In this document: positions 1-64,000 of the stretch, in pieces | Numbering within the stretch: position 1 is the first letter of the stretch | How the letters are laid out: each line of letters starts with the position of its first letter | DNA from: Subtercola boreus | GTDB lineage: Bacteria > Actinomycetota > Actinomycetes > Actinomycetales > Microbacteriaceae | Assembly (NCBI RefSeq): GCF_006716115.1 | Contig: NZ_VFOO01000001.1 | Span: 310,001-374,000 of the forward strand | Reading direction: 5' to 3' | DNA length: 64,000 nt | The notes under the pieces: model-generated | What the model was told of the DNA's origin: nothing | Databases searched by the model: none | What the model saw: the letters and a program-made list of their open reading frames with translations, nothing else | Position numbers and translations under genes: made by a program

Positions 1-843
1 GCGAAGACGGTGGACGGCGTCGAGCAGCACGGCTGGTTCACCGAGGACTTCACCTGGGCTGAGCTGCAGACCCTCCGCTGCCGGGAGCGCCTGCCTGAGC
101 TCCGGCCGTTCAGCGCCACGTTCGACGGCGAGTTCCCGCTGCTGCGGCTGGCGGACCTGTTCGCGCTGGTCGACGGCGCGATGGATGCTCTGCGGCGCCC
201 GCTCGGGATCGTCGCCGAACTCAAACACGCCGCCTACTTCGGGCGGCTCGGGTTCGACCTGGCCGAACTGTTCATCGCCGAGGTCGCTTCGGCGGGGTGG
301 GGCCTCGGCGGTCGTGAAGAAGGCGGTCGTGGAGAAGGGGGCGTGGATGATTCGGCGGGGCGGCTCGTGGTGGAGAGCTTCGAGCCCACCGTGCTGGCCG
401 ACCTCCGACGGAGGGGATTCGGCGCCGCCCTGGTGCAACTCGTCGACGATGTCGGATCCCCCGCCGACCTCGTGGAATCCCAGGGTGAGGAGGCACCGGC
501 ATACGCGACCTACCTGACCGCGGCCGGCCTTCGCGCGCTCGCCCGGGCGGGCGTCGACGGGATCAGCGTGCCGAAGGCGCTGCTGCTCGGCGACGGGCGG
601 TCGGTGGTCGCCGACGCGCACGCGGCAGGGCTCAGTGTGTTCACCTGGACGTTGCGGCCGGAGAACGCCTTCCTCGAGGAGCGGTACCGCACCGGCCCGG
701 AGGTCGCGGAGTTGGGAGATTGGCAGGGCGAGTGGTCCGAGATCGTCGGCGCCGGTGTCGACGGAGTGTTCTCCGATCATCCGGACGCCGCGGTCACCGT
801 GCGGAACGAGCAGGGCGACCGCGGCGCTGACCTGCCGTACTGA
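1..843 (+). CDS. Glycerophosphodiester phosphodiesterase, 5' end outside the window
   Basis: The reading frame is open from the first base, so the gene starts upstream; the GTG at position 10 is internal. The visible part matches the C-terminal two thirds of the GDPD family, TIM-barrel enzymes that hydrolyse glycerophosphodiesters to glycerol-3-phosphate and an alcohol. Family signs are WFTEDFTWAEL, the metal-ligand type segment IVAELKH, and the late barrel strands around DGISVPKALLL and VFTWTLRPENAFL. The N-terminal catalytic HRG motif must lie off the window and cannot be checked. A glycine/glutamate-rich insert near residues 95-110 (GGREEGGRGEGG) is not typical. It ends in TGA 67 bases before pcrA. 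Confidence 0.85.
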   Translation, partial: AKTVDGVEQHGWFTEDFTWAELQTLRCRERLPELRPFSATFDGEFPLLRLADLFALVDGAMDALRRPLGIVAELKHAAYFGRLGFDLAELFIAEVASAGWGLGGREEGGRGEGGVDDSAGRLVVESFEPTVLADLRRRGFGAALVQLVDDVGSPADLVESQGEEAPAYATYLTAAGLRALARAGVDGISVPKALLLGDGRSVVADAHAAGLSVFTWTLRPENAFLEERYRTGPEVAELGDWQGEWSEIVGAGVDGVFSDHPDAAVTVRNEQGDRGADLPY

Positions 844-894
844 CCGGCCGCTCTGACCGGTCGCGCTGACCGGCGCGCTGTCGGAGGTGTCGCG

Positions 895-900
895 TAAACT
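895..900 (+). promoter_or_regulatory. Candidate -10 element of pcrA
   Basis: TAAACT ends 9 bases before the pcrA ATG, which places the expected transcription start within a few bases of the start codon. This fits a leaderless or near-leaderless transcript, although a GGAG lies in the gap. Inferred from sequence only. Confidence 0.4.
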
Positions 901-909
901 TGGAGTGAC

Positions 910-3402
910 ATGACACCCACCTCACACCAGACCGACTCGACCTCCGTACCGCTGATCGTCGACGACTCCCGCGGCCGCTCGTTCGGTGGAGCCGGCGGGT
1001 CGGGGGCGGGCGCGAGTGGTGCCGGGCCGTCGTTCAACGATGCGCTGCTCGACGGGCTGAACCCGCCGCAGAAGGAGGCCGTCGAGTACCGCGGCCCTTC
1101 GCTCCTGATCGTCGCGGGGGCGGGTTCCGGCAAGACGAGCGTGCTCACGCGGAGGATCGCGAGCCTGATCGACAGCCGGGAGGCGTGGCCGAGCCAGATT
1201 CTCGCCATCACGTTCACCAACAAGGCTGCGGCCGAGATGCGCGAGCGGGTCGGTGCCCTCCTCGGGCAGACCGCGGAGGGCATGTGGATCTCGACCTTCC
1301 ACTCGGCGTGCGTGCGCATCCTTCGCCGTGAGGCGGAGAACTTCGGTTTCACCAAGGCCTTCACGATCTACGACTCGCATGACTCCCGCACGCTGATCAA
1401 ACGGATCATCAAGGAGCTGCAGGCCGACACATTCGGCTTCACCGTCTCGGGCGTGGCGGGAAAGATCTCGAAGCTCAAGAACGAGTTGGCGGATGCCGAC
1501 AGCTACGCGAGGTCGGCGAACTTCGACGACCCGCAGGAGCGGCTCTTCGTCGAGATCTTCCGGCAGTACACGCGGAGTCTCAGCGCGGCGAACGCCTTCG
1601 ACTTCGACGACCTCATCGGCCAGACCGTCTACCTGTTCCGGGCGTTCCCGCACGTCGCGGCCACGTACCGGCGGCGGTTCCGGCACATTCTCGTCGACGA
1701 GTATCAGGACACGAACCACGCGCAGTACTCCCTCATCCGCGAGCTCACCCTCCCGGTCGAGGAGGAGCCGGGCTCCGACCAGCGCACAGCGTCGCTGCCG
1801 GGCGCCTCGCTGACGGTGGTCGGTGACTCCGACCAGTCGATCTACGCGTTCCGCGGGGCCGACATCCGCAACATCGTGGAATTCGAGCGCGACTTCTCCG
1901 GGGCCAAGGTCATCCTGCTGGAGCAGAACTACCGGTCGACCCAGAACATCCTGTCCGCCGCCAATGCTGTCATCTCGAACAACTTCGACCGGAAAGACAA
2001 GAAGCTCTGGACCGACGTCGGCAACGGCGAGAAGATCGTCGGGTTCACGGGCTACAGCGGGCACGACGAGGCCCAGTTCGTGGCCGACGAGGTGACGAAG
2101 CTGCACGAGCAGGGCACGCCGTACAAAGACGTGGCGGTGTTCTACCGCACCAACGCGCAGACGCGTGCCCTCGAAGAGATCCTGATCAGGTCGGCTGTTC
2201 CCTACCGGGTGCTCGGCGGTACCCGCTTCTACGAGCGGGCCGAGATCAAGGATGTTCTCGCCTACCTGATCGCTGTCGCCAACCCGTTCGACGCCATGGC
2301 GCTCCGGCGCATCCTGAACACTCCGAAGCGTGGAATCGGGCCGGCGACAGAGACCGCGCTGGGCGTCTTCGCCCAGACCAACGAGATCACCTACCGTGAG
2401 GCGATGCGTCGTGCGCCCGAGCTGGGCCTCGGGCCCAAGGTCACGGGAGCGATCGTCGATCTCGCGAAGATGCTCGACGAGGCGACCCTGCTGCTCGATC
2501 CCGATCAGCCTGCCGACGACGGTTCGGTGGGTGCCACAGGATCGGTCGCCGAGGTGCTCACCATGCTGCTCGACCGGAGCGGGTACGTGACGGCCCTCCG
2601 GGCCGGCCGTGACCCCCAGGACGAGGCTCGGGCCGAGAACGTCGAGGAGCTCGTCGCGGTGACGCGGGAGTTCCAGAAGAACAACCCCGGTGGCACGCTC
2701 GTCGACTTCCTCACCGAGGTGTCGCTGGTGGCGGCGGCGGATGAACTCGACGACTCGAGCGGAACGGTGTCGCTGATGACACTGCACACGGCCAAAGGAC
2801 TGGAGTACGAGGCGGTGTTCCTGACCGGTGTCGAAGAGGACCTGCTGCCGCACCGGATGGCCGCGACCGAACCGGGTGGCCCGGCCGAGGAGAGGCGACT
2901 CTTCTATGTGGGCATCACGCGCGCCCGCAAGCGGCTGTACCTCTCGCTGGCGATGACGCGGGCGCAGTTCGGCGAGACCGCGGTGGCGATGCCGAGCCGG
3001 TACCTGCAGGAGATCCCGGCCGAGCTCATCGACTGGCGGCAGTCGCCGGGCATGGCGACGTCGCGCGGTGGTACGCAGCCCCGCGCGCTGAACGCCTCGC
3101 GGCCGGGTGGCGGCTTCAACAGCCGGAGTGCGGTGCGGGCCAGCGACTCCCTGTCCTTCCGTGACGCGGATGCGGCCGCTTCGCGGCCGAAGGCGGAGTG
3201 GCCGAACCGGGTCACGGCCCAGGTCCGTGACAACGGCAACCTCGAACTGCAGGCCGGCGACCGGATCCGGCACGTCGACTTCGGTGAGGGCCGGGTGAAC
3301 GCCGTGACCGGTGAGGGCACCAAGCGGGTGGCTCACGTTCAGTTCGATTCCGCCGGTGCGAAGAAGCTGCTGATCAAGATCGCGCCCATCGAGAAACTCT
3401 GA
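910..3402 (+). CDS. pcrA: ATP-dependent DNA helicase PcrA/UvrD
   Basis: This is a superfamily 1A 3'-5' DNA helicase of 830 residues, acting in nucleotide excision repair, mismatch repair and clearing of recombination intermediates. Visible motifs in order are the Q-motif region LNPPQKEAV, Walker A AGAGSGKTS (about residue 69), motif Ia TFTNKAAAEM, motif II VDEYQDTN (about 260), motif III VVGDSDQSIYAFRGA, motif IV LEQNYRST, motif V LMTLHTAKGLE and motif VI YVGITRARKRLYLS. The C-terminus, after a low-complexity stretch, carries the small PcrA-specific Tudor-like domain (GDRIRHVDFGEG) that contacts RNA polymerase in other bacteria. Length is normal for the family. The N-terminus has a roughly 40-residue disordered serine/glycine-rich extension. 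The start was chosen because it is the first ATG after the -10-like TAAACT. Confidence 0.95.
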   Translation: MTPTSHQTDSTSVPLIVDDSRGRSFGGAGGSGAGASGAGPSFNDALLDGLNPPQKEAVEYRGPSLLIVAGAGSGKTSVLTRRIASLIDSREAWPSQILAITFTNKAAAEMRERVGALLGQTAEGMWISTFHSACVRILRREAENFGFTKAFTIYDSHDSRTLIKRIIKELQADTFGFTVSGVAGKISKLKNELADADSYARSANFDDPQERLFVEIFRQYTRSLSAANAFDFDDLIGQTVYLFRAFPHVAATYRRRFRHILVDEYQDTNHAQYSLIRELTLPVEEEPGSDQRTASLPGASLTVVGDSDQSIYAFRGADIRNIVEFERDFSGAKVILLEQNYRSTQNILSAANAVISNNFDRKDKKLWTDVGNGEKIVGFTGYSGHDEAQFVADEVTKLHEQGTPYKDVAVFYRTNAQTRALEEILIRSAVPYRVLGGTRFYERAEIKDVLAYLIAVANPFDAMALRRILNTPKRGIGPATETALGVFAQTNEITYREAMRRAPELGLGPKVTGAIVDLAKMLDEATLLLDPDQPADDGSVGATGSVAEVLTMLLDRSGYVTALRAGRDPQDEARAENVEELVAVTREFQKNNPGGTLVDFLTEVSLVAAADELDDSSGTVSLMTLHTAKGLEYEAVFLTGVEEDLLPHRMAATEPGGPAEERRLFYVGITRARKRLYLSLAMTRAQFGETAVAMPSRYLQEIPAELIDWRQSPGMATSRGGTQPRALNASRPGGGFNSRSAVRASDSLSFRDADAAASRPKAEWPNRVTAQVRDNGNLELQAGDRIRHVDFGEGRVNAVTGEGTKRVAHVQFDSAGAKKLLIKIAPIEKL

Positions 3403-3440
3403 CAGCAGCGGCCGGTGGCTGCACGTCGGCACGGTCGGCG

Positions 3441-4241
3441 TCAGAGTGAAGCGCGGAGTGCTTTCAGGTAGCGGTCGCGCGGCAGCTGTCGGAGACGCCG
3501 GGGCAGGCGCGGGTAGATGATCGCTGCTACCCGGAACAGCCGGTCGAAGCGGCGCTGGGAACGGGAACTCCACGGCAGCACGAAGGCCCGGCGGAGGTCG
3601 TCGTCGAGCAGCCCGGTGGTGACCAGCCGCACCAGGGGCATCGCAGCCCTCAGCCAGAGCGGTGCGGTGCGCGGGTGGAGCAGGTCGTGCGCCACTCGGC
3701 GGGCGGGATCGGTGACCCGGAGCTCGCTCACCGCGGTCATCCAATAGGCGCGGAACGCCGTGAGGTCGGCCGGCCACATTCCCGCCGGCATCTGCAGCGC
3801 CGATCCCAGCACTCCGTATCGTTGGTAGACCACTTCGGCATCTTCCGGAGCCAGCGGTCCGAATGTCTTCTCGTAGACGGTGAGCGCAGTCTGGTAGAGC
3901 GTCGCCGCCACCCACAGTTGTGCTCGGGAGTCGAACGCGTTGTAGGAGTTGCCCGGCCGTTCGCCGGGCTCACCCGGGCGACTCACGACGGGGGCGTGGG
4001 CTCGATTCACCCGAGCGACGACCGCCGCAAGCTCCGCAGGGCTGGCGAACACTGTTGCATACGCGTAGGTCACGGTGTTCGCCAGCCGCTCGAGTGGCCG
4101 GTTCGCGAAGTCGCTGTGGGCCGCAACTCCGTACCCGACCGCTGGGTTGGCGATCTGCATCAGGATGGCCCTCCCACCGCCGGCCAGAAGCACTGCCTCG
4201 GCCGCAAGGTTCGTGAAGACGGTGTAGGGGGAGCGGCTCAT
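3441..4241 (-). CDS. Oxygenase MpaB / DUF2236 family protein
   Basis: A 266-residue protein of the family that includes rubber oxygenase Lcp and fungal MpaB. Family members are often b-type haem enzymes, although most bacterial ones have no known substrate. Recognisable parts are the N-terminal AGGGRAILMQIANPAVGYGVAAHSDF, the FANRPLERLANTVTYAYATVF segment, the histidine in VNRAHAPV, and YQRYGVLGSALQMPAGMWPADL near the middle. There is no signal peptide, so it is probably cytoplasmic. It lies downstream of the thioester surface protein on the same strand, 9 bases after that stop. Its own promoter appears to sit inside that gene: TAGTCT followed by six bases and then ATG, a leaderless arrangement. 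The convergent neighbour is pcrA. Confidence 0.8.
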   Translation of the reverse strand: MSRSPYTVFTNLAAEAVLLAGGGRAILMQIANPAVGYGVAAHSDFANRPLERLANTVTYAYATVFASPAELAAVVARVNRAHAPVVSRPGEPGERPGNSYNAFDSRAQLWVAATLYQTALTVYEKTFGPLAPEDAEVVYQRYGVLGSALQMPAGMWPADLTAFRAYWMTAVSELRVTDPARRVAHDLLHPRTAPLWLRAAMPLVRLVTTGLLDDDLRRAFVLPWSSRSQRRFDRLFRVAAIIYPRLPRRLRQLPRDRYLKALRASL

Positions 4242-4247
4242 GTCTGA

Positions 4248-4253
4248 AGACTA
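4248..4253 (-). promoter_or_regulatory. Candidate -10 of the MpaB-family gene (leaderless)
   Basis: On the minus strand TAGTCT is followed by TCAGAC and then the ATG of the oxygenase gene. The hexamer overlaps the last codon and stop of the upstream surface-protein gene. With a normal 6-7 base discriminator, transcription would start at the A of the start codon. Confidence 0.45.
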
Positions 4254-5900
4254 CGTGCGCCGTCTGCGTGTCCTCCGGAGGAGAACGGATCCGAGAGCTG
4301 TCGCACCGAGGGCCAACGCCGTCGATCCCGCAACCAGCCATGGGGCACTGGCCTCGAGGTCGCGGCCAGTCGATGCCAGAACCGACCCGCCGCCAGCGGC
4401 GGTTGTCGTGGTGACCTGGCTTCCGGGCGTCGGGGGCGGAGTCGGGGTCGGGGTCGGGGGCGGTGTGGCAGCAGGCGTCGGTATCGGTGTCTCTGTCGCC
4501 GCCGGCGGTGTGGGGGGAGGAGGCGGAGTGAGCGCATGTGTCGTTTCGTCTGCAGCACCGAACGGGGAGGCCCAGGCGAGGATTCTGTCACCGCCGTGCG
4601 CCGTGGATGTGTCGGCGGGGTCGATCGTCTCGGTCCAGACGTAGTAGCCCTCGGCGGGGAGGACGCAGTCCGGAGTCCTGTACAGTCCGGGGCCGTTCTC
4701 GGCAAGCACCTTCACGGTACAGACGGCAACGGCTCCCGGTGGCACTACGTCCTGTCGCGCCGGCCTCTCGGCGAAGGGCCCCCAGAGCGTGCTGCGAACG
4801 GTGACCGGCACGGGCTGCAGCGCTCCCTCGGAATCTCGGTAGACGCCCCATTCCGACAGGGTGGCCGTCGCGAGCCCGGCCTCCTCCGGCGCCCCGACTT
4901 CGTCCGCCTCGGCGGAGAGCTTCGGCCGGGGCGCGAGCTTCAGCTCCAGCGAGTCGGTGAGGTGCGCGCCGACCACGGCTTCGGACGAGCTCGTCTGCGT
5001 CTGCACGGCCGGGGCGAAAGGCAGCGGCGAGATGTCCCCGCCATGGGCGTGTGCTGCTGCCGACATCCCTCCTGGAGGGGGAACGAGGAGACTCTGGATG
5101 CCGGGACGGGAGCGCGCCACGTAGAAGGCGTCGCCGTACGGCAGATCCGTGTAGGCGACGTCTGCGGTCACGTCGCTGAGAGCGGTGCCGTCTGAGGGGA
5201 TGACGGTCGAGGTCTCGCCGTTGCCCACTTGGTGCACCGAGGAGCCGTCGGCGAAGGTCGCGCCCTTCAGGGTCAGGGTTCCGGTGCGCCTGCCGGAGGG
5301 TTCCTTGGTGGGTCCGCCGCTCAGGTAGTCGACGATGAGGTCGCTCCTGACGGTGCCGGTGCTCCCCCCGGGCAGTGTCAGAGCCAGCCGGGCGGAGACC
5401 CCGCGTGAGGCGCCGAGCGGAGCATCCATGATCTCGCGCATGGACACCGCCCGCGCCAGGACGGTGGAGGCGGCATCATTGGCCCGCTGTGCGTACCACG
5501 CCATGTCATGAGAGCCGAGGCCCGTGATCGCCCAGGTCGCGAGCTGCGCCGCAGCAGTGACGTTGGGGCCTTCCCCCGACGTCCATTTGCGGCTGATGTA
5601 CGCGAGGCGTGCTGCGTCGTCGGCGGAGACCCAGCCGAGGTTCGTGCCGAGCTGGTATTCGGTATCCGAGCCCTCCGGCGGTGCGTACTGAACTTGGAGG
5701 CAGAGCCCGAGGTTGCCGTCGGCGAGGCGGTGCGAGCCGATCCACGAGCGACCGTCTGCTGCCCACAGGTGGCCGAAACCGTGGCTGACGACGGGAAGAG
5801 CGCTCGCAGTGCTGCCGAGGAAGAGCGAGCCGCAGAGTGCAAGGAGAGCCGCCAGCACGGCGGAGAGAGTGACGAGATGTTTGCGTTGAGGGGTGTTCAT
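4251..5900 (-). CDS. Wall-anchored surface protein with thioester-type domain and LAxTG sorting signal
   Basis: A 549-residue secreted protein. A signal peptide spans residues 1-34 (a KH pair, then a long hydrophobic core ending ASALP). Residues about 45-200 look like a thioester domain: Cys67 in LGLCLQVQY and Gln119 in AAQLATWAI match the Cys and Q-x-A-phi-W elements that form an internal Cys-Gln thioester in Gram-positive adhesins. A central beta-rich region follows, then a proline/threonine-rich spacer (about 445-495). The C-terminus is LASTG at about 508-512, a hydrophobic segment and an RRTRRRRT tail, the layout of a class E (LAxTG) sortase substrate. The start at 5900 was preferred over a frame open to 6098 because it places the signal peptide at the N-terminus. 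The thioester assignment rests on motifs alone. Confidence 0.8.
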   Translation of the reverse strand: MNTPQRKHLVTLSAVLAALLALCGSLFLGSTASALPVVSHGFGHLWAADGRSWIGSHRLADGNLGLCLQVQYAPPEGSDTEYQLGTNLGWVSADDAARLAYISRKWTSGEGPNVTAAAQLATWAITGLGSHDMAWYAQRANDAASTVLARAVSMREIMDAPLGASRGVSARLALTLPGGSTGTVRSDLIVDYLSGGPTKEPSGRRTGTLTLKGATFADGSSVHQVGNGETSTVIPSDGTALSDVTADVAYTDLPYGDAFYVARSRPGIQSLLVPPPGGMSAAAHAHGGDISPLPFAPAVQTQTSSSEAVVGAHLTDSLELKLAPRPKLSAEADEVGAPEEAGLATATLSEWGVYRDSEGALQPVPVTVRSTLWGPFAERPARQDVVPPGAVAVCTVKVLAENGPGLYRTPDCVLPAEGYYVWTETIDPADTSTAHGGDRILAWASPFGAADETTHALTPPPPPTPPAATETPIPTPAATPPPTPTPTPPPTPGSQVTTTTAAGGGSVLASTGRDLEASAPWLVAGSTALALGATALGSVLLRRTRRRRT

Positions 5901-6117
5901 GCGGCAAGACTGACGGGCTGCGCCCCACCTGAAGACGCCCGCCCAGCAATCTGTGGAGAGAGCGCCAAATCGCGGGTCTGTGGAGGGGTAGGCTTTGAGA
6001 CGGTCTAGATGTCTCGATCTCAAGACACATTGAACTGGGCATCCGGCTATCGTTTTTCGACAGAAACCAGGCAACGCGTGCGTGGCGGGAGCCACCATGC
6101 TGATGGGATGAGCAAGC

Positions 6118-7281
6118 GTGGATCTATTTGAATATCAGGCTCGGGACCTCTTCGAGAGCTACGGCGTTCCCGTGCTCCCGGGCATCATCGCAGACACGCC
6201 CGAAGAGGTGCGTGCGGCGGCTGAGAAGCTCGGCGGCGTCACCGTCGTCAAGGCGCAGGTGAAGGTCGGCGGCCGCGGAAAGGCCGGCGGCGTCAAGGTC
6301 GCCAAGAACCCCGACGAGGCAGAAGAGGCCGCGAAGTCGATCCTCGGCCTCGACATCAAGGGTCACACCGTCAAGCGCGTCATGGTCGCCGGCGGAGCCC
6401 GCATCAAGAGCGAGTACTACTTCTCTGTGCTGCTCGACCGGGCCAACCGCTCCTACCTCAGCCTGTCGAGCTTCGAGGGCGGAATGGAGATCGAGGAGCT
6501 CGCGGTCGAGCGTCCCGAGGCTCTCGCCCGCATCGAGGTCGACCCGCTGCAGGGTGTCGACCTGGCCAAGGCCACCGAGATCGCGATCGCCGCGAAATTC
6601 CCCGCCGACATCGTCGACAAGGTCGCCCCGGTCTTCGTGAAGCTGTACGAGGTCTACAAGGGCGAAGACGCCACGCTGGTCGAGGTCAACCCGCTGGTGC
6701 TCACCGAGGAGGGCGACATCGTCGCGCTCGACGGCAAGGTCTCGCTCGACGAGAACGCTGACTTCCGTCACCCGAACCACGAAGCGCTCGTCGACCAGGA
6801 TGCCGAAGACCCGCTCGAGGCGAAGGCCAAGAAGCTCGGGCTGAACTACGTCAAGCTCGACGGCGAGGTCGGTGTCATCGGAAACGGTGCAGGACTCGTC
6901 ATGTCGACCCTCGACGTCGTCAGCTACGCGGGCGAGAACTTCACGGGTGTGAAGCCGGCCAACTTCCTCGACATCGGTGGCGGAGCATCCGCTGAGGTGA
7001 TGGCCAACGGCCTCGACGTGATCCTCGGCGACCCGCAGGTGAAGAGCGTGTTCGTCAACGTCTTCGGCGGCATCACCGCGTGCGACGCCGTCGCGAACGG
7101 CATCGTCAAGGCTCTCGAGATCCTCGGCGACGCCGCCACCAAGCCCCTCGTCGTGCGCCTCGACGGAAACAAGGTCGAGGAGGGTCGCCAGATCCTGCGC
7201 GACGCCGCGAACCCGCTCGTCTCGCTGGCGGACACCATGGACGAAGGCGCCGCCAAGGCCGCCGAACTGGCTTCGAAGTAA
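6118..7281 (+). CDS. sucC: Succinate-CoA ligase, beta subunit
   Basis: ADP/GDP-forming succinyl-CoA synthetase beta chain (387 residues) of the TCA cycle, which makes ATP or GTP from succinyl-CoA with SucD. The N-terminal ATP-grasp domain is clear ([19 protein letters not shown], then [18 protein letters not shown]). The metal-binding EVNPLVLT follows, and the C-terminal CoA-ligase domain contains [10 protein letters not shown]. The start is GTG at 6118, fixed by homology of the first residues; the Shine-Dalgarno is weak. It is followed 16 bases later by sucD. The 217-base region upstream (5901-6117) holds the divergent promoters of this gene and the surface-protein gene, and nothing else recognisable. 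Confidence 0.96.
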
Positions 7282-7297
7282 AGGGAACAGAACAAGA

Positions 7298-8188
7298 ATG
7301 TCGATCTTCCTCAACAAAGACTCCAAGGTCATCGTGCAGGGCATCACCGGCGGTGAGGGCACCAAGCACACCGCCCTCATGCTGAAGGCCGGCACGAAGG
7401 TCGTCGGCGGCGTGAACGCGCGCAAGGCCGGCACCACGGTCGAGCACGACGGCGGCGTCTCGCTTCCCGTGTTCGGCACCGTCTCCGAGGCCATCGCCGA
7501 GACCGGCGCGGATGTCTCGATCGTGTTCGTTCCGCCGGCGTTCGCCAAAGACGCGGTACTCGAAGCCGTCGAGGCCGAGATTCCGCTCGTCGTCGTGATC
7601 ACCGAGGGCATTCCGATCCAGGACTCGGCCGAGTTCTGGGCGACCGCGAAGGCCAAGGGCGGCAAGACCCGCATCATCGGCCCGAACTGCCCCGGCATCA
7701 TCACGCCCGGCGAGTCGCTCGTCGGCATCACTCCGGCCACGATCACCGGCAAGGGCCCGATCGGCCTGGTCTCGAAGTCGGGCACGCTGACCTACCAGAT
7801 GATGTACGAGCTGCGGGATCTCGGTTTCTCGACCGCGATCGGCATCGGCGGCGACCCCATCATCGGCACCACGCACATCGATGCACTCGCCGCATTCGAG
7901 GCCGACCCCGAGACCAAGGCGATCGTCATGATCGGCGAGATCGGTGGAGACGCCGAGGAGCGCGCTGCCGACTACATCAAGGCGCACGTGACGAAGCCGG
8001 TCGTCGGCTACGTCGCCGGCTTCACCGCCCCTGAGGGCAAGACGATGGGGCACGCCGGCGCGATCGTCTCCTCCGGTGCAGGCACGGCCGATGGCAAGAA
8101 GCTGGCCCTCGAGGCCGCCGGCGTCAAGGTCGGCAAGACGCCGAGCGAGACCGCTGCGCTGCTGCGCGAGGTCTACGCGGCACTCTAG
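7298..8188 (+). CDS. sucD: Succinate-CoA ligase, alpha subunit
   Basis: The 296-residue alpha chain carries the Rossmann CoA-binding domain ([15 protein letters not shown], then [18 protein letters not shown]) and the phosphohistidine loop [18 protein letters not shown]. That histidine relays phosphate between succinyl phosphate and the nucleotide. Length is normal. It forms an operon with sucC, with an AG-rich Shine-Dalgarno (AAGGGAACAGAACAAG) in the 16-base gap, and ends in a strong intrinsic terminator. Confidence 0.96.
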
Positions 8189-8203
8189 CCACGCGACATC
8201 CGA

Positions 8204-8239
8204 GGGGCCCGTCACCATCCGTGGTGGCGGGCCCCTTTT
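8204..8239 (+). terminator. Intrinsic terminator of sucCD
   Basis: A 13-bp stem (GGGGCCCGTCACC with GGTGGCGGGCCCC, one G-T wobble), a six-base loop and a TTTT tail lie 15 bases after the sucD stop. Confidence 0.9.
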
Positions 8240-8250
8240 CTGTGCAACGG

Positions 8251-8266
8251 TATAAGATAACTTATA
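8251..8266. promoter_or_regulatory. Palindrome in the mntA-hepT promoter, candidate autoregulatory operator
   Basis: TATAAG-ATAA-CTTATA is a perfect 6-bp inverted repeat with a 4-base spacer in a strikingly AT-rich patch. It lies 18 bases before the antitoxin ATG and just upstream of the Shine-Dalgarno AGGAG. It contains -10-like hexamers on both strands. Since the antitoxin begins with a helix-turn-helix, this is the obvious candidate binding site; that is inference. Confidence 0.55.
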
Positions 8267-8284
8267 GATGAGGAGAAAACAGCT

Positions 8285-8770
8285 ATGTCGAATTCGCTGA
8301 CGAGTCTTGTGACGGCGCAGGTGCGACGGGATCGCGCTGCTTCACAATTCACCCAACGGCTCATGGAGACGTTCGAGTCAGGTGTGTCCCAAGGCCGCAT
8401 TGCGAGGGCCATCGGAGTGACGCAGCCTGCGGTGTCGCAGATGATCGCTGCTGAACGGGCGCGCCGGATGACCGTGCGAGGCCCGATTGGTATGCGAGTC
8501 GAGCGTCATCGTGTCGAGTTGCTCGACGTCGCTCGGGCGCACGACGCCCGTCACCTGCGTGTCTTCGGATCGGTCGCGGCCGGCCTGGACACGGAGGCGA
8601 GCGATCTTGACCTCCTGGTGAGTCTCCCGCGTTCGGCCGGAATGCTGGCCGTTGCATCTCTCGGCGATGATCTGGCGGAGGTGCTCGGGGCACCGGTCGA
8701 CATTGTCGCTGAGCACATGGTGAAGCTCGACCATCTGGCCTCACTGAAGCGCCGCTCGGTTCCTCTGTGA
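8285..8770 (+). CDS. mntA: HTH-MntA antitoxin: DNA-binding domain fused to minimal nucleotidyltransferase
   Basis: A 161-residue two-domain protein. Residues about 30-60 (SQGRIARAIGVTQPAVSQMI) form a helix-turn-helix. Residues about 88-150 form a minimal nucleotidyltransferase with G95-S96 followed by D107-x-D109 (FGSVAAGLDTEASDLDLLV) and a third acidic residue in PVDIV. In HepT/MntA (type VII) systems the MntA enzyme neutralises HepT by adding AMP to its active-site tyrosine. The next gene is HepT-like, 10 bases downstream. Most MntA proteins lack an N-terminal HTH, so this one may also repress its own operon. ATG at 8285 follows AGGAG at 8271. Confidence 0.82.
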   Translation: MSNSLTSLVTAQVRRDRAASQFTQRLMETFESGVSQGRIARAIGVTQPAVSQMIAAERARRMTVRGPIGMRVERHRVELLDVARAHDARHLRVFGSVAAGLDTEASDLDLLVSLPRSAGMLAVASLGDDLAEVLGAPVDIVAEHMVKLDHLASLKRRSVPL

Positions 8771-8780
8771 GCCCGGCCAC

Positions 8781-9119
8781 ATGAGACGCACAGACAGAGA
8801 GTGCCTACAGGACGCGCTCGATCATCTGACCGTGCTGCAGGCTCATCTCGCAGAGAGCGATCGAGACGACCAGATGGTCATGGATGCTGCAGCACTGCGT
8901 CTGTCTGCTGCGATCGACTCTGTCGCACTCGTTTCCGAAGAGACGAGAAAGGGTGCAATCGACGGATCGTCTTGGCGCCTCATCAAGAGCATGCGGAATC
9001 GCATTGTTCACGCGTATGGGTTCATGGACCCGGCGGTTCTGCGCGCGACGTTCGATGACGACATCGGCGGGTTCGAGCGGGACGTCAGACGCTTACTCGA
9101 AACACTTCGGATCGGGTAG
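8781..9119 (+). CDS. hepT: HepT-like toxin (HEPN-domain ribonuclease)
   Basis: A 112-residue all-helical HEPN protein. The motif MRNRIVHAYG gives R72-x4-H77-x-Y79, the R-x4-6-H-x-Y active site of HepT ribonuclease toxins; the tyrosine is the residue AMPylated by MntA in characterised pairs. Partner MntA is 10 bases upstream in the same operon. Key residues are all present, so the toxin looks intact. The target RNA cannot be judged from sequence. No obvious Shine-Dalgarno precedes it, so translation may be coupled to mntA. Confidence 0.85.
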   Translation: MRRTDRECLQDALDHLTVLQAHLAESDRDDQMVMDAAALRLSAAIDSVALVSEETRKGAIDGSSWRLIKSMRNRIVHAYGFMDPAVLRATFDDDIGGFERDVRRLLETLRIG

Positions 9120-9193
9120 CGCCGCGAGGCGCGACGGATGGCTGGGCATCCGTCCGTTACGTTTAAGCAGCCGAACGGGAGGGAGCCTGACGC

Positions 9194-9778
9194 GTGACGG
9201 ATGAGCCGAAGCCGACCACACCCGAGCCGACCACACCCGAGACGACCACACCCGAGACGACCTACCCCGCACAGCCTGTGCGCCCTCTGACACGGTGGGA
9301 GAGCATCCGCCACCGGATCGTCACCCCGCCGGCCATCTACGGCACCCTGCTGGCCGCCGCCCTGATCGGCACGGCCGAAGACGGCGAATCCGACTTCGAC
9401 ATCCTCACCACCGTGGTGCCGACGCTTCTGGTGTTCTGGCTTGCTCACATCTTCGCCGAGGGGATCGCGCACTACGGCAGGCATGGCCAGCAGCGCGTCA
9501 CGATGCGGGAGGCGCTGCGTTTCAGCGTCGGTTTCTCCTCGGGGCTGCTCTACGGCGGCATCGTGCCCTGCGGACTCCTCGTGCTCGGAGCCGTCGGCAT
9601 CATGGGGGAGGCGGAAGCCTACGGTTTCTCCCTGCTCGCACCCGTCGTGCTGCTCGGCGCTCTCGGCTGGTTTGCGCTGGCCGACCGCGGCGCGCGCTGG
9701 CCGGGCAAGCTCGGTGCCGCGCTGGTGACGGGGCTGCTCGGTGTCGTCGTGATCGTGCTCAAGATCGCCTTCCATTAG
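9194..9778 (+). CDS. Integral membrane protein of unknown function
   Basis: Not recognised. The 194-residue product has a hydrophilic N-terminus of about 35 residues built on a PTTPE repeat and then about five hydrophobic segments: AIYGTLLAAALIG, VVPTLLVFWLAHIFAEGI, SSGLLYGGIVPCGLLVLGAV, LLAPVVLLGALGWFAL and LGAALVTGLLGVVVIVL. A histidine/glutamate pair in the second segment (AHIFAEGIAHY) is notable for a membrane helix. The GTG start at 9194 is preceded by GGGAGCC. The DUF6350 gene follows 20 bases downstream, so the two may be co-transcribed. Confidence 0.7.
   Translation: MTDEPKPTTPEPTTPETTTPETTYPAQPVRPLTRWESIRHRIVTPPAIYGTLLAAALIGTAEDGESDFDILTTVVPTLLVFWLAHIFAEGIAHYGRHGQQRVTMREALRFSVGFSSGLLYGGIVPCGLLVLGAVGIMGEAEAYGFSLLAPVVLLGALGWFALADRGARWPGKLGAALVTGLLGVVVIVLKIAFH
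9211..9270 (+). repeat. 15-bp tandem repeat, four copies, coding
   Basis: Units of GCCGACCACACCCGA repeat four times with growing divergence (two exact copies, one with a single change, one degenerate). They encode the PTTPE repeat at the N-terminus of the membrane protein. A slippage-prone tract that would change tail length in steps of five residues. Confidence 0.8.
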
Positions 9779-9798
9779 AGAGTGTGCCGAAACACCCG

Positions 9799-11166
9799 AT
9801 GAACCGCCCCACCACCGCCCTGCTCGCCGCGCTCGACGCGCTCATCGCCGTCGCGATCGGTATCGGCATCCCGCTCGTCATGCTCACGATCCTCTGGGCG
9901 ACCCAGTTCGACCTCAGTATCGACTGGACGGTGTTCTGGCGCGCCTCCGCAGACCTGTGGATGCTCGGCAACGGTGTCGATCTGCAGGTCGCCCTCGACC
10001 CGGCGCTCGCGGCCCGGCTGGCCCTCGACGGCGCGGCGACGCCGTTCGAGGTGGGCATCGCGCCGCTCGGCTTCGCGGTGCTGACCGTGTTCCTCGGCCG
10101 TCGGTCGGGGCTCCGGCTCGGTTTCTCGCCGCACCCCGTTCTCGGGCTGGCCGTCGGCGTGGTCACGGTCGCGGCGCTCGGCGCGCTGGCCTGGCTCAGC
10201 GCCCAGACCCCGGGTGCCGTGCCGTCGTTCCGGCAGGCGGTGCTTTTCGTGCCCGCGGTCTACGGCATCGGTGTGGTCGTGGGAGCGGCGGGGAGCCTCG
10301 CGCGCCAGCAGAGCCCGGTCGCGGGGTGGTTCCTCCGTCTGTGGGAACGGTTGTCAGCCGTGGCGCGGCCGTTCGTCGCCGTGGCTCTTCGCGGCGGCGC
10401 CATCGTCGCCGCCGCCCTGATCGCGCTCGGTGCCCTGGCGACGGCTGCGGGCCTCGTGGTGCACTACTCGAACGTGATCTCGCTCTATGAATCCCTCGGA
10501 TCGGGGATCGGCGGGGGAGCAGCGCTCACGCTCGGCCAGCTCGCCCTGCTGCCGAACGCCGTCGTGTGGGCCGCGAGCTGGTTCGTCGGCCCCGGTTTTG
10601 CACTCGGCGCGGGGTCGTCGATCTCCCCGCTCGGCACCGAGGTGGGCCTGCTGCCGTCACTGCCGCTGTTCGGAGCGCTGCCGCAGTCCTCTCCTCTCGG
10701 TTACGCCGTGCTCGTGCTGCCGGTCGCGATCGGGTTCGTCGTCGCCGTCGCGCTGCGGCCTCGGCTGGTCGCCTCCGAGGCGGGTGCCGGCGGGGCGGGT
10801 GCCGGCGGGGCGCCTCTCTCCGCCGGAGCCTCGGCGGCACGGATGATCGGCACAGGTTTCGGCATCGGGTTCGTGGCGGCGAGCATCCTCGCCCTGCTCG
10901 CGCTCTGGTCGGGCGGCGCTGCGGGCCCCGGGCGCCTCGCGGTCGTCGGCCCCGATCCCGGAGCGGTCTGGCTCTGGTCGTTCCTCGTGTTCGGCATCCC
11001 CGCCTCGATCGGACTGCTCGCGAGCGGCGTGCGACTCCCGGCGCTACGGTCCGGGCGGCCAGGGCGCCCAGCACGCCCAGCAAGCTCAGCACGCCCAGCA
11101 GGCCCAGCACGCCCAGCAGGCCCAGCGCGCCCCGCGCCAGAGTCGAGCGGCACGCCGCTGCGTTAG
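9799..11166 (+). CDS. DUF6350 family polytopic membrane protein
   Basis: A 455-residue membrane protein, about ten hydrophobic segments, matching the actinobacterial DUF6350 family found immediately upstream of purN in Microbacteriaceae and relatives; function unknown. The family N-terminus MNRPTTALLAALDALIAVAIGIGIP supports the ATG at 9799 over a GTG at 9784 or longer open frames. The signature DWTVFWRASADLWMLGNGVD follows. The last 35 residues are an Ala/Arg/Pro repeat coded by a 9-bp tandem repeat, likely cytoplasmic and disordered. purN starts 9 bases after the stop. Confidence 0.85.
   Translation: MNRPTTALLAALDALIAVAIGIGIPLVMLTILWATQFDLSIDWTVFWRASADLWMLGNGVDLQVALDPALAARLALDGAATPFEVGIAPLGFAVLTVFLGRRSGLRLGFSPHPVLGLAVGVVTVAALGALAWLSAQTPGAVPSFRQAVLFVPAVYGIGVVVGAAGSLARQQSPVAGWFLRLWERLSAVARPFVAVALRGGAIVAAALIALGALATAAGLVVHYSNVISLYESLGSGIGGGAALTLGQLALLPNAVVWAASWFVGPGFALGAGSSISPLGTEVGLLPSLPLFGALPQSSPLGYAVLVLPVAIGFVVAVALRPRLVASEAGAGGAGAGGAPLSAGASAARMIGTGFGIGFVAASILALLALWSGGAAGPGRLAVVGPDPGAVWLWSFLVFGIPASIGLLASGVRLPALRSGRPGRPARPASSARPAGPARPAGPARPAPESSGTPLR
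11064..11135 (+). repeat. 9-bp tandem repeat encoding the C-terminal tail of the DUF6350 protein
   Basis: Eight imperfect copies of a 9-base unit (ACGCCCAGC / AGGCCCAGC alternating) encode ARPAGPARP-like repeats. Copies differ by one or two bases. Length variation here would stay in frame. Confidence 0.75.
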
Positions 11167-11169
11167 TCT
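11164..11169 (+). promoter_or_regulatory. Candidate -10 of purN (leaderless)
   Basis: TAGTCT followed by GTCTGA and then the GTG start of purN. The hexamer overlaps the TAG stop of the DUF6350 gene. No Shine-Dalgarno is visible. Confidence 0.45.
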
Positions 11170-11175
11170 GTCTGA

Positions 11176-11790
11176 GTGCTGTCGATTGTCGTTCTGATCT
11201 CCGGCGGGGGCTCGAACCTCCGCGCACTGCTCGAAGCGACGGCCGACGGCGCTTTCCCCGCACGCATCGTGGCGGTCGGCGCCGACACCGAGGCGCCGGG
11301 CCTCGACCACGCTGAGCAGTTCGGCGTCCCCTCTTTCACTGTCTTCCCCTCGGGCTTTCCGAACCGCGGGGACTGGGGCGACGAGCTGCTGGCCCAGATC
11401 CAGCAGTGGTCGCCCGACCTGGTGGTCTGCGCGGGATTCATGCGCATCCTGCCCCCGCGGGTCGTGGCGGCCCTGTCGCCGAACCTCATCAACACGCACC
11501 CAGCCCTGCTGCCGCTGTTCCCGGGCGCTCACGCGGTTCGGGATGCCCTGGCCGCCGGTGCCCGTGAAACAGGCGTCACCGTGCACATCGTCGACGAGGG
11601 TGTCGACACCGGGCCCACGCTGGTGCAGCGCACCGTGCCGGTGCTGCCGGGTGACACGGAGCACGTGCTCCAGGAGCGCATCAAGACCATCGAGCGCGAC
11701 CTGCTGGTGCAGACCGTTCTCGACATCGCCACCGGGCGGACCGATCTGGCCGCCATCCACCAGAGCAACAGGAGTGCAACGACACCATGA
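11176..11790 (+). CDS. purN: Phosphoribosylglycinamide formyltransferase (GART)
   Basis: Third step of de novo purine synthesis: formylates glycinamide ribonucleotide using 10-formyl-tetrahydrofolate. The 204-residue protein has the fold signature [15 protein letters not shown] at the N-terminus, the catalytic Asn-x-His in [16 protein letters not shown], and the catalytic Asp segment [11 protein letters not shown]. Length is normal. Starts with GTG directly after a -10-like TAGTCT. Its TGA overlaps the purH ATG by four bases (ATGA), indicating translational coupling. Confidence 0.95.
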
Positions 11791-13430
11791 GCGGCCCACG
11801 CCACGACCCCGCCCTCTTCCACCACCGCGACCTCATCGAGATCAGGCGAGCGCTGGTCTCGGTCAGCGACAAGTCGGGACTGCTCGACCTCGCTGCGGCC
11901 CTGAGCGCCGCCGACGTCGAGATCGTCTCGACCGGTTCGACGGCGAAGACGATCGCCGGAGCGGGTTTCGCCGTCACCGAGGTCTCCTCGATCACCGGTT
12001 TCCCCGAGTCGCTCGACGGCCGCGTGAAGACCCTCCACCCGTCGGTGCACGCGGGCATCCTCGCCGACCTGAGGCTCGAGTCGCACATCGCACAGCTGCA
12101 GGAGCTCGAGATCCAGGCCTTCCAGCTCGTCGTTGTGAACCTGTACCCGTTCAGCGAGACGGTCGCGAGCGGTGCCGCGCCCGACGACGTGATCGAGCAG
12201 ATCGACATCGGCGGCCCGGCCCTGGTGCGGGCATCCGCCAAGAACCACGCCAACGTGGCCATCGCGGTGTCGCCGAACACCTACCCGCAGATCATCGAGG
12301 CGCTCACCACAGGCGGCACCTCGCTCGAGACCCGCCGCAACCTCGCAGCGACCGCCTTCGCTCACACCGCCGCCTACGACACCGGTGTCGCGACCTGGTT
12401 CGCGGCCCAGCTCGGTGCCAGTGCGCTCCCGTCCGACGGCGTGTTCGACCCGGCCGCCCCGCTGCCCGAGAGTGGCTTCCCGAAGCTCGTCGAGCGGAGC
12501 GTCGCGCTGGCGCACACCCTGCGCTACGGCGAGAACTCGCACCAGCGGGCCGCGCTCTACCTCGAACCTCAGGGTCACGGCATCGCCCAGGCCGAGCAGC
12601 TGAACGGCAAGGAGATGTCGTACAACAACTTCGTCGACGCCGATGCGGCCGTGCGAGCCGCGTGGGACTTCGCCGAGCCGGCCGTCGCGATCGTCAAGCA
12701 CGCGAACCCCTGCGGGATCGCGGTGTCGTCGTCGACCGCGCTCGACCCGATCGCCTCCGCGCACCTCCGCGCGCACGAGTGCGATCCCGTGTCGGCGTTC
12801 GGCGGCGTCATCGCCGCGAACCGCACCGTCACGCTCGGCATGGCCGAGACGGTGAAGGAGATCTTCACCGAGGTGCTGGTCGCACCCGACTTCGAACCGG
12901 ATGCCCTGAAGCTCCTCCAGACGAAGAAGAACCTCCGCATCCTCCGCCTGCCTGCCGAGTACGCGCGCCCGGCCGTGGAGCTCAAGCAGATCAGCGGCGG
13001 CGTGCTGATGCAGACCTCGGACGGCTTCCCCGACTACACCACCGACGCCTGGCAGCTCGTCTCCGGCGAGCCCGCCGATGCAGACACCCTGGCAGACCTC
13101 GTCTTCGCCTGGAAGGCCTGCCGTTCGGTCAAGTCGAACGCGATCCTGCTGGCGCAGAACGGTGCCTCGGTCGGTGTCGGCATGGGCCAGGTCAACCGCG
13201 TCGACTCCTGCCACCTGGCCGTGAGCCGGGCGGGTGCCCGAGCGGCCGGATCCGTCGCCGCCAGCGACGCGTTCTTCCCGTTCGCCGACGGACTCCAGGT
13301 GCTCCTCGACGCGGGCGTGCGCGCGGTCGTGCAGCCGGGCGGGTCGGTGCGCGACGCCGAGGTCATCGAGGCAGCCCAGAACGCAGGTGTCACGATGTAC
13401 GTCACCGGGGAGCGGCACTTCTTCCACTGA
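11787..13430 (+). CDS. purH: Bifunctional AICAR formyltransferase / IMP cyclohydrolase
   Basis: A 547-residue enzyme for the last two steps of IMP synthesis. The N-terminal cyclohydrolase (MGS-like) domain is seen in [45 protein letters not shown] and the VVVNLYPF segment. The C-terminal transformylase shows [13 protein letters not shown], the catalytic Lys-His in [11 protein letters not shown], and KSNAILLA. It ends with the family tail [14 protein letters not shown]. It overlaps purN by ATGA. Confidence 0.96.
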
Positions 13431-13452
13431 GGTTCGGCCGGGCGGGAGCCGC

Positions 13453-13458
13453 TAGGGT
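13453..13458 (+). promoter_or_regulatory. Candidate -10 of the membrane-DDAH fusion gene
   Basis: TAGGGT is followed by seven bases (CGGAGGC) and the ATG at 13466. The gap also holds a GGAGG, but at a spacing too short for normal ribosome binding, which favours a leaderless start. Confidence 0.4.
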
Positions 13459-13465
13459 CGGAGGC

Positions 13466-14701
13466 ATGCCTCAGCACTCCACCCCGCCGCTCGTCGGCGT
13501 CCGCCCGCTCCTCGCCGCCGCCCTCACGGCGGTGGTCGTCGCCGCGGTCGCCCACCTCGTCGTTCTGCTCGCGTTCTTCATGGTGCAGGGCTTCAAGCCC
13601 GAGTTCTTCGGCACCGCCAACGCGTTCTTCCTGCCCCAGACGCTCTTCACGCTCGTGTTCGTCGCCATCCTCGCCGCTGTGGGCGGGTACGGCACCCGCT
13701 ACCTCGCCCTGGTCAGCGGGCTGGTCGCTGCGCTGTTCGGCGCCCTGGTCGGCACAGCCGTTCCGCTCCTCGTGGCGGGCCAGACCCTCGACGGCGAGGT
13801 GATCGCGTACCTCGTGGGAACCCTTGTCGGCATCAACCTGGTGTTCGTTCTGGCGGTCATCCTCGCCTCGGCCACCGTGGGCCGGCGCGTCTACGCGGGT
13901 GTCGTCTTCGGTGCTCCGGATGCCCGGGGTGCGCTCGCCGAGCGCAGGGTCGCGATCATCCGGAGGCCGGCGGCCACCCTCGCCGACGGGCATGTCACGC
14001 ACATCGAGAAGAGCCCGATCGACCTCGACCTGGCCGACGAGCAGTGGGAGTCCTACGTCAACGTGCTGGAGAAGGCCGGTTGGACGACGATCGAGGTCGA
14101 CCAGGCCGACGACCTCGCCGACTCGGTCTTCGTGGAGGACGCGGTCATCATCTTCGGCGACGTCGCCATGATCACGAGCCCCGGCAGCGAGCACCGGATC
14201 GCCGAGACCGAGGCCGTCGAGGTGACGGTTCGGGAGCTCGGCCTGCAGGTCGCCCACATCGTCTCCCCGGGAACGCTCGACGGCGGTGACGTGCTGAAGG
14301 TCGGCAGAACGGTCTACGTGGGCCGGAGCGGCCGCACGAACGCCGAGGGCATCCACCAGCTCCGTCACATCGTCTCCGCCCTGGGCTACACGGTCGTGGC
14401 CGTTCCGCTCACGAAGGTGTTGCACCTGAAGAGTGCCGTCACGGCACTGCCCGACGGCACCGTGATCGGCTACCTGCCGCTGGTCGACGATCCGAAGATC
14501 TTCGACCGGTTCCTCAGCATGCCGGAGGAGGGCGGCGCCCACGTCGTGAAGCTCAGCGACGACACCGTGCTGATGGCCGCTTCGGCACCGGAGTCGGCCC
14601 AGCTCATCGAGAACCTCGGCTACCGGGTCATCTCGGTCGACATCAGCGAGTACGAGAAGCTCGAGGGCTGCGTGACCTGCCTGTCGGTGCGGGTGAGGTA
14701 A
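13466..14701 (+). CDS. Membrane domain fused to dimethylarginine dimethylaminohydrolase-like domain
   Basis: A 411-residue two-part protein. Residues 1-145 contain four hydrophobic segments (about 14-40, 57-73, 78-104, 113-137). Residues 160-411 form a guanidino-modifying (DDAH/arginine deiminase) fold: FVEDAVIIFGD with an acidic substrate-contact residue, LDGGDVL at 271-277, catalytic His320 in KVLHLKSAV, and a C-terminal nucleophile, most likely Cys405 in GCVTCLSV. DDAH hydrolyses methylated arginine to citrulline and dimethylamine. Most family members are soluble and about 250-280 residues. There is no ATG, GTG or TTG in frame between the membrane part and the start of the enzyme fold, so this is one polypeptide. 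The true substrate is unproven. Confidence 0.82.
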   Translation: MPQHSTPPLVGVRPLLAAALTAVVVAAVAHLVVLLAFFMVQGFKPEFFGTANAFFLPQTLFTLVFVAILAAVGGYGTRYLALVSGLVAALFGALVGTAVPLLVAGQTLDGEVIAYLVGTLVGINLVFVLAVILASATVGRRVYAGVVFGAPDARGALAERRVAIIRRPAATLADGHVTHIEKSPIDLDLADEQWESYVNVLEKAGWTTIEVDQADDLADSVFVEDAVIIFGDVAMITSPGSEHRIAETEAVEVTVRELGLQVAHIVSPGTLDGGDVLKVGRTVYVGRSGRTNAEGIHQLRHIVSALGYTVVAVPLTKVLHLKSAVTALPDGTVIGYLPLVDDPKIFDRFLSMPEEGGAHVVKLSDDTVLMAASAPESAQLIENLGYRVISVDISEYEKLEGCVTCLSVRVR

Positions 14702-14801
14702 CGGTGCGGTAGCACTCTGCTGACATAGCGGTGCGGGTGAGGTGACTCGTGGGGTAGGCTGTGAGGCTGCCTGAAAACACCTCACAAGGGATTCCATACT
14801 C

Positions 14802-16571
14802 ATGCCTGCCCCAGAAGAGCAGTCGACGTTGCGCACGCTCGCCCGACTGTACGTCTATGCGAAACCGGCGATGCCGCGCATCTACACGGCCATCGGCGTC
14901 TCGCTGCTGGCGAGCCTCGTGTCGCTCGCGATCCCGCAGGTGCTGCAGGTACTGATCGACGGCCCGCTCGCCGACGGCGATTCGTCCCAGATCTGGCCCG
15001 TCGTGCTGGTGATCCTCGCCCTCGGGGTGTTCGAGGCGCTGCTGATCGCCCTCCGCCGGGTGCTGGTGCTGACCCCCGGAACGCATGTCGAGGCGCGCAT
15101 GCGCAACAGCCTCTACAACCATCTGCAGGAGCTGCCGGTGGAGTTCCACGACCGCTGGCCGAGTGGGCAGCTCCTCTCGCGCGCGGTCAGCGACCTCAAC
15201 CTGATCCGGCGCTGGCTCTCCTTCGGCGTGGTCATCATGGTGGTCAACGTGGTGACGATCTTCATCGGTTTCGCGATCCTGATCAGCCTGAACTGGGTAC
15301 TGGGGCTGATCTTCGCCGTGGCCTCGATCCCTGTGCTGGCCTACAGCTACGTCTTCGAGGGCAAGTACTCCGACGCCGCCCGCCGCAGCCAGGACCAGGT
15401 CGGCGACCTCGCGACCAGCGTCGAGGAGTCGGTGCACGGCATCCGCGTGCTGAAGGCCTTCGGGCGCGGCCCGTTCGCTCTGAAGAAGTTCGAACGCCAG
15501 GCCGAGAAGCTCCGGGGCACCGAGATCGAGAAGGCGAAGGCCGTCGCGAACATCTGGTTGTGGTTGCTGCTGGTTCCGGATGTCGCGTTCGCGGTCTGCC
15601 TCGTCGTGGGCGTGTGGCTCGCCGCCGACGGCCAGGCCACGGTCGGCGACCTGGTGGCCTTCTTCGCCACGGCGACCGTGCTGCTGTTCCCGGTGGAGTC
15701 GATGGGCTACTTCCTCGCGATGACCTTCGACGCCCGCACCGCCACCGCGCGGTTCTTCGACGTGCTCGACTCAGAGAACACGATCGTCGACCCTGATGTG
15801 CTGCAGGGCATCCGGTCGCCCCGCGGGCAGCTGAGCTTCGACGACGTGCACTTCCGCTACCAGGATGCGCCGGCGACCCACGACGACCTGCTCGACGGCA
15901 TCGACCTCGTGATCGAACCGGGGGAGACGATGGCCCTGGTGGGCCTCACCGGGTCGGGCAAGAGCACGCTGACCGCCCTGACCACACGGCTCTACGACGT
16001 GACAGGGGGGCGTGTGCTGCTCGATGGCATCGACATCCGCGACCTGCCCCGCGACGCCGTACGCACCGAGATCGCGATGGCCTTCGAAGACGCCACGCTG
16101 TTCAGTGCCTCGGTGCGGGAGAACGTCGTGCTCGGCCGGCCCGACGCCACCGACGCGGAGGTCGACGAGGCCCTCTCGATCGCCCAGGCCGGTTTTGTGC
16201 ACGACCTGCCCGACGGCCTCGCGACCCGGGTCGGCGAGGAGGGCCTCAGCCTCTCGGGCGGCCAGCGGCAGCGTCTCGCGCTCGCCCGGGCCGTCGCCGC
16301 GAAGCCCCGGGTGCTGGTTCTGGATGATCCGCTCTCCGCCCTCGACGTCGACACCGAGGCGCTGGTCGAGGCAGCGCTCCGCAAGGTGCTCGCCTCGACC
16401 ACCGCCCTCATCGTCGCGCACCGGCCGTCGACGGTGGCGCTCGCCGACCGCGTGGCGCTGCTGCAGAACGGCCGTGTGACCGCGGTCGGCACACATTCCG
16501 AACTACTGGCCGGCAACGACCACTACCGCTACGTGATCTCGAGTTTCGACGATGAGGAGGTGACCGCATGA
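14802..16571 (+). CDS. ABC exporter half-transporter with degenerate catalytic site
   Basis: A 589-residue type IV exporter subunit: six membrane segments (residues about 30-320) then an ATPase domain. Walker A is GLTGSGKST (about 383), the signature [10 protein letters not shown] is canonical, and the switch histidine is in IVAHRPST. The catalytic Walker B glutamate is replaced by Asp ([11 protein letters not shown]) and the Q-loop glutamine by Glu ([10 protein letters not shown]), so its own Walker A/B site is probably non-hydrolytic. It overlaps the partner gene by ATGA, the layout of heterodimeric exporters such as TM287/288 and BmrCD. Substrate unknown; drugs, lipids or peptides are possible. 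A -10-like TAGGCT lies at 14756. Confidence 0.9.
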
Positions 16572-18382
16572 GCGAGACGACCGTGACCGGCGTCGAGGGG
16601 GAGGAGCGGAACGACTTCACCCGCGCCGAGAGCCGGCAGATCCGGAAGCGATCCACGGCCCTGCTCGGCTCGCTGCTCCGGCCCGAGCGGTCGAAGCTCG
16701 TGGTCGGCCTGATCGTCGTGATCGTCAGCACCGCCGCCCAGGTGGCGGGGCCGGCGCTGATCGCCTACGGCATCGACACCGGGCTGCCGGCTCTGCTGAA
16801 CCGCGACTGGATCCCGATCGCCTCCGTGGGTGTGATCTACCTCATCACGGGTGTCGTCGGTGCGGTGCTGATCTCGTGGTTCACGGTGCTCACCGCCCGG
16901 ATCTCGCAGGCCATCCTGCTCGACCTCCGGAAGCGCGTGTTCCTGCAGACCCAGCGGCTGAGCCTCGAGTTCCACGAGACCTACACCTCGGGGCGCATCA
17001 TCTCGCGGCAGACGAGCGACCTCGACTCGATCAGGGAACTGCTCGACTCGGGCATCAACCAGCTCGTGCAGGGGCTGCTCTACATGTTCTTCATCGGCAT
17101 CGCGCTGTTCTCGCTCGATGTGGCGAGCGGGCTGATCCTCGTCGTGTCGCTGGTGCCGCTGCTCATCCTGACGCGCTGGTTCCAGCTGCGCTCGCAGCGA
17201 CTGTTCCGCACGACGCGTACGGCGTCGGCGAAGCTGATCGTCAAGTTCGTGGAGACGATGACGGGCATCCGCGCCGTCAAGGCGTTCCGCACGGAGAAGA
17301 GCAACCGGGCCGAATTCGGTGGGCTGGTCGAGGAGTACCGCGTCTCCAATGCCAGGGTGATCCGGCTGTTCGGCATCTTCGACCCCGGGCTGGTTCTCAT
17401 CGGCAACGTGACCGTCGCCGTCGTGCTGCTCGTCGGCGCGTTCCGCGTGGTCGAGGGGCAGGTCGCCATCGGTGTGCTGCTCGCCGCCGTGCTCTACACC
17501 CGGCGCTTCTTCGACCCGATGGAGGAGATGGCGATGTTCTACAACTCCTACCAGTCCGCGGCCGCGGCACTCGAGAAGATCTCCGGGGTGCTGGAGGAGG
17601 AGCTGAGCGTGCCCGACCCGGTGAAGCCCGTCGACCTGTGGGAGGCGAAGGGCGGCATCACGTTCGACGACGTCGAGTTCTCCTACCAGAACGGCCGTGT
17701 TGTGCTGCCCGAGTTCAGCCTCGACGTGCCGGCAGGCCAGACGATCGCCCTGGTGGGCTCCACCGGAGCGGGGAAGTCGACGCTGGCAAAGCTGATCTCG
17801 CGGTTCTACGACCCCACGACCGGGCAGGTCACACTCGACGGTATCGACCTCCGGCGTCTCCACCCCAAAGATCTGCGGCGCGCGATCGTGATGGTCACCC
17901 AGGAGGCGTACCTCTTCTCCGGAACGGTCGCCGACAACATCGCGATCGGCAAGCCGGGGGCCTCCCGCGAGGAGATCGTCGGGGCGGCGAAGGCGGTGGG
18001 CGCCCACGCCTTCATCGAGAGCCTGCCTGACGGCTATGACACCGACGTGAACAAGCGCGGCGGACGGGTCTCGGCCGGCCAGCGCCAGCTCGTCTCGTTC
18101 GCGCGCGCGTTCCTGGCCGACCCCGCCGTGCTCATCCTCGACGAGGCGACGGCGTCACTCGACATCCCGAGCGAACGCCAGGTTCAGGATGCCCTGCAGA
18201 CCCTGCTCGCCGACCGCACGGCCATCATCATCGCGCACCGGCTGTCGACCGTGGCGATCGCCGACCGGGTGCTCGTGATGGAGCACGGCGTGATCATCGA
18301 AGACGGAACGCCCGCCGACCTCATCGGCGGTACGGGGCGGTTCGCCCAGCTGCACGCCTCGTGGCGGGAGTCGCTGGTCTGA
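16568..18382 (+). CDS. ABC exporter half-transporter, catalytically competent partner
   Basis: A 604-residue exporter subunit: transmembrane region about 55-335, ATPase domain from about 365. Walker [10 protein letters not shown] (about 396), Q-loop MVTQEAYLF and Walker [12 protein letters not shown] keep the catalytic Gln and Glu. Its signature is VSAGQRQL rather than LSGGQ. In a heterodimer this deviant signature faces the Walker A/B of the first subunit, so both defects fall on the same composite site and the other site stays intact. Translation is coupled to the upstream gene by a 4-base overlap. Confidence 0.92.
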
Positions 18383-18451
18383 GCTGTGGCTCACGCCCGC
18401 GGCGAGGACGGGTACGGCTCGCGCCGAGGCTCCACCGATCCGAGGGTGGGG

Positions 18452-18892
18452 CTACGGCGTCCAGGCGTAGTACTTGCCGTCCTGGCCGAACAGGTGCCAG
18501 GCTCCGGCGCAGACCACGCCGACCCCGTCGTTCAGCTTCTGCGGCCACCAGGTCTCGGAGAGCTGGTTCGTCAGCGCACCGGTACTCTGGGCCTGGTCGA
18601 CCTCGGGGTCGGAGGCTGCGTCGCAGCCGGTGAACACCGGGGCGGTCGCTGCGGGCGAGAACATCAGGATGCTCGCACCGTGCGTCTGGTCGGTCTTCAC
18701 CCGGATGAAGGTGGCGTCTGCCGGGACCCACGCCGGGATCGCGACCGACGAGTCTGCACCGGCCGCGTCAGCGGTGGTCGCATAGATCGCCGAGGCGAAG
18801 GGGGGCGAGATCACGTTGGCAACGCCGCAGCCCGAGAGCAGGGAAACGCTCACGGCAACCACCGGCAGAGCAACCAGCAAGCGACGCTTCAC
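18452..18892 (-). CDS. Small lipoprotein of unknown function
   Basis: A 146-residue secreted lipoprotein. Residues 1-22 form a type II signal peptide with the lipobox LLSGC (Cys about 22). The mature part is hydrophilic with few conserved landmarks (PAWVPADATFIRVK, a TGCDAASDP cysteine, ETWWPQKLNDGVGVVCAGAWHLFG). The two later cysteines may pair. The GTG at 18892 was chosen because GGGAG sits five bases upstream and it puts the signal peptide at the N-terminus. I do not recognise the family. It converges with the ABC exporter operon. Confidence 0.75.
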   Translation of the reverse strand: MKRRLLVALPVVAVSVSLLSGCGVANVISPPFASAIYATTADAAGADSSVAIPAWVPADATFIRVKTDQTHGASILMFSPAATAPVFTGCDAASDPEVDQAQSTGALTNQLSETWWPQKLNDGVGVVCAGAWHLFGQDGKYYAWTP

Positions 18893-18938
18893 AGCTTCTC
18901 CCGTTGATTGTCGAGGGGTGAACAGGTACAGGGGTGGG

Positions 18939-19295
18939 TCAGGAAATCCCCTTCCACCTTGCCACAGCGTAGTCGACACGGTAACCGCACTCTGTCGGAG
19001 CGCTGGTGAGCGGCGTATTCTCAGCCTCGTAGTGCGCCCGGGCATCCGATTCGAGGCCCCGCGGTGGATGACCGCCCGAACGCACCACGCGCCACCAGGG
19101 ATGACGGCCTCCCGACCGTGCCAGCGCCGTTCCCACCGCGCGGGCGGCCCGCGAGCCGAGCAGCGCGGCCACATCGCCGTAGGTCAGCACGGAGCCCTCG
19201 GGGATCGCGTCGACCAGCTCGAGCGCCGCGGCCCCGAAATCTCGCTGCACTGCCAGCGGTTCCGCCGTGGTTCTGCCGCCGCAGGCCACATCCAT
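18939..19295 (-). CDS. Alkyltransferase-like (ATL) DNA-binding protein
   Basis: A 118-residue protein with the winged-helix DNA-binding domain of O6-alkylguanine-DNA alkyltransferase (AIPEGSVLTYGDVAALLGSRAARAVGTAL). Where the active enzyme has PCHRV, this one has PWWRVVRSGG: the acceptor Cys is Trp. ATL proteins of this kind bind O6-alkylguanine, flip the base and recruit nucleotide excision repair instead of removing the alkyl group. Its ATG immediately follows the TGA of the upstream GNAT gene with no gap, so the two are co-translated. Confidence 0.85.
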   Translation of the reverse strand: MDVACGGRTTAEPLAVQRDFGAAALELVDAIPEGSVLTYGDVAALLGSRAARAVGTALARSGGRHPWWRVVRSGGHPPRGLESDARAHYEAENTPLTSAPTECGYRVDYAVARWKGIS

Positions 19296-19748
19296 TCAGA
19301 GGGTCAGTGCGGCTATCGTCTCGCCGAACTGCGTCTCGCCGATCGCCACGAACCCGACAGCCGTGAAGAAGGCCTCCGGCCCCAGCTCGCCGGGCTCGAA
19401 CATGACGGTGAGGCGGTCGAAACCCCGCGTGCGTGCCTCATCGGCCAGCGCGGTGACGGCGAAGCGGCCCACACCCCGGCCCTGGGAGTCCGCAGCGACG
19501 TTCATGCGCCAGATGCAGCCCCGGAACTCGTCGTGCGGGCTGTCGGGGTCGAAGTTGCCCATGATGAAACCGACGACCTCGTCGCCGTCGAGCACCACCC
19601 GTGGCCAGGCCGTGGCGGGGTTCACGTAGGCTTCGGCGATCGAGTGTGAGACGGGCGCGACGAACTGCTCCTGGCCGGGCTTCAGGGTCAGCGTGTTCGC
19701 TGCGACGACGTTGGTCGCTGACAGCTCTTCGAGTCTCAAGTCACTCAT
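19296..19748 (-). CDS. GNAT family N-acetyltransferase
   Basis: A 150-residue single-domain GNAT. The acetyl-CoA loop reads NVAADSQGRGVGRFAVTALADEA (the Q/R-x-x-G-x-G/A element is QGRGVG), followed by AFFTAVGF. It resembles spermidine/amino-acid type GNATs, but the acceptor cannot be named from sequence. It shares a transcript with the ATL gene. The minus-strand promoter looks leaderless: TACCCT, then GAGACC, then ATG. Confidence 0.85.
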   Translation of the reverse strand: MSDLRLEELSATNVVAANTLTLKPGQEQFVAPVSHSIAEAYVNPATAWPRVVLDGDEVVGFIMGNFDPDSPHDEFRGCIWRMNVAADSQGRGVGRFAVTALADEARTRGFDRLTVMFEPGELGPEAFFTAVGFVAIGETQFGETIAALTL

Positions 19749-19883
19749 GGTCTCAGGGTAGTGGTTGCCCCCCGAACGCGCCACAGCGCAAAGTGTCTCT
19801 ACGTCAAGACAGTTCTGAAAGCGAGTAGGCTGGCCTGTGGCCCTCTGGGCCGAAGAATTGCACGTCACGGAACAGGAGTTTGA

Positions 19884-21104
19884 ATGTCGAAGATCCACGT
19901 AGAGGGAACGGTCGTCGAGCTCGACGGCGACGAGATGACCCGCATCATCTGGCAGGCCATCAAGGACACGTTGATCCACCCCTACCTCGAGGTCAACCTC
20001 GAATACTACGACCTCGGCATCGAGCACCGCGACGCGACCGACGACCAGGTCACGATCGACGCTGCCCACGCCATCCAGAAGCACGGTGTGGGCGTCAAAT
20101 GCGCCACCATCACGCCGGATGAGGCACGCGTCGAAGAGTTCGGCCTGAAGAAGATGTGGAAGAGCCCGAACGGCACCATCCGCAACATCCTCGGCGGCAC
20201 CATCTTCCGCGAGCCGATCATCATCTCGAACATTCCGCGTCTCGTGCCGGGCTGGAACAAGCCGATCATCGTCGGCCGCCACGCGTTCGGCGACCAGTAC
20301 AAGGCCACCGACTTCCGCTTCGAGGGCAAGGGAACGCTGACCATCTCGTTCCAGCCCGAAGAGGGCAGCGACGCCGAGGCCCAGTCGTTCGAGGTCTTCC
20401 AGTCGCCCGGATCCGGTGTCGCGATGGCCATGTACAACCTCGACGACTCGATCCGGGACTTCGCCCGCGCGTCGCTGAGCTACGGCCTGAACCGCGCGTA
20501 CCCGGTGTACCTCTCGACGAAGAACACCATCCTGAAGGCCTACGACGGCCGCTTCAAGGATCTCTTCCAGGAGGTCTTCGACACCGAGTTCGCCGAGAAG
20601 TTCGCCGAAGCCGGCATCACCTACGAGCACCGTCTGATCGACGACATGGTCGCTGCGTCCCTCAAGTGGGAAGGCGGCTACGTGTGGGCCGCCAAGAACT
20701 ACGACGGTGACGTGCAGAGCGACACGGTCGCACAGGGCTTCGGATCCCTCGGGCTGATGACCAGCGTGCTCTTCACGCCCGACGGCAAGACCGTCGAGGC
20801 CGAGGCCGCGCACGGCACCGTGACGCGCCACTACCGCCAGCACCAGGCAGGCAAGCCCACGTCGACGAACCCGATCGCCTCGATCTACGCGTGGACCCGC
20901 GGGCTCGCGCACCGCGCCAAGCTCGACGACAACGCCGAGCTCGCCACGTTCGCCGACACGCTCGAAGACGTCGTCATCAAGACGGTCGAGTCGGGTGCCA
21001 TGACGAAAGACCTGGCACTGCTCGTCGGGCCCGACCAGGCGTACCAGACCACCGAGGAGTTCCTTGCGACGCTGGCCGAGAACCTGAAGACCCGCCTGGC
21101 GTAG
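19884..21104 (+). CDS. icd: NADP-dependent isocitrate dehydrogenase
   Basis: A 406-residue TCA enzyme converting isocitrate to 2-oxoglutarate and CO2 with NADP+. It is the homodimeric, eukaryote-like subfamily ([38 protein letters not shown]), not the large monomeric form common in some actinobacteria. Substrate and metal residues are visible in [18 protein letters not shown] and FGSLGLMTS, and the NADP region in [14 protein letters not shown] at 19884 is preceded by AGGAG. A -10-like TAGGCT lies near 19831. It ends in a strong hairpin shared with convergent nagA. Confidence 0.95.
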
Positions 21105-21134
21105 CCGGTCCGCCCCGGCGTAGCCGATTCACAG

Positions 21135-21182
21135 AGAAGGCCCGCACCGGGTCGGCGTTTCGCCGGCCGGTGCGGGCCTTCT
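21135..21182. terminator. Bidirectional hairpin between icd and nagA
   Basis: A 16-bp perfect stem (AGAAGGCCCGCACCGG paired with its complement at 21167-21182) separates convergent icd and nagA. The T-tract is poor on both sides (CTTCTCTC), so termination would rest mainly on stem strength. Confidence 0.8.
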
Positions 21183-21194
21183 CTCGTTCGTGCG

Positions 21195-22355
21195 TCAGGT
21201 GGGGTCGCTCATCGGTCGTCCGGCGGCCCAGACGGCGTCGACGGTCCAGTCTGTGCCGAGCAGCACGACATCCGCCGCGTAACCCGGCGCGAGATAACCG
21301 AGCGTCTCATCGAGGCCGAGGGCCCGTGCCGGTGAGGCCGTCAGGGCGCGCACCGCGAGCACCGGGTCCGTCTCGGAGTCGAAGATCGCGGAGCGGAGCG
21401 CGACATCCTGGGTCAGCGTCGAGCCCGCGATGGTGGTCGTTCCCGACAGCATGGCCCGGCCATCCGAGACCGACACATTCAGGTCACCCAGCTTGTAGTG
21501 CCCGTCGACCGAACCTGCAGCGGCCATGGCGTCGGTGATCAGGAGGATGCGCATCGGGGCCGCGAAGAACGCGACCCGGGCGACCTCCGGATGCACGTGG
21601 AACCCGTCGAGGATGAGCTCGAGGGCCACGCGCGGATCGCCGAGGGCCGCCGTGACCGGCCCCGGTTCCCGGTGCTTGATGCCCGGCATCGCGTTGAAGG
21701 CATGGGTCAGCAGGGTGGCGCCGCGGTCGAACGCCTCCTTGGTGAGTCGGAAGTCGGCGTCGGTGTGCCCGACCCCCACGGTGACCCCGGCAGCGACGAA
21801 ACGGTCGATCGCGTCGAGGGCTCCCGTCAGTTCGGGGGCGAGGGTGACCTGGCGGATGGTGCCTCGGCCGGCCGCGAGGAAGGTGTCGACCAGTTCCGCG
21901 GTCGGAGTGCGGAGGTGGGCCGGATTGTGGGCGCCCCGGTGGTTGCGGGCGAGGAAGGGCCCCTCGAGGTGCGATCCCAGGATGAGCGGGTCGGCCTCGA
22001 CGAGGTCGGCGATCAGCTCGAGGCTCTCGCAGAGCACCTCCACCGGGTTGGCCACCAGGCTGATGACCGAGCGGGTCGTTCCGTGCGCGCGGTGCATCGC
22101 GAGTGCGCCCTGGATGGCCTCGGTCCCGTTGTCGAACGAGAACCCGCCGCCGCCGTGGCTGTGCACGTCGATGAAGCCGGGTGTGAGCCAACGGCCGGCC
22201 GCGTTCACGACGACGGCATTCTCGGCGGTGGACCAGCCGTGCCAGCCGGTGCCGGTGCCGGTGGCGGCAAGGGTGCTGCCGGTGAAGGCGAGCCAGAAGT
22301 CTTCGACGACGCCGTCGGCGTCGACCTTCACAGCGGAATGGATGACGACGGTCAT
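21195..22355 (-). CDS. nagA: N-acetylglucosamine-6-phosphate deacetylase
   Basis: A 386-residue amidohydrolase converting GlcNAc-6-P to GlcN-6-P and acetate, in amino-sugar catabolism and wall recycling. Metal and catalytic motifs: GFIDVHSHGGGG, the Glu in SHLEGPFL, His in VGVGHTDAD, THAFNAM, and the catalytic Asp in LLITDAM. Length is normal. The start ATG overlaps the TGA of the upstream YrdB-type gene by four bases. Confidence 0.93.
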   Translation of the reverse strand: MTVVIHSAVKVDADGVVEDFWLAFTGSTLAATGTGTGWHGWSTAENAVVVNAAGRWLTPGFIDVHSHGGGGFSFDNGTEAIQGALAMHRAHGTTRSVISLVANPVEVLCESLELIADLVEADPLILGSHLEGPFLARNHRGAHNPAHLRTPTAELVDTFLAAGRGTIRQVTLAPELTGALDAIDRFVAAGVTVGVGHTDADFRLTKEAFDRGATLLTHAFNAMPGIKHREPGPVTAALGDPRVALELILDGFHVHPEVARVAFFAAPMRILLITDAMAAAGSVDGHYKLGDLNVSVSDGRAMLSGTTTIAGSTLTQDVALRSAIFDSETDPVLAVRALTASPARALGLDETLGYLAPGYAADVVLLGTDWTVDAVWAAGRPMSDPT

Positions 22356-22708
22356 GCGAACTCCTTGCGGCCTGAGATGATGCCGCTGACGACGGCGAGG
22401 ATGCCGAACAGCGCGGCCACGATCCACTGGCCGATGACGAGCCAGGCCAGGGCGGCCGACCCCATGATCACGATCTCGACGAGCGCTTTGCCGAACGCGT
22501 CGAGGTGGAACACGGCCCGCGGGGAACGGAACAGCCCCCACAGCACGATCGCGAAGAGCGGGGCGCCGATTCCGAAGGCCCAGTTCCAGAGCGGGGGCCA
22601 GGCCAGGAAGCCCCACAACCCGATGGAGAAGAACGCGAACAGCTCGAGCAGGAACCGGAGCACGTCGTTCGGGCCGAATCGCGGCGGAGCGCCCTGGTCG
22701 GTATTCAC
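22352..22708 (-). CDS. YrdB/DUF2568 family small membrane protein
   Basis: A 118-residue protein with four hydrophobic segments (LLELFAFFSIGLWGFLAW, WAFGIGAPLFAIVLWGLF, VEIVIMGSAALAWLVIG, WIVAALFGILAVVSGII), matching the DUF2568/YrdB family of unknown function. It begins with GTG at 22708, seven bases after the -10-like TACTAT (minus strand), so probably leaderless. Translationally coupled to nagA. Confidence 0.8.
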   Translation of the reverse strand: MNTDQGAPPRFGPNDVLRFLLELFAFFSIGLWGFLAWPPLWNWAFGIGAPLFAIVLWGLFRSPRAVFHLDAFGKALVEIVIMGSAALAWLVIGQWIVAALFGILAVVSGIISGRKEFA

Positions 22709-22862
22709 GACTGCAATAGTACTTGTGCGCCGAGACCGCCGTTACCGGCCGACAGCCGGTACCATGGGAGTTGGCGGTCGGATGTCGCACCGCCCCGAGC
22801 GCGGACATGGTCGGTTGCGTACTCGCCGAATGCTGCACCCTCGAAATGTGGTCTGTCCCCTC

Positions 22863-24128
22863 GTGACGAATGCCGTCAAGACTCCTGTCGCCACGGAGTC
22901 CGCTCCTTTTCCCTACGTCGCCCTCTTCGTGCTCGCCACCGCTGTCTTCATGTCGGTCACGGCGGAGATGATGCCCACCGGTCTCCTGCCGGAGATGAGC
23001 GCTGAACTCGGCGTCACGGAGTCGCAGATCGGACTGCTGGTGACCCTCTTCGCGGTCGCGGTCGTGATCACCGCGGTGCCGCTCTCGGCGATGACCCGTC
23101 GCTTCTCCCGGCACACGGTCATCGTCGGAGTGCTGCTGGCTGTCGCTGCCACCAGCACGTTCTCCGCGCTCGCTCCGAGCTACGGCCTGCTCGCGTTCGC
23201 GCGCGTGCTCGGCGGAACCGCGCACGGACTGTTCTGGGCCGTCGTCGGCGTGTACGCCGCCCACCTCGTGCCGCGTCACCAGATCGCCCGCGCCGTGGCC
23301 ATCACCACAGGAGGGGGCACGCTGGCCTTCGTGCTCGGGGTTCCGGCAGCCACAGTGGTCGGCCACGCCTTCGGCTGGCGCGTGCCTTTCCTCGCGATTG
23401 CCGTCCTGTCGCTCTGCGCTTCCCTGTTGATCGCCAAGAGGCTCCCGCGGATGCCAGCCCCCGGTCCCCGCGTGAAGCCGGCTCCGGATGCCCGGGCAGA
23501 GCCCTCCTCGGAGACCGGAGTGAAGCTCTCCCGTCTGAAACGGCTCGACCCGACCGTGCCGGGCGTCGCCGTCATCTGCGTCATCATCGGAATCCTGATG
23601 GTCGGCCACTACTCTCTCTACACCTATGTCACCCCGTTCCTGATCGGACAGCTGGGTGTGCCGATCGGGAACGTCGGCGGGATGCTCTTCGTCTACGGTG
23701 TCGCGGGGGCCCTCGGGCTCCTGATCGCCGGGTTCGTCTTCGGAGGGCGACCCACCTTCGGCGTCGGCATCGCTCTCGTCGTGACGGGCGCCTCCGTGCT
23801 GGTGCTGTCGCTGTGGGCCTCGAATCCGTGGCTGTCGATCCCCGCCTTCGCCCTGTGGGGCATCGCACTCGGTGTCATTCCGACTCTCATGCAGGCCCGC
23901 GTGCTCCACGTCGCTTCCCCGGCCATCACCGATACGGCGGCTGCGTTCTACTCCACGGCCTTCAATATCGGCATCGGTGGCGGAGCCCTCGTCGGTGGGC
24001 TGCTTCTGAGCGGATTCGGGCTCGAATCGCTGCCGCTCTTCTATCTGCTGCTGCTCTTCGTCTCCGGTGCCCTGCTCTGGATCTCCGTGATCGTCTCGCA
24101 CCGCCGGCACGCCGCGACGCTGGCCTGA
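22863..24128 (+). CDS. MFS transporter of the AraJ/DHA1 type
   Basis: About 421 residues and 12 predicted membrane segments. Family landmarks are the first helix YVALFVLATAVFMSVTAEMMPTGLL, the helix 4 segment AFARVLGGTAHGLFWAVVGVYAA, and a charged central loop (about residues 195-225). These resemble sugar-efflux and arabinose-type exporters. Substrate unknown. The start is uncertain: GTG at 22863 puts helix 1 about 17 residues in; ATG at 22830 would add 11 residues. Neither has a clear Shine-Dalgarno. Its 3' end meets the sigma-fusion gene, with only a 6-base gap and a small palindrome (CTGACC-CC-GGTCAG). Confidence 0.85.
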   Translation: MTNAVKTPVATESAPFPYVALFVLATAVFMSVTAEMMPTGLLPEMSAELGVTESQIGLLVTLFAVAVVITAVPLSAMTRRFSRHTVIVGVLLAVAATSTFSALAPSYGLLAFARVLGGTAHGLFWAVVGVYAAHLVPRHQIARAVAITTGGGTLAFVLGVPAATVVGHAFGWRVPFLAIAVLSLCASLLIAKRLPRMPAPGPRVKPAPDARAEPSSETGVKLSRLKRLDPTVPGVAVICVIIGILMVGHYSLYTYVTPFLIGQLGVPIGNVGGMLFVYGVAGALGLLIAGFVFGGRPTFGVGIALVVTGASVLVLSLWASNPWLSIPAFALWGIALGVIPTLMQARVLHVASPAITDTAAAFYSTAFNIGIGGGALVGGLLLSGFGLESLPLFYLLLLFVSGALLWISVIVSHRRHAATLA

Positions 24129-24134
24129 CCCCGG

Positions 24135-26453
24135 TCAGCCGACCAGGAAGGCGGCGCTCGTCGATGGCCCGTGGCGGCCGGAGTCCGGATCCACGTAGCG
24201 AATCGACACGGTGACCCGTGTGCCGGCGGGCGTGCCGCTGTCGAGGCTGAAATCGTCGCCGGAATTGCCGTCGGGGTTCAGGACGAACGTGCGGGGGTCG
24301 CTCCGGCCGTCGAGCAGCTGCTCGAAGAATGCCCCCGGCACCCCGTGCGAGTAGACGGTGTAGCCCGAGCCGCCGATGGTGCTCTCCGGTTGGGGACTGA
24401 GGAGCGAGATCGGTTCCAGCGTCACGCTGGTGGCGAGGCCGAGAGGGGAACGGATGCCGTCGGTCGACACTTGGCGGAGGGAGAGCCGGTGCTCGCCGAA
24501 CCCGAGGTCGGGGTAGTCGGAGACCTCGAAGCTGCCGTCTTCGGCGTCGGCTGTGATGTGGGCGACGACCACCCCGGTCGGGGTGCTTTCGGCGCGAACG
24601 CGTGATGCGGTCACCGGGGACGCGCTGCCGATGAGGTCGACGACCTCGACCGTGGCGCCGGGCTCGGCCTGCCCCGAGATGACGGGGAACAGCAACCCGC
24701 TCGGATCGGCGGCGATCTCGTAGAGCGGAGCGTCTGGCACGGAGGGGGGCGGCACGGAGGGGGGAGGGGTCGGGGGTGTCGTGGGAGGCGGTGTGGTGGG
24801 CGGCGGAGTGGGCGGCGGAGTCACCGGTGGGGTGGTCGTGACCGGGGGAGTCGCGGCAGGCGCGGGAGTCTGCGAGGGCATCGGGGTCGGTTGACCTGCG
24901 CCTGCACCGGACTCGCTCGGCACGATCGGAGCCAGCGCGTCGCGCGGGGGAACAGGGCTCCCCGGATCGAGGGCCCGGGTGCCGAACCCTGTGGGAACCG
25001 AAGATCCGCTGCCGGCAGAACCCGAAGCTGCGCTCAGGGAGCCTGCCGCCGCGCCAGCGCCCGTAGCCGAACCCGAGCCGGCGGCCGGAACCGCGGGGGA
25101 CCCGGCGCCCTGTGCGGCCGAGGCCGCGCCGTTCTGGGCGTTCGGCTGCGTCGTGCCACGGTCGCCACCGGCCTGGGGTGAACTGGTCGCGGGCGCTGCC
25201 GCCTCGACGGTCTGCGGGGCGGGGGACACGATGAGGGGGGAGAGGAGGAACGCTGCGCCGACCGCGGCAGCGGTCGCCAGTGCGAATCCGACGGCGTTCC
25301 TCGCGCGGGGGAAGGCCGTGACGAGCATCCGGCGCGCTCCGCCGGTCGTCATGCGGGCGGCGCGGACGACGTGGGTCGGAACCGTGGTCGCGGAAGAGGT
25401 TCCGGCATTCGCCGCGCCAGCCGCCTCGGATCCAGCCGGGACAGGCTGCGCGACCGGCGCGGTGTGCGCGACGGAAGCCGCGTGCACGACAGGTGCGGCG
25501 TGCACGACGGGTGCCGCGTTCGCGACAGATGCGCCGCTCGACACCGCGCCCGACCCCGACCCCAACCCGGCGCCAGCACCAGAACCGGATGCCGCAGCGG
25601 CGCCGCCGTGGCCCAGAACCCCTGCAGCAGTCGCTGCCGCCGCGCTGCCGCCACCCTGCATCGAGACCGTGTAGGCCGCCGCTCCGGCGACCCCTGCCAC
25701 GAGGGGGAGGAGCACCAGCGCGAGCCGGGAGCCCACGTCTCTGGCCTCCTCGCCGACGATGCTGCACGACGTGCACGCTGCCAGGTGCTGCTGCAACTTG
25801 CGGGTCTCGCGGGTGCCGAGACTGCCTCGCGTGTAGGAACCGAGTTTCTCGATGACCGCGGCGCACTCGGTGTCTGCCGCGCGCACCAGGTGCGCCTGGA
25901 TCCAGGCCTGCCTGAGCCCCTCCCGCGCCCGGAAGGTCAGGGCGGAGACGGCGTTCGAGGTCATGCCGAGCAGGGGTGCGATCTCATGCGAGGCCATCTG
26001 CTCCACCTCGCTGTACCAGAGCGCCTCCTGCCAGCGGGTCGGGAGACTCCGGAACGCCTGCGCCGTCAGGCTCTTGTCGAGCGCGAGGATGGTCTCGTTC
26101 TCTTCGCTGGTGGGGTCGGCGAGGGCGTCGAGCTCGTCGCTCGTGTCGATCTGGGCGCCACGTTTCAGCTGCATCGCGACGTTGCGGATCGTGCTGAAGA
26201 GATACGGCCGGAAGGCGCTTGTCGGCCCGCCACCGTTCCGGATGGCCTGCAGCACCTTCGCGAAGCTCTCGGAGACGATGTCGTCGGCATCGGCGGTGAA
26301 ACTCCGCGCCACCGTGCGCCCGGCGCGGGAGTGCCTGTTCCAGAGTTCGGCGAACGCGCGGGAGTCGCCTGCCCGGGTGCGCTCGACGAGATCGAGATCG
26401 CTCGGACCCGTCTCGTCGTCGGGCACGGCGTGCGCGCCGATCGGGTCACTCAT
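24135..26453 (-). CDS. ECF sigma factor fused to zinc-binding anti-sigma-like module, membrane segments and Ig-like C-terminus
   Basis: A 772-residue single chain. Residues 33-99 form sigma region 2 (DADDIVSESFAKVLQAIR, YLFSTIRNVAMQLKR). Residues 134-185 form sigma region 4 with a helix-turn-helix (SHEIAPLLGMTSNAVSALTFRAREGLRQ). Residues 195-235 hold a ZAS-type motif: C197, then H223-x3-C227-x2-C230. Hydrophobic segments lie at about 243-263 and 388-409, separated by an Ala/Gly/Ser/His-rich linker. A Pro/Thr-rich tract (about 520-560) leads to an Ig-like beta region (PVISGQAEPGATVEVVDL) running to the C-terminus. The architecture suggests a sigma factor tethered to its own inhibitor and to an extracytoplasmic sensor. 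ATG at 26453 has GGAAGG eight bases upstream; a GTG at 26462 is less well placed. Confidence 0.88.
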   Translation of the reverse strand: MSDPIGAHAVPDDETGPSDLDLVERTRAGDSRAFAELWNRHSRAGRTVARSFTADADDIVSESFAKVLQAIRNGGGPTSAFRPYLFSTIRNVAMQLKRGAQIDTSDELDALADPTSEENETILALDKSLTAQAFRSLPTRWQEALWYSEVEQMASHEIAPLLGMTSNAVSALTFRAREGLRQAWIQAHLVRAADTECAAVIEKLGSYTRGSLGTRETRKLQQHLAACTSCSIVGEEARDVGSRLALVLLPLVAGVAGAAAYTVSMQGGGSAAAATAAGVLGHGGAAAASGSGAGAGLGSGSGAVSSGASVANAAPVVHAAPVVHAASVAHTAPVAQPVPAGSEAAGAANAGTSSATTVPTHVVRAARMTTGGARRMLVTAFPRARNAVGFALATAAAVGAAFLLSPLIVSPAPQTVEAAAPATSSPQAGGDRGTTQPNAQNGAASAAQGAGSPAVPAAGSGSATGAGAAAGSLSAASGSAGSGSSVPTGFGTRALDPGSPVPPRDALAPIVPSESGAGAGQPTPMPSQTPAPAATPPVTTTPPVTPPPTPPPTTPPPTTPPTPPPSVPPPSVPDAPLYEIAADPSGLLFPVISGQAEPGATVEVVDLIGSASPVTASRVRAESTPTGVVVAHITADAEDGSFEVSDYPDLGFGEHRLSLRQVSTDGIRSPLGLATSVTLEPISLLSPQPESTIGGSGYTVYSHGVPGAFFEQLLDGRSDPRTFVLNPDGNSGDDFSLDSGTPAGTRVTVSIRYVDPDSGRHGPSTSAAFLVG

Positions 26454-26534
26454 CGCCAACACCTTCCGGTCGAGACATCCTCATTAATGTATCACTGAAC
26501 AATACTCATCAGCACAGGGGAAAAGCAACGCTGC

Positions 26535-26540
26535 TATGCT
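26535..26540 (+). promoter_or_regulatory. Candidate -10 of the glyA transcript
   Basis: TATGCT lies just upstream of the ZTP riboswitch core, putting transcription start at about 26546, where the first paired strand of the riboswitch begins. No good -35 is seen. Confidence 0.4.
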
Positions 26541-26543
26541 GAG

Positions 26544-26625
26544 CCCGTCGCAACTGGCGTTCAGATGGTCACCATCGGGAAGCGACTGACACGGATTCGG
26601 CCGCTCGCCTGGGTCGCTACGGAAC
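26544..26625 (+). promoter_or_regulatory. ZTP (pfl) riboswitch upstream of glyA
   Basis: The conserved pfl elements occur in order: GTCGCAACTGGCG, a GATGG-TCA-CCATC hairpin (26564-26576), CGGGAAGCGAC closing the helix with GTCGC (26547-26551 pairs with GCGAC at 26582-26586), a linker, then the 3' CCGCTCGCCTGGGTCG element. ZTP riboswitches sense the purine intermediate ZMP/ZTP, which builds up when 10-formyl-tetrahydrofolate is short, and commonly control glyA. No terminator hairpin with a T-run follows, so control is more likely at translation; the glyA Shine-Dalgarno (AAGGAG) is about 35 bases downstream. Confidence 0.88.
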
Positions 26626-26667
26626 CGCACGACCACCATTCCGTCCTGTCGACACAAGGAGAGCCCG

Positions 26668-27951
26668 ATGCCCAGCCAACTGCCCTCAACGTTCAACGAC
26701 GCCCTCGCGAGCGTCGACCCCGAGATCGCCGCCGTCCTGCGCGACGAACTCGGCCGCCAGCGCGGCACGCTCGAGATGATCGCGAGTGAGAACTTCGTCT
26801 CCCGCGCCGTGCTCGAGGCGCAGGGATCCGTTCTCACCAACAAGTACGCCGAGGGTTACCCCGGCCGCCGCTACTACGGCGGCTGCGAGTTCGTCGACGT
26901 GGCCGAGAATCTCGCCCGCGACCGCGCGAAGGCGCTCTTCGGTGCCGAGCACGCGAACGTGCAGCCGCACGCCGGCGCCCAGGCCAACGCGGCGGCCCTG
27001 ATGGCCCTCGCCACGATCGGCGACACCATCCTCGGCATGGAGCTCAGCCACGGCGGTCATCTGACGCACGGTATGAAGTTGAACTTCTCCGGCAAGAACT
27101 ACCGTGCAACGAGCTACGGCGTCGACCCGGAGACCTACCTCGTCGACATGGACATCGTGCGCGAGAAGGCCCTCGCCGAGCGCCCCACCGTTCTGATCGC
27201 CGGCTGGTCTGCCTACCCCCGCCAGCTCGACTTCGCCGCTTTCCGTGACATTGCCGACGAGGTCGGCGCGAAGCTCTGGGTCGACATGGCGCACTTCGCG
27301 GGGCTCGTGGCCGCGGGCCTGCACCCGTCGCCCGTCCCGTACGCCGATGTGGTGACGAGCACCGTGCACAAGACCCTCGCGGGTCCCCGCAGCGGTGTCG
27401 TGCTGAGCAAGGCGGAGTTCGCCAAGAAGATCGACTCCGCCGTGTTCCCCGGCCAGCAGGGCGGCCCGCTCATGCACGTCGTCGCCGCCAAGGCCACCGC
27501 GTTCAAGCTGGCCGCAGAGCCCGAGTTCAAGGACCGCCAGCAGCGCACCATCTCCGGCGCGAAGATCGTCGCCGAACGCCTGATGGGCGCCGACACCGTG
27601 GCCGAGGGCATCAGCGTGCTCACCGGCGGCACCGACGTGCACCTCATCCTGGTCGACCTCCGGAACGCCGCCATCGACGGCAAGCAGGCCGAAGACCTCC
27701 TGCACGAGGTCGGCATCACCGTCAACCGCAACTCGATCCCGTTCGACCCGCGCCCCCCGATGGTGACCTCCGGTCTCCGCATCGGCACCCCGGCGCTGGC
27801 AACGCGTGGTTTCGGCGACGAAGAGTTCACCGAGGTCGCCGACATCATCGCGAACGCCTTGAAGCCGTCACCGGATGTCGCGGCCCTCCGCGCCCGCGTG
27901 CTGAAGCTCACCGACGGCTTCCCGCTCTACGACGGCCTCGAGAACTGGTAG
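26668..27951 (+). CDS. glyA: Serine hydroxymethyltransferase
   Basis: A PLP enzyme of 427 residues that converts serine and tetrahydrofolate to glycine and 5,10-methylene-THF, the main entry into one-carbon metabolism. Landmarks: the N-terminal [48 protein letters not shown], and the Schiff-base lysine in [14 protein letters not shown]. Length is normal. ATG at 26668 has AAGGAGAG at an ideal distance. The riboswitch upstream links expression to ZMP/ZTP and so to purine and folate status, in line with purNH elsewhere in the window. Confidence 0.97.
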
Positions 27952-27975
27952 CGAACCAGCCATGAAGGCTTGCCG

Positions 27976-28923
27976 ATGAAACCCCTGACGGGTGAACAGT
28001 TCGCGATCGAGTACGAGCGGGGTGACGGCCGCCGCTCGACGGCGATCGTCACCGAGCTCGCCGCCGCCCTCCGCGAACTGTTCCTCGACGGGGTCGAGAG
28101 CGTCGAACCGCACTCCGAGAACGAGCTGCCCCCGATGGGATCCGGTCTTCTGCTCGTTCCGTGGCCGAACCGCATCGCGGGTGCCCGGTGGGAGCTGGAT
28201 GGCAAGCCGCAGCAGCTCGACCGCACCGAGCCCGCCACCGGCAACGCCACGCACGGCCTCGTGCGGAACACCGCCTACCGCCTCACCGCACGCACCGCGA
28301 ACTCGATCACGCTCGACGCGACGGTGTTCCCGCAGCACGGCTACCCGTTCCGCGTCGACACCAGCGTGCAGTACGTGCTCGACGAGAACGGCCTGACGGT
28401 CATCCACTCGCTCACGAACGAATCGGCGGCAGCTGCCCCGGTGGCCGTGGGCGCGCACCCGTACTTCCGGGTCGGCGACGTGCCGGTCGGCGAGCTGGTC
28501 GCGACCGTCGACGCAGCAACCCGGTTCGAGGTGGATGCTGTGGCCATCCCCACCCGCGAGGTCCCGGTCGACGGCACCGGCTTCGACCTGCGGGGCGGCC
28601 GCCCGGTCGGCGAGCTCGACATCGACAGCGGATTCGGCGGCGTGGGCATCCACGACGGCCGCGCCGTGCACTCGGTGACGGCGCCCGACGGATCGGCGAC
28701 CGAGGTGTGGGGCGACGAGAACTTCCGTTTCGTGCAGTTCTACACGCCGCGGAACTTCCCCCGGGGCACCGTGACCCCAGCCAACCCGACTCCCGGCCAG
28801 GCCGTCGCGATCGAACCCATGACGGCCCCGGCCAACGCGTTCAACACGGGCCTGGGGCTCCGCTGGCTCGAACCCGGCGAGACGTGGCGACTGCAGTGGG
28901 GCATCCGGCACCGAGCAGCCTGA
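27976..28923 (+). CDS. Aldose 1-epimerase family protein
   Basis: A 315-residue galactose-mutarotase-like protein: LLLVPWPNRIAGARWELDGK at the substrate region, a general acid histidine in NATHGLVRNTAY, VGAHPYFRVG, and the late Glu in VAIEPMTAPANAFN. Enzymes of this group interconvert sugar anomers; some act on hexose-6-phosphates. The ATG at 27976 has GAAGG seven bases upstream and is preferred to the TTG at 27970. It lies 24 bases after glyA and may be read through from it. Confidence 0.88.
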   Translation: MKPLTGEQFAIEYERGDGRRSTAIVTELAAALRELFLDGVESVEPHSENELPPMGSGLLLVPWPNRIAGARWELDGKPQQLDRTEPATGNATHGLVRNTAYRLTARTANSITLDATVFPQHGYPFRVDTSVQYVLDENGLTVIHSLTNESAAAAPVAVGAHPYFRVGDVPVGELVATVDAATRFEVDAVAIPTREVPVDGTGFDLRGGRPVGELDIDSGFGGVGIHDGRAVHSVTAPDGSATEVWGDENFRFVQFYTPRNFPRGTVTPANPTPGQAVAIEPMTAPANAFNTGLGLRWLEPGETWRLQWGIRHRAA

Positions 28924-28959
28924 CAGGCTGCGGGTACCGGATGCTCGGCCGCCGAACCG

Positions 28960-29205
28960 CTAGTTCTCGACGTTCGGCGGGGTCTGGTCGACCTCGCTGA
29001 GGAAGTTGTAGGGGATCGGCTCGACCGTGTCGGGTCCGACCTCGCCCAGGGCCCACGTGCGCACCGACGTCGCGCCCGCGGCCTCGAACGTGAGTTCGAC
29101 GAGGTCCTGGTAGGCCCCGTCGACGTAGGACAGTTCGACGATCTCATTGTTGCCGATGACTCCCGGCCCGATGAGTTCAGCCCGGTAGGTGCTCTGGTCG
29201 GTCAT
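28960..29205 (-). CDS. Small acidic protein, unknown
   Basis: Not recognised. An 81-residue acidic soluble protein (MTDQSTYRAELIGPGVIGNNE, VELSYVDGAYQDLVELTFEAAG, SVRTWALGEVGPDTVEPIPY) with beta-strand-like alternation and no membrane segment or cysteine. ATG at 29205 has GGGAAG five bases upstream, which supports it over a longer frame starting at 29232. No partner gene is obvious. Confidence 0.6.
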   Translation of the reverse strand: MTDQSTYRAELIGPGVIGNNEIVELSYVDGAYQDLVELTFEAAGATSVRTWALGEVGPDTVEPIPYNFLSEVDQTPPNVEN

Positions 29206-29373
29206 AGCTTCCCTGCTCTTTCCGTGTCGCATTCACCGCAGCGACGTCGCCGCGGTCGGTTCCCAGCGTAGGGGCGCCGGCCGGGCCGCAGAAGGGCCCG
29301 CGGCTGCACGTTCTCCCACATCTCGGCCGAGGTGGTGGGACTGGGGGCACGATCTCGCACGAATGTGCTCCGG

Positions 29374-29511
29374 TCAGCGCAGGTGCGCCTCGCGCACATT
29401 CCGGGTGTGCAGGATGCGCCCCAGAACGAGGGCGACAGGGATCGACAGCGCCACCCAGGCGGCTGCGGCCACGGCTGCCCCCTGGAGGGCGTCGCTGAGG
29501 AGGTCGGGCAT
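29374..29511 (-). CDS. 45-residue single-pass membrane protein (small ORF)
   Basis: A short frame: ATG at 29511, GGGAG six bases upstream, stop at 29374. The product starts MPDLLSDALQGAAVAAAAW, continues through a hydrophobic stretch (VALSIPVALVLGRIL) and ends in a charged tail (HTRNVREAHLR). One membrane helix with a basic cytoplasmic tail is a plausible small regulatory membrane protein. It lies between two minus-strand genes, with about 160 bases on each side in which I see nothing else. Existence is supported by the ribosome-binding site and composition only. Confidence 0.5.
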   Translation of the reverse strand: MPDLLSDALQGAAVAAAAWVALSIPVALVLGRILHTRNVREAHLR

Positions 29512-29668
29512 GAGTGCTCCCTCGTGTCGGTGAGGTGTCTGCGCGCCCGGATGGGCACACCATCACTCTGCTGCCGCTGGCTCCACGAACGCTCGGATCA
29601 GCCTGCCCGTCCGCTGTGGGTCGTCTGTGCCGGGCTGAGAGTCGACGCAGCCGGCAGGCCGGGGTTCG

Positions 29669-30262
29669 TCAGCCGCAGGTGTCGGAGAGCCAGTTCTTGA
29701 TGCTGTCGAGCTGGGCCTCGAATGCCGTGTCGACGAAGGCCGGGCGCTCGGGTTCCGGGGTGGGAGTGGAGGTGGCTGGCGCGCCCGGCGTCGGGTTGGC
29801 GGTTGCGGTGGAGGCGCTGGAGCTGGCGCTGGCGCTGGCGGTCGCGCTCGCCGAGGCGCGGATGGCCTCCACCTCGTCGTTCCACGAGGAGAGGGCCTGG
29901 CCGTAGGTGCGCACGATCGCCGACAGCTGCGCGTAGTTCGCCGCGATGGCCGGGGGAGCAGAGGCAGCCGCAGTGCGGATGGTGTCGTCGATGTCGTCCA
30001 CGCCGCCGTCCGGGTCGGCCAGCGCCAGGTTCTTCGGGGCCAGGGCGAGCGTCAGCACATCCCCGGCGACAGCCGCGCACGCGTCGTCCTTCGTCCCGTA
30101 GGCACCCCACTCCGCGTTCGTCGAGGCGCTCGGGCCCGCTGTGAGGCTCGGGTTCGGGATGACCGTGGGCGAGACATCCGGAGCCGAACACGCCGCGACG
30201 CCGAACATCAGCACCGCAGCCGCGCTGACGCAGAGAGCCAGGCGTGCACTTCGGTTCACCAT
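29669..30262 (-). CDS. Lipoprotein with serine/alanine/threonine-rich linker
   Basis: A 197-residue secreted lipoprotein: signal peptide 1-25 with lipobox FGVAACS, a conserved-looking domain with a Cys in KDDACAAVAGDVLTLAL, an alpha-helical middle (ANYAQLSAIVRTYGQALSSWNDEVEAIR), an ASATASAS linker of about 40 residues, and a short end with a terminal Cys (IKNWLSDTCG). The two mature cysteines could form a disulfide. ATG at 30262; a GTG follows immediately. Function unknown. Confidence 0.75.
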   Translation of the reverse strand: MVNRSARLALCVSAAAVLMFGVAACSAPDVSPTVIPNPSLTAGPSASTNAEWGAYGTKDDACAAVAGDVLTLALAPKNLALADPDGGVDDIDDTIRTAAASAPPAIAANYAQLSAIVRTYGQALSSWNDEVEAIRASASATASASASSSASTATANPTPGAPATSTPTPEPERPAFVDTAFEAQLDSIKNWLSDTCG

Positions 30263-30337
30263 GCTGCCCTGCCCGCCTCTCCCCGGCCTCGACTCGCGCC
30301 GGGCGTCTCTGGCCAGCGTAGAGGTAACAGGCGCGCT

Positions 30338-31060
30338 GTGAACGCCGGAGCGGGAATGCCCGTAGCCTTGGACTTCACCCCGCTCGAGCGTGTCGGGAGT
30401 CCCGTGAAGGTTGTGTTCCTCGTTCTGCGCATCGCGGCGCTCGCCACGACAGTGCTGGCGCTGGTCTCCCGCGCGGACTGCGTCTTCGCGAGCGGGGGCT
30501 GCCGGGCATCCAATCTGCTCAGCTACTTCACCATCGAGAGCAACATCGCCTTCGTGCTGCTGCTCGTGCTGCTTCTCGCCCGCGGGCTCCGCCGGCCGGA
30601 GCGGGAGTGGCTGACGGCGCTGCGGGCGCTCGTGACGGCCTACCTGGTCGTCTCCGGCGTGACCTTCGTGGCACTGATCGTCAACGCGGGGCTTGCCGAC
30701 TACGTGTTCCTCGTGCCGACCTCGGAGAAGGTGCTGCATTTCGTCGTGCCGTCGTACGCGATCCTCGACTTCGTGTTCGCACCCGGGCGGCACCGCCTGC
30801 ACTGGAACACCGTCTGGGTCTCGCTCGGTTTCCCCCTTGTCTACGGCATCTACACGCTCGTGCGCGGGCCGGCCGTGGGGTGGTACCCGTACATCTTCCT
30901 CGACCCGCAGTGGGCCGGCAGCTACGCGGCGGTCGGGGTCTACGCGGCGGTGCTGGCAGCCGTCATCCTCGCGGTCTCGGCGGCCCTCATCGCGGCGAGC
31001 CGCCTGCCGCGGCTGCCCCGCCTTCCGGTCAGCCGGCGTGCGCCGCCAGCCACGCAATGA
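30338..31060 (+). CDS. Pr6Pr family membrane protein
   Basis: A 240-residue protein with six hydrophobic segments of the FAR-17a/AIG1-like (Pr6Pr) group: LLSYFTIESNIAFVLLLVLLLA, FVALIVNAGLADYVF, VLHFVVPSYAILDFVFAPGRHRLHWNTVW, WYPYIFLD. The conserved Asn in TIESN and His in KVLHFVVP are the positions used by the related AIG1/ADTRP hydrolases; activity in bacterial members is unknown. Start GTG 30338; ATG at 30356 is an alternative. Convergent with the hydrolase gene, overlapping by 32 bases. Confidence 0.8.
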   Translation: MNAGAGMPVALDFTPLERVGSPVKVVFLVLRIAALATTVLALVSRADCVFASGGCRASNLLSYFTIESNIAFVLLLVLLLARGLRRPEREWLTALRALVTAYLVVSGVTFVALIVNAGLADYVFLVPTSEKVLHFVVPSYAILDFVFAPGRHRLHWNTVWVSLGFPLVYGIYTLVRGPAVGWYPYIFLDPQWAGSYAAVGVYAAVLAAVILAVSAALIAASRLPRLPRLPVSRRAPPATQ

Positions 31061-31922
31061 CGGTGGCGGTGATCTCGTCACGGTTCGTCTCGTTGAAGAT
31101 CTCGTGGCGTGCGCCCGGGTACACGGTGAGGGTCACGTCGGTTAGGCCGGCGTCGCGGTAGCGCTGGGCGAGGATGCCCACGAGCTGTCCGTCGCCCGAA
31201 AGCGGGTCGTCCTGGCCTGAGACGACCAGGATCGGGAGGTCGTGGCGGATGCGGCCGAGTTCCGCCGGGTCGGCCAGACGCGCCGCAGCCGAGAACAGCT
31301 GGGGGATCAGGTCGTCGGCGAGGTCGAATCCGCTGAGCGGGTCGGCGACGTACGCATCGACTTCTGCGGTGTCGCGCGAGAGCCACTCGTACCCGGTGCG
31401 GTGCTCGAAGGCGGCGTTGAAGGCGGTCAGTTCGACGGGGCCGTCGCCGGCATTGGCGGCCAGTGCGCCGGCGAGAACGTCGAGCGCGGTCGACCCCGAG
31501 AGAACGACGCCCGCGTAGAGGTCCGACCGCTCGAGGAGCATCTGCTGGGCCGCGAACGACCCCATCGAGTGCGCGATCAGGAAGAGTGGAAGGTCCGGAT
31601 GCTCGGCCTTGACCGACTCGCCGAACGCGATCATGTCGGAGACCAGGGCCTCCCAGCCGGCCGCGCCGAAGCTGCCGAGGGGGACCACCCCGCCGTCCGC
31701 CTCGCCGATGGAGGCCCCATGCCCGCGATGATCGTCGGCGTGCACCTCATAGCCAGCGTCGGTCAGAGCGTCGGCGAGGCGGCCGTAGCGGCCCGAGTGC
31801 TCAGCGACCCCGTGCGCGAGCTGCACGACGGCACGGGGCGAACCCGACGGGACGTTCCAGCGGTAGGTGGCGAGGGCCAGGGAATCGGTCGGCGAGGGGA
31901 AGGTGGAGGTGAGAGGTGACAT
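31029..31922 (-). CDS. Alpha/beta hydrolase, monoacylglycerol lipase type
   Basis: A 297-residue serine hydrolase. Landmarks: oxyanion region QLAHGVAEHSGRYGRLADAL, DDHRGHGAS, nucleophile elbow IAHSMGSFAAQQ (Ala-x-Ser-x-Gly variant), Asp in VVSGQDDPLS and His in YPGARHEIFNE. These match bacterial monoglyceride lipases and lysophospholipases. No signal peptide, so cytoplasmic. ATG at 31922 follows a weak GAAAGG. It diverges from a TetR gene with a 142-base gap that carries a 16-bp tandem repeat. Confidence 0.9.
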   Translation of the reverse strand: MSPLTSTFPSPTDSLALATYRWNVPSGSPRAVVQLAHGVAEHSGRYGRLADALTDAGYEVHADDHRGHGASIGEADGGVVPLGSFGAAGWEALVSDMIAFGESVKAEHPDLPLFLIAHSMGSFAAQQMLLERSDLYAGVVLSGSTALDVLAGALAANAGDGPVELTAFNAAFEHRTGYEWLSRDTAEVDAYVADPLSGFDLADDLIPQLFSAAARLADPAELGRIRHDLPILVVSGQDDPLSGDGQLVGILAQRYRDAGLTDVTLTVYPGARHEIFNETNRDEITATVIAWLAAHAG

Positions 31923-31938
31923 GGCTGGGCCTTTCTTC

Positions 31939-31986
31939 GGTGACGGGTGCAGACGGTGACGGGTGCAGACGGTGACGGGTGCAGAC
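31939..31986. repeat. Three tandem 16-bp repeats between hydrolase and tetR
   Basis: Three exact copies of GGTGACGGGTGCAGAC, starting 17 bases upstream of the hydrolase ATG, within the leader/promoter of that gene and upstream of the divergent tetR. Directly repeated exact units in a promoter could be regulator sites or a recent slippage product. Confidence 0.85.
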
Positions 31987-32052
31987 GGTTGTCGGTTGCG
32001 GGTGGTGCGGGTAGCCGAGGATGACGGGGGAGTGGGCCCCGCGGCCCCGCTG

Positions 32053-32058
32053 TAGACT
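32053..32058 (+). promoter_or_regulatory. Candidate -10 of tetR (leaderless)
   Basis: TAGACT, six bases (CCCGAG), then the ATG of the TetR gene. Confidence 0.45.
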
Positions 32059-32064
32059 CCCGAG

Positions 32065-32690
32065 ATGGGCCCGAGCGCAGAGACAGCGAAGTCGCGTGCG
32101 ACCCAGGAACGGAGCATCGACACGCAGGCGCGGATCCTCGACTCGGCGATCACCGCGCTGGTGCAGCATGGCTATTCCGGGGCCACCACCCTGCGCATCC
32201 AGGAGATCGCCGAGGTGAGCCGCGGCCGGCTCCTGCACCACTACCCCTCGCGGGACGACCTGCTCGTCGCCGCCGTCTCGCACCTCACCGAAGCTCGGAT
32301 GCGGGACCTCGCCGACGACGTCGCGTGGCCGGCGGACCCGGTCGCGCGCATCGAGGTGGCGATCGCCCGCATGTGGGAGACGTTCCAGCAGGAGTACTTC
32401 TGGGCATCCAGTGAACTGTGGCTCGCGGCGCGGGCGAATCCGCGGCTGAAAGAGGCGCTCGAACCGCACGAGCGGAGGCTCAGCGCCTTCATCGTGCAGA
32501 AGGTCGGCTCGATGTTCGGCGACCGGCTCGTTGCAGCCAGCAGTTACGTGACGGTGCGCGACGTGCTCATCAGCAGTATGCGAGGCGTGGCCCTCAGCTA
32601 TGCGTTCCGCCCGCGGGACGCCGAGCTCGACCCGCACCTGGCCGAGTGGCGTGCCATCGCCCGTGCCCTGCTGCTGCCGGTGGATGACCG

Positions 32691-32718
<28 letters not shown>
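32065..32718 (+). CDS. TetR/AcrR family transcriptional regulator
   Basis: A 217-residue repressor-type protein. The N-terminal DNA-binding domain covers residues about 15-65 (TQARILDSAITALVQHGYSGATTLRIQEIAEVSRGRLLHHYPSRDDLL); the rest is a helical ligand-binding domain. It diverges from the hydrolase and converges, with a 28-base overlap, with the first acyl-CoA ligase gene. It is one of two TetR candidates to read the operator motifs of the catabolic island. The ligand is likely an acyl-CoA or related acid, but this is inference from context. Confidence 0.88.
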
Positions 32719-34295
<1,577 letters not shown>

Positions 34296-34308
34296 ACTGA
34301 CTCCAAAT

Positions 34309-34324
34309 GTGATTGGGGGTTCAC
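34309..34324 (-). promoter_or_regulatory. Operator motif A, copy 1 (acyl-CoA ligase)
   Basis: On the minus strand GTGAACCCCCAATCAC, an imperfect palindrome with GTGA/TCAC ends. It matches the copies at 34363-34378 and 42353-42368. It sits 14-29 bases upstream of the ligase GTG, the same distance as copy 2 to its gene. Confidence 0.6.
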
Positions 34325-34362
34325 CGGAAGCATTCTATCTCTCCACACAGTGAACGGATATA

Positions 34363-34378
34363 GTGAATACGAAATCAC
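34363..34378 (+). promoter_or_regulatory. Operator motif A, copy 2 (acyl-CoA dehydrogenase)
   Basis: GTGAATACGAAATCAC overlaps the end of the -10-like TATAGT (34359-34364) and the expected transcription start of the dehydrogenase gene, a position suited to repression. Confidence 0.6.
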
Positions 34379-34391
34379 AATTGGAGTCATC

Positions 34392-35543
34392 GTGGACTTT
34401 TCTGTCAGTGCAGAGCTCGCCGATCTGACCCGAGGGGTTGCGAAGGTGCTCGCCCCGTTCGGTGGCGCCTACTACGGCGAGCATGCCCGTGACCGCGAGC
34501 CGTGCGCCGAAGCGTGGACCGCGCTCGGCGACGCGGGATTCATCGGTGTGAACATCCCGGAGGAGTACGGCGGCGGCGGTGCCGGGATGCTCGAACTGGC
34601 ACTCGTCACGGAGGAGTCCGCGGCGCAGGGTGTTCCCCTCCTGCTTCTGCTGGTCTCGTCGGCGATCTGCGCCGAGGTGATCTCGACCTTCGGTTCCACC
34701 GCGCAGAAGGAACGCTGGCTGCCGGCCCTGGCCGACGGTCGTTCGAAGATGTCGTTCGCCATCACCGAGCCCGACGCTGGTTCCAACACGCACGAGATCT
34801 CGACCAACGCCGTGCGTGACGGCGACGGCTGGCTGCTCAACGGCTCGAAGTACTACATCTCCGGCGTGGACGAGGCCGACGCGATCCTTGTCGTGGCACG
34901 CACGGGCAGGGATGCCGAGGGCAAACCGCTGATGTCGCTCTTCGTGGTGCCGACCGACGCCGCGGGCCTGGAGCGCTCGCGGATCGAGATGGACATCGCC
35001 CTGCCCGAGAAGCAGTTCACTCTGTTCTTCGGCGACGTGCGACTCCCTGCCGACGCACTCATCGGCGAGGAGGGCAACGGCTTCCAGCAGGTCTTCCACG
35101 GCCTGAACCCCGAGCGGATCACGGGTGCGGCCCTCTTGGTGGGGATCGCCCGGTACGCGCTCGGCCGCGCCGCCGCCTACGCGCGCGAGAGAGAGGTGTG
35201 GGGTGTGGCCATCGGTACGCACCAGGGCCTCTCGCACCCGCTCGCGAAAGCGAGCATGGAGACGGAACTCGCCGCCCTGATGATGCGGAAGGCTGCCTGG
35301 CTGCACGACAACGGGCTGCCTGCCGGTGAGGCCTCGAACACCGCCAAGTACGCGGCGGCCGAGGCGGCGCTGAACGCGATCGATGCGGCCATCCAGACCC
35401 ACGGCGGCAACGGGCTCGCCCACGAGTACGGACTGATGCCCTACTGGGGCATGGCGCGGCTGCTCCGCATCGCGCCGGTCAGTCGGGAGATGATCCTGAA
35501 CTTCATTGCCCAGCACAGTCTGAAGCTGCCGCGCTCGTACTGA
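34392..35543 (+). CDS. Acyl-CoA dehydrogenase
   Basis: An FAD flavoenzyme of 383 residues oxidising an acyl-CoA to the 2-enoyl-CoA. Family landmarks: GFIGVNIPEEYGGGGAGM, FAITEPDAGSNTHEI (FAD/substrate loop), GSKYYISGVDEADAILV, and C-terminal IQTHGGNGLAHEYGLMPYW, whose Glu sits where the catalytic base lies in many members. The GTG at 34392 is preceded by GGAG and is preferred to an upstream ATG at 34350, which would lie within the promoter. It diverges from the first acyl-CoA ligase across a 96-base region of mirrored operators. Confidence 0.92.
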   Translation: MDFSVSAELADLTRGVAKVLAPFGGAYYGEHARDREPCAEAWTALGDAGFIGVNIPEEYGGGGAGMLELALVTEESAAQGVPLLLLLVSSAICAEVISTFGSTAQKERWLPALADGRSKMSFAITEPDAGSNTHEISTNAVRDGDGWLLNGSKYYISGVDEADAILVVARTGRDAEGKPLMSLFVVPTDAAGLERSRIEMDIALPEKQFTLFFGDVRLPADALIGEEGNGFQQVFHGLNPERITGAALLVGIARYALGRAAAYAREREVWGVAIGTHQGLSHPLAKASMETELAALMMRKAAWLHDNGLPAGEASNTAKYAAAEAALNAIDAAIQTHGGNGLAHEYGLMPYWGMARLLRIAPVSREMILNFIAQHSLKLPRSY

Positions 35544-35590
35544 ACAGAGGCGGGGGTGCGGGCGGCAGGGTGCAGGCCACGGCGGGGCGT

Positions 35591-35630
35591 TCACGGCACG
35601 GCGCTCACGGCACGGCGCTCACGGCGCGGC
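35591..35630. repeat. 14-bp tandem repeat at the 3' end of the second acyl-CoA ligase
   Basis: Nearly three copies of TCACGGCACGGCGC. The third copy runs into the stop codon (TCA, 35619-35621) and last codons of the minus-strand ligase gene, so the earlier copies carry the same stop in repeat register. Confidence 0.7.
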
Positions 35631-37157
35631 GACGAACCCCTCCCGCAGCCGGTGCTTCTGCAGCTTCCCGGTCTCGGTGCGCGGGAGGGAGTCGACAAAC
35701 TCGATCTCACGCGGCACTTTGAAGTGCGCGATCCGCGCCCGCAGGTAGTCGAGCAACTCCGTCTCTAGCTCCGGCCCGGTCTCGACGCCGGGGGCGGCCT
35801 GCACGAAGCCTCTGACCGCTTCCCCCATCTCGGCGTCGGGAACGCCGATCACCGCGATGTCGTGCACCTTCGGATGGAGGGTCAGCGCGTTCTCCACCTC
35901 CTGGGGGTAGATGTTCACACCGCCGGAGATGATCATGAATGCGGCCCGGTCGGTGAGGAAGAGGTAGCCGTCGTCGTCCACATACCCGATGTCACCGGTC
36001 GTGCCCCAGTTGTCGTGCAACGGATGCTGCGCCTTCTTCGTCTTCTCGGGATCGTTGTGGTAGCTGAACGGCAGCACCTCGCGTTCGAAGTACACGAGCC
36101 CGCGTTCGCCGACGGGCAGCTCGTTCCCCTCCTCGTCGCTGATGTGGATGATACCGAGCCCCGCCTTCCCGACCGTTCCGGGTCGTTCCAGCCAGGCTTT
36201 CGAGTCGATGAATGTCACGCCGACCGCTTCCGTCGCGGCGTAGTACTCGTGCAGGATCGGCCCCCACCACTCGATCATCGCGCGTTTCGTCTCGACAGAG
36301 ATGGGGGCCGCGGCGTGTACGGCGACCCGGTGCGACGACAGGTCGTGACCGATCCTCTCCGCGGCCGGCAGCTTGAGCATCCGCACGAACATCGTCGGCA
36401 CCCACTGGCTGTGCGTGATGCGGTATCGCTCGATCGCGACGAGCGCAGCGACGGCGTCGAACCGGGGGAGGATGACGACGGTTCCGCCGACCGAGTGGAT
36501 CATGCCGCCGAACCGCAGCGGTGCCGCGTGGTAGAGCGGCGAGGGGTTGAGGTAGACGGTGTCGGCGTCCCAACCGAACATCGGACCGAAAAGGGGCAGC
36601 AGTGGATCCGCCCCGTCGTTCACCTGGTAGGGAGGGAGCGGGGCTTTGACGCCCTTGGGCTGCCCGGTGGTGCCCGATGAATAGAGCATGTCCTTCCCGC
36701 GCGGCTGGTCACTGGGCGGAACGTTCGACGCGGCGGCCAGCGCCTCGTCGAACGACCCGTGGCCGGCAATGGCCTCGCCGACCGAGAGTCGCAGCGTGAT
36801 GGCCCCGGTGAGCGGGATGATCGCGGTGGCGGTCTCCGTCAGGGAGCTGTCGGCGATCAGCGCCCGCGCCCCGCAGTCGTTCGCGATGTACGCCACCTCG
36901 ACCGGCGACAGACGGTGGTTGATCGCCGTCATGTAGAGACCGCTCCGCATGGCGGCCCAGTACACCTCGTAGTAGAGCGGTGAGTTGGGAGCCAGCATCG
37001 CGACGCTGTCGCCCGGCCGCAGCCCGTGGTCGTAGAGCACGTGCGCGAGCCGCACGGACCGTTCCTCCAGTTCCGCATAGGTCACGGTCGCGCCGGTGTC
37101 GGCCATGATGATCGCCGCTTTGTCCGGCGTCGTGCTGGTGAATGCTCCTGGGTACAC
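35619..37157 (-). CDS. AMP-dependent acyl-CoA ligase, second copy
   Basis: A 512-residue adenylate-forming ligase, only distantly similar to the first one. Motifs: MLYSSGTTGQPKGVK, EYYAATEAVGVTFI, WGTTGDIGYVDDDGYLFLTDRAAFMIISGGVNIYPQEVE and PRTETGKLQKHRL with the catalytic Lys. It resembles the actinobacterial fadD-type acyl-CoA synthetases. The GTG at 37157 follows GAGGAGAAACT, a good ribosome-binding site; a longer frame to 37193 lacks support. Motif B lies 55-79 bases upstream, and the TetR gene ends 88 bases upstream. Confidence 0.92.
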   Translation of the reverse strand: MYPGAFTSTTPDKAAIIMADTGATVTYAELEERSVRLAHVLYDHGLRPGDSVAMLAPNSPLYYEVYWAAMRSGLYMTAINHRLSPVEVAYIANDCGARALIADSSLTETATAIIPLTGAITLRLSVGEAIAGHGSFDEALAAASNVPPSDQPRGKDMLYSSGTTGQPKGVKAPLPPYQVNDGADPLLPLFGPMFGWDADTVYLNPSPLYHAAPLRFGGMIHSVGGTVVILPRFDAVAALVAIERYRITHSQWVPTMFVRMLKLPAAERIGHDLSSHRVAVHAAAPISVETKRAMIEWWGPILHEYYAATEAVGVTFIDSKAWLERPGTVGKAGLGIIHISDEEGNELPVGERGLVYFEREVLPFSYHNDPEKTKKAQHPLHDNWGTTGDIGYVDDDGYLFLTDRAAFMIISGGVNIYPQEVENALTLHPKVHDIAVIGVPDAEMGEAVRGFVQAAPGVETGPELETELLDYLRARIAHFKVPREIEFVDSLPRTETGKLQKHRLREGFVAAP

Positions 37158-37211
37158 AGTTTCTCCTCGTTGAGACCTGGGCCGTTCCGACAAGCATGGA
37201 CGAAGCGGGTC

Positions 37212-37236
37212 TAAGAGTCAAGACTGACTGTTTACT
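37212..37236. promoter_or_regulatory. Operator motif B, copy 1 (second acyl-CoA ligase)
   Basis: The core AAGAGTCA-AGAC-TGACTGTT is an 8-bp inverted repeat with one mismatch, followed by TACT. Over 25 positions it shares 20 with the site upstream of the thiolase at 45851-45875, and stands at a similar distance from its gene start. Confidence 0.6.
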
Positions 37237-37245
37237 TCGGGGCGG

Positions 37246-37854
37246 TCATCCGAGGCCTGCGCGGAGCGCCCCGGAGGCCATCCGCGAGAGCGAGGCGACC
37301 TGCTGGTCGGCGGGGAGCGGGTTGTCGTAGGTGCACACCGAGTTGATCAGCGCCAGCACGGCCTGCACCACGGTCCGGAGTTCCGATTCGCTCGCGTACG
37401 GTGAGATCGCCTCGCACTGGAAGACCCACTCCTCGATGAGCTGGCGCTGCTGGCGGCGGAGGCTCCGCAGGTCGTCCACCGGGAGGTTGCCCGCGTCGCG
37501 GAGGTAGACGGCCACCAGCGAGCGGTTCTCGATCGCCGTGCGGGTCTGGGTGAGCACCATCGTGTCGAGCAGGTCGATCCCGGTGCGGCCCGACGCGACG
37601 GCCTCGCGCGTTCCGGTGAGCATGGTCTTGACGACGCGGTCGAGCAGCGTGCCGAGGATCGTCGACTTCGAGTCGAAGTGACGGTAGACCGCCGACCCCA
37701 CGATGCCGGCCGCTGCCCCGATCTGCGTCATGCTGACGGACGGGTAGCCGCGCTCCGCCATCAGGTTCGCAGCCGACTGCAGGATGAGTTCGCGCCGCTC
37801 ACGGGTGCGGGCCGATTTGGGGCTGGTCATGTCACCTGAGTCTCCCACGCTCAT
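37246..37854 (-). CDS. TetR/AcrR family transcriptional regulator
   Basis: A 202-residue TetR. DNA-binding region at residues about 15-60 (RRELILQSAANLMAERGYPSVSMTQIGAAAGIVGSAVYRHFDSKSTIL), of the FadR/KstR2-like style seen in lipid-catabolism regulators. ATG at 37854 overlaps the TGA of the TIGR03084 gene (ATGA) and is preceded by AAGGAGAG; a second ATG at 37830 is less favoured. It is the last gene of the carboxylase operon, which itself carries motif A, so an autoregulated circuit is plausible. Motif B lies 9 bases past its stop. Confidence 0.88.
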   Translation of the reverse strand: MSVGDSGDMTSPKSARTRERRELILQSAANLMAERGYPSVSMTQIGAAAGIVGSAVYRHFDSKSTILGTLLDRVVKTMLTGTREAVASGRTGIDLLDTMVLTQTRTAIENRSLVAVYLRDAGNLPVDDLRSLRRQQRQLIEEWVFQCEAISPYASESELRTVVQAVLALINSVCTYDNPLPADQQVASLSRMASGALRAGLG

Positions 37855-38666
37855 CCGCTCTCCTTCGGGAAGAGCCCGGCAGGTCGCCCCGGGCCTTCTG
37901 AACCCGCAAAGGCCTGGGCGATCGACATCCAGCCCCATGCAGCGCCGGGGGTGGCCTCGAGGCCGGTGTCGGCAATGTTCCGGCGCTGCGTCACGACCAT
38001 CGCGAAGTCGCGGGCCTGCCCTGAGATCCGGTCGGGGAGGCTGGGGTCGCCCCACTCCCAGACGGAGCCGTCGGGTGCCTCCAGCTCGACGCGCACCTCG
38101 GCGCCCGGGAGCTCACGCGCCCGGAGAGCGTAGGCGAAGCCGCGGGTGATCACGCCGAGATGGCAGATGTGGCGAAGGCTCGCCGTGGCAGGATGCCCGA
38201 CGCCGAGGGCGTCGCAGATGTCCTGCCCGTGCGCCCAGGTCTCCATCAGCCGCGCCGTGGCGGAGGATGCCGCGCTCATCGGTGGGCCGAACCACGGCGT
38301 GCGGGCGCGCGGCCCGATCCGTTCGAACGTCTCGAGAATCGACGCGCGGGAGCGGCCGAACCAGGCGAGGAGCTCGGCGGGGGAGAGGCCCCGGCGTTCG
38401 TGGCTGATCCGGTCGACCCAGTCGGGGCCGGCCGCGAGGAGTTCGGCCGAACGCAGGACGAAGAGCGGGGCATCCGTGAACCCGACGTCGGCGACCTCGT
38501 CGAAGAAGGCGAGGTGCACCACCTGATCGTGGATGTCCCATCCCTCTGCGGGCGTCGGGGTCAGCCAGGCGGCGGGTTGCAGGGCGCCCAGAGTATCGAG
38601 GAGTGCAGCCGTCTCGGCGCGGAGGTCGCCCAGCAGCAGCGCCCACTGGGCCTCGTCGACGGCCAC
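37851..38666 (-). CDS. TIGR03084 family protein (DinB/mycothiol-dependent isomerase-like)
   Basis: A 271-residue protein of the four-helix-bundle family that includes mycothiol-dependent maleylpyruvate isomerase. Likely metal ligands: His in WDIHDQVVHLAFFDE and the later ETWAHGQDI motif; this H...HxxxH arrangement is the family hallmark. TIGR03084 members occur in actinobacterial acyl-CoA degradation clusters, but their reaction is not established. It lies three bases after the biotin carboxylase stop and overlaps tetR by four bases, so it belongs to the carboxylase operon. Confidence 0.8.
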   Translation of the reverse strand: MAVDEAQWALLLGDLRAETAALLDTLGALQPAAWLTPTPAEGWDIHDQVVHLAFFDEVADVGFTDAPLFVLRSAELLAAGPDWVDRISHERRGLSPAELLAWFGRSRASILETFERIGPRARTPWFGPPMSAASSATARLMETWAHGQDICDALGVGHPATASLRHICHLGVITRGFAYALRARELPGAEVRVELEAPDGSVWEWGDPSLPDRISGQARDFAMVVTQRRNIADTGLEATPGAAWGWMSIAQAFAGSEGPGRPAGLFPKESG

Positions 38667-38669
38667 CGG

Positions 38670-40706
38670 TCAGTCCCCGGCCGGCTCGTCGCCGGTGACG
38701 ACGGCGAGGGCCTGGCCGATGTCCACCTGCTCGCCGACGGCCACCAGCACGGATTCGACGACACCATCCTGCGGTGACTTCACCGCGTGTTCCATCTTCA
38801 TCGCCTCGAGGACGACGATCGGCTGGCCGGCGACGACGGCGGCACCCACGTCGACCAGCACCCGGACGACAGACCCCGGCATCGGCGCGGTCAGCGAACC
38901 GGCCGCCGCAAGCGAACCGGGTGGGGGCAGCAGATCGACCACGGTGAACTCGGTGCCGCCGAACGGCCCGTCGACATCGATCGTCACGACCTCAGCCCTC
39001 CGGCCGTCGACCGTCTCGTCGGTGAAGACCACCCGGAACTCCTCGCGCAGTCCGTCGATCTCGAGGGTGACCCGGTGGACGTCCGGCCCCGCCTCCGCGA
39101 CAGCGAAGACGAGCTGTTCACCGAGCGCAGCGCCGTCGACCGTGAGCTCGGTGTGCCGGGCGTCGATCCGGTACCGGACGTCGATCGCGCGGCCGTCCTC
39201 GCCGGCCAGGGCGACCAGCGCGGGCGCCGAGACGACGTTCCGCCAGCCGGCTGAGACGGCCGGCTGCACCGTCGCGCCGGCCCGCTGCCGGGCTCTGAGG
39301 GCGAGAGCCGCCGCCGCGACAGCCCGACGGAGCTCCTCGCCCGACGGGGAGGCGCTCAGATCGTCGACGGTGTGTCGTTCCAGGTATGCCGTGTCGATCC
39401 TGGCAGCCAGGAACTCGGGTTCGGTGAGGATGCCCGCCAGCAGGTCCCGGTTGGTGCGAACGCCGTGCAGTCGGGCCTCGCGGAGCGCGCCGGCGAGCAC
39501 GAGGGCCGCCTCGGTGCGGGTCGGGGCGTGGGCGATGACCTTGGCGAGCATCGGGTCGTAGTGGATGCTCACGGTGTCGCCCGAGGCGAAACCGGTGTCG
39601 GTGCGCACCGACGACGGGAGCTCGAACTCGCGGAGGCGACCCGACGTGGGCAGGAACCCGGCCGCCGGGTCTTCAGCGTAGAGGCGCACCTCCACGGCAT
39701 GGCCGGTGATCGTCGCGTCCAGAGCCTCAGGGGGCAGAGGCTCGCCCTCGGCGACCAGCAGTTGCAGCCGCACCAGGTCGAGCCCGGTGATCAGCTCGGT
39801 GACCGGATGCTCGACCTGCAGCCGCGTGTTCACCTCCAGGAAGTGGAAGGCTCCCGACGGGTCCAGGATGAACTCGACGGTTCCGGCCCCCACGTAGCCG
39901 AGGGCGGTGCCGGCGGCGACGGCCGCAGCGCCGAGCTCCTCCCGGAGGGCCGGCGACACGACAGGAGACGGCGCCTCTTCGATGACCTTCTGGTACCGGC
40001 GCTGGATCGAGCACTCCCGCTCGAACAGGTGCACGACCGTGCCGTGGGTGTCTCCGAAGATCTGCACCTCGACGTGCCGCGGTGCGGTGATGTACTTCTC
40101 CACGAAAACGGCGTCGTCACCGAAGGCAGAGCCGGCCTCGCGGCGGGCCGAGGCCACCGATTCGGCCAGCCCTGAAGGCTCCGTGACGATGCGCATGCCT
40201 CGCCCGCCCCCGCCGGCCGACGCCTTGACCAGCAGCGGGTAGCCGATGTCGGCGACCCCGGCGATCAGTTCCGCCTCGGTCGACTCGCCCGTGACCGTGG
40301 CGCCCCTCAGCACGGGGACTCCCGACGCGGCCATCATCTCCTTGGCGCGGATCTTCGATCCCATCGCCCGGATCGCGTCAGGGGTGGGGCCCACGAACAC
40401 CAGTCCCGCGTCCCCCACGGCCTGGGCGAAGTCGGCGTTCTCCGACAGGAAGCCGTACCCCGGATGCACGGCGTCCGCCCCGGTGCGGAGGGCGGCCTCG
40501 ATGATGAGGTCGCCCCGCAGGTAGGTCTGGGCGGGGGCGACACCGGGCAGTCGCACCGCGCGGTCGGCCTGTGCGACGAAGAGCGCCTCTGCGTCGGCGT
40601 CCGAGAACACGGCGACCGTCCGGATGCCCATCTCCCGGGCGGTGCGGATGATGCGGCAGGCGATCTCGCCGCGGTTGGCGATGAGCAGGGTCCTGATTCG
40701 GGTCAT
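38670..40706 (-). CDS. Acyl-CoA carboxylase alpha chain: biotin carboxylase plus biotin carrier
   Basis: A 678-residue subunit. Residues 1-450 form biotin carboxylase (IRTLLIANRGEIACRIIRTA, HPGYGFLSENADFAQAV, KASAGGGGRGMR ATP loop, FLEVNTRLQVEHPVTE). A middle region of lower similarity follows, and the C-terminal biotinyl domain has the lysine in VVLEAMKMEHAV (about residue 637). With the beta subunit seven bases upstream it fixes HCO3- onto an acyl-CoA. The linked BC-BCCP layout is that of methylcrotonyl/geranyl-CoA and actinobacterial AccA enzymes. ATG at 40706. Confidence 0.93.
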   Translation of the reverse strand: MTRIRTLLIANRGEIACRIIRTAREMGIRTVAVFSDADAEALFVAQADRAVRLPGVAPAQTYLRGDLIIEAALRTGADAVHPGYGFLSENADFAQAVGDAGLVFVGPTPDAIRAMGSKIRAKEMMAASGVPVLRGATVTGESTEAELIAGVADIGYPLLVKASAGGGGRGMRIVTEPSGLAESVASARREAGSAFGDDAVFVEKYITAPRHVEVQIFGDTHGTVVHLFERECSIQRRYQKVIEEAPSPVVSPALREELGAAAVAAGTALGYVGAGTVEFILDPSGAFHFLEVNTRLQVEHPVTELITGLDLVRLQLLVAEGEPLPPEALDATITGHAVEVRLYAEDPAAGFLPTSGRLREFELPSSVRTDTGFASGDTVSIHYDPMLAKVIAHAPTRTEAALVLAGALREARLHGVRTNRDLLAGILTEPEFLAARIDTAYLERHTVDDLSASPSGEELRRAVAAAALALRARQRAGATVQPAVSAGWRNVVSAPALVALAGEDGRAIDVRYRIDARHTELTVDGAALGEQLVFAVAEAGPDVHRVTLEIDGLREEFRVVFTDETVDGRRAEVVTIDVDGPFGGTEFTVVDLLPPPGSLAAAGSLTAPMPGSVVRVLVDVGAAVVAGQPIVVLEAMKMEHAVKSPQDGVVESVLVAVGEQVDIGQALAVVTGDEPAGD

Positions 40707-40713
40707 GGGGGGT

Positions 40714-42312
40714 TCACATCCGGAAGACGCCGAAGCCGGAACGGCCGGCGACGCGGGCTGAATGGGCGGCGGAGAGGGCGATGCCGAGTGCGTCGCGGGT
40801 GTCCCGGGGGTCGATGATCCCATCGTCGTAGATCTTCCCCGACATGAAGAACGCCTCCGACTCCGACTCGATCTGCCGTTCGACCTTCTGTCGCTGGCGT
40901 TCGTCGGCTTCGGCGTCGAACTCTCGGCCGGCGTTCGCGGCCGAGGCCTTCCCGACGATGGACATCACGCCGGCGAGCTGGGCCGCGCCCATAACGGCCT
41001 GCCGCATGTTCGGCCAGCTGAACAGGAACCGCGGATCGTAGGCCCGTCCCGACATCCCGTAGTTGCCGGCTCCGAAGGAGGCTGCCATGTTCACGGTGAG
41101 GTGCGGCACCGTGCTGTTGGTGACGGCGTTGATCATCTTCGCGCCGTCCTTGATGATGCCCGCCTGCTCGTAGCTGGTGCCGACCATGTAGCCGGTGGTG
41201 TTCTGCAGGAAGATGAGGGGCGTGTTCGACTGGTTCGCCAGCAGGATGAACTCGGTGGCCTTCTTGGCCTCCTCCCCGAACAGCACCCCCCGGTGGTTGG
41301 CGAGCACGCCGACCGGGTACCCGTGGAGCGTTGCCCAGCCCGTGACGAGAGAGGTGCCGTAGAGCTCCTTGTATTCGTCGAAGTCGGAGTCGTCGACCAG
41401 CCGGGCGAGCACATCCCGAGGGTCGAACGGCACCCGTTGGTCGGCCGACACGATGCCGAGCAGCTCGTCGGCCGGGTACCGGGGTGGCCGGGGCACCCTG
41501 CTCGGCGCCGGGCCCGCTTTGACCCAGTTCAGGCGGGAGACGATCTGCCGGCCGATCCGGATCGCGTCGCGCTCGTCGACGGCGAAGAAGTCGCTGAGAC
41601 CCGAGACGCGGGAGTGCATGGATGCTCCGCCGAGCGCTTCCGCATCGGCATTCTCGCCCGTCGCCATCTTCACCAGGGGAGGGCCGCCGAGGAACACCTG
41701 GGCCTGCTGGTCGACGAGCACGGCGTAGTCGCTCATGCCGGGCACATACGCGCCGCCGGCCGTCGAACTGCCGAAGACCAGCGCGATCGAGGGCACCCCG
41801 TCGGCCGACAGGGCCGTCAGTTCGTGGAAGATGCGCCCCGCGGGAATGAAGAGGTCGGCCTGGGTGGGCAGGTCGGCACCCCCCGATTCGACGAGATAGA
41901 GCACGGGCAGCCGGTTCACCCGCGCGATCTCGAGGGCACGCAGGTTCTTCCGGAGCGTGTAGGGGTTCATCGACCCCCCACGCACCGTCGGATCGTGCGC
42001 GATCACGACGCACTCGACGCCCGAGACGACGCCGATACCCGTGACGATCGCGGCGCCGAGGGTGAATTCGGTGCCGTAGGCCGCGAGGGCCGACAGTTCG
42101 AGGAATGCCGAACCGGGGTCGACGAGCAGCTCGATCCGTTCGCGCACTGGCAGGCGGCCGCGCGAACGGTGCCGGGCGACGTACTTCTCGCCGCCTCCGG
42201 CGACCGCGAGGGCATTCTGCTCGTCGAGGCGGCCGATCAGCTCGAGGAGGGCGGCCCTGTTCGCCGCGAACTCGTCGCTGCCGACATCCACTCGACTCGA
42301 CAACACTGTCAT
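40714..42312 (-). CDS. Acyl-CoA carboxylase beta chain (carboxyltransferase), methylcrotonyl/geranyl-CoA type
   Basis: A 532-residue crotonase-fold carboxyltransferase. Diagnostic stretches: YLVESGGADLPTQADLFIP, ALVFGSSTAGGAYVPGMSDY, FLQNTTGYMVGTSYEQAGIIKDGAKMINAV, NMAASFGAGNYGMSGRAYDPRF and AVMGAAQLAGV. The QNTTGYMVG/FGAGNYGM combination is characteristic of methylcrotonyl- and geranyl-CoA carboxylases rather than propionyl- or acetyl-CoA ones. That implies a branched 3-methyl-2-enoyl-CoA substrate, for example from leucine or terpenoid acids; the exact chain length is open. First gene of a four-gene operon, with motif A 41-56 bases upstream. Confidence 0.92.
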   Translation of the reverse strand: MTVLSSRVDVGSDEFAANRAALLELIGRLDEQNALAVAGGGEKYVARHRSRGRLPVRERIELLVDPGSAFLELSALAAYGTEFTLGAAIVTGIGVVSGVECVVIAHDPTVRGGSMNPYTLRKNLRALEIARVNRLPVLYLVESGGADLPTQADLFIPAGRIFHELTALSADGVPSIALVFGSSTAGGAYVPGMSDYAVLVDQQAQVFLGGPPLVKMATGENADAEALGGASMHSRVSGLSDFFAVDERDAIRIGRQIVSRLNWVKAGPAPSRVPRPPRYPADELLGIVSADQRVPFDPRDVLARLVDDSDFDEYKELYGTSLVTGWATLHGYPVGVLANHRGVLFGEEAKKATEFILLANQSNTPLIFLQNTTGYMVGTSYEQAGIIKDGAKMINAVTNSTVPHLTVNMAASFGAGNYGMSGRAYDPRFLFSWPNMRQAVMGAAQLAGVMSIVGKASAANAGREFDAEADERQRQKVERQIESESEAFFMSGKIYDDGIIDPRDTRDALGIALSAAHSARVAGRSGFGVFRM

Positions 42313-42352
42313 TCGCCGCTCCTCACCCTCGATGGGTTGAGTCTAGCGAAAA

Positions 42353-42368
42353 GTGAATCCCAAATCAC
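42353..42368 (-). promoter_or_regulatory. Operator motif A, copy 3 (carboxylase operon)
   Basis: Minus strand GTGATTTGGGATTCAC, a near-perfect palindrome with ATTCAC/GTGATT arms. It lies between the fadB-like stop and the carboxyltransferase start, upstream of a -10-like TAGACT. Confidence 0.6.
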
Positions 42369-44555
42369 TCAAATGTGTGACGGGATGCTTGTTCCCGCTC
42401 TCTCGACAAGGGAGTCGGGCGGGGCGAATCGCTCGCCGTATCGCGCGCTGAGCTCGCGCGCACGGTCGACGAACCCCGCGATGCCGCCGGGATAGGACTC
42501 CACGTACTGCACGACGCCGCCCGTCCACGCAGGGAAACCGATTCCGAGCAGTGAACCGACATTCGCATCGGCCGCCGAACGCAGAACGCCCTCATCGAAA
42601 CACTTCACCGTTTCGATCGCTTCGGCGAACAGCATCCGCTCCTTCAGGTCGTCGAAGGGAACGTTCGCCCGGCCGGCCGGATACGCCTTCCGGAGACCCG
42701 GCCAGAGGCGGGTGCGCCTGCCGTTCTCGTCGTACTCGTAGAACCCGCGCCCGCTCGAACGCCCGGGCCTGTCGAATTCGTCGATCATCCGGTCGATGAC
42801 AGCGTCGGCGCCGTGCGGCGTTCGGGCATCGCCGGTTCTGGATGTCGCGGCCGTCGCCTCATCGCGCACCCGACGCGGCAACGTCAGGGTGAGCTCGTCG
42901 AGGAGTTGGAGCGGACCTGCCGGGTAGCCGGCCTGGAGGCCAGCCTGCTCGATCGACGCAGGATCGACGCCCTCGCCGAGGGCCGCCACGGCTTCGTTGA
43001 GGAACGTCATGATGACGCGGCTGGTGAAGAACCCGCGGCTGTCGTTCACGACGATCGGACTCTTCCCGATCTGGCGGGCGAAGTCGAAGGCGCGGGCGAG
43101 GGTTCGCTCCGACGTCTCGCGGCCCGTGATGATCTCGACCAGTGGCATCCGGTCGACGGGGGAGAAGAAGTGGATGCCGATGAAGTCGGCCGAGCGCTCG
43201 ACTCCTTCGGCGAGTGTCGTGATCGGCAGCGTCGAGGTGTTCGAACCGAGGACGGAATCGGGCCGCACGACGTTCTGGATCTCCTGGAACACCGCTTGTT
43301 TCAGCTCCACGGACTCGAAGACCGCCTCGATCACGAAGTCGACGCCGCTGAAGTCTGCGGGATCCGCGGTCGGTCTGATGCGTGCCAGGAGTGCCGCACC
43401 CTGCTCGGCGGTGGAGCGGCCCCGGTCGACGTCCTTCTCGACCAGCCTGGCGGAATACTGCCTCCCGCGTTCGGCAGCCTCGATGCTCACATCCTTCAGA
43501 ACCACGTCGAGGCCGGCCTTCGCGCTCACGTAGGCGATTCCCGCGCCCATCATCCCGGCGCCCAGCACACCGATCCTCGAGGGCGGTTCGACTTCGAAGC
43601 CGACCGGCCGGCTGGCCCCCGCGTTGACGGCGCGCAGGTCGAAGAAGGTCGTGATGAGGTTCTTGGCGACACGGCTGGTGGCGAGGCTCACGAAATAGCG
43701 GGTCTCGATCACCTCGGCGGTCTCGAAGTCGACATCCGCCCCCTCGATCGCGGCGGCGAGGATGGCGCGGGGGGCGGGCAGGGCCACGCCCTTCAGCGTC
43801 TTGCGGAGGGTCGCGGGGTAGGCCGGGATCGTCGCCGCGATGCGCGGGTCGGAGGGGGCGCCGCCCGGGATGGTGTGGCCCGGGCGATCCCAGGGCTGGC
43901 GGGCATCCGGGTTGGACAGGATCCAGGCCCGCGCGGCCGGCACAAGCCCGTCGACCGTCGACACGACCTCGTCGACGAGGCCTGCGGCAAGCGCCTCCTG
44001 CGGGCGGAAGCGTCTGTTCGTCGTCAGAACCTCGCCGATCGCGACCGCGATCCCGAGCATCCGCACCGAGCGCACGATGCCCCCACCACCGGGAAGCAGC
44101 CCGAGGCCGACCTCGGGGAACCCGACGACGGCCCCGCGCACATCGGCGAGCACCCGGTGGTGGGTGGCGAGGGCGATCTCGAGACCGCCGCCGAGCGCAG
44201 CACCGTTCAGGGCCGCGACGACTGGCCGGCCATACGTCTCGAGGGTGCGCAGCTGGGCCTTGAGCCGCGCGACATGGGCGGAGATCTGCGCCGCGTCGTC
44301 GTCGGTGTGGCTGAGGATCTCGTTCAGGTCACCGCCAGCCACGAATGTCGTCTTGGCCGACGTGAGGATCACACCGGTGACCGAGTCGAATTCGGCCGTG
44401 AGCTGTTCGAGCGCGGTGTCGAGCGAGGCGACGTAGTCGGCGTTCATCGTGTTGGCGCTGTGGTTCGGGTCGTCGAGGGTGAGGATGACGATGCCGTCGT
44501 CGCTCTTCTCCCAGCGGATCGTGGGGGTGTGAGTCGTGGTGCTGCTGTCGCTCAT
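42369..44555 (-). CDS. Enoyl-CoA hydratase / 3-hydroxyacyl-CoA dehydrogenase (FadB-like)
   Basis: A 728-residue bifunctional beta-oxidation enzyme. The N-terminal crotonase domain holds VVAALNGAALGGGLEIALATHHRV and GFPEVGLGLLPGGGGIVR (oxyanion hole and catalytic Glu region). From about residue 330 the NAD domain has IGVLGAGMMGAGIAY, then FIGIHFFSPVDRMPLVEII and SRGFFTSRVIMTFLNEAV of the hydroxyacyl dehydrogenase. Together they turn a 2-enoyl-CoA into a 3-ketoacyl-CoA. ATG at 44555, 17 bases after the thiolase stop, so thiolase and this gene form an operon. Confidence 0.93.
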   Translation of the reverse strand: MSDSSTTTHTPTIRWEKSDDGIVILTLDDPNHSANTMNADYVASLDTALEQLTAEFDSVTGVILTSAKTTFVAGGDLNEILSHTDDDAAQISAHVARLKAQLRTLETYGRPVVAALNGAALGGGLEIALATHHRVLADVRGAVVGFPEVGLGLLPGGGGIVRSVRMLGIAVAIGEVLTTNRRFRPQEALAAGLVDEVVSTVDGLVPAARAWILSNPDARQPWDRPGHTIPGGAPSDPRIAATIPAYPATLRKTLKGVALPAPRAILAAAIEGADVDFETAEVIETRYFVSLATSRVAKNLITTFFDLRAVNAGASRPVGFEVEPPSRIGVLGAGMMGAGIAYVSAKAGLDVVLKDVSIEAAERGRQYSARLVEKDVDRGRSTAEQGAALLARIRPTADPADFSGVDFVIEAVFESVELKQAVFQEIQNVVRPDSVLGSNTSTLPITTLAEGVERSADFIGIHFFSPVDRMPLVEIITGRETSERTLARAFDFARQIGKSPIVVNDSRGFFTSRVIMTFLNEAVAALGEGVDPASIEQAGLQAGYPAGPLQLLDELTLTLPRRVRDEATAATSRTGDARTPHGADAVIDRMIDEFDRPGRSSGRGFYEYDENGRRTRLWPGLRKAYPAGRANVPFDDLKERMLFAEAIETVKCFDEGVLRSAADANVGSLLGIGFPAWTGGVVQYVESYPGGIAGFVDRARELSARYGERFAPPDSLVERAGTSIPSHI

Positions 44556-44572
44556 GGTTCGTTCCCTCGCCC

Positions 44573-45781
44573 TCAGACCCGCTCGATGATGGTCGCGATA
44601 CCCATGCCGCCGCCGATGCAGAGGGAGATGAGCGCTCGCCGCTGGTCGCGCCGCTCGAGCTCGTCGAGCACGGTGCCGACCAGCATCGCGCCGGTCGCTC
44701 CCAGAGGATGGCCCATCGCGATCGCCCCGCCATTCACGTTGACCTTCTCCCAGGGGAGGCCCAGATCCTTCACCCACTTCAGAACGACCGCCGCAAAGGC
44801 TTCGTTCAGCTCGAAGAGGTCGATGTCGTCGATCGTCAGGCCAGCCTTCGCCAACACCTTCCGCGTGGCCGGTGTCGGGCCAGTGAGCATGATGGTCGGG
44901 TCGGATCCGGTGACCGCAGAGGCCACGATGCGCGCCCGCGGCGTGAGCCCGAAATCGGCGGCCGCCCGATCGTTGCCGACCAGCACCAGGGCGGCGCCAT
45001 CGACGATCCCCGACGAATTGCCGCCGTGGTGAACGTGCTCGATCCGCTCCAGTGAGTGGTACTTCTGCAGGGCGACGGCGTCGTAGCCGGCCTGGCTGCC
45101 GAGCTTCTCGAACGCGGGCTTCAGCGGAGCGAGGCTCTCGACCGTGGTGCCGGGGCGGCGGTGTTCATCGTGGTCGAGCACGATCATCCCGTTCAGGTCG
45201 GTGACCGGCACGACCGACCGTTCGAAGTAGCCGGATGCCCAGGCGTGCTCGGCCCGCTCCTGGGAGCGCGCGGCGAAGGCGTCGACATCCTCGCGGCTGA
45301 AGCCCTCGATCGTTGCGATGAGGTCTGCGCCGATGCCCTGCGGAACGTGGAACAGGTCGTGGTTCGTGGTCGGATCGCTGAACAGGGCGCCGCCGTCGGA
45401 CCCGATCGGCACCCGCGACATCGACTCGACACCGCCGGCGAGCACCAGGCTGTCCCAGCCTGAGAGCACCTTCTGGCCGGCCGTGTTCACCGCCTCGAGC
45501 CCGGAGCCGCAGAACCGGTTGATCTGCAGGCCCGCCACCGTCTCGGGCAGCCCGGCGACCAGTGCGGCTGTGCGCGCGATGTCCCCGCCCTGCTCGCCGA
45601 CCGGCGACACCACGCCGAGCACCAGGTCGTCGATGCGGGCGGGATCGAGATCGGGGTTGCGCCTCATCGTCTCGTCGAGGAGCCCGACGACGAGGTCGAC
45701 CGGCTTCACGCTGTGCAGCGAGCCCTTCCGGTTGCGGCCCCTCGGGGTGCGGATGGCCTCGAAAATGAACGCTTCCGACAT
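44573..45781 (-). CDS. Acetyl-CoA acyltransferase (3-ketoacyl-CoA thiolase)
   Basis: A 402-residue thiolase. Active-site cysteine Cys91 in [13 protein letters not shown], His in [34 protein letters not shown] with the catalytic His, and a second Cys in SLCIGGGMG. It cleaves 3-ketoacyl-CoA to acetyl-CoA and a shortened acyl-CoA, the last step after the FadB-like enzyme. ATG at 45781. Motif B lies 70-94 bases upstream, the same arrangement as for the second acyl-CoA ligase. Confidence 0.94.
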
Positions 45782-45850
45782 CGCTGTCACCCTCCTCGGT
45801 GCCGCGCGCATCGCCTGCCCCGGCACTCGCCACCCTAGGCGAGCCGCCAA

Positions 45851-45875
45851 TAACAGTCAACTGTGACTGTTCACT
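45851..45875. promoter_or_regulatory. Operator motif B, copy 2 (thiolase-fadB operon)
   Basis: AACAGTCA-ACTG-TGACTGTT is a perfect 8-bp inverted repeat with a 4-base spacer (45852-45871), flanked by T and CACT. It is the best copy of motif B. It lies in the 240-base region between the thiolase operon and the divergent MFS gene, in which I see no other element. Confidence 0.65.
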
Positions 45876-46021
45876 CCAGCCGCCGGAGACCCTCTCATCG
45901 ATCGCGTGGATAGGCGTTATCCGGAATTTCGCCTTCCTGCACGCCTCTCGTTCAGTGAACCTTGGCGGAAGGATCGCGATCGATCCGGAGCCCACTCAAA
46001 GAAGAGAAACAGGAATCCGCC

Positions 46022-47269
46022 ATGACGAAAGTCACCGCTGCCTCGGCGCTGCCAACCGACGAAGAGGCCGATGCCCGGCCGATGACCAATGGCAGGCTCG
46101 CCGGCAGGCCACAGGGCGTGATCCTCCTTGCGGGCAGCTGCATGCCCGTGCTCGCCGCGACGCTCATCACTCCCGTTCTCCCCTCGATGAGCGAGTACTT
46201 CGCAGAGACCCCCGGTGCGGCGACGCTCGTTCCTCTGCTGATCGGGATCCCGGCGCTCGTTGTCGCGATCCTGGCTCCGTTCGCCGGGAGCATTGTCGAC
46301 CGGTTCAATCGCCGCACGATCCTCCTCGTTGGACTGGTGCTCTATGCGCTCGTCGGCACGATGCCGCTCTACCTCGACTCCCTCTACGCGATTGCGGCGA
46401 GCCGCCTCGCTGTCGGTGTGGCCGAGGCGGCGATCATCACGTGCTGCACCACGCTCCTCGGCGACTACTTCGCCGGCCAGCGGCGAAACCGCTATTTCGG
46501 GTTGCAGGCCGTCGTCACGGCGCTCGCAGCGACAGTCTTCTTCGCCCTCGGCGGTGCACTGGGTGCCACCGGATGGCGCACACCGTTCTGGGTGTACGCG
46601 GGTTCCCTGATCATCTTCGCGTTCATGATCCCCCTGATCTCCCAGCCGATCGGTGCGGGCCGTTCCGCGAGCCGACGGGTGAGTCTGCCCCCGATCCCGT
46701 GGGCCCGTCTCGCCGGGCCCTGCATCGTAGCCATCTTCGGTGGCATCGTCTTCTACGCGGTCATCGTGCAGCTCTCCTACGTGCTGACCGGCATCGGAGT
46801 CTCGGCAACGGCGATCATCGGGCTCGCGAGCGCGGTGGCGTCGCTCGCCACGGCGGCGGGCGCCATCTCGTTCAGGAGGCTGGCCCGCCTGCAGGCGAAG
46901 CGGCTTCTCCCGCTCGGTTTCACCCTCGCCGCGATCGGCCTGCTCCTGATCTGGGTGGCCGGAAGCTCGTTCGCGCTGGTGCTCGTGGGAGCCGTCGTCG
47001 CGAGTGCCGGAACGGGCATCCTGCTGCCGACGATGCTCACCTGGGCGGTGGCGGGCCTCGGCTTCGAGGAACGCGGCCGTGGCACGGGGCTCTGGCAGTC
47101 GGCGTTCTTCCTCGGGCAGTTCCTCTCGCCGCTCGCCGTGCTCGCCCTGACTGGCATCACCGGTGCGCTCCAGCCGGCGCTCGGGCTTCTCGGCATTGCG
47201 AGTCTCGTCATCGCCGTCGTCATCTTCGGGCTGCTGCGGAACCGGTCGACGAGCGACTTCCTGAAGTAG
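46022..47269 (+). CDS. MFS transporter
   Basis: A 415-residue permease with 12 predicted membrane segments after a 30-residue hydrophilic N-terminus. The loop 2-3 motif is GSIVDRFNRRTILLVGLVLYA and helix 4 has SRLAVGVAEAAIITCCTTLLGDYF. It belongs to the drug/organic-anion branch; substrate unknown. Its position divergent to the thiolase-fadB operon and next to motif B allows a role in uptake or efflux of the catabolised acid, but that is context only. ATG at 46022 with AGGAA upstream. Confidence 0.88.
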   Translation: MTKVTAASALPTDEEADARPMTNGRLAGRPQGVILLAGSCMPVLAATLITPVLPSMSEYFAETPGAATLVPLLIGIPALVVAILAPFAGSIVDRFNRRTILLVGLVLYALVGTMPLYLDSLYAIAASRLAVGVAEAAIITCCTTLLGDYFAGQRRNRYFGLQAVVTALAATVFFALGGALGATGWRTPFWVYAGSLIIFAFMIPLISQPIGAGRSASRRVSLPPIPWARLAGPCIVAIFGGIVFYAVIVQLSYVLTGIGVSATAIIGLASAVASLATAAGAISFRRLARLQAKRLLPLGFTLAAIGLLLIWVAGSSFALVLVGAVVASAGTGILLPTMLTWAVAGLGFEERGRGTGLWQSAFFLGQFLSPLAVLALTGITGALQPALGLLGIASLVIAVVIFGLLRNRSTSDFLK

Positions 47270-47312
47270 CCGGGACATTCGCCGCGGCAGGCGCCCGGAA
47301 CAGGCGGAGGGG

Positions 47313-47385
47313 TGGGCCCCGTCGGGCTCGAACCGACGACCCACGGATTAAAAGTCCGATGCTCTACCAACTGAGCTAGAGGCCC
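47313..47385 (-). tRNA. tRNA-Lys (anticodon TTT)
   Basis: The minus strand gives a 73-base cloverleaf: acceptor GGGCCTC with discriminator A, D-arm AGCTCAGTTGGTAGAGC, anticodon loop CTTTTAA with anticodon TTT, and T-arm GTCGGTTCGAGCCCGAC. CCA is not encoded. Confidence 0.97.
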
Positions 47386-47464
47386 TTGCAGAACAATCTA
47401 CCGGTTCCCCCGCCTGAGCACTAAATCACGAAACGCCGGGGGCGGAGCATCCAGAGCCGTGCCG

Positions 47465-47470
47465 TAGCGT
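47465..47470 (+). promoter_or_regulatory. Candidate -10, leaderless gene at 47478
   Basis: TAGCGT, seven bases, then GTG. Same layout as at several other genes in the window. Confidence 0.4.
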
Positions 47471-47477
47471 TGGTGCG

Positions 47478-48107
47478 GTGACTGACAAACCGCACAAGCC
47501 GACCCTGTTCGCCGGTTCGACCTTCGAAGCGTTCCAGGGCGGCGAGGATCCCGCGCACATCAGCCGGCTCGCGCACGACACGGCGGCCGCGCTGCTCAGC
47601 CGGGTGCGTGCCGATCCCGACCCCGGGGTCATTGACCGGCTCATCGCGTACACCGACGTGAACGGCATCGATGCCATCGCAGAGCTCTGGTCCCGGGCAT
47701 CCGCCCGCAGCCTGCCGGGGGCGCTCTGGCGCATCTACCTCCTGCGTGCGCTGACGCGGCAGGATCCGGCGCAGTCGAGTTTCGTGTTCCAGCGCGGTGC
47801 CGAGCTGTCGTCGACCATCGACCCTGTCGTCGCGGGTGCGTCGACGCCGACCGGGCCCGAGGAGATCACGGCGCTCGCCGACCAGATCCTCCGCGGGCTG
47901 TTCGAGGGTGACTTCGCGGTGGCACTCGACCGGGCCGCGGCGTTCTGCCGGTTGATGTCGAGTGGATGCGCGAGCCTCGCCGACGACGCCGAAGCCCTCG
48001 ATCCGGCCAGGGCCAGCGAGCTGACCACGCGCGCGCTGCGGTTCCAGTCGATCGCCGCCGAGCTCACCGCCTGCGCGACGCTCTGGCGCCGCGACAGCCT
48101 CGACTAG
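47478..48107 (+). CDS. Conserved actinobacterial protein of unknown function
   Basis: A 209-residue mostly helical soluble protein (TLFAGSTFEAFQGGEDPAHISRLAHDTAAALLSRVR, LIAYTDVNGIDAIAELWSRA, SLPGALWRIYLLRALTRQDP). I recall homologues in Microbacteriaceae that are sometimes labelled as RNA polymerase subunit; nothing here resembles a polymerase subunit, so I do not adopt that name. No catalytic motif is obvious. GTG start at 47478 with no Shine-Dalgarno but a correctly placed -10-like element. The tRNA-Lys is divergent 92 bases away. Confidence 0.75.
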   Translation: MTDKPHKPTLFAGSTFEAFQGGEDPAHISRLAHDTAAALLSRVRADPDPGVIDRLIAYTDVNGIDAIAELWSRASARSLPGALWRIYLLRALTRQDPAQSSFVFQRGAELSSTIDPVVAGASTPTGPEEITALADQILRGLFEGDFAVALDRAAAFCRLMSSGCASLADDAEALDPARASELTTRALRFQSIAAELTACATLWRRDSLD

Positions 48108-48114
48108 AAGCTGG

Positions 48115-48240
48115 TAAACTTCTCTGGTCGGGTCGCAGTAACCCCGGGCTCCAAATTTAGCCGCTCCGAGCGGCCTCGCGCCGAGAGGCGTTTCTGCGGC
48201 CCGGCACCTCAGCAGTAGCTCAGCCGTGTCGGGCCTGGTC
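48115..48240 (+). other. Structured intergenic segment with own promoter-like element upstream of sigK
   Basis: A -10-like TAAACT (48115-48120), with GCGACA 18 bases upstream, is followed by stacked hairpins. The first is GCCGCT-CCG-AGCGGC (48160-48174). The second is GCCTC with GAGGC (48173-48189), partly overlapping and so mutually exclusive with the first. The third is GGCCCGGCAC with GTGTCGGGCC (48198-48235, one wobble). No ORF or T-run follows. It could be a leader of the sigK transcript, the terminator region of the upstream gene, or a small RNA. The remaining bases to 48367 show nothing I recognise. Confidence 0.4.
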
Positions 48241-48367
48241 CCCGTCTGACGCATTCCGCACGACTGCCCACTCCGATGAAGGTGCGGGCAATCCATCTGC
48301 CTCGCTGTTCCGAACTACCGGTGTCAAGAGAAACCCCGCGTTCGACCGATTGAGGCACAGACCTGAG

Positions 48368-48961
48368 ATGCTTAAACTTGTGACCCAACACATCGAACGT
48401 GGCGACACCGACCTGGAGGAGAGTCTCGACTCTCTTCTTCACAAGGTGGCTGTCGCCGACCAACGGGCCTTTTCCGAGCTGTACGACAGGGTTGCTCCTC
48501 GAGTTCTGGGTCTGATCAGGCGTCTTCTCATCGACTACGCACAGTCCGAAGAAGTGGCGCAGGAGGTCTTCCTGGAGATCTGGAAGACCGCCGACCGCTT
48601 CGACACGGGCAGGGGTGCTGCCATGTCGTGGATCCTCACGATGGCTCACCGCCGTGCGGTCGACCGTGTGCGTGCCTCCCAGGCAGGCCACGATCGCGAC
48701 ACCAAGATCGGCATCAGGGACCTGGAACGTGAATACGACCAGACCGCTGAGACCGTCGAGATCCGCATCGAGCACGAGAGGGTGAAGAAGGCCATGGGCC
48801 AACTGACCGAGCTTCAACGCCAGGCCATCTCTCTCGCGTACTACGGCGGCTACAGCCACTCCGAGGTGGCAGAACTCCTTCATGTGCCGATCGGCACGGT
48901 GAAGACACGACTACGCGATGGAATGATTCGCCTGAGAGACGAGATGGGGGTTACGAAATGA
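48368..48961 (+). CDS. sigK: ECF RNA polymerase sigma factor SigK
   Basis: A 197-residue ECF sigma of the SigK type. Region 2: ADQRAFSELYDRVAPRVLGLIRRLL, QSEEVAQEVFLEIWKTADRFDTGRGAAMSWILTMAHRRAVDRVR. Region 4: LTELQRQAISLAYYGGYSHSEVAELLHVPIGTVKTRLRDGMIRLRD. Its partner anti-sigma gene follows with ATGA overlap. In mycobacteria the SigK/RskA pair controls secreted antigens; here the regulon is unknown. The start is not certain: ATG 48368 has a weak upstream site, a GTG at 48380 is possible. Confidence 0.9.
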   Translation: MLKLVTQHIERGDTDLEESLDSLLHKVAVADQRAFSELYDRVAPRVLGLIRRLLIDYAQSEEVAQEVFLEIWKTADRFDTGRGAAMSWILTMAHRRAVDRVRASQAGHDRDTKIGIRDLEREYDQTAETVEIRIEHERVKKAMGQLTELQRQAISLAYYGGYSHSEVAELLHVPIGTVKTRLRDGMIRLRDEMGVTK

Positions 48962-49821
48962 CGAAAGAAGAGCAGTACCTCCAGTCGGGCGCCTATGCCC
49001 TCGACGCGCTGACCCCAGCCGAGCAGGTCGACTTCGAACGTGCGTTGGTCGATTCGCCCGAGCTGGCGACCGAGGTCGAGGAGTTGCGCGCCACGGCCCT
49101 GCTGCTGGCGCTCGCCGCGACACCGGTGGAGCCGTCGGTCGACCTGAAGAGCCGGCTGATGGCGCAGATCGCCGAGACGCCGCAGGGTTCCGACACTCCG
49201 GTCTCGCCGCAGTCGACGGTTCAGGATGCTCCGCAGCACCCTCTCGCCGCGTCTTCCGTTGACGTTCCTGTCACCGAGGCGGCTCCCGAGGTCGTCGGCG
49301 ATTCGGTGTTCGTGCCCCGCACGGCCGCCGAGGACAAGGCCCGCTCCCGGTGGTTCTCCCGCCCGGTCGGTGCCCTGGTTGCTGCGGCGGCTGCCGTCGC
49401 GATCTTCGTGGGCGGCGGCGCTGTCGCCACCCAGTTCCTGCAGAACAACTCCTCATCGAGTTCGCAGCAGGCCTCGGCTAGCGCGCTGGCCGAGATCTAC
49501 GCCGCCTCCGACGTGCAGACCGCACACAGTGCCATCACCGGCGGCGGAGAGGCGACGGTGCTCTGGTCGCCGTCCGTCGGCAAGTCCGCCGTCGTGGCGC
49601 AGGGCCTGCCCTCGCTTCCCGCGGGCAAGACCTACGAGGCCTGGTACATCAACGGCACCAGCGTCACCCCAGCGGGAACCTTCACGCCGGGCGGCGACGC
49701 CACGACGTGGCACGTTCTCACCGGCAGCCTGACGACAGGCGATGTCGTCGGTGTGACGATCGAGCCGGCCGGTGGGTCGCAGACGCCCACGTCGACGCCG
49801 ATCCTGACGGTCGCCTCCTAA
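48958..49821 (+). CDS. RskA-type membrane anti-sigma factor
   Basis: A 287-residue regulator. The N-terminal cytoplasmic anti-sigma domain (YLQSGAYALDALTPAEQVDFERALVDSPELATEVEELRATALLLALA) is of the non-zinc RskA kind. A linker follows, one membrane helix (about residues 136-158, VGALVAAAAAVAIFVGGGAV), and an extracellular RskA C-terminal domain (YEAWYINGTSVTPAGTFTPGG). It would hold SigK until regulated proteolysis releases it. ATG overlaps the sigK stop by four bases. Confidence 0.9.
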   Translation: MTKEEQYLQSGAYALDALTPAEQVDFERALVDSPELATEVEELRATALLLALAATPVEPSVDLKSRLMAQIAETPQGSDTPVSPQSTVQDAPQHPLAASSVDVPVTEAAPEVVGDSVFVPRTAAEDKARSRWFSRPVGALVAAAAAVAIFVGGGAVATQFLQNNSSSSSQQASASALAEIYAASDVQTAHSAITGGGEATVLWSPSVGKSAVVAQGLPSLPAGKTYEAWYINGTSVTPAGTFTPGGDATTWHVLTGSLTTGDVVGVTIEPAGGSQTPTSTPILTVAS

Positions 49822-49835
49822 CTCGCAGACAGCAC

Positions 49836-49870
49836 GAAAAAGCCCCGCCGGCCATCCACCCGGCGGGGCT
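49836..49870. terminator. Hairpin terminator between rskA-type gene and pstB
   Basis: An 11-bp stem AGCCCCGCCGG / CCGGCGGGGCT with an 8-base loop. The GAAAAA before it gives a T-tract on the minus strand, so it is best formed for transcripts coming from pstB, while also folding after the anti-sigma gene. Confidence 0.8.
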
Positions 49871-49888
49871 TCGCTGTGCCTATTCAAT

Positions 49889-49936
49889 AACGAAGGAGGC
49901 CACGCCGGTCATCCGACCGGCGCAGCCTCCTTCGTT
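49889..49936. terminator. Second, longer hairpin between the convergent genes
   Basis: AACGAAGGAGGC pairs with GCCTCCTTCGTT, and an inner GCCGGTC-ATCC-GACCGGC continues it, giving about 19 bp of near-continuous stem. It lies 16 bases after the pstB stop codon on the minus strand. Confidence 0.8.
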
Positions 49937-49951
49937 GTTCAAGGCTCCGAC

Positions 49952-50731
49952 TTACCCGAAGCGACCGCTGACGTAGTCCTCGGTCTCCTTCTTGGTCGGG
50001 CTGCCGAAGATCGCGGTGGTGTCGTTGTACTCGATCAGTTTGCCGGGCTTGCCGGTGCCGGCGATGTTGAAGAAGGCCGTCTTGTCGGAGACGCGGCTGG
50101 CCTGCTGCATGTTGTGGGTCACGATGACGATCGTGTAGTCCTCTTTGAGCTCGGTGATGAGGTCCTCGATCGCGAGAGTGGAGATCGGGTCGAGGGCCGA
50201 GCAGGGCTCGTCCATCAGGAGCACGTCGGGCGAGACAGTGATGGCGCGGGCGATGCAGAGCCGCTGCTGCTGGCCGCCCGAGAGGCCGCCGCCGGGCAGG
50301 TTCAGGCGATCCTTGACCTCGTTCCAGAGGTTCGCTCCGCGGAGGCCCTTCTCGACGAGGTCGTCGCCGTCGCCCTTCGAGAGGCGGCGGTTGTTCAGCT
50401 TGAGGCCGGCCAGCACGTTGTCGCGGATCGACATCGTCGGGAACGGGTTTGCCCGCTGGAACACCATGCCCACCTGGCGTCGCACCATGACGGGGTCGAC
50501 GCCGGCCGCGTAGAGGTTGTTGCCGTCGATCAGCACCTCACCCTCGACGTGAGCGCCGGGGATCACTTCGTGCATCCGGTTGAGCGTGCGGAGGAACGTC
50601 GACTTGCCGCAGCCCGAGGGGCCGATGAAGGCCGTGACGGTGCGGGGTTCGATGGTGATCGTGACGCCCTCCACAGCGAGGAAGTCGCTGTAGTACACGT
50701 TGAGGTCGTTGACTTCGATTCGCTTTGACAC
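49952..50731 (-). CDS. pstB: Phosphate ABC transporter ATP-binding protein
   Basis: A 259-residue ATPase of the high-affinity phosphate importer. Walker [14 protein letters not shown]-loop [13 protein letters not shown], signature [15 protein letters not shown], Walker [13 protein letters not shown], switch [13 protein letters not shown]; the PstB-specific NRMHEV and DNVLAGLKL are present. The GTG at 50731 has AAAGGAAA upstream. Last gene of pstSCAB. Confidence 0.97.
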
Positions 50732-50790
50732 TGATTTCCTTTGCGAGGAGCGGTTCGGGAGAGAAAGTGGGGGGAGTGGTCGACGCGCGC

Positions 50791-51891
50791 TCAGCGCGCA
50801 CCCTTGGGAGCGAAGATCTTCGCGACGATGCGCGCGATGAGGTTCAGGATGACCACGAGGATCACCAGAAGGAGGGCGGCGCCCCACGCCGACGCGTTCG
50901 AGGCCGCGATGTCGGCACCCGGGAAGGCGTAGCCCGTGTAGGCGAGCACCGGCAGGGTCTGCATCGGTCCGTCGAACGGGTTCGAGTTGAAGTTGTCGGT
51001 GAAGCTCGCCGCGAGGAAGATCGGCGCGGTCTCACCGATGACGCGGGCGACAGCCAGCATGATTCCGGTGATGAGGCCGGCGATGGCGGTGGGCAGCACG
51101 ATCTTGACAATGGTGGCGAACTTCGACACGCCGAGGGCATACGACGCCTCGCGGAGGTCGGCCGGCACGAGCCGCAGCATCTCTTCGCAGGCGCGGACGA
51201 CGGTCGGGATCATCAGCACCGAGAGGGCGATGGAGGCGGAGAACCCGCTGAACGCCTTGGGGCCGACGAGGATCGAGAAGAGCGAGAAGGCGAAGAGACC
51301 GGCGACGATCGACGGGATGCCCGTCATGACGTCGACCAGGAAGGTGACCGTGCGGGCGAGCCACTGCTTCGGCAGCGCGTACTCGACGAGGTAGATCGAG
51401 GTGAACAGACCGATCGGGATCGAGATCAGCGCCGCGATGCCGGTGATGATCAGCGTTCCGACGATGGCCTGCAGCGCGCCAGCCGTCTGGGTCACCTCGA
51501 GGGTGTCGGCGTTGAAGCTGGAACCGCCGGTCTGGGTGATGAAGCTCCAGCTGAGCTGGCCGGCACCCTGGATGATCACGGTCGACAGCGTCGAGACGAG
51601 CGGGATGAGCGCCAGCAGGAAGGCGACGGTGACGAGTCCCCGGACGAGGCGGTCAGTGGCCTTCCGGCGGTTCTCTACGACCAGCGACAGGATGCCGAGG
51701 GCGATCAGGTAGAGCACGGCGGTCAGAACGAGCCATCCGACGAGGTTGAATCCGATGAGCAGCAGGAGCAGTGCGCTGACGACGGCGGCACCCGCGAGAA
51801 CGTACAGTTCGGCGAAGCGGGGCAGCTGTCCTGTGGTCAGCGAGTTGCCGACCGGTCCGGTGGGCTTCGTGCGCTGGCTGAGGGCGGTCAA
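50791..51891 (-). CDS. pstA: Phosphate ABC transporter permease PstA
   Basis: A 366-residue permease with about eight hydrophobic segments, longer than typical PstA (about 280-300) because of two extra N-terminal helices (residues about 30-75). The coupling helix region reads [34 protein letters not shown], the EAA-like loop that contacts PstB. Start ATG overlaps the pstC stop by four bases. Confidence 0.94.
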
Positions 51892-53099
51892 TATCTCGCT
51901 CCTTCGATGTCTTCTTCGGGGGTGGGACCGTTGTCGTCGTTGCCCGCGCGACTGGATCCGGAGACCACATCGAGTGCGGTCGCCGACGCGAAATCACCGG
52001 CCGGCACACGGCTGAGCGGGCCAGGCGCGGCCGGCCCTTTCGCCTTCGACTTCTTCTTGCGGCCGAGCGGCTTGCCGTTCACGATGATGCGGGCGACCGA
52101 GTTCACCACCAGGGAGATGACGAAGAGCATCAGGCCGGTGCCGATCAGCGCATCGCGCTGCAGTGTGGTGGCGATGGGGAAGTTCAGGGCGATGTTCGCG
52201 GCGATCGTCTGCGAGTTCTGGCCCTCGGTGATGAGCTTGACCGAGACCAGGATGGCGGGCGAGATGATCAGCGCGATCGCCATCGTCTCGCCGAGCGCCC
52301 GGCCGAGGCCGAGGAGGGTGGCGCTCACGATTCCGGATTTCGCATACGGGAAGACGGCCATCCGGATCATCTCCCAGCGCGTGGCGCCGAGAGCGAGGGC
52401 GGCCTCTTCGTGCAGGCGCGGAGTCTGGAGGAAGATCTCGCGGGAGATCGACGTGATGATCGGCAGGATCATGACGGCCAGCACCAGGGCGCCGGCGAGG
52501 ATGGTCGAGCCGGTCGTCGTGACGGGGCCGCCGAAGATGGGGATCCAGCCGAGGTTCGCGCCCAGCCAGTCGGAGAGCGGGATCAGGAAGGGCCGGATGA
52601 CGATGATGCCCCAGAGGCCGAAGACGATCGACGGCACAGCGGCCAGCAGGTCGACCAGGTAGCCGAGGATCGACGCGAGGCGGCGGGGTGCGTAGTGCGA
52701 GATGAAGAGGGCGATGCCGATGCCGACCGGAGCTCCGAAGAGCAGGGCGATGGCCGCCGACCAGAGCGTTCCCCAGATCAGCGGGCCGACATAGGCCCAG
52801 AAGTTCGGGAAGGCCGCGGTGGGGCCGGTGTTGAGCTGGTCGTTCGTTCCCCAGTCGGCCGTGATGGCCGGGATGGCGGAGATGATCAGGAAGAGGGCGA
52901 CGCCCGCCAGGATGATCATGATGAGCACGGCCGAGCCGGTGCTCAGAAAGCGGAAGATGAAGTCGCCCGGGCGGACCCGGGTGCCGCCCCGGGAGGCAGC
53001 CGCGTTCTGCGGGCTGCCTCCCGGGGTCTTGCCAGCGGTCGCACCGGAAGTGCCGGTCGAGCTCGGGGGAGCAGATTGAACTGAGATCTTGTCGCTCAC
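51888..53099 (-). CDS. pstC: Phosphate ABC transporter permease PstC
   Basis: A 403-residue permease with a disordered N-terminus of about 45 residues, six or seven membrane helices and a C-terminal basic tail of about 55 residues (GKPLGRKKKSKAKG onward). Its EAA-like loop is TPRLHEEAALALGATRWEMIRMAVFP. Both disordered ends are longer than in most homologues. Partner of PstA. Confidence 0.94.
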   Translation of the reverse strand: MSDKISVQSAPPSSTGTSGATAGKTPGGSPQNAAASRGGTRVRPGDFIFRFLSTGSAVLIMIILAGVALFLIISAIPAITADWGTNDQLNTGPTAAFPNFWAYVGPLIWGTLWSAAIALLFGAPVGIGIALFISHYAPRRLASILGYLVDLLAAVPSIVFGLWGIIVIRPFLIPLSDWLGANLGWIPIFGGPVTTTGSTILAGALVLAVMILPIITSISREIFLQTPRLHEEAALALGATRWEMIRMAVFPYAKSGIVSATLLGLGRALGETMAIALIISPAILVSVKLITEGQNSQTIAANIALNFPIATTLQRDALIGTGLMLFVISLVVNSVARIIVNGKPLGRKKKSKAKGPAAPGPLSRVPAGDFASATALDVVSGSSRAGNDDNGPTPEEDIEGARY

Positions 53100-53148
53100 A
53101 GCGTTCTTTCTCGAGAGTTCGTGACGGTCCGGTGGACGGAGGGTTTAC

Positions 53149-54273
53149 TTACTTGACGGTTGCGAGCGAGGCGAGAACCTCGGTCAGCGTCGCGGTGGGG
53201 ATCGGAGCGGAGCCGGCGTTCTTCGCGGCGACCTGCTGGCCGACGCTGGAGGCGACGAAGCCGATGAACGACTTGGTCAGCTCGGCCTGCTTGGCGTCCT
53301 TGAACGTGGTGCAGACGATCTGGTACGAGACCAGCGGGATCGGGTAGACGTCAGCAGCGGTCAGCTTCGAGTAGTCGATCTTCTGCGACAGGTCGCCGGT
53401 TCCGGTGGGAACCGTCGTGGCTGCTGCAGCGAAGGCTGCGGTCGCAGCATCCTGGCTGAACTCGACCTTGTTGATCGTTGCCGCGGTGGCGTCACCGATC
53501 GCGCTGTGGTCGGCGTAACCGATGGTTCCGCTGCCCGCGCCGACGGCCTGGACGACGCCCGAGCCACCCTTCTGCGAGGAGACGTTGCCGGTGATGGGCC
53601 ACGCGTTGCTGGCCGGGTAGGTCCAGGTGGTCGGTGCCGCTTCGCTCAGGAAGTTGGTGAAGGTCTGCGTGGTGCCGGAGCCGTCCGAACGGGCGACGGT
53701 CGTGATCGCCGTTGCGGGCAGGGTCACGCCGGGGTTGTCGGCGGCGATAGCCGGGTCGTTCCAGGTGGTGATCGCGAGCGAGAAGATCTTCGCGATGGTC
53801 TCGGTCGACAGGTTCAGGCTGGTGACGCCGTCGAGCTTGTAGATGATCGCCACGCCGTCGAGGTAGACGGGGAGGTTGATCGCTCCGCCGGTGCCGCACT
53901 GGGCCTGCGAGGAGGTCTGCTGGTCAGCCTTCAGGGGCGAGTCGCTGCCGGCGAAGTCGTAGCTCCCGGCGAGCCAGTTGGTGACTCCACCGCCCGAGCC
54001 CTGCGACTTGTCGTAGTTGACGGTGACACCCTTGACCTGGGCGTTGTATGCCGTGATCCAGGCGGTCTCGGCGTTGGCCTGGGCGCTGGAGCCACCTGCT
54101 GTGATGGTTCCGGTCAGGCTGGCGTCGAGAGGCGCCGAGGTGGCGGCAGCCGTGGCTGCGCCTGTCGCTGCGGAGGTGCTCGCGGTGCCGGTGCTGCTCG
54201 ACGAGCAGGCGGAGAGCGCGAGGGCGGCTGCCATGAAGACAGCTCCTGTCGCGGCCACATTCTTGAACTTCAC
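53149..54273 (-). CDS. pstS: Phosphate-binding lipoprotein PstS
   Basis: A 374-residue substrate-binding lipoprotein. Signal peptide with lipobox LALSACS (Cys about 23), an Ala/Thr/Ser linker, then the phosphate-binding fold: TITAGGSSAQANAETAWITAY, YDKSQGSGGGVTNWLAGSYDFAGSDSPL, TVARSDGSGTTQTF. Starts with GTG at 54273 preceded by GAAGGGAA. The promoter region carries a PHO-box array. First gene of pstSCAB. Confidence 0.95.
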   Translation of the reverse strand: MKFKNVAATGAVFMAAALALSACSSSSTGTASTSAATGAATAAATSAPLDASLTGTITAGGSSAQANAETAWITAYNAQVKGVTVNYDKSQGSGGGVTNWLAGSYDFAGSDSPLKADQQTSSQAQCGTGGAINLPVYLDGVAIIYKLDGVTSLNLSTETIAKIFSLAITTWNDPAIAADNPGVTLPATAITTVARSDGSGTTQTFTNFLSEAAPTTWTYPASNAWPITGNVSSQKGGSGVVQAVGAGSGTIGYADHSAIGDATAATINKVEFSQDAATAAFAAAATTVPTGTGDLSQKIDYSKLTAADVYPIPLVSYQIVCTTFKDAKQAELTKSFIGFVASSVGQQVAAKNAGSAPIPTATLTEVLASLATVK

Positions 54274-54397
54274 TGTGTTCCCTTCAATTGGGGTAGTCCT
54301 CCAGCGCCGCGTAAGTGATTCGGGTGCAGGCGCTGATGGGGCCGGTGCAGGCCCTTGTCGAAGGTACGGGCACGTCGTAACCGGGATGCCCCCGCAG

Positions 54398-54426
54398 GGT
54401 GAACGGGAGGTGAACAAAAGGTTGAC
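54398..54426 (-). promoter_or_regulatory. PHO box array upstream of pstS
   Basis: On the minus strand three 7-mers GTCAACC, GTTCACC, GTTCACC occur at exactly 11-base intervals, with a weaker fourth (CTGAACG) one more step out. This is the direct-repeat pattern of actinobacterial PhoP sites. It lies 125-153 bases before the pstS start. Confidence 0.8.
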
Positions 54427-54453
54427 GAAACGTTCAGCCCGCGGATGCCCGGC

Positions 54454-55382
54454 TCAGGCCAGCTGCGGCAGGTGCGTCTCGATGGCGATGATGCCGGAGC
54501 CGGGCCTGTCCAGCGACAGGTGCAGCACTGAGAACCCGGCGACGGGCAGGTCACCGGCCCGCGCGAGCGAAGCCTGGCGGGTTCCGCCGGCCGCCAGCCC
54601 GACCTCCCGCACGATCTCGGGCAGCACGGGCCCGTGTGCGCAGAGGATGGCACTCCGGAGCTTCCGCACCCGCTTCGAAACCACGCGCCGCACGTCGCTG
54701 GTGCCGTCCTCGAAGGCGTCCTGGCTGATCAGGTGCGTGCTCCGGATGCGCACCTCCTCGGCCTCTGAGAACGGCGTCACCGTCTCCAGGCACCGCCTGG
54801 CGTCGCTCGCCACCACCACATCGGGCCCGAAGGCGCGGAGCGCCGGCACGATCACGTTCGCCTCGGTGCGGCCGCGGTGGGTCAGCGGCCTCTCGGCGTC
54901 CGGCCCGTCGAATTCGGAGCCCGGGATCGTCTTCGCGTGCCGGAGAGCGATCAGCGCGAACGTGCGGGAGACGCCCTGGTCGACGAGGAGCTGGAAGCGC
55001 TCCAGCACTTCCACGTCGCGTTCGTAGGTGAGCAGCTTCTTGGCCTTGCGGAGGGAGAGCCACTCGAGCGCGGCCACCTCCTCGTTCGGCTGGAACTCCG
55101 CCGTCGCATAGAGCCCCGCGGGCACCTCGGCGGCCCAGTAGTAGACCACCTTGTCGCGGTTGTTCGGCATCGTGTAGCTGGTGACGCCGAGGGGCACGCC
55201 GAGGTCGATCGAGAGCCCCGTCTCTTCGAGCACTTCACGCACGGCGGTCTCGGGCAGGGTCTCACCGGGCTCGACCTTGCCCTTCGGCAGCGAGACGTCG
55301 TTCCGGAGCGTGCGGTGGATGACCAGGACCTTCACCTTGTCACCGTCGAGGCGCCAACAGACGGCGCCGGCAGCGTAGACCG

Positions 55383-55386
<4 letters not shown>
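54454..55386 (-). CDS. Nudix hydrolase fused to histidine phosphatase (MutT1 type)
   Basis: A 310-residue two-domain enzyme. The Nudix box is complete: [22 protein letters not shown] (residues about 36-57). The second domain from about residue 150 begins [12 protein letters not shown], the RHA/G active site of SixA-like histidine phosphatases, with later HRGRTEAN and [10 protein letters not shown]. Mycobacterial MutT1 has this layout, lies next to ppk1, and degrades 8-oxo-(d)GTP and diadenosine polyphosphates. Here too it is next to ppk, with GTG overlapping the ppk stop (GTGA), so the two are co-translated. Confidence 0.9.
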
Positions 55387-57563
<2,177 letters not shown>

Positions 57564-57597
57564 CCCCACATCATGTCACTCAGCGGCGATCGCCGAA

Positions 57598-57615
57598 GGT
57601 AAACGAGGGGTGAAC
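57598..57615 (-). promoter_or_regulatory. PHO box upstream of ppk
   Basis: Minus strand GTTCACC and GTTTACC spaced by 11 bases, the same pattern and orientation as at pstS. It lies between the mshD stop and the ppk start. Confidence 0.72.
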
Positions 57616-57631
57616 GGGGCTCCGGGCGCAG

Positions 57632-58570
57632 TCAGCGGCGGGCGTACTGCACGTCGACGGTGTGGTCGGCAAAACCGAGGCTGCGGTAGAGGGGTACGGC
57701 GGGGCCGTTGCCCTCCTCCACGTAGAGGGCCGCGACCGTGCATCCGCGGGCTGCAAGCCGGGCGAGGCCGCGCTCCATCAGGGCCCGGCCGAGACCCCGG
57801 CCGGCGTGGGCGCTGTCAACTCCGATGACGTAGATCTCGCCGATGCGCGTGCCGTCCTGTTCCGGTTCTTCGACCTTGAGCCAGTTGTAGCCGACCATCG
57901 TGCCCTCAGCGTCCCGCGCGAGCAGGAAGTCGTCGGCCACGAACCACGGCTCGGCACGGCGGGCGGCGAGGTCGGTCTCGGTCAGCTTTCCCTGCTCTGG
58001 ATGCCCGGCGAACACCCGCGCGTTGAGGGCGACCCAGTCGGCGCTGTCGCGGCCGGCGTCGAAGGTGTCGAAGGTGACACCCGGGGTCTCGGCGGGGGTG
58101 CGGGCATCCTGGCTCGCTGCCAGCGGCATCCGGAGCTGCAGCAGCCGCCGCACCGGCTCGAAGCCGTGATGCTCGGCGAGGCGCCGGGCGCCGGGGTGGT
58201 CGCCGTGCGCCCAGGCGAGCGTCGGAGCGGGGAACGCGCCCACGAACGGCTCCAGCACCCGCAGCAGCACCGAGCCCGTGCGGGACGTCAGCACGTGCTC
58301 GGCCAGCGCACCGCCGACACCGCGGCCCCGGGCATCCGGATCGACGACGAGTTCGAGCGTGTCATCGGCGACGGCTGCAGCACCGACGAGACTGTCGCCG
58401 TCGTGGGCGAGCACCATATGGTTGGTGCCGGCCTTCAGTTCCAGGCGGGTCTGGTCGTTGAACGCGGGCTGGCCATCCACCGTCGCGGCGTGCTCGAGCA
58501 GGGCCTCCAACGCGGCCAGGGAGGCCGCGTCGGACGGGTCAAGCGTTCCGAGCCTGGGCGAGGCGCTCAT
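57632..58570 (-). CDS. mshD: Mycothiol synthase
   Basis: A 312-residue tandem GNAT enzyme that acetylates Cys-GlcN-Ins, the last step of mycothiol synthesis. N-terminal domain: [25 protein letters not shown]-terminal catalytic domain: [32 protein letters not shown] and [30 protein letters not shown]. Its start lies 32 bases inside the 3' end of glnR. glnR-mshD adjacency is also found in mycobacteria. Confidence 0.94.
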
Positions 58571-59231
58571 TCTCGTCTTCGAAGAAGTTGAAGCGGTAGC
58601 CGACGTTCCGCACGGTGCCGATCAGCGACTCGAGGTCGCCGAGCTTCGCGCGGAGGCGCCTGACGTGTACATCCACGGTTCGCGTGCCACCGAAGTAGTC
58701 ATATCCCCACACCTCGCTGAGCAACTGCTCGCGGGTGAACACCCGGGACGGGTTCAGGGCGAAGAAGCGCAGCAACTCGAACTCCTTGAACGTGAGGTCG
58801 AGTGGGCGGCCGTGCACGCGGGCCGAGTAGCTGGCCTCGTCGATCACGACGCCCGAGGCCTGGATCTTCGAGGAGGACTGCTCCTGCACCTGCCGGCCGA
58901 TGGCGAGGCGGATGCGCGTGTCGACCTCCGCCGGGCCGGCGGACTCGAGCAGCACGTCGGCCGCGCCCCACTCGGCGCTCACCGCGGTGAGACCGCCCTC
59001 GGTGAGGATCAGCACGATGGGAACGCCGATGCCCGTGGTCTTCAGGATCTTGCAGAGCGAACGGGCGCTCGCGAGGTCGCGGCGGGCGTCGATGAAGATG
59101 AGGTCGCAGTTGGGGGTGTTCACCAACTGGGCGGCCTCCGCCGGGATCTGCCGGGTGCGATGACTGAGCAGGGAGAGCGCGGGCAGTACCTCTTTGTCGA
59201 CCGCAGAGGTCAGGATCAACAACTGCGCCAC
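58539..59231 (-). CDS. glnR: Nitrogen-response regulator GlnR (OmpR-type, atypical receiver)
   Basis: A 230-residue regulator. The receiver-like domain (residues 1-120) has [22 protein letters not shown] with Asp48 but lacks a full phosphorylation pocket, as in orphan GlnR proteins. The C-terminal winged helix is highly conserved: [54 protein letters not shown]. Similarity to actinobacterial GlnR extends through both domains ([51 protein letters not shown]). GTG at 59231 has GGAGG seven bases upstream. It overlaps mshD. Confidence 0.88.
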
Positions 59232-59309
59232 AGAGATCCTCCAGATAATGCCTACCCGCAATACTAGCGGCTCGACCTCCGGGCCCGTCGCATCGGGCAG
59301 AATGGCCTG

Positions 59310-59567
59310 ATGAGCCTCCTCCTGAAAAGCGCCGCCCCTGTCTGGCTGCTCGCGCTGGCGGGAGCGATCGCCACGGGCATCCTCGCCGATCCGGCCTCGC
59401 ACCTCGTGTTCCTGGCGGTCATCCTCGGCGGTGTGGTCATCCTCACGTTCGTGGTGCAGCTCGCGCTGTCGCGGCCCGCGGGCTTCGTCGACCGCTGCTC
59501 GGCGAGCATCACGGGTTCTGTGGTCATTCTCGCCGTGGCGACACTCGTGCTGGGGTTAAGCCAATAG
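59310..59567 (+). CDS. Small membrane protein, unknown
   Basis: An 85-residue protein with three hydrophobic segments ([59 protein letters not shown]) and a short polar loop [12 protein letters not shown]. Not recognised beyond being a small polytopic protein. ATG at 59310 is preceded at six bases by CAGAAT, another possible leaderless start. It diverges from glnR by 78 bases. Confidence 0.7.
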
Positions 59568-59570
59568 AAT
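59565..59570 (+). promoter_or_regulatory. Candidate -10 overlapping a stop codon
   Basis: TAGAAT includes the TAG stop of the 85-residue gene; six bases later comes the ATG of the 37-residue gene. This fits a leaderless transcript. Confidence 0.4.
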
Positions 59571-59576
59571 CGGAGC

Positions 59577-59690
59577 ATGAACTATGTGCCCCTCGAAATC
59601 TTCTATCTCGGGTTGCTCGGTCTGGCCGGTATCGGTATCGCCTTCACCTCGATCGTGGTCATCCTGAGGCTGTTCCGCGGCCAGCGCTGA
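59577..59690 (+). CDS. 37-residue single-pass membrane protein (small ORF)
   Basis: A short frame from ATG 59577 to TGA 59690. The product is MNYVPLEIFYLGLLGLAGIG followed by IAFTSIVVILRLFRGQR: a short polar start, one membrane helix of about 25 residues and a basic tail, which predicts N-out/C-in topology. It is spaced 9 bases from the upstream small membrane gene. Composition, a clean start with CGGAGC directly before it and a -10-like element support it. Confidence 0.6.
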   Translation: MNYVPLEIFYLGLLGLAGIGIAFTSIVVILRLFRGQR

Positions 59691-59745
59691 TCTGCGTTCC
59701 CGTGCGCCGAACCGACACGTGTCCGTATTCCCGTCTGGTCGCCCG

Positions 59746-60342
59746 ATGATCGAACTGCCCACCGGCCTGCCCGCCGAAATCGTCCCGCTGTCGTGGCTGA
59801 TCGGCGTCTGGGAGGGCACCGGTGTCATCGACTACACCATCGGCGACGAGAAGGTCAGCCATGAGTTCGGCCAGCGCGTCAGCTTCAGTCAAGACGGTCT
59901 GCCCTACCTCAACTACAGTTCGTATGCCTGGCTGCTCGACGACAAGCTGACGCCGCTCGTCACAGAGATGGGCTACTGGCGCCTGTCGCGGCCCTCGGTC
60001 GAGGGCGATCCGGGCCCCGGGATGCTGCCGGGCGCAGACCCCCGCCCCTACGCCAGCACCGAAGCGGTCGAGACCCTGCGGAACGCCGACGACGGCTTCG
60101 ACATCGAGGTCTCCCTGCTCCACCCCGGCGGAGTCGACGAACTCTACATCGGCCAGGTCAAGGCCGCGCGCATAGACCTTGCGACCGATGCCGTCATGCG
60201 CTCCCACTCGGCCAAGGAGTACTCGGCCGCCACCCGCATCTACGGGCTCGTCGGCGGGCACCTGCTCTGGGCCTGGGACATCGCCGCCCTCGGCCAGGAC
60301 CTCCGCACCCACGCCTCCGCCAGGCTTGCCAAAACCGACTGA
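59746..60342 (+). CDS. FABP/nitrobindin-like haem-binding beta-barrel protein
   Basis: A protein of about 198 residues of the THAP4/nitrobindin family. The hallmark GxWxGxG is LIGVWEGTG near residues 17-25, followed by FGQRVSFSQDGLPYLNYSSYAWLLDD and, near the C-terminus, HSAKEYSAATRIYGLVGGHLLWAWD. In characterised relatives the barrel binds ferric haem and reacts with NO or peroxynitrite; the conserved distal histidine lies in the C-terminal part. ATG 59746 matches the usual distance to the hallmark; GTG 59719 would add nine residues. Confidence 0.85.
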   Translation: MIELPTGLPAEIVPLSWLIGVWEGTGVIDYTIGDEKVSHEFGQRVSFSQDGLPYLNYSSYAWLLDDKLTPLVTEMGYWRLSRPSVEGDPGPGMLPGADPRPYASTEAVETLRNADDGFDIEVSLLHPGGVDELYIGQVKAARIDLATDAVMRSHSAKEYSAATRIYGLVGGHLLWAWDIAALGQDLRTHASARLAKTD

Positions 60343-60388
60343 GCCACGCTCCACGCACGCCGGACAGCTCCCGGCAGATCGGCTCCAC

Positions 60389-61570
60389 ATGACCCCGTCA
60401 CCCTTCCTCAGCCTCCCGGGCGCCGTCGAGGCATCCGGAGCCGACGCCGGCGTCGCTGCCCACTACGGCAACCCGCTCCGCGAGCAGCGGATGCTCGGTG
60501 AGGGCGCTGTCGTCGACCTCTCCTCGCGCGGGGTCGTCTCGGTGACCGGACCCGACCGGCTCAGCTGGCTGGACTCGGTCACCAGCCAGGCGCTCAAACG
60601 CCTTGCGCCGGGCGACTCGGCCGAGACCCTGCTGCTGGACCCGTCGGGCCACGTCGAGCACGCCATCCGCGTGTTCGACGACGGCGTCACGGCGTGGTTG
60701 CTGGTCGACGGCCCCGAGGCCGCCCCGCTCGCTGCGTGGCTCGACCGCATGCGCTTCATGCTCCGCGTGGAGGTCGCCGACCGCAGTGACGAGTTCGCGA
60801 CGGTCGGCTGGATGCCCGGGGCCGAGGCTGCGCTCGAACCCTTCCTCGCGGCCCCGAACGGCGTCGCTCTCAGCTGGATCGACCCGTGGACGGAGGTCGT
60901 CACCGGCGGCCACCAGTACGCCGACACCGACGAGCATCCTGCCGCCGACTTCCCGTGGCGCGAGTCGCTCGTTCCCCGCGCCGCCCTCGCCGGGCTCGCC
61001 GACGTGGTGCGCGCCGGCTCGCTGCAGGTCGCCGGCACGCTCGCGTTCGAGGCCCTCCGCATCGCGGCCTGGCGCCCCCGTTTCAGCACCGAGGCCGATG
61101 AGAGGCTCATCCCGCACGAGGTCGACTGGATCCGCTCCGCCGTGCACCTGAACAAGGGCTGCTACCGCGGCCAGGAGACCGTCGCCAAGGTGCACAACCT
61201 CGGCCACCCGCCCCGCCGCCTCGTCATGCTGCACCTCGACGGCTCCGACGCGGTGCTGCCCTCGCCCGGCGACGAGGTATTCGTGGCGGACGCGCTCGCC
61301 GCCGCCACCGCCGCCTCGCAGTCCGAGGCCGCAACGCCCGCCGCGGCCACCGCCGCCGTCGGCCTGGTCACTGCCAGCGCGCTGCACTTCGAACTCGGAC
61401 CCGTGGCCCTGGCCATCGTGCGCCGCAGCACCCCCGTCGACGCCACCCTCGCGACCCGCAGCGACGGCATCCTCGTCGCCGCCACCCAGGAGGTCATCGT
61501 GCCCCCCGAGGCCGGCGCGGCCGTCGGCCGCATCCCGCGCCTGCCCCGCCTCGGTGCCGTCCGCCGCTGA
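60389..61570 (+). CDS. ygfZ: Folate-binding protein YgfZ
   Basis: A 393-residue GcvT-like protein that helps repair or assemble iron-sulfur clusters in a folate-dependent way. The family motif K-G-C-x-G-Q-E is seen as LNKGCYRGQETVAKV at about residue 256. N-terminal VVDLSSRGVVSVTGPDRLSWLDSVTSQ and C-terminal region of the aminomethyltransferase fold are present. An Ala-rich insert (about 305-325, AAATAASQSEAATPAAATAA) is atypical. ATG at 60389; no clear Shine-Dalgarno. Confidence 0.93.
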   Translation: MTPSPFLSLPGAVEASGADAGVAAHYGNPLREQRMLGEGAVVDLSSRGVVSVTGPDRLSWLDSVTSQALKRLAPGDSAETLLLDPSGHVEHAIRVFDDGVTAWLLVDGPEAAPLAAWLDRMRFMLRVEVADRSDEFATVGWMPGAEAALEPFLAAPNGVALSWIDPWTEVVTGGHQYADTDEHPAADFPWRESLVPRAALAGLADVVRAGSLQVAGTLAFEALRIAAWRPRFSTEADERLIPHEVDWIRSAVHLNKGCYRGQETVAKVHNLGHPPRRLVMLHLDGSDAVLPSPGDEVFVADALAAATAASQSEAATPAAATAAVGLVTASALHFELGPVALAIVRRSTPVDATLATRSDGILVAATQEVIVPPEAGAAVGRIPRLPRLGAVRR

Positions 61571-61580
61571 CCCCGCCCGC

Positions 61581-62675
61581 GTGAGACGACCCGAGCAGCG
61601 GTGGGCCGCGCGCCTGCGGGTGCTCGCGCGGGTCGGCGCGAACCGGTCGGCGGGGTCGGCGCTGCCGATCGTGCAGCTGGTCATCGCGGTCGTCGTGTCG
61701 TACGCCATCGCGTACTACCTGTTCGGGCACCTCACGCCGGTCACGGCCGCCACGGTCACGCTGTCGAGCCTCGGCTTCGTGCGCGACGCCCGGCCGCTCC
61801 GCGTGCTCGAGACCGCGATCGGGGTGACGCTCGGCATCACGCTGAGTGAGGTCATCCTGCTGGTCGCCGGGCAGGGGATCTGGCAGCTCGCGCTCGCGGT
61901 GATCATCACGCTGTTCGCCGCACGGTTCTTCTCGCCCGCGCCCGGGTTCGCGATCATCGCGGCGTCTCAGTCGGCGTTGGTCGCGATCCTCCCGGTGGTG
62001 GCGAGCGGCCCGTTCACGCGCTCGGTCGACGGCCTCATCGGGGGAGTGGTCGCACTGCTGCTCACGGCGCTGGTTCCCCGGGATGCCCGGCGGGTCGCCC
62101 ACGCTGACGCGAAGCGGATGCTCGGCACCTTCTCGCGCATCCTGGAACGACTGGTGGAGGAGCTCCGCCGCGGCGACGAGAGCGACATCGGCTCGGTGCT
62201 CGACCTCGCCCGCTCGACCCAGCCGCTGATGGACCAGTGGCGCGTCTCACTCGACTCGGCGATCGGCATCGCGAAGATCTCACCGTTCCTCCGGCGGCGA
62301 CTGCCCGAGCTCGAACGCCAGAATGTGCTGTTGGGCGGGGTCGACCTGGCACTCCGCGACCTGCGGGTGGTCACGCGCCGCCTGCTTGTGGTGATGCGCG
62401 ACGGTCGCCCCCGGAACGAACTCGCCGACCTGCTGAACGGCCTGGTGAGCGCGGTGAACCTCCTCGGCCAGAGCCTCGACGACCCGCTGGTGCTCCCGCT
62501 CGTCCGCCAGAACCTCATCCTCGTGGCTGTGCGCCTCGACCCCGGGATGCTCTTCCCCGGTTCGACCGTGGCGGAGGGTTCGGTCGTGATGGAGCTCCGC
62601 CCTCTCGTGATGGACCTCCTCACCGCCACGGGCCTCACCCCCGACGAAGCCCGGGCCGCCCTCCCCGCCCTCTGA
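61581..62675 (+). CDS. FUSC/aromatic-acid-exporter-like membrane protein
   Basis: About 364 residues. Six hydrophobic segments lie in residues 25-170 (SALPIVQLVIAVVVSYAIAYYLF, VTLSSLGFVRDARPLRVLETAIGVTLGITLSEVIL), then a long helical cytoplasmic region (ERLVEELRRGDESDIGSVLDLARSTQ). This half-FUSC layout matches the DUF939/ArAE family linked to aromatic acid efflux. GTG 61581 chosen; GTG 61554 would overlap ygfZ by 17 bases. Substrate not known. Confidence 0.8.
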   Translation: MRRPEQRWAARLRVLARVGANRSAGSALPIVQLVIAVVVSYAIAYYLFGHLTPVTAATVTLSSLGFVRDARPLRVLETAIGVTLGITLSEVILLVAGQGIWQLALAVIITLFAARFFSPAPGFAIIAASQSALVAILPVVASGPFTRSVDGLIGGVVALLLTALVPRDARRVAHADAKRMLGTFSRILERLVEELRRGDESDIGSVLDLARSTQPLMDQWRVSLDSAIGIAKISPFLRRRLPELERQNVLLGGVDLALRDLRVVTRRLLVVMRDGRPRNELADLLNGLVSAVNLLGQSLDDPLVLPLVRQNLILVAVRLDPGMLFPGSTVAEGSVVMELRPLVMDLLTATGLTPDEARAALPAL

Positions 62676-62762
62676 GGCCGTTCCAAAGGGTCTCATATCG
62701 TGCCGCGCGAGACATCTTGGCGCGATTTGGGTCCCTTCGGCGCGCGGGTGGGGAGGGGCAGG

Positions 62763-63593
62763 TCAGTCCCGGGCGTAGCCGCGGGGGGCGACGGATGCCC
62801 AGGGCAGCGTCAGTTCGCCGAGCCGCCAGCGCGCGGCCGACCCCAGCACGGGCCAGCCCTCCGCGGCGAGGGCGCCCACGGCCGCGACCCAACGCTGTCG
62901 CGGTCCGTACACCGAGAGCGGCGCATTGTGCTGCCAGGCCCGGTCGAGCGCGATCAGCAGCGCGTGGATGCTCTCGCCCTCCACATTGCGGTGGATCAGC
63001 ACCTTCGGCAGCCGTTCCGCCACGATCGACGGCCGTTCGAGCCCCGCGAGGCGGAGCGAGAGCGTGAACGACACCGGCCCTCCGGCATCCAGAGCCACCC
63101 AGCTCGACACCCGGCCGATCTCGTCGCAGGTGCCCTCGACGAGGGTTCCGCCGGGGTCGAGCCGCGCGGTCATCCGGTGCCACGCTGCGGGGACCTCGGC
63201 TTCGTCGTACTGCCGGAGAACATTGAACGCGCGGATGACCGTGGCCCCGCGCCCGCCCGGCAGGGGTACCTCGAACCCGCCGAGCGCGAAGCCGACCCGG
63301 GCGTCCCGCGCGAATCCCGAGCCGGACGTGCCGTCCCTCACAGCGGCCAGCTGTGCCATCGCTGTCGAAACGCGGGAGGGCGAGATCTCGAGCCCGACGA
63401 CCTCCACCTCGGGGCGCACCCGCGCGAGGCGCTGCTGCAGTTCGAAGGCCGTCACACCGCTGGCGCCGTAGCCGAGATCGACCACCAACGGTGTCGCCGC
63501 GCTGCGGAGCGCAGGCAGGGTGGCGATCCAGCGGTCGACGCGGCGGAGGCGGTTCGTGTTGGTCGTTCCGCGCGTGATTTCGCCGATGGGCAT
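62763..63593 (-). CDS. Class I SAM-dependent methyltransferase
   Basis: A 276-residue protein with SAM-binding motif I in PLVVDLGYGASGVTAFELQQR (GxGxxG variant), an acidic motif II in VEVVGLEISPSRVSTA, and post-motif segments ATVIRAFNVLRQYDEAEV and LDPGGTLVEGTCDEIG. The substrate is unknown. ATG at 63593; only 17 bases separate it from the divergent gpmA start, and a -10-like TAGTCT six bases upstream suggests a leaderless message. Confidence 0.82.
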   Translation of the reverse strand: MPIGEITRGTTNTNRLRRVDRWIATLPALRSAATPLVVDLGYGASGVTAFELQQRLARVRPEVEVVGLEISPSRVSTAMAQLAAVRDGTSGSGFARDARVGFALGGFEVPLPGGRGATVIRAFNVLRQYDEAEVPAAWHRMTARLDPGGTLVEGTCDEIGRVSSWVALDAGGPVSFTLSLRLAGLERPSIVAERLPKVLIHRNVEGESIHALLIALDRAWQHNAPLSVYGPRQRWVAAVGALAAEGWPVLGSAARWRLGELTLPWASVAPRGYARD

Positions 63594-63598
63594 GGTTC

Positions 63599-63605
63599 TA
63601 GACTA
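63599..63605. promoter_or_regulatory. Overlapping divergent -10 elements, gpmA and methyltransferase
   Basis: TAGACTA read forward gives TAGACT, six bases before the gpmA ATG. Read in reverse it gives TAGTCT, six bases before the methyltransferase ATG. Both genes would be leaderless and share promoter DNA within 17 bases. Confidence 0.45.
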
Positions 63606-63610
63606 ATTCC

Positions 63611-64000
63611 ATGACTGAGCCCTACACCTTGATCCTGCTGCGCCACGGTAACAGCGACTGGAACCAGAAGAACCTGTTCACGGGATGGGTCGACGTGGGG
63701 CTGAGCGAGCAGGGTGTCGGCGAGGCGAAGCGTGCGGGCGAACTGCTGGCCGAGTCGGGCCTCGCGCCCGACGTGCTCTACACGTCGCGGCTCGTGCGCG
63801 CCATCGATACCGCGAACCTCGCGCTCGCCGTCGCAGGCCGACTCTGGATCGACGTGAAGCGCTCCTGGCGCCTCAACGAGCGCCACTACGGCGCCCTCCA
63901 GGGCAAGGACAAGGCGCAGACGCTCGCCGAGTACGGGGCGGAGCAGTTCCAGACCTGGCGGCGCTCCTACGACGTGCCGCCGCCCCCCATCGCCGATGAC
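63611..64000 (+). CDS. gpmA: 2,3-bisphosphoglycerate-dependent phosphoglycerate mutase, 3' end outside the window
   Basis: The first 130 residues of a cofactor-dependent phosphoglycerate mutase, which interconverts 3- and 2-phosphoglycerate in glycolysis. The phosphohistidine motif is [45 protein letters not shown] and [18 protein letters not shown] (catalytic Glu) follow. The frame is open to the last base. ATG at 63611 has no Shine-Dalgarno and a -10-like TAGACT six bases upstream. Confidence 0.94.

What the first reader, a model, noticed from the sequence alone, without database searches (positions are those of the whole stretch)
24135..26453. One-chain sigma factor, zinc anti-sigma module, membrane segments and Ig-like sensor
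Most ECF sigma factors are about 200 residues and are held by a separate membrane anti-sigma protein. Here sigma regions 2 and 4, a C197/H223-x3-C227-x2-C230 zinc motif, hydrophobic segments, a long low-complexity linker, a Pro/Thr tract and a beta-rich Ig-like C-terminus are one 772-residue polypeptide. It suggests a sigma factor that sits at the membrane, reads an outside signal through its own tail and is freed by proteolysis. No separate anti-sigma gene is adjacent; the neighbours are a convergent MFS gene and divergent glyA.
Basis: partly seen in the sequence, partly recalled or inferred. Interest (0 to 1): 0.8.

Follow-up and report, generated by a model that had tools for sequence, protein, structure and literature searches.

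The report
Membrane sigma factor with built-in inhibitor
One protein of a soil-type actinobacterium carries a gene switch, its own inhibitor, a membrane anchor and an outside tail; the design is already described in Streptomyces, and here it proves to be a widespread family whose outside tails differ from lineage to lineage.

Summary
Window 26453-24135 (minus) is one intact 772-residue ORF: ECF sigma regions 2 and 4, a zf-HC2 zinc anti-sigma domain, two hydrophobic segments, a Pro/Thr tract and two Ig-like beta domains. It is no assembly error: a counterpart without inner stops lies in each of the 11 other genomes of the genus (one cut by a contig end). Relatives occur in 59 of 150 genomes of the family and 141 of 394 of the class.

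The architecture is not new: groups ECF48, ECF52 and ECF53 are described as ECF sigma factors fused to a zinc, membrane-bound anti-sigma part, with proteolytic release proposed (PMC8999054, PMC5826349).

Added here: (1) tails differ between lineages (NPCBM, ricin lectin, LamG, Ig-like); (2) charges and lectin tails favour the second hydrophobic segment as the only membrane span, tail outside; (3) the first is a nearly invariant, charge-free element 20 residues after the zinc site, where a class I anti-sigma has helix 4, and AlphaFold2 did not resolve it; (4) nagA lies within 5 kb in 60 of 69 Microbacteriaceae loci. Verdict: new member of a known kind.

The parts
24135..26453 (-). whole ORF, 772 aa, fused ECF sigma / zinc anti-sigma / membrane / Ig-like protein
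   Evidence: kept as P0001
26157..26342 (-). sigma region 2 (res 38-99)
   Evidence: Pfam PF04542, 28.3 bits; fold matches to sigmaE-RseA 1or7 and others
25920..26060 (-). sigma region 4 (res 132-178)
   Evidence: Pfam PF08281 24.1 bits, just under cut-off; TIGR02937 over cut-off across 33-183
25764..25865 (-). zinc anti-sigma domain, zf-HC2 (res 197-230; H223-x3-C227-x2-C230 and C197)
   Evidence: PF13490 28.7 bits; H223, C227 and C230 invariant in 80 of 80 aligned rows
25665..25727 (-). hydrophobic segment 1 (res 243-263), charge-free element at the helix-4 position of the anti-sigma domain
   Evidence: R243, P250 and G254 in 80 of 80 rows; Pro 20 residues after the last zinc Cys in 79 of 79 Microbacteriaceae loci and at +20 or +19 in 30 of 33 other rows; AlphaFold2 under pLDDT 50 here
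25299..25655 (-). Ala/Gly-rich linker (res 267-385), read as cytosolic
   Evidence: composition; side inferred
25218..25292 (-). hydrophobic segment 2 (res 388-412), read as the single membrane span, N-in/C-out
   Evidence: KD19 2.11; four K/R and no D/E in the 20 residues before it, none and one in the 20 after it
24732..25217 (-). Ala/Gly/Ser then Pro/Thr stalk (res 413-574), read as outside
24138..24731 (-). two Ig/FnIII-like beta domains (res 575-772)
   Evidence: AlphaFold2 mean pLDDT 91.8; Foldseek PDB, 106 matches at E <= 1e-3
26496..26508 (-). conserved TGAGTATTnTTCA element, candidate -10 region of the sigma gene (inferred)
   Evidence: exact in 9 of 12 genus genomes, with changes in the other 3; once in the whole genome

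Best explanation
It is a one-piece membrane sigma factor. Residues 1-190 are a two-domain ECF sigma. Residues 197-232 are a zinc anti-sigma domain that holds the sigma part in cis. The charge-free segment 243-263 sits where class I anti-sigma factors have helix 4 and is best read as part of the inhibitory clamp rather than as a membrane crossing. A neutral linker leads to one membrane span (388-412, N-in/C-out), and a stalk carries two Ig-like domains outside the cell. A surface cue on the tail would start cleavage of the stalk and span (site-1, then site-2 type), and trimming of the anti-sigma part would free a sigma fragment of about 20-25 kDa. Shown here: the domain order, its conservation, the tail fold as a prediction, and the change of tail type between lineages. 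Inferred: topology, clamp role, outside signal, proteolysis. A tie to amino-sugar or cell-wall chemistry is a lead from gene order only.
For: Domains. Tail fold. Conserved in the genus: 12 of 12 genomes with the window's own counted, both hydrophobic segments in 12 of 12. Segment 2 as N-in/C-out: net charge of the 15 residues before it exceeds that of the 15 after it in 27 of 30 rows outside the best-80 set, equal in 3, less in 0 (mean +1.77 against -2.03); the window's own flanks agree. Tails that act on surfaces in relatives: NPCBM, ricin lectin, LamG. Segment 1 is weaker as a span in those 30 rows (13 of 30 under KD 1.6; segment 2 never), one relative has two Asp in it (L154), and it is as conserved as sigma region 2 (0.80 against 0.78). 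In print: three-helix bundle on sigma4, Hx3Cx2C over helices 2-3, helix 4 on sigma2 (PMC7406223 passages); fused groups ECF48/52/53, and IutY shown to be processed by Prc and RseP (PMC8999054 passages). The genome has one M50 site-2 type protease.
Against: AlphaFold2 of 1-275 gave pTM 0.40 and under pLDDT 50 over 242-262, so neither the clamp nor any contact of segment 1 with sigma is shown. Segment 1 is charge-free over a long run (median 32 of 35 residues in 79 Microbacteriaceae loci), which is membrane-like. In the Microbacteriaceae set the K/R asymmetry around segment 2 is not general: more before in 9, equal in 60, fewer in 11 of 80 rows. The 30 rows are not independent (L131 and L151 are one locus, many are of one family). 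Pfam names no domain in the window's tail. No cleavage, signal or regulon is known for this protein. For SCO4117 the sigma-only mutant was still delayed in sporulation and its own transcript rose only 1.3-fold (PMC5826349).
Confidence: 0.62

Rival explanations
1. Both hydrophobic segments cross the membrane as a hairpin, so the Pro/Thr tract and Ig-like tail lie inside the cell and act as a cytosolic interaction domain; the loop 267-385 is outside.
For: Both segments reach TM-like hydrophobicity in 12 of 12 genus genomes; segment 1 is charge-free; the loop has almost no charge in Microbacteriaceae (1.0 K/R and 0.9 D/E per 100 residues). The review counts one to two transmembrane helices in ECF48/52/53 (PMC8999054 passages).
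Against: Charges around segment 2 point to N-in in 27 of 30 other rows; relatives carry lectin and LamG tails, which suit the outside; segment 1 is weak as a span in 13 of 30 of those rows and unusually conserved for a lipid-facing helix.
Confidence: 0.14
2. Release is by a change of shape, not by proteolysis: zinc or thiol chemistry at C197/H223/C227/C230, phosphorylation, or ligand-driven movement frees the sigma part while it stays at the membrane.
For: Zinc anti-sigma domains can be redox sensors, and this is over-represented in soluble ones (PMC7406223 passages). SCO4117 is reported as phosphorylated at Ser15 and Thr231 (PMC5826349 discussion).
Against: A membrane-bound sigma could reach promoters only with difficulty; IutY, the one fused case tested, is cut (PMC8999054 passages); about half of membrane-bound class I anti-sigmas carry the zinc motif, which is taken as structural there.
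Confidence: 0.18
3. The gene is a decayed or non-functional sigma fusion, or an assembly or frame artefact.
For: Broken or short relatives exist: L163 (frame broken), L083 (342 aa, no second segment), L158 and L159 (short forms).
Against: No inner stop in any of the 12 genus genomes, with 80-95% identity of the sigma-plus-zinc part to the window in the orthologues; sigma regions are the best conserved part (0.78 and 0.86); same gene order in other genera.
Confidence: 0.03

Closest known systems
ECF52 group, SCO4117 of Streptomyces coelicolor (PMC5826349: abstract, introduction, results part 1 of 2 and discussion seen)
   Same: ECF sigma domain (TIGR02937), zf-HC2, membrane region, Pro-rich stretch and C-terminal outside-type domain in one protein; homologous sigma and anti-sigma core (the window aligns with L145-L147, 38-41% identical over about 250-275 columns).
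   Different: SCO4117 ends in an NPCBM/SMART00776 carbohydrate module; the window ends in two Ig-like domains with no Pfam match. In the tree the NPCBM rows form their own clade away from the window. SCO4117 lies beside atrA; the window's gene lies beside glyA and near nagA.
ECF48 and ECF53 groups (PMC8999054 passages)
   Same: Actinobacterial ECF sigma factors with a fused zinc anti-sigma part and one to two membrane helices; proteolytic release expected.
   Different: No reference sequence of either group was available to compare, so which group number fits the window is open.
IutY of Pseudomonas putida, ECF243 (PMC8999054 passages)
   Same: ECF sigma fused to its membrane anti-sigma part; sigma freed by intramembrane proteolysis (experimentally shown there, as the review tells).
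   Different: Iron-siderophore cell-surface signalling with an outer membrane; not compared by sequence here.
Two-gene ECF sigma / zinc anti-sigma pair in the same genome (L165: sigma 167 aa, anti-sigma 257 aa)
   Same: Zinc motif on the inner side and one membrane span with a basic inner flank.
   Different: Separate genes; the span begins 57 residues after the zinc motif and no hydrophobic element follows the zinc site (best KD19 1.21 there).

Membership tests
ECF-type sigma-70 factor | sigma regions 2 and 4 without region 3 | tested here: met
   PF04542 over cut-off; PF08281 1.6 bits under cut-off; TIGR02937 over cut-off; Foldseek to sigmaE, AlgU, SigL
ECF-type sigma-70 factor | directs transcription with core RNA polymerase | not testable with these tools
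   needs in vitro or reporter assay
Zinc class I anti-sigma domain (ASDI/ZAS) | Hx3Cx2C motif spanning helices 2 and 3 | tested here: met
   zf-HC2 197-230; predicted helices 197-208, 214-226, 228-253
Zinc class I anti-sigma domain (ASDI/ZAS) | helix 4 bound to sigma region 2 | tested here: inconclusive
   segment 1 lies at that place but is under pLDDT 50 in the model
ECF52 | ECF sigma + zinc finger + membrane region + Pro-rich extension in one protein | tested here: met
ECF52 | carbohydrate-binding (NPCBM / SMART00776) C-terminal domain | tested here: not met
   no Pfam family in the window's tail at E <= 0.01, while L145-L147 hit NPCBM; tail folds Ig-like
ECF52 | falls in the ECF52 clade of the sigma tree | tested here: not met
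   58-row tree: NPCBM rows form a clade that does not hold the window; the NPCBM rows stand for ECF52 by their tail, and L146 and L147 also by the TetR neighbour; SCO4117 itself was not in the set
ECF48 / ECF53 | assignment by the ECF classification models | not testable with these tools
   no such models or reference sequences at hand
Sigma factors freed by regulated intramembrane proteolysis | cleavage by a site-2 protease | not testable with these tools
   only that one M50 gene exists in the genome

The most novel reading that the evidence does not exclude
The family-wide, charge-free element just after the zinc site is a new kind of inhibitory part: an in-cis helix 4 that shuttles between the sigma domain and the membrane surface, so that an ECF sigma is held by its own hydrophobic clamp and let go when an exchangeable surface tail reports on the envelope or on amino-sugar polymers (nagA neighbours here, the atrA neighbour in Streptomyces). 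That would make these proteins a modular class of one-piece outside-to-promoter switches in Actinomycetia.
Probability: 0.2. Interest if true: 0.65.

Novelty: new member of a known kind. Interest (0 to 1): 0.4.

Why it matters
One gene that holds sensor, membrane span, inhibitor and sigma factor is the shortest route from an outside cue to a promoter. If the tails are as exchangeable as the lineages suggest, the family is a natural set of sensor swaps on one core, and SCO4117 is the only member named as characterised in the papers seen. The gene order gives a testable lead (amino sugars). The conserved element after the zinc site gives a defined target for asking how a sigma factor is held by an inhibitor in the same chain.

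Tried and rejected
Assembly or frame artefact: rejected. Uniqueness of the architecture: rejected by the literature and by the spread. A plain two-span topology: not excluded, but disfavoured. AlphaFold2 as arbiter of segment 1: failed, low confidence there. Assignment to a numbered ECF group: tried through the tail and a tree; ECF52 not met, ECF48/ECF53 not testable. A sigma-type promoter of its own: the upstream block conserved in the genus proved to be a ZTP riboswitch of glyA; the short element nearer the sigma gene occurs once in the genome and looks like a -10 region, so no set of target promoters came from it. A nagA gene that moved around the sigma gene while staying linked: rejected, since the upstream and downstream nagA genes are two separate clades; the linkage is old gene order of two paralogues, weaker evidence than repeated relinking. 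A crude neighbour clustering by longest ORFs mixed in shadow ORFs and was replaced by tblastn. My note said the 13-base element is in 12 of 12 Subtercola; recounted it is exact in 9 of 12.

Rows dropped before counts: L065 (in-frame stop five codons into the match) from A2; eight loci (L029, L063, L065, L077, L081, L083, L085, L089) from the tail set as cut or short; 11 of 80 loci without both flanks from the gene-order count; the rows without zinc motif (L163 first piece, L164 sigma-only) or too short (L129, L158, L159). The class search scored only 6 candidates a genome for the genomes listed, so its count is a lower bound.

Full report
WHAT IS THERE. The frame 26453..24135 on the minus strand is one uninterrupted ORF of 772 residues. 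Pfam finds Sigma70_r2 (38-99), Sigma70_r4_2 (132-178, 24.1 bits against a cut-off of 25.7) and zf-HC2 (197-230). TIGR02937 sigma70-ECF is over its cut-off. Hydrophobic segments peak at 245-263 and 391-409; residues 521-580 are 47% Pro and 22% Thr. AlphaFold2 on residues 575-772 with 21 related tails gave two all-beta domains, mean pLDDT 91.8, pTM 0.83. Foldseek against the PDB gave 106 matches at E <= 1e-3, headed by the FnIII protein RbmA and followed by FnIII, adhesin and cadherin domains; whole-query TM-scores are low (about 0.3), so this supports the Ig/FnIII class of fold and no more.

NOT AN ARTEFACT. All 12 genomes of the genus searched, the window's own among them, have a match without inner stops, in frames of 557 to 910 residues; the 557-residue one is cut by a contig end. 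Both hydrophobic segments are found in 12 of 12. Named relatives of highest identity are Subtercola, so the window is from Subtercola or very near it. In genome contigs 309 of 325 pattern matches encode a relative, of which the best 80 were kept. In the family 59 of 150 genomes (43 of 85 genera) match at E <= 1e-20; in the class 141 of 394 genomes (34 of 138 genera) at E <= 1e-25, a lower bound since few candidates a genome were scored.

ALREADY DESCRIBED. The review PMC8999054 (passages) says that ECF48, ECF52 and ECF53 of Actinobacteria are C-terminal fusions with a zinc anti-sigma part and one to two transmembrane helices, expected to be activated by proteolysis, with SCO4117 the best understood. 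PMC5826349 (abstract, introduction, results part 1 of 2, discussion) gives SCO4117 the order sigma, zinc finger, membrane region, Pro-rich stretch, carbohydrate module, and shows effects on development; cleavage is proposed, not shown. PMC10766802 (passages) says that some ECF52 and ECF53 proteins carry glycosyl hydrolase or carbohydrate-binding domains.

THE TAILS CHANGE, THE CORE STAYS. Of 18 fusion proteins scanned whole with Pfam, the C-terminal part hits NPCBM in three (L145-L147), I-set plus Ricin_B_lectin in two (L149, L150), Laminin_G_3 in one (L164), Big_6 in one (L162), Big_13 in one (L046) and the PT disordered repeat in one (L157), each over its cut-off; nine show no tail family over its cut-off (L061, L148, L151, L153-L156, L160, L161). 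Of 73 Microbacteriaceae tails (window and 72 loci), 19 match Big_6 and 17 Big_13 at E <= 0.01; the window matches none. A 58-row tree of the core puts the Microbacteriaceae rows apart from a 29-row group of other families (100/98) and keeps the NPCBM rows in a clade of their own; several rows have long branches, and L163 is a broken copy. L146 and L147 have a TetR gene directly upstream on the same strand, as SCO4117 has atrA (PMC5826349), so they stand for ECF52 here.

TOPOLOGY. The sigma part must be inside. If both hydrophobic segments crossed, the tail would be inside too. In 30 rows outside the best-80 set, the 15 residues before segment 2 carry a higher net charge than the 15 after it in 27, equal in 3, lower in 0 (mean +1.77 and -2.03); segment 2 is always over KD 1.6, segment 1 is under 1.6 in 13 of 30. 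Lectin and LamG tails in relatives suit the outside. The window's own segment 2 has four K/R and no D/E in the 20 residues before it, and none and one in the 20 after. Against this: in the 80-row Microbacteriaceae set K/R are more frequent before segment 2 in only 9, equal in 60, fewer in 11, and segment 1 lies in a long charge-free run. I take one span (segment 2), tail outside, as the better reading.

SEGMENT 1. It follows the zinc site at a fixed distance: Pro at +20 from the last Cys in 79 of 79 Microbacteriaceae loci with the motif, and at +20 (26) or +19 (4) in 30 of 33 other rows. R243, P250 and G254 are the same in 80 of 80 rows, and its mean conservation (0.80) equals that of sigma region 2 (0.78) and exceeds that of the zinc domain (0.71). 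Class I anti-sigmas have a three-helix bundle on sigma4, the Hx3Cx2C motif over helices 2-3, and helix 4 on sigma2 (PMC7406223 passages), so segment 1 is at the helix-4 place. A two-gene pair in the same genome has no such element: its span begins 57 residues after the zinc motif. AlphaFold2 did not resolve segment 1. The clamp role is therefore an inference.

SURROUNDINGS. In 69 of 80 loci with both flanks: nagA within 5 kb in 60, always on the sigma strand (41 upstream, 19 downstream); a 118-residue membrane-type ORF in 54; glyA divergent in 50; MFS in 31; against 12 for the epimerase and 7 for the isocitrate dehydrogenase gene, though these two lie near the edge of the flank. The window's nagA is over the TIGR00221 cut-off. 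Upstream and downstream nagA genes are two clades, and one locus (L050) has both, so this is old gene order rather than repeated relinking. In Streptomyces AtrA activates the GlcNAc permease gene nagE2 (PMC4398421 passages) and atrA adjoins SCO4117 (PMC5826349). I hold amino-sugar or wall sensing as a lead only. Listings showed no paper on the nagA link or on segment 1; no search was made for the motif letters.

HOW IT WORKS. Best reading: sigma held in cis by the zinc domain and segment 1 under the membrane, tail outside, release by stepwise cleavage. Shown: anatomy, conservation, tail variety. Inferred: everything about signal, cleavage and regulon. The genome has one M50 protease gene, as do the 14 control genomes, so this is only compatible.

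VERDICT. Confirmed observation, known kind, new member with an Ig-like tail. Interest 0.4.

Noticed in passing
window 26540-26621 (+): ZMP/ZTP riboswitch (RF01750, 51.5 bits, gathering 39) upstream of glyA; it explains the strongly conserved block between glyA and the sigma gene. Found also in 6 of 12 related loci scanned.
   Followed up: yes
window 21195-22370 (-), and 60 of 69 related loci: nagA (TIGR00221 over cut-off) near the sigma gene; two ancient nagA paralogues, one on each side, of which L050 keeps both.
   Followed up: partly
genome G014 (same family), G029: 17 and 7 matches to the sigma/anti-sigma core in genomes of 3.8 and 3.0 Mb: a large local expansion of this kind of sigma factor.
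   Followed up: no
L163 (G144 C1:2131000-2139500): A relative whose sigma part and zinc/membrane part lie in different frames: broken copy or sequence error; only described.
   Followed up: no
L158, L159 (G271, G301); L083: Short forms: sigma plus zinc domain with no long tail (317 and 277 aa frames), and a Microbacterium copy that ends at 342 aa before the second segment.
   Followed up: no
L164:3241-3945: A sigma-only relative (234 aa frame) about 4 kb from a full fusion copy with a LamG tail in the same genome.
   Followed up: no
L077: Record titled Planococcus sp. APC 4015 holds a Microbacteriaceae-like copy (56% identity); the title may be a misnomer or the contig foreign.
   Followed up: no
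window 47313-47385 (-): tRNA gene (RF00005, 68.5 bits).
   Followed up: no
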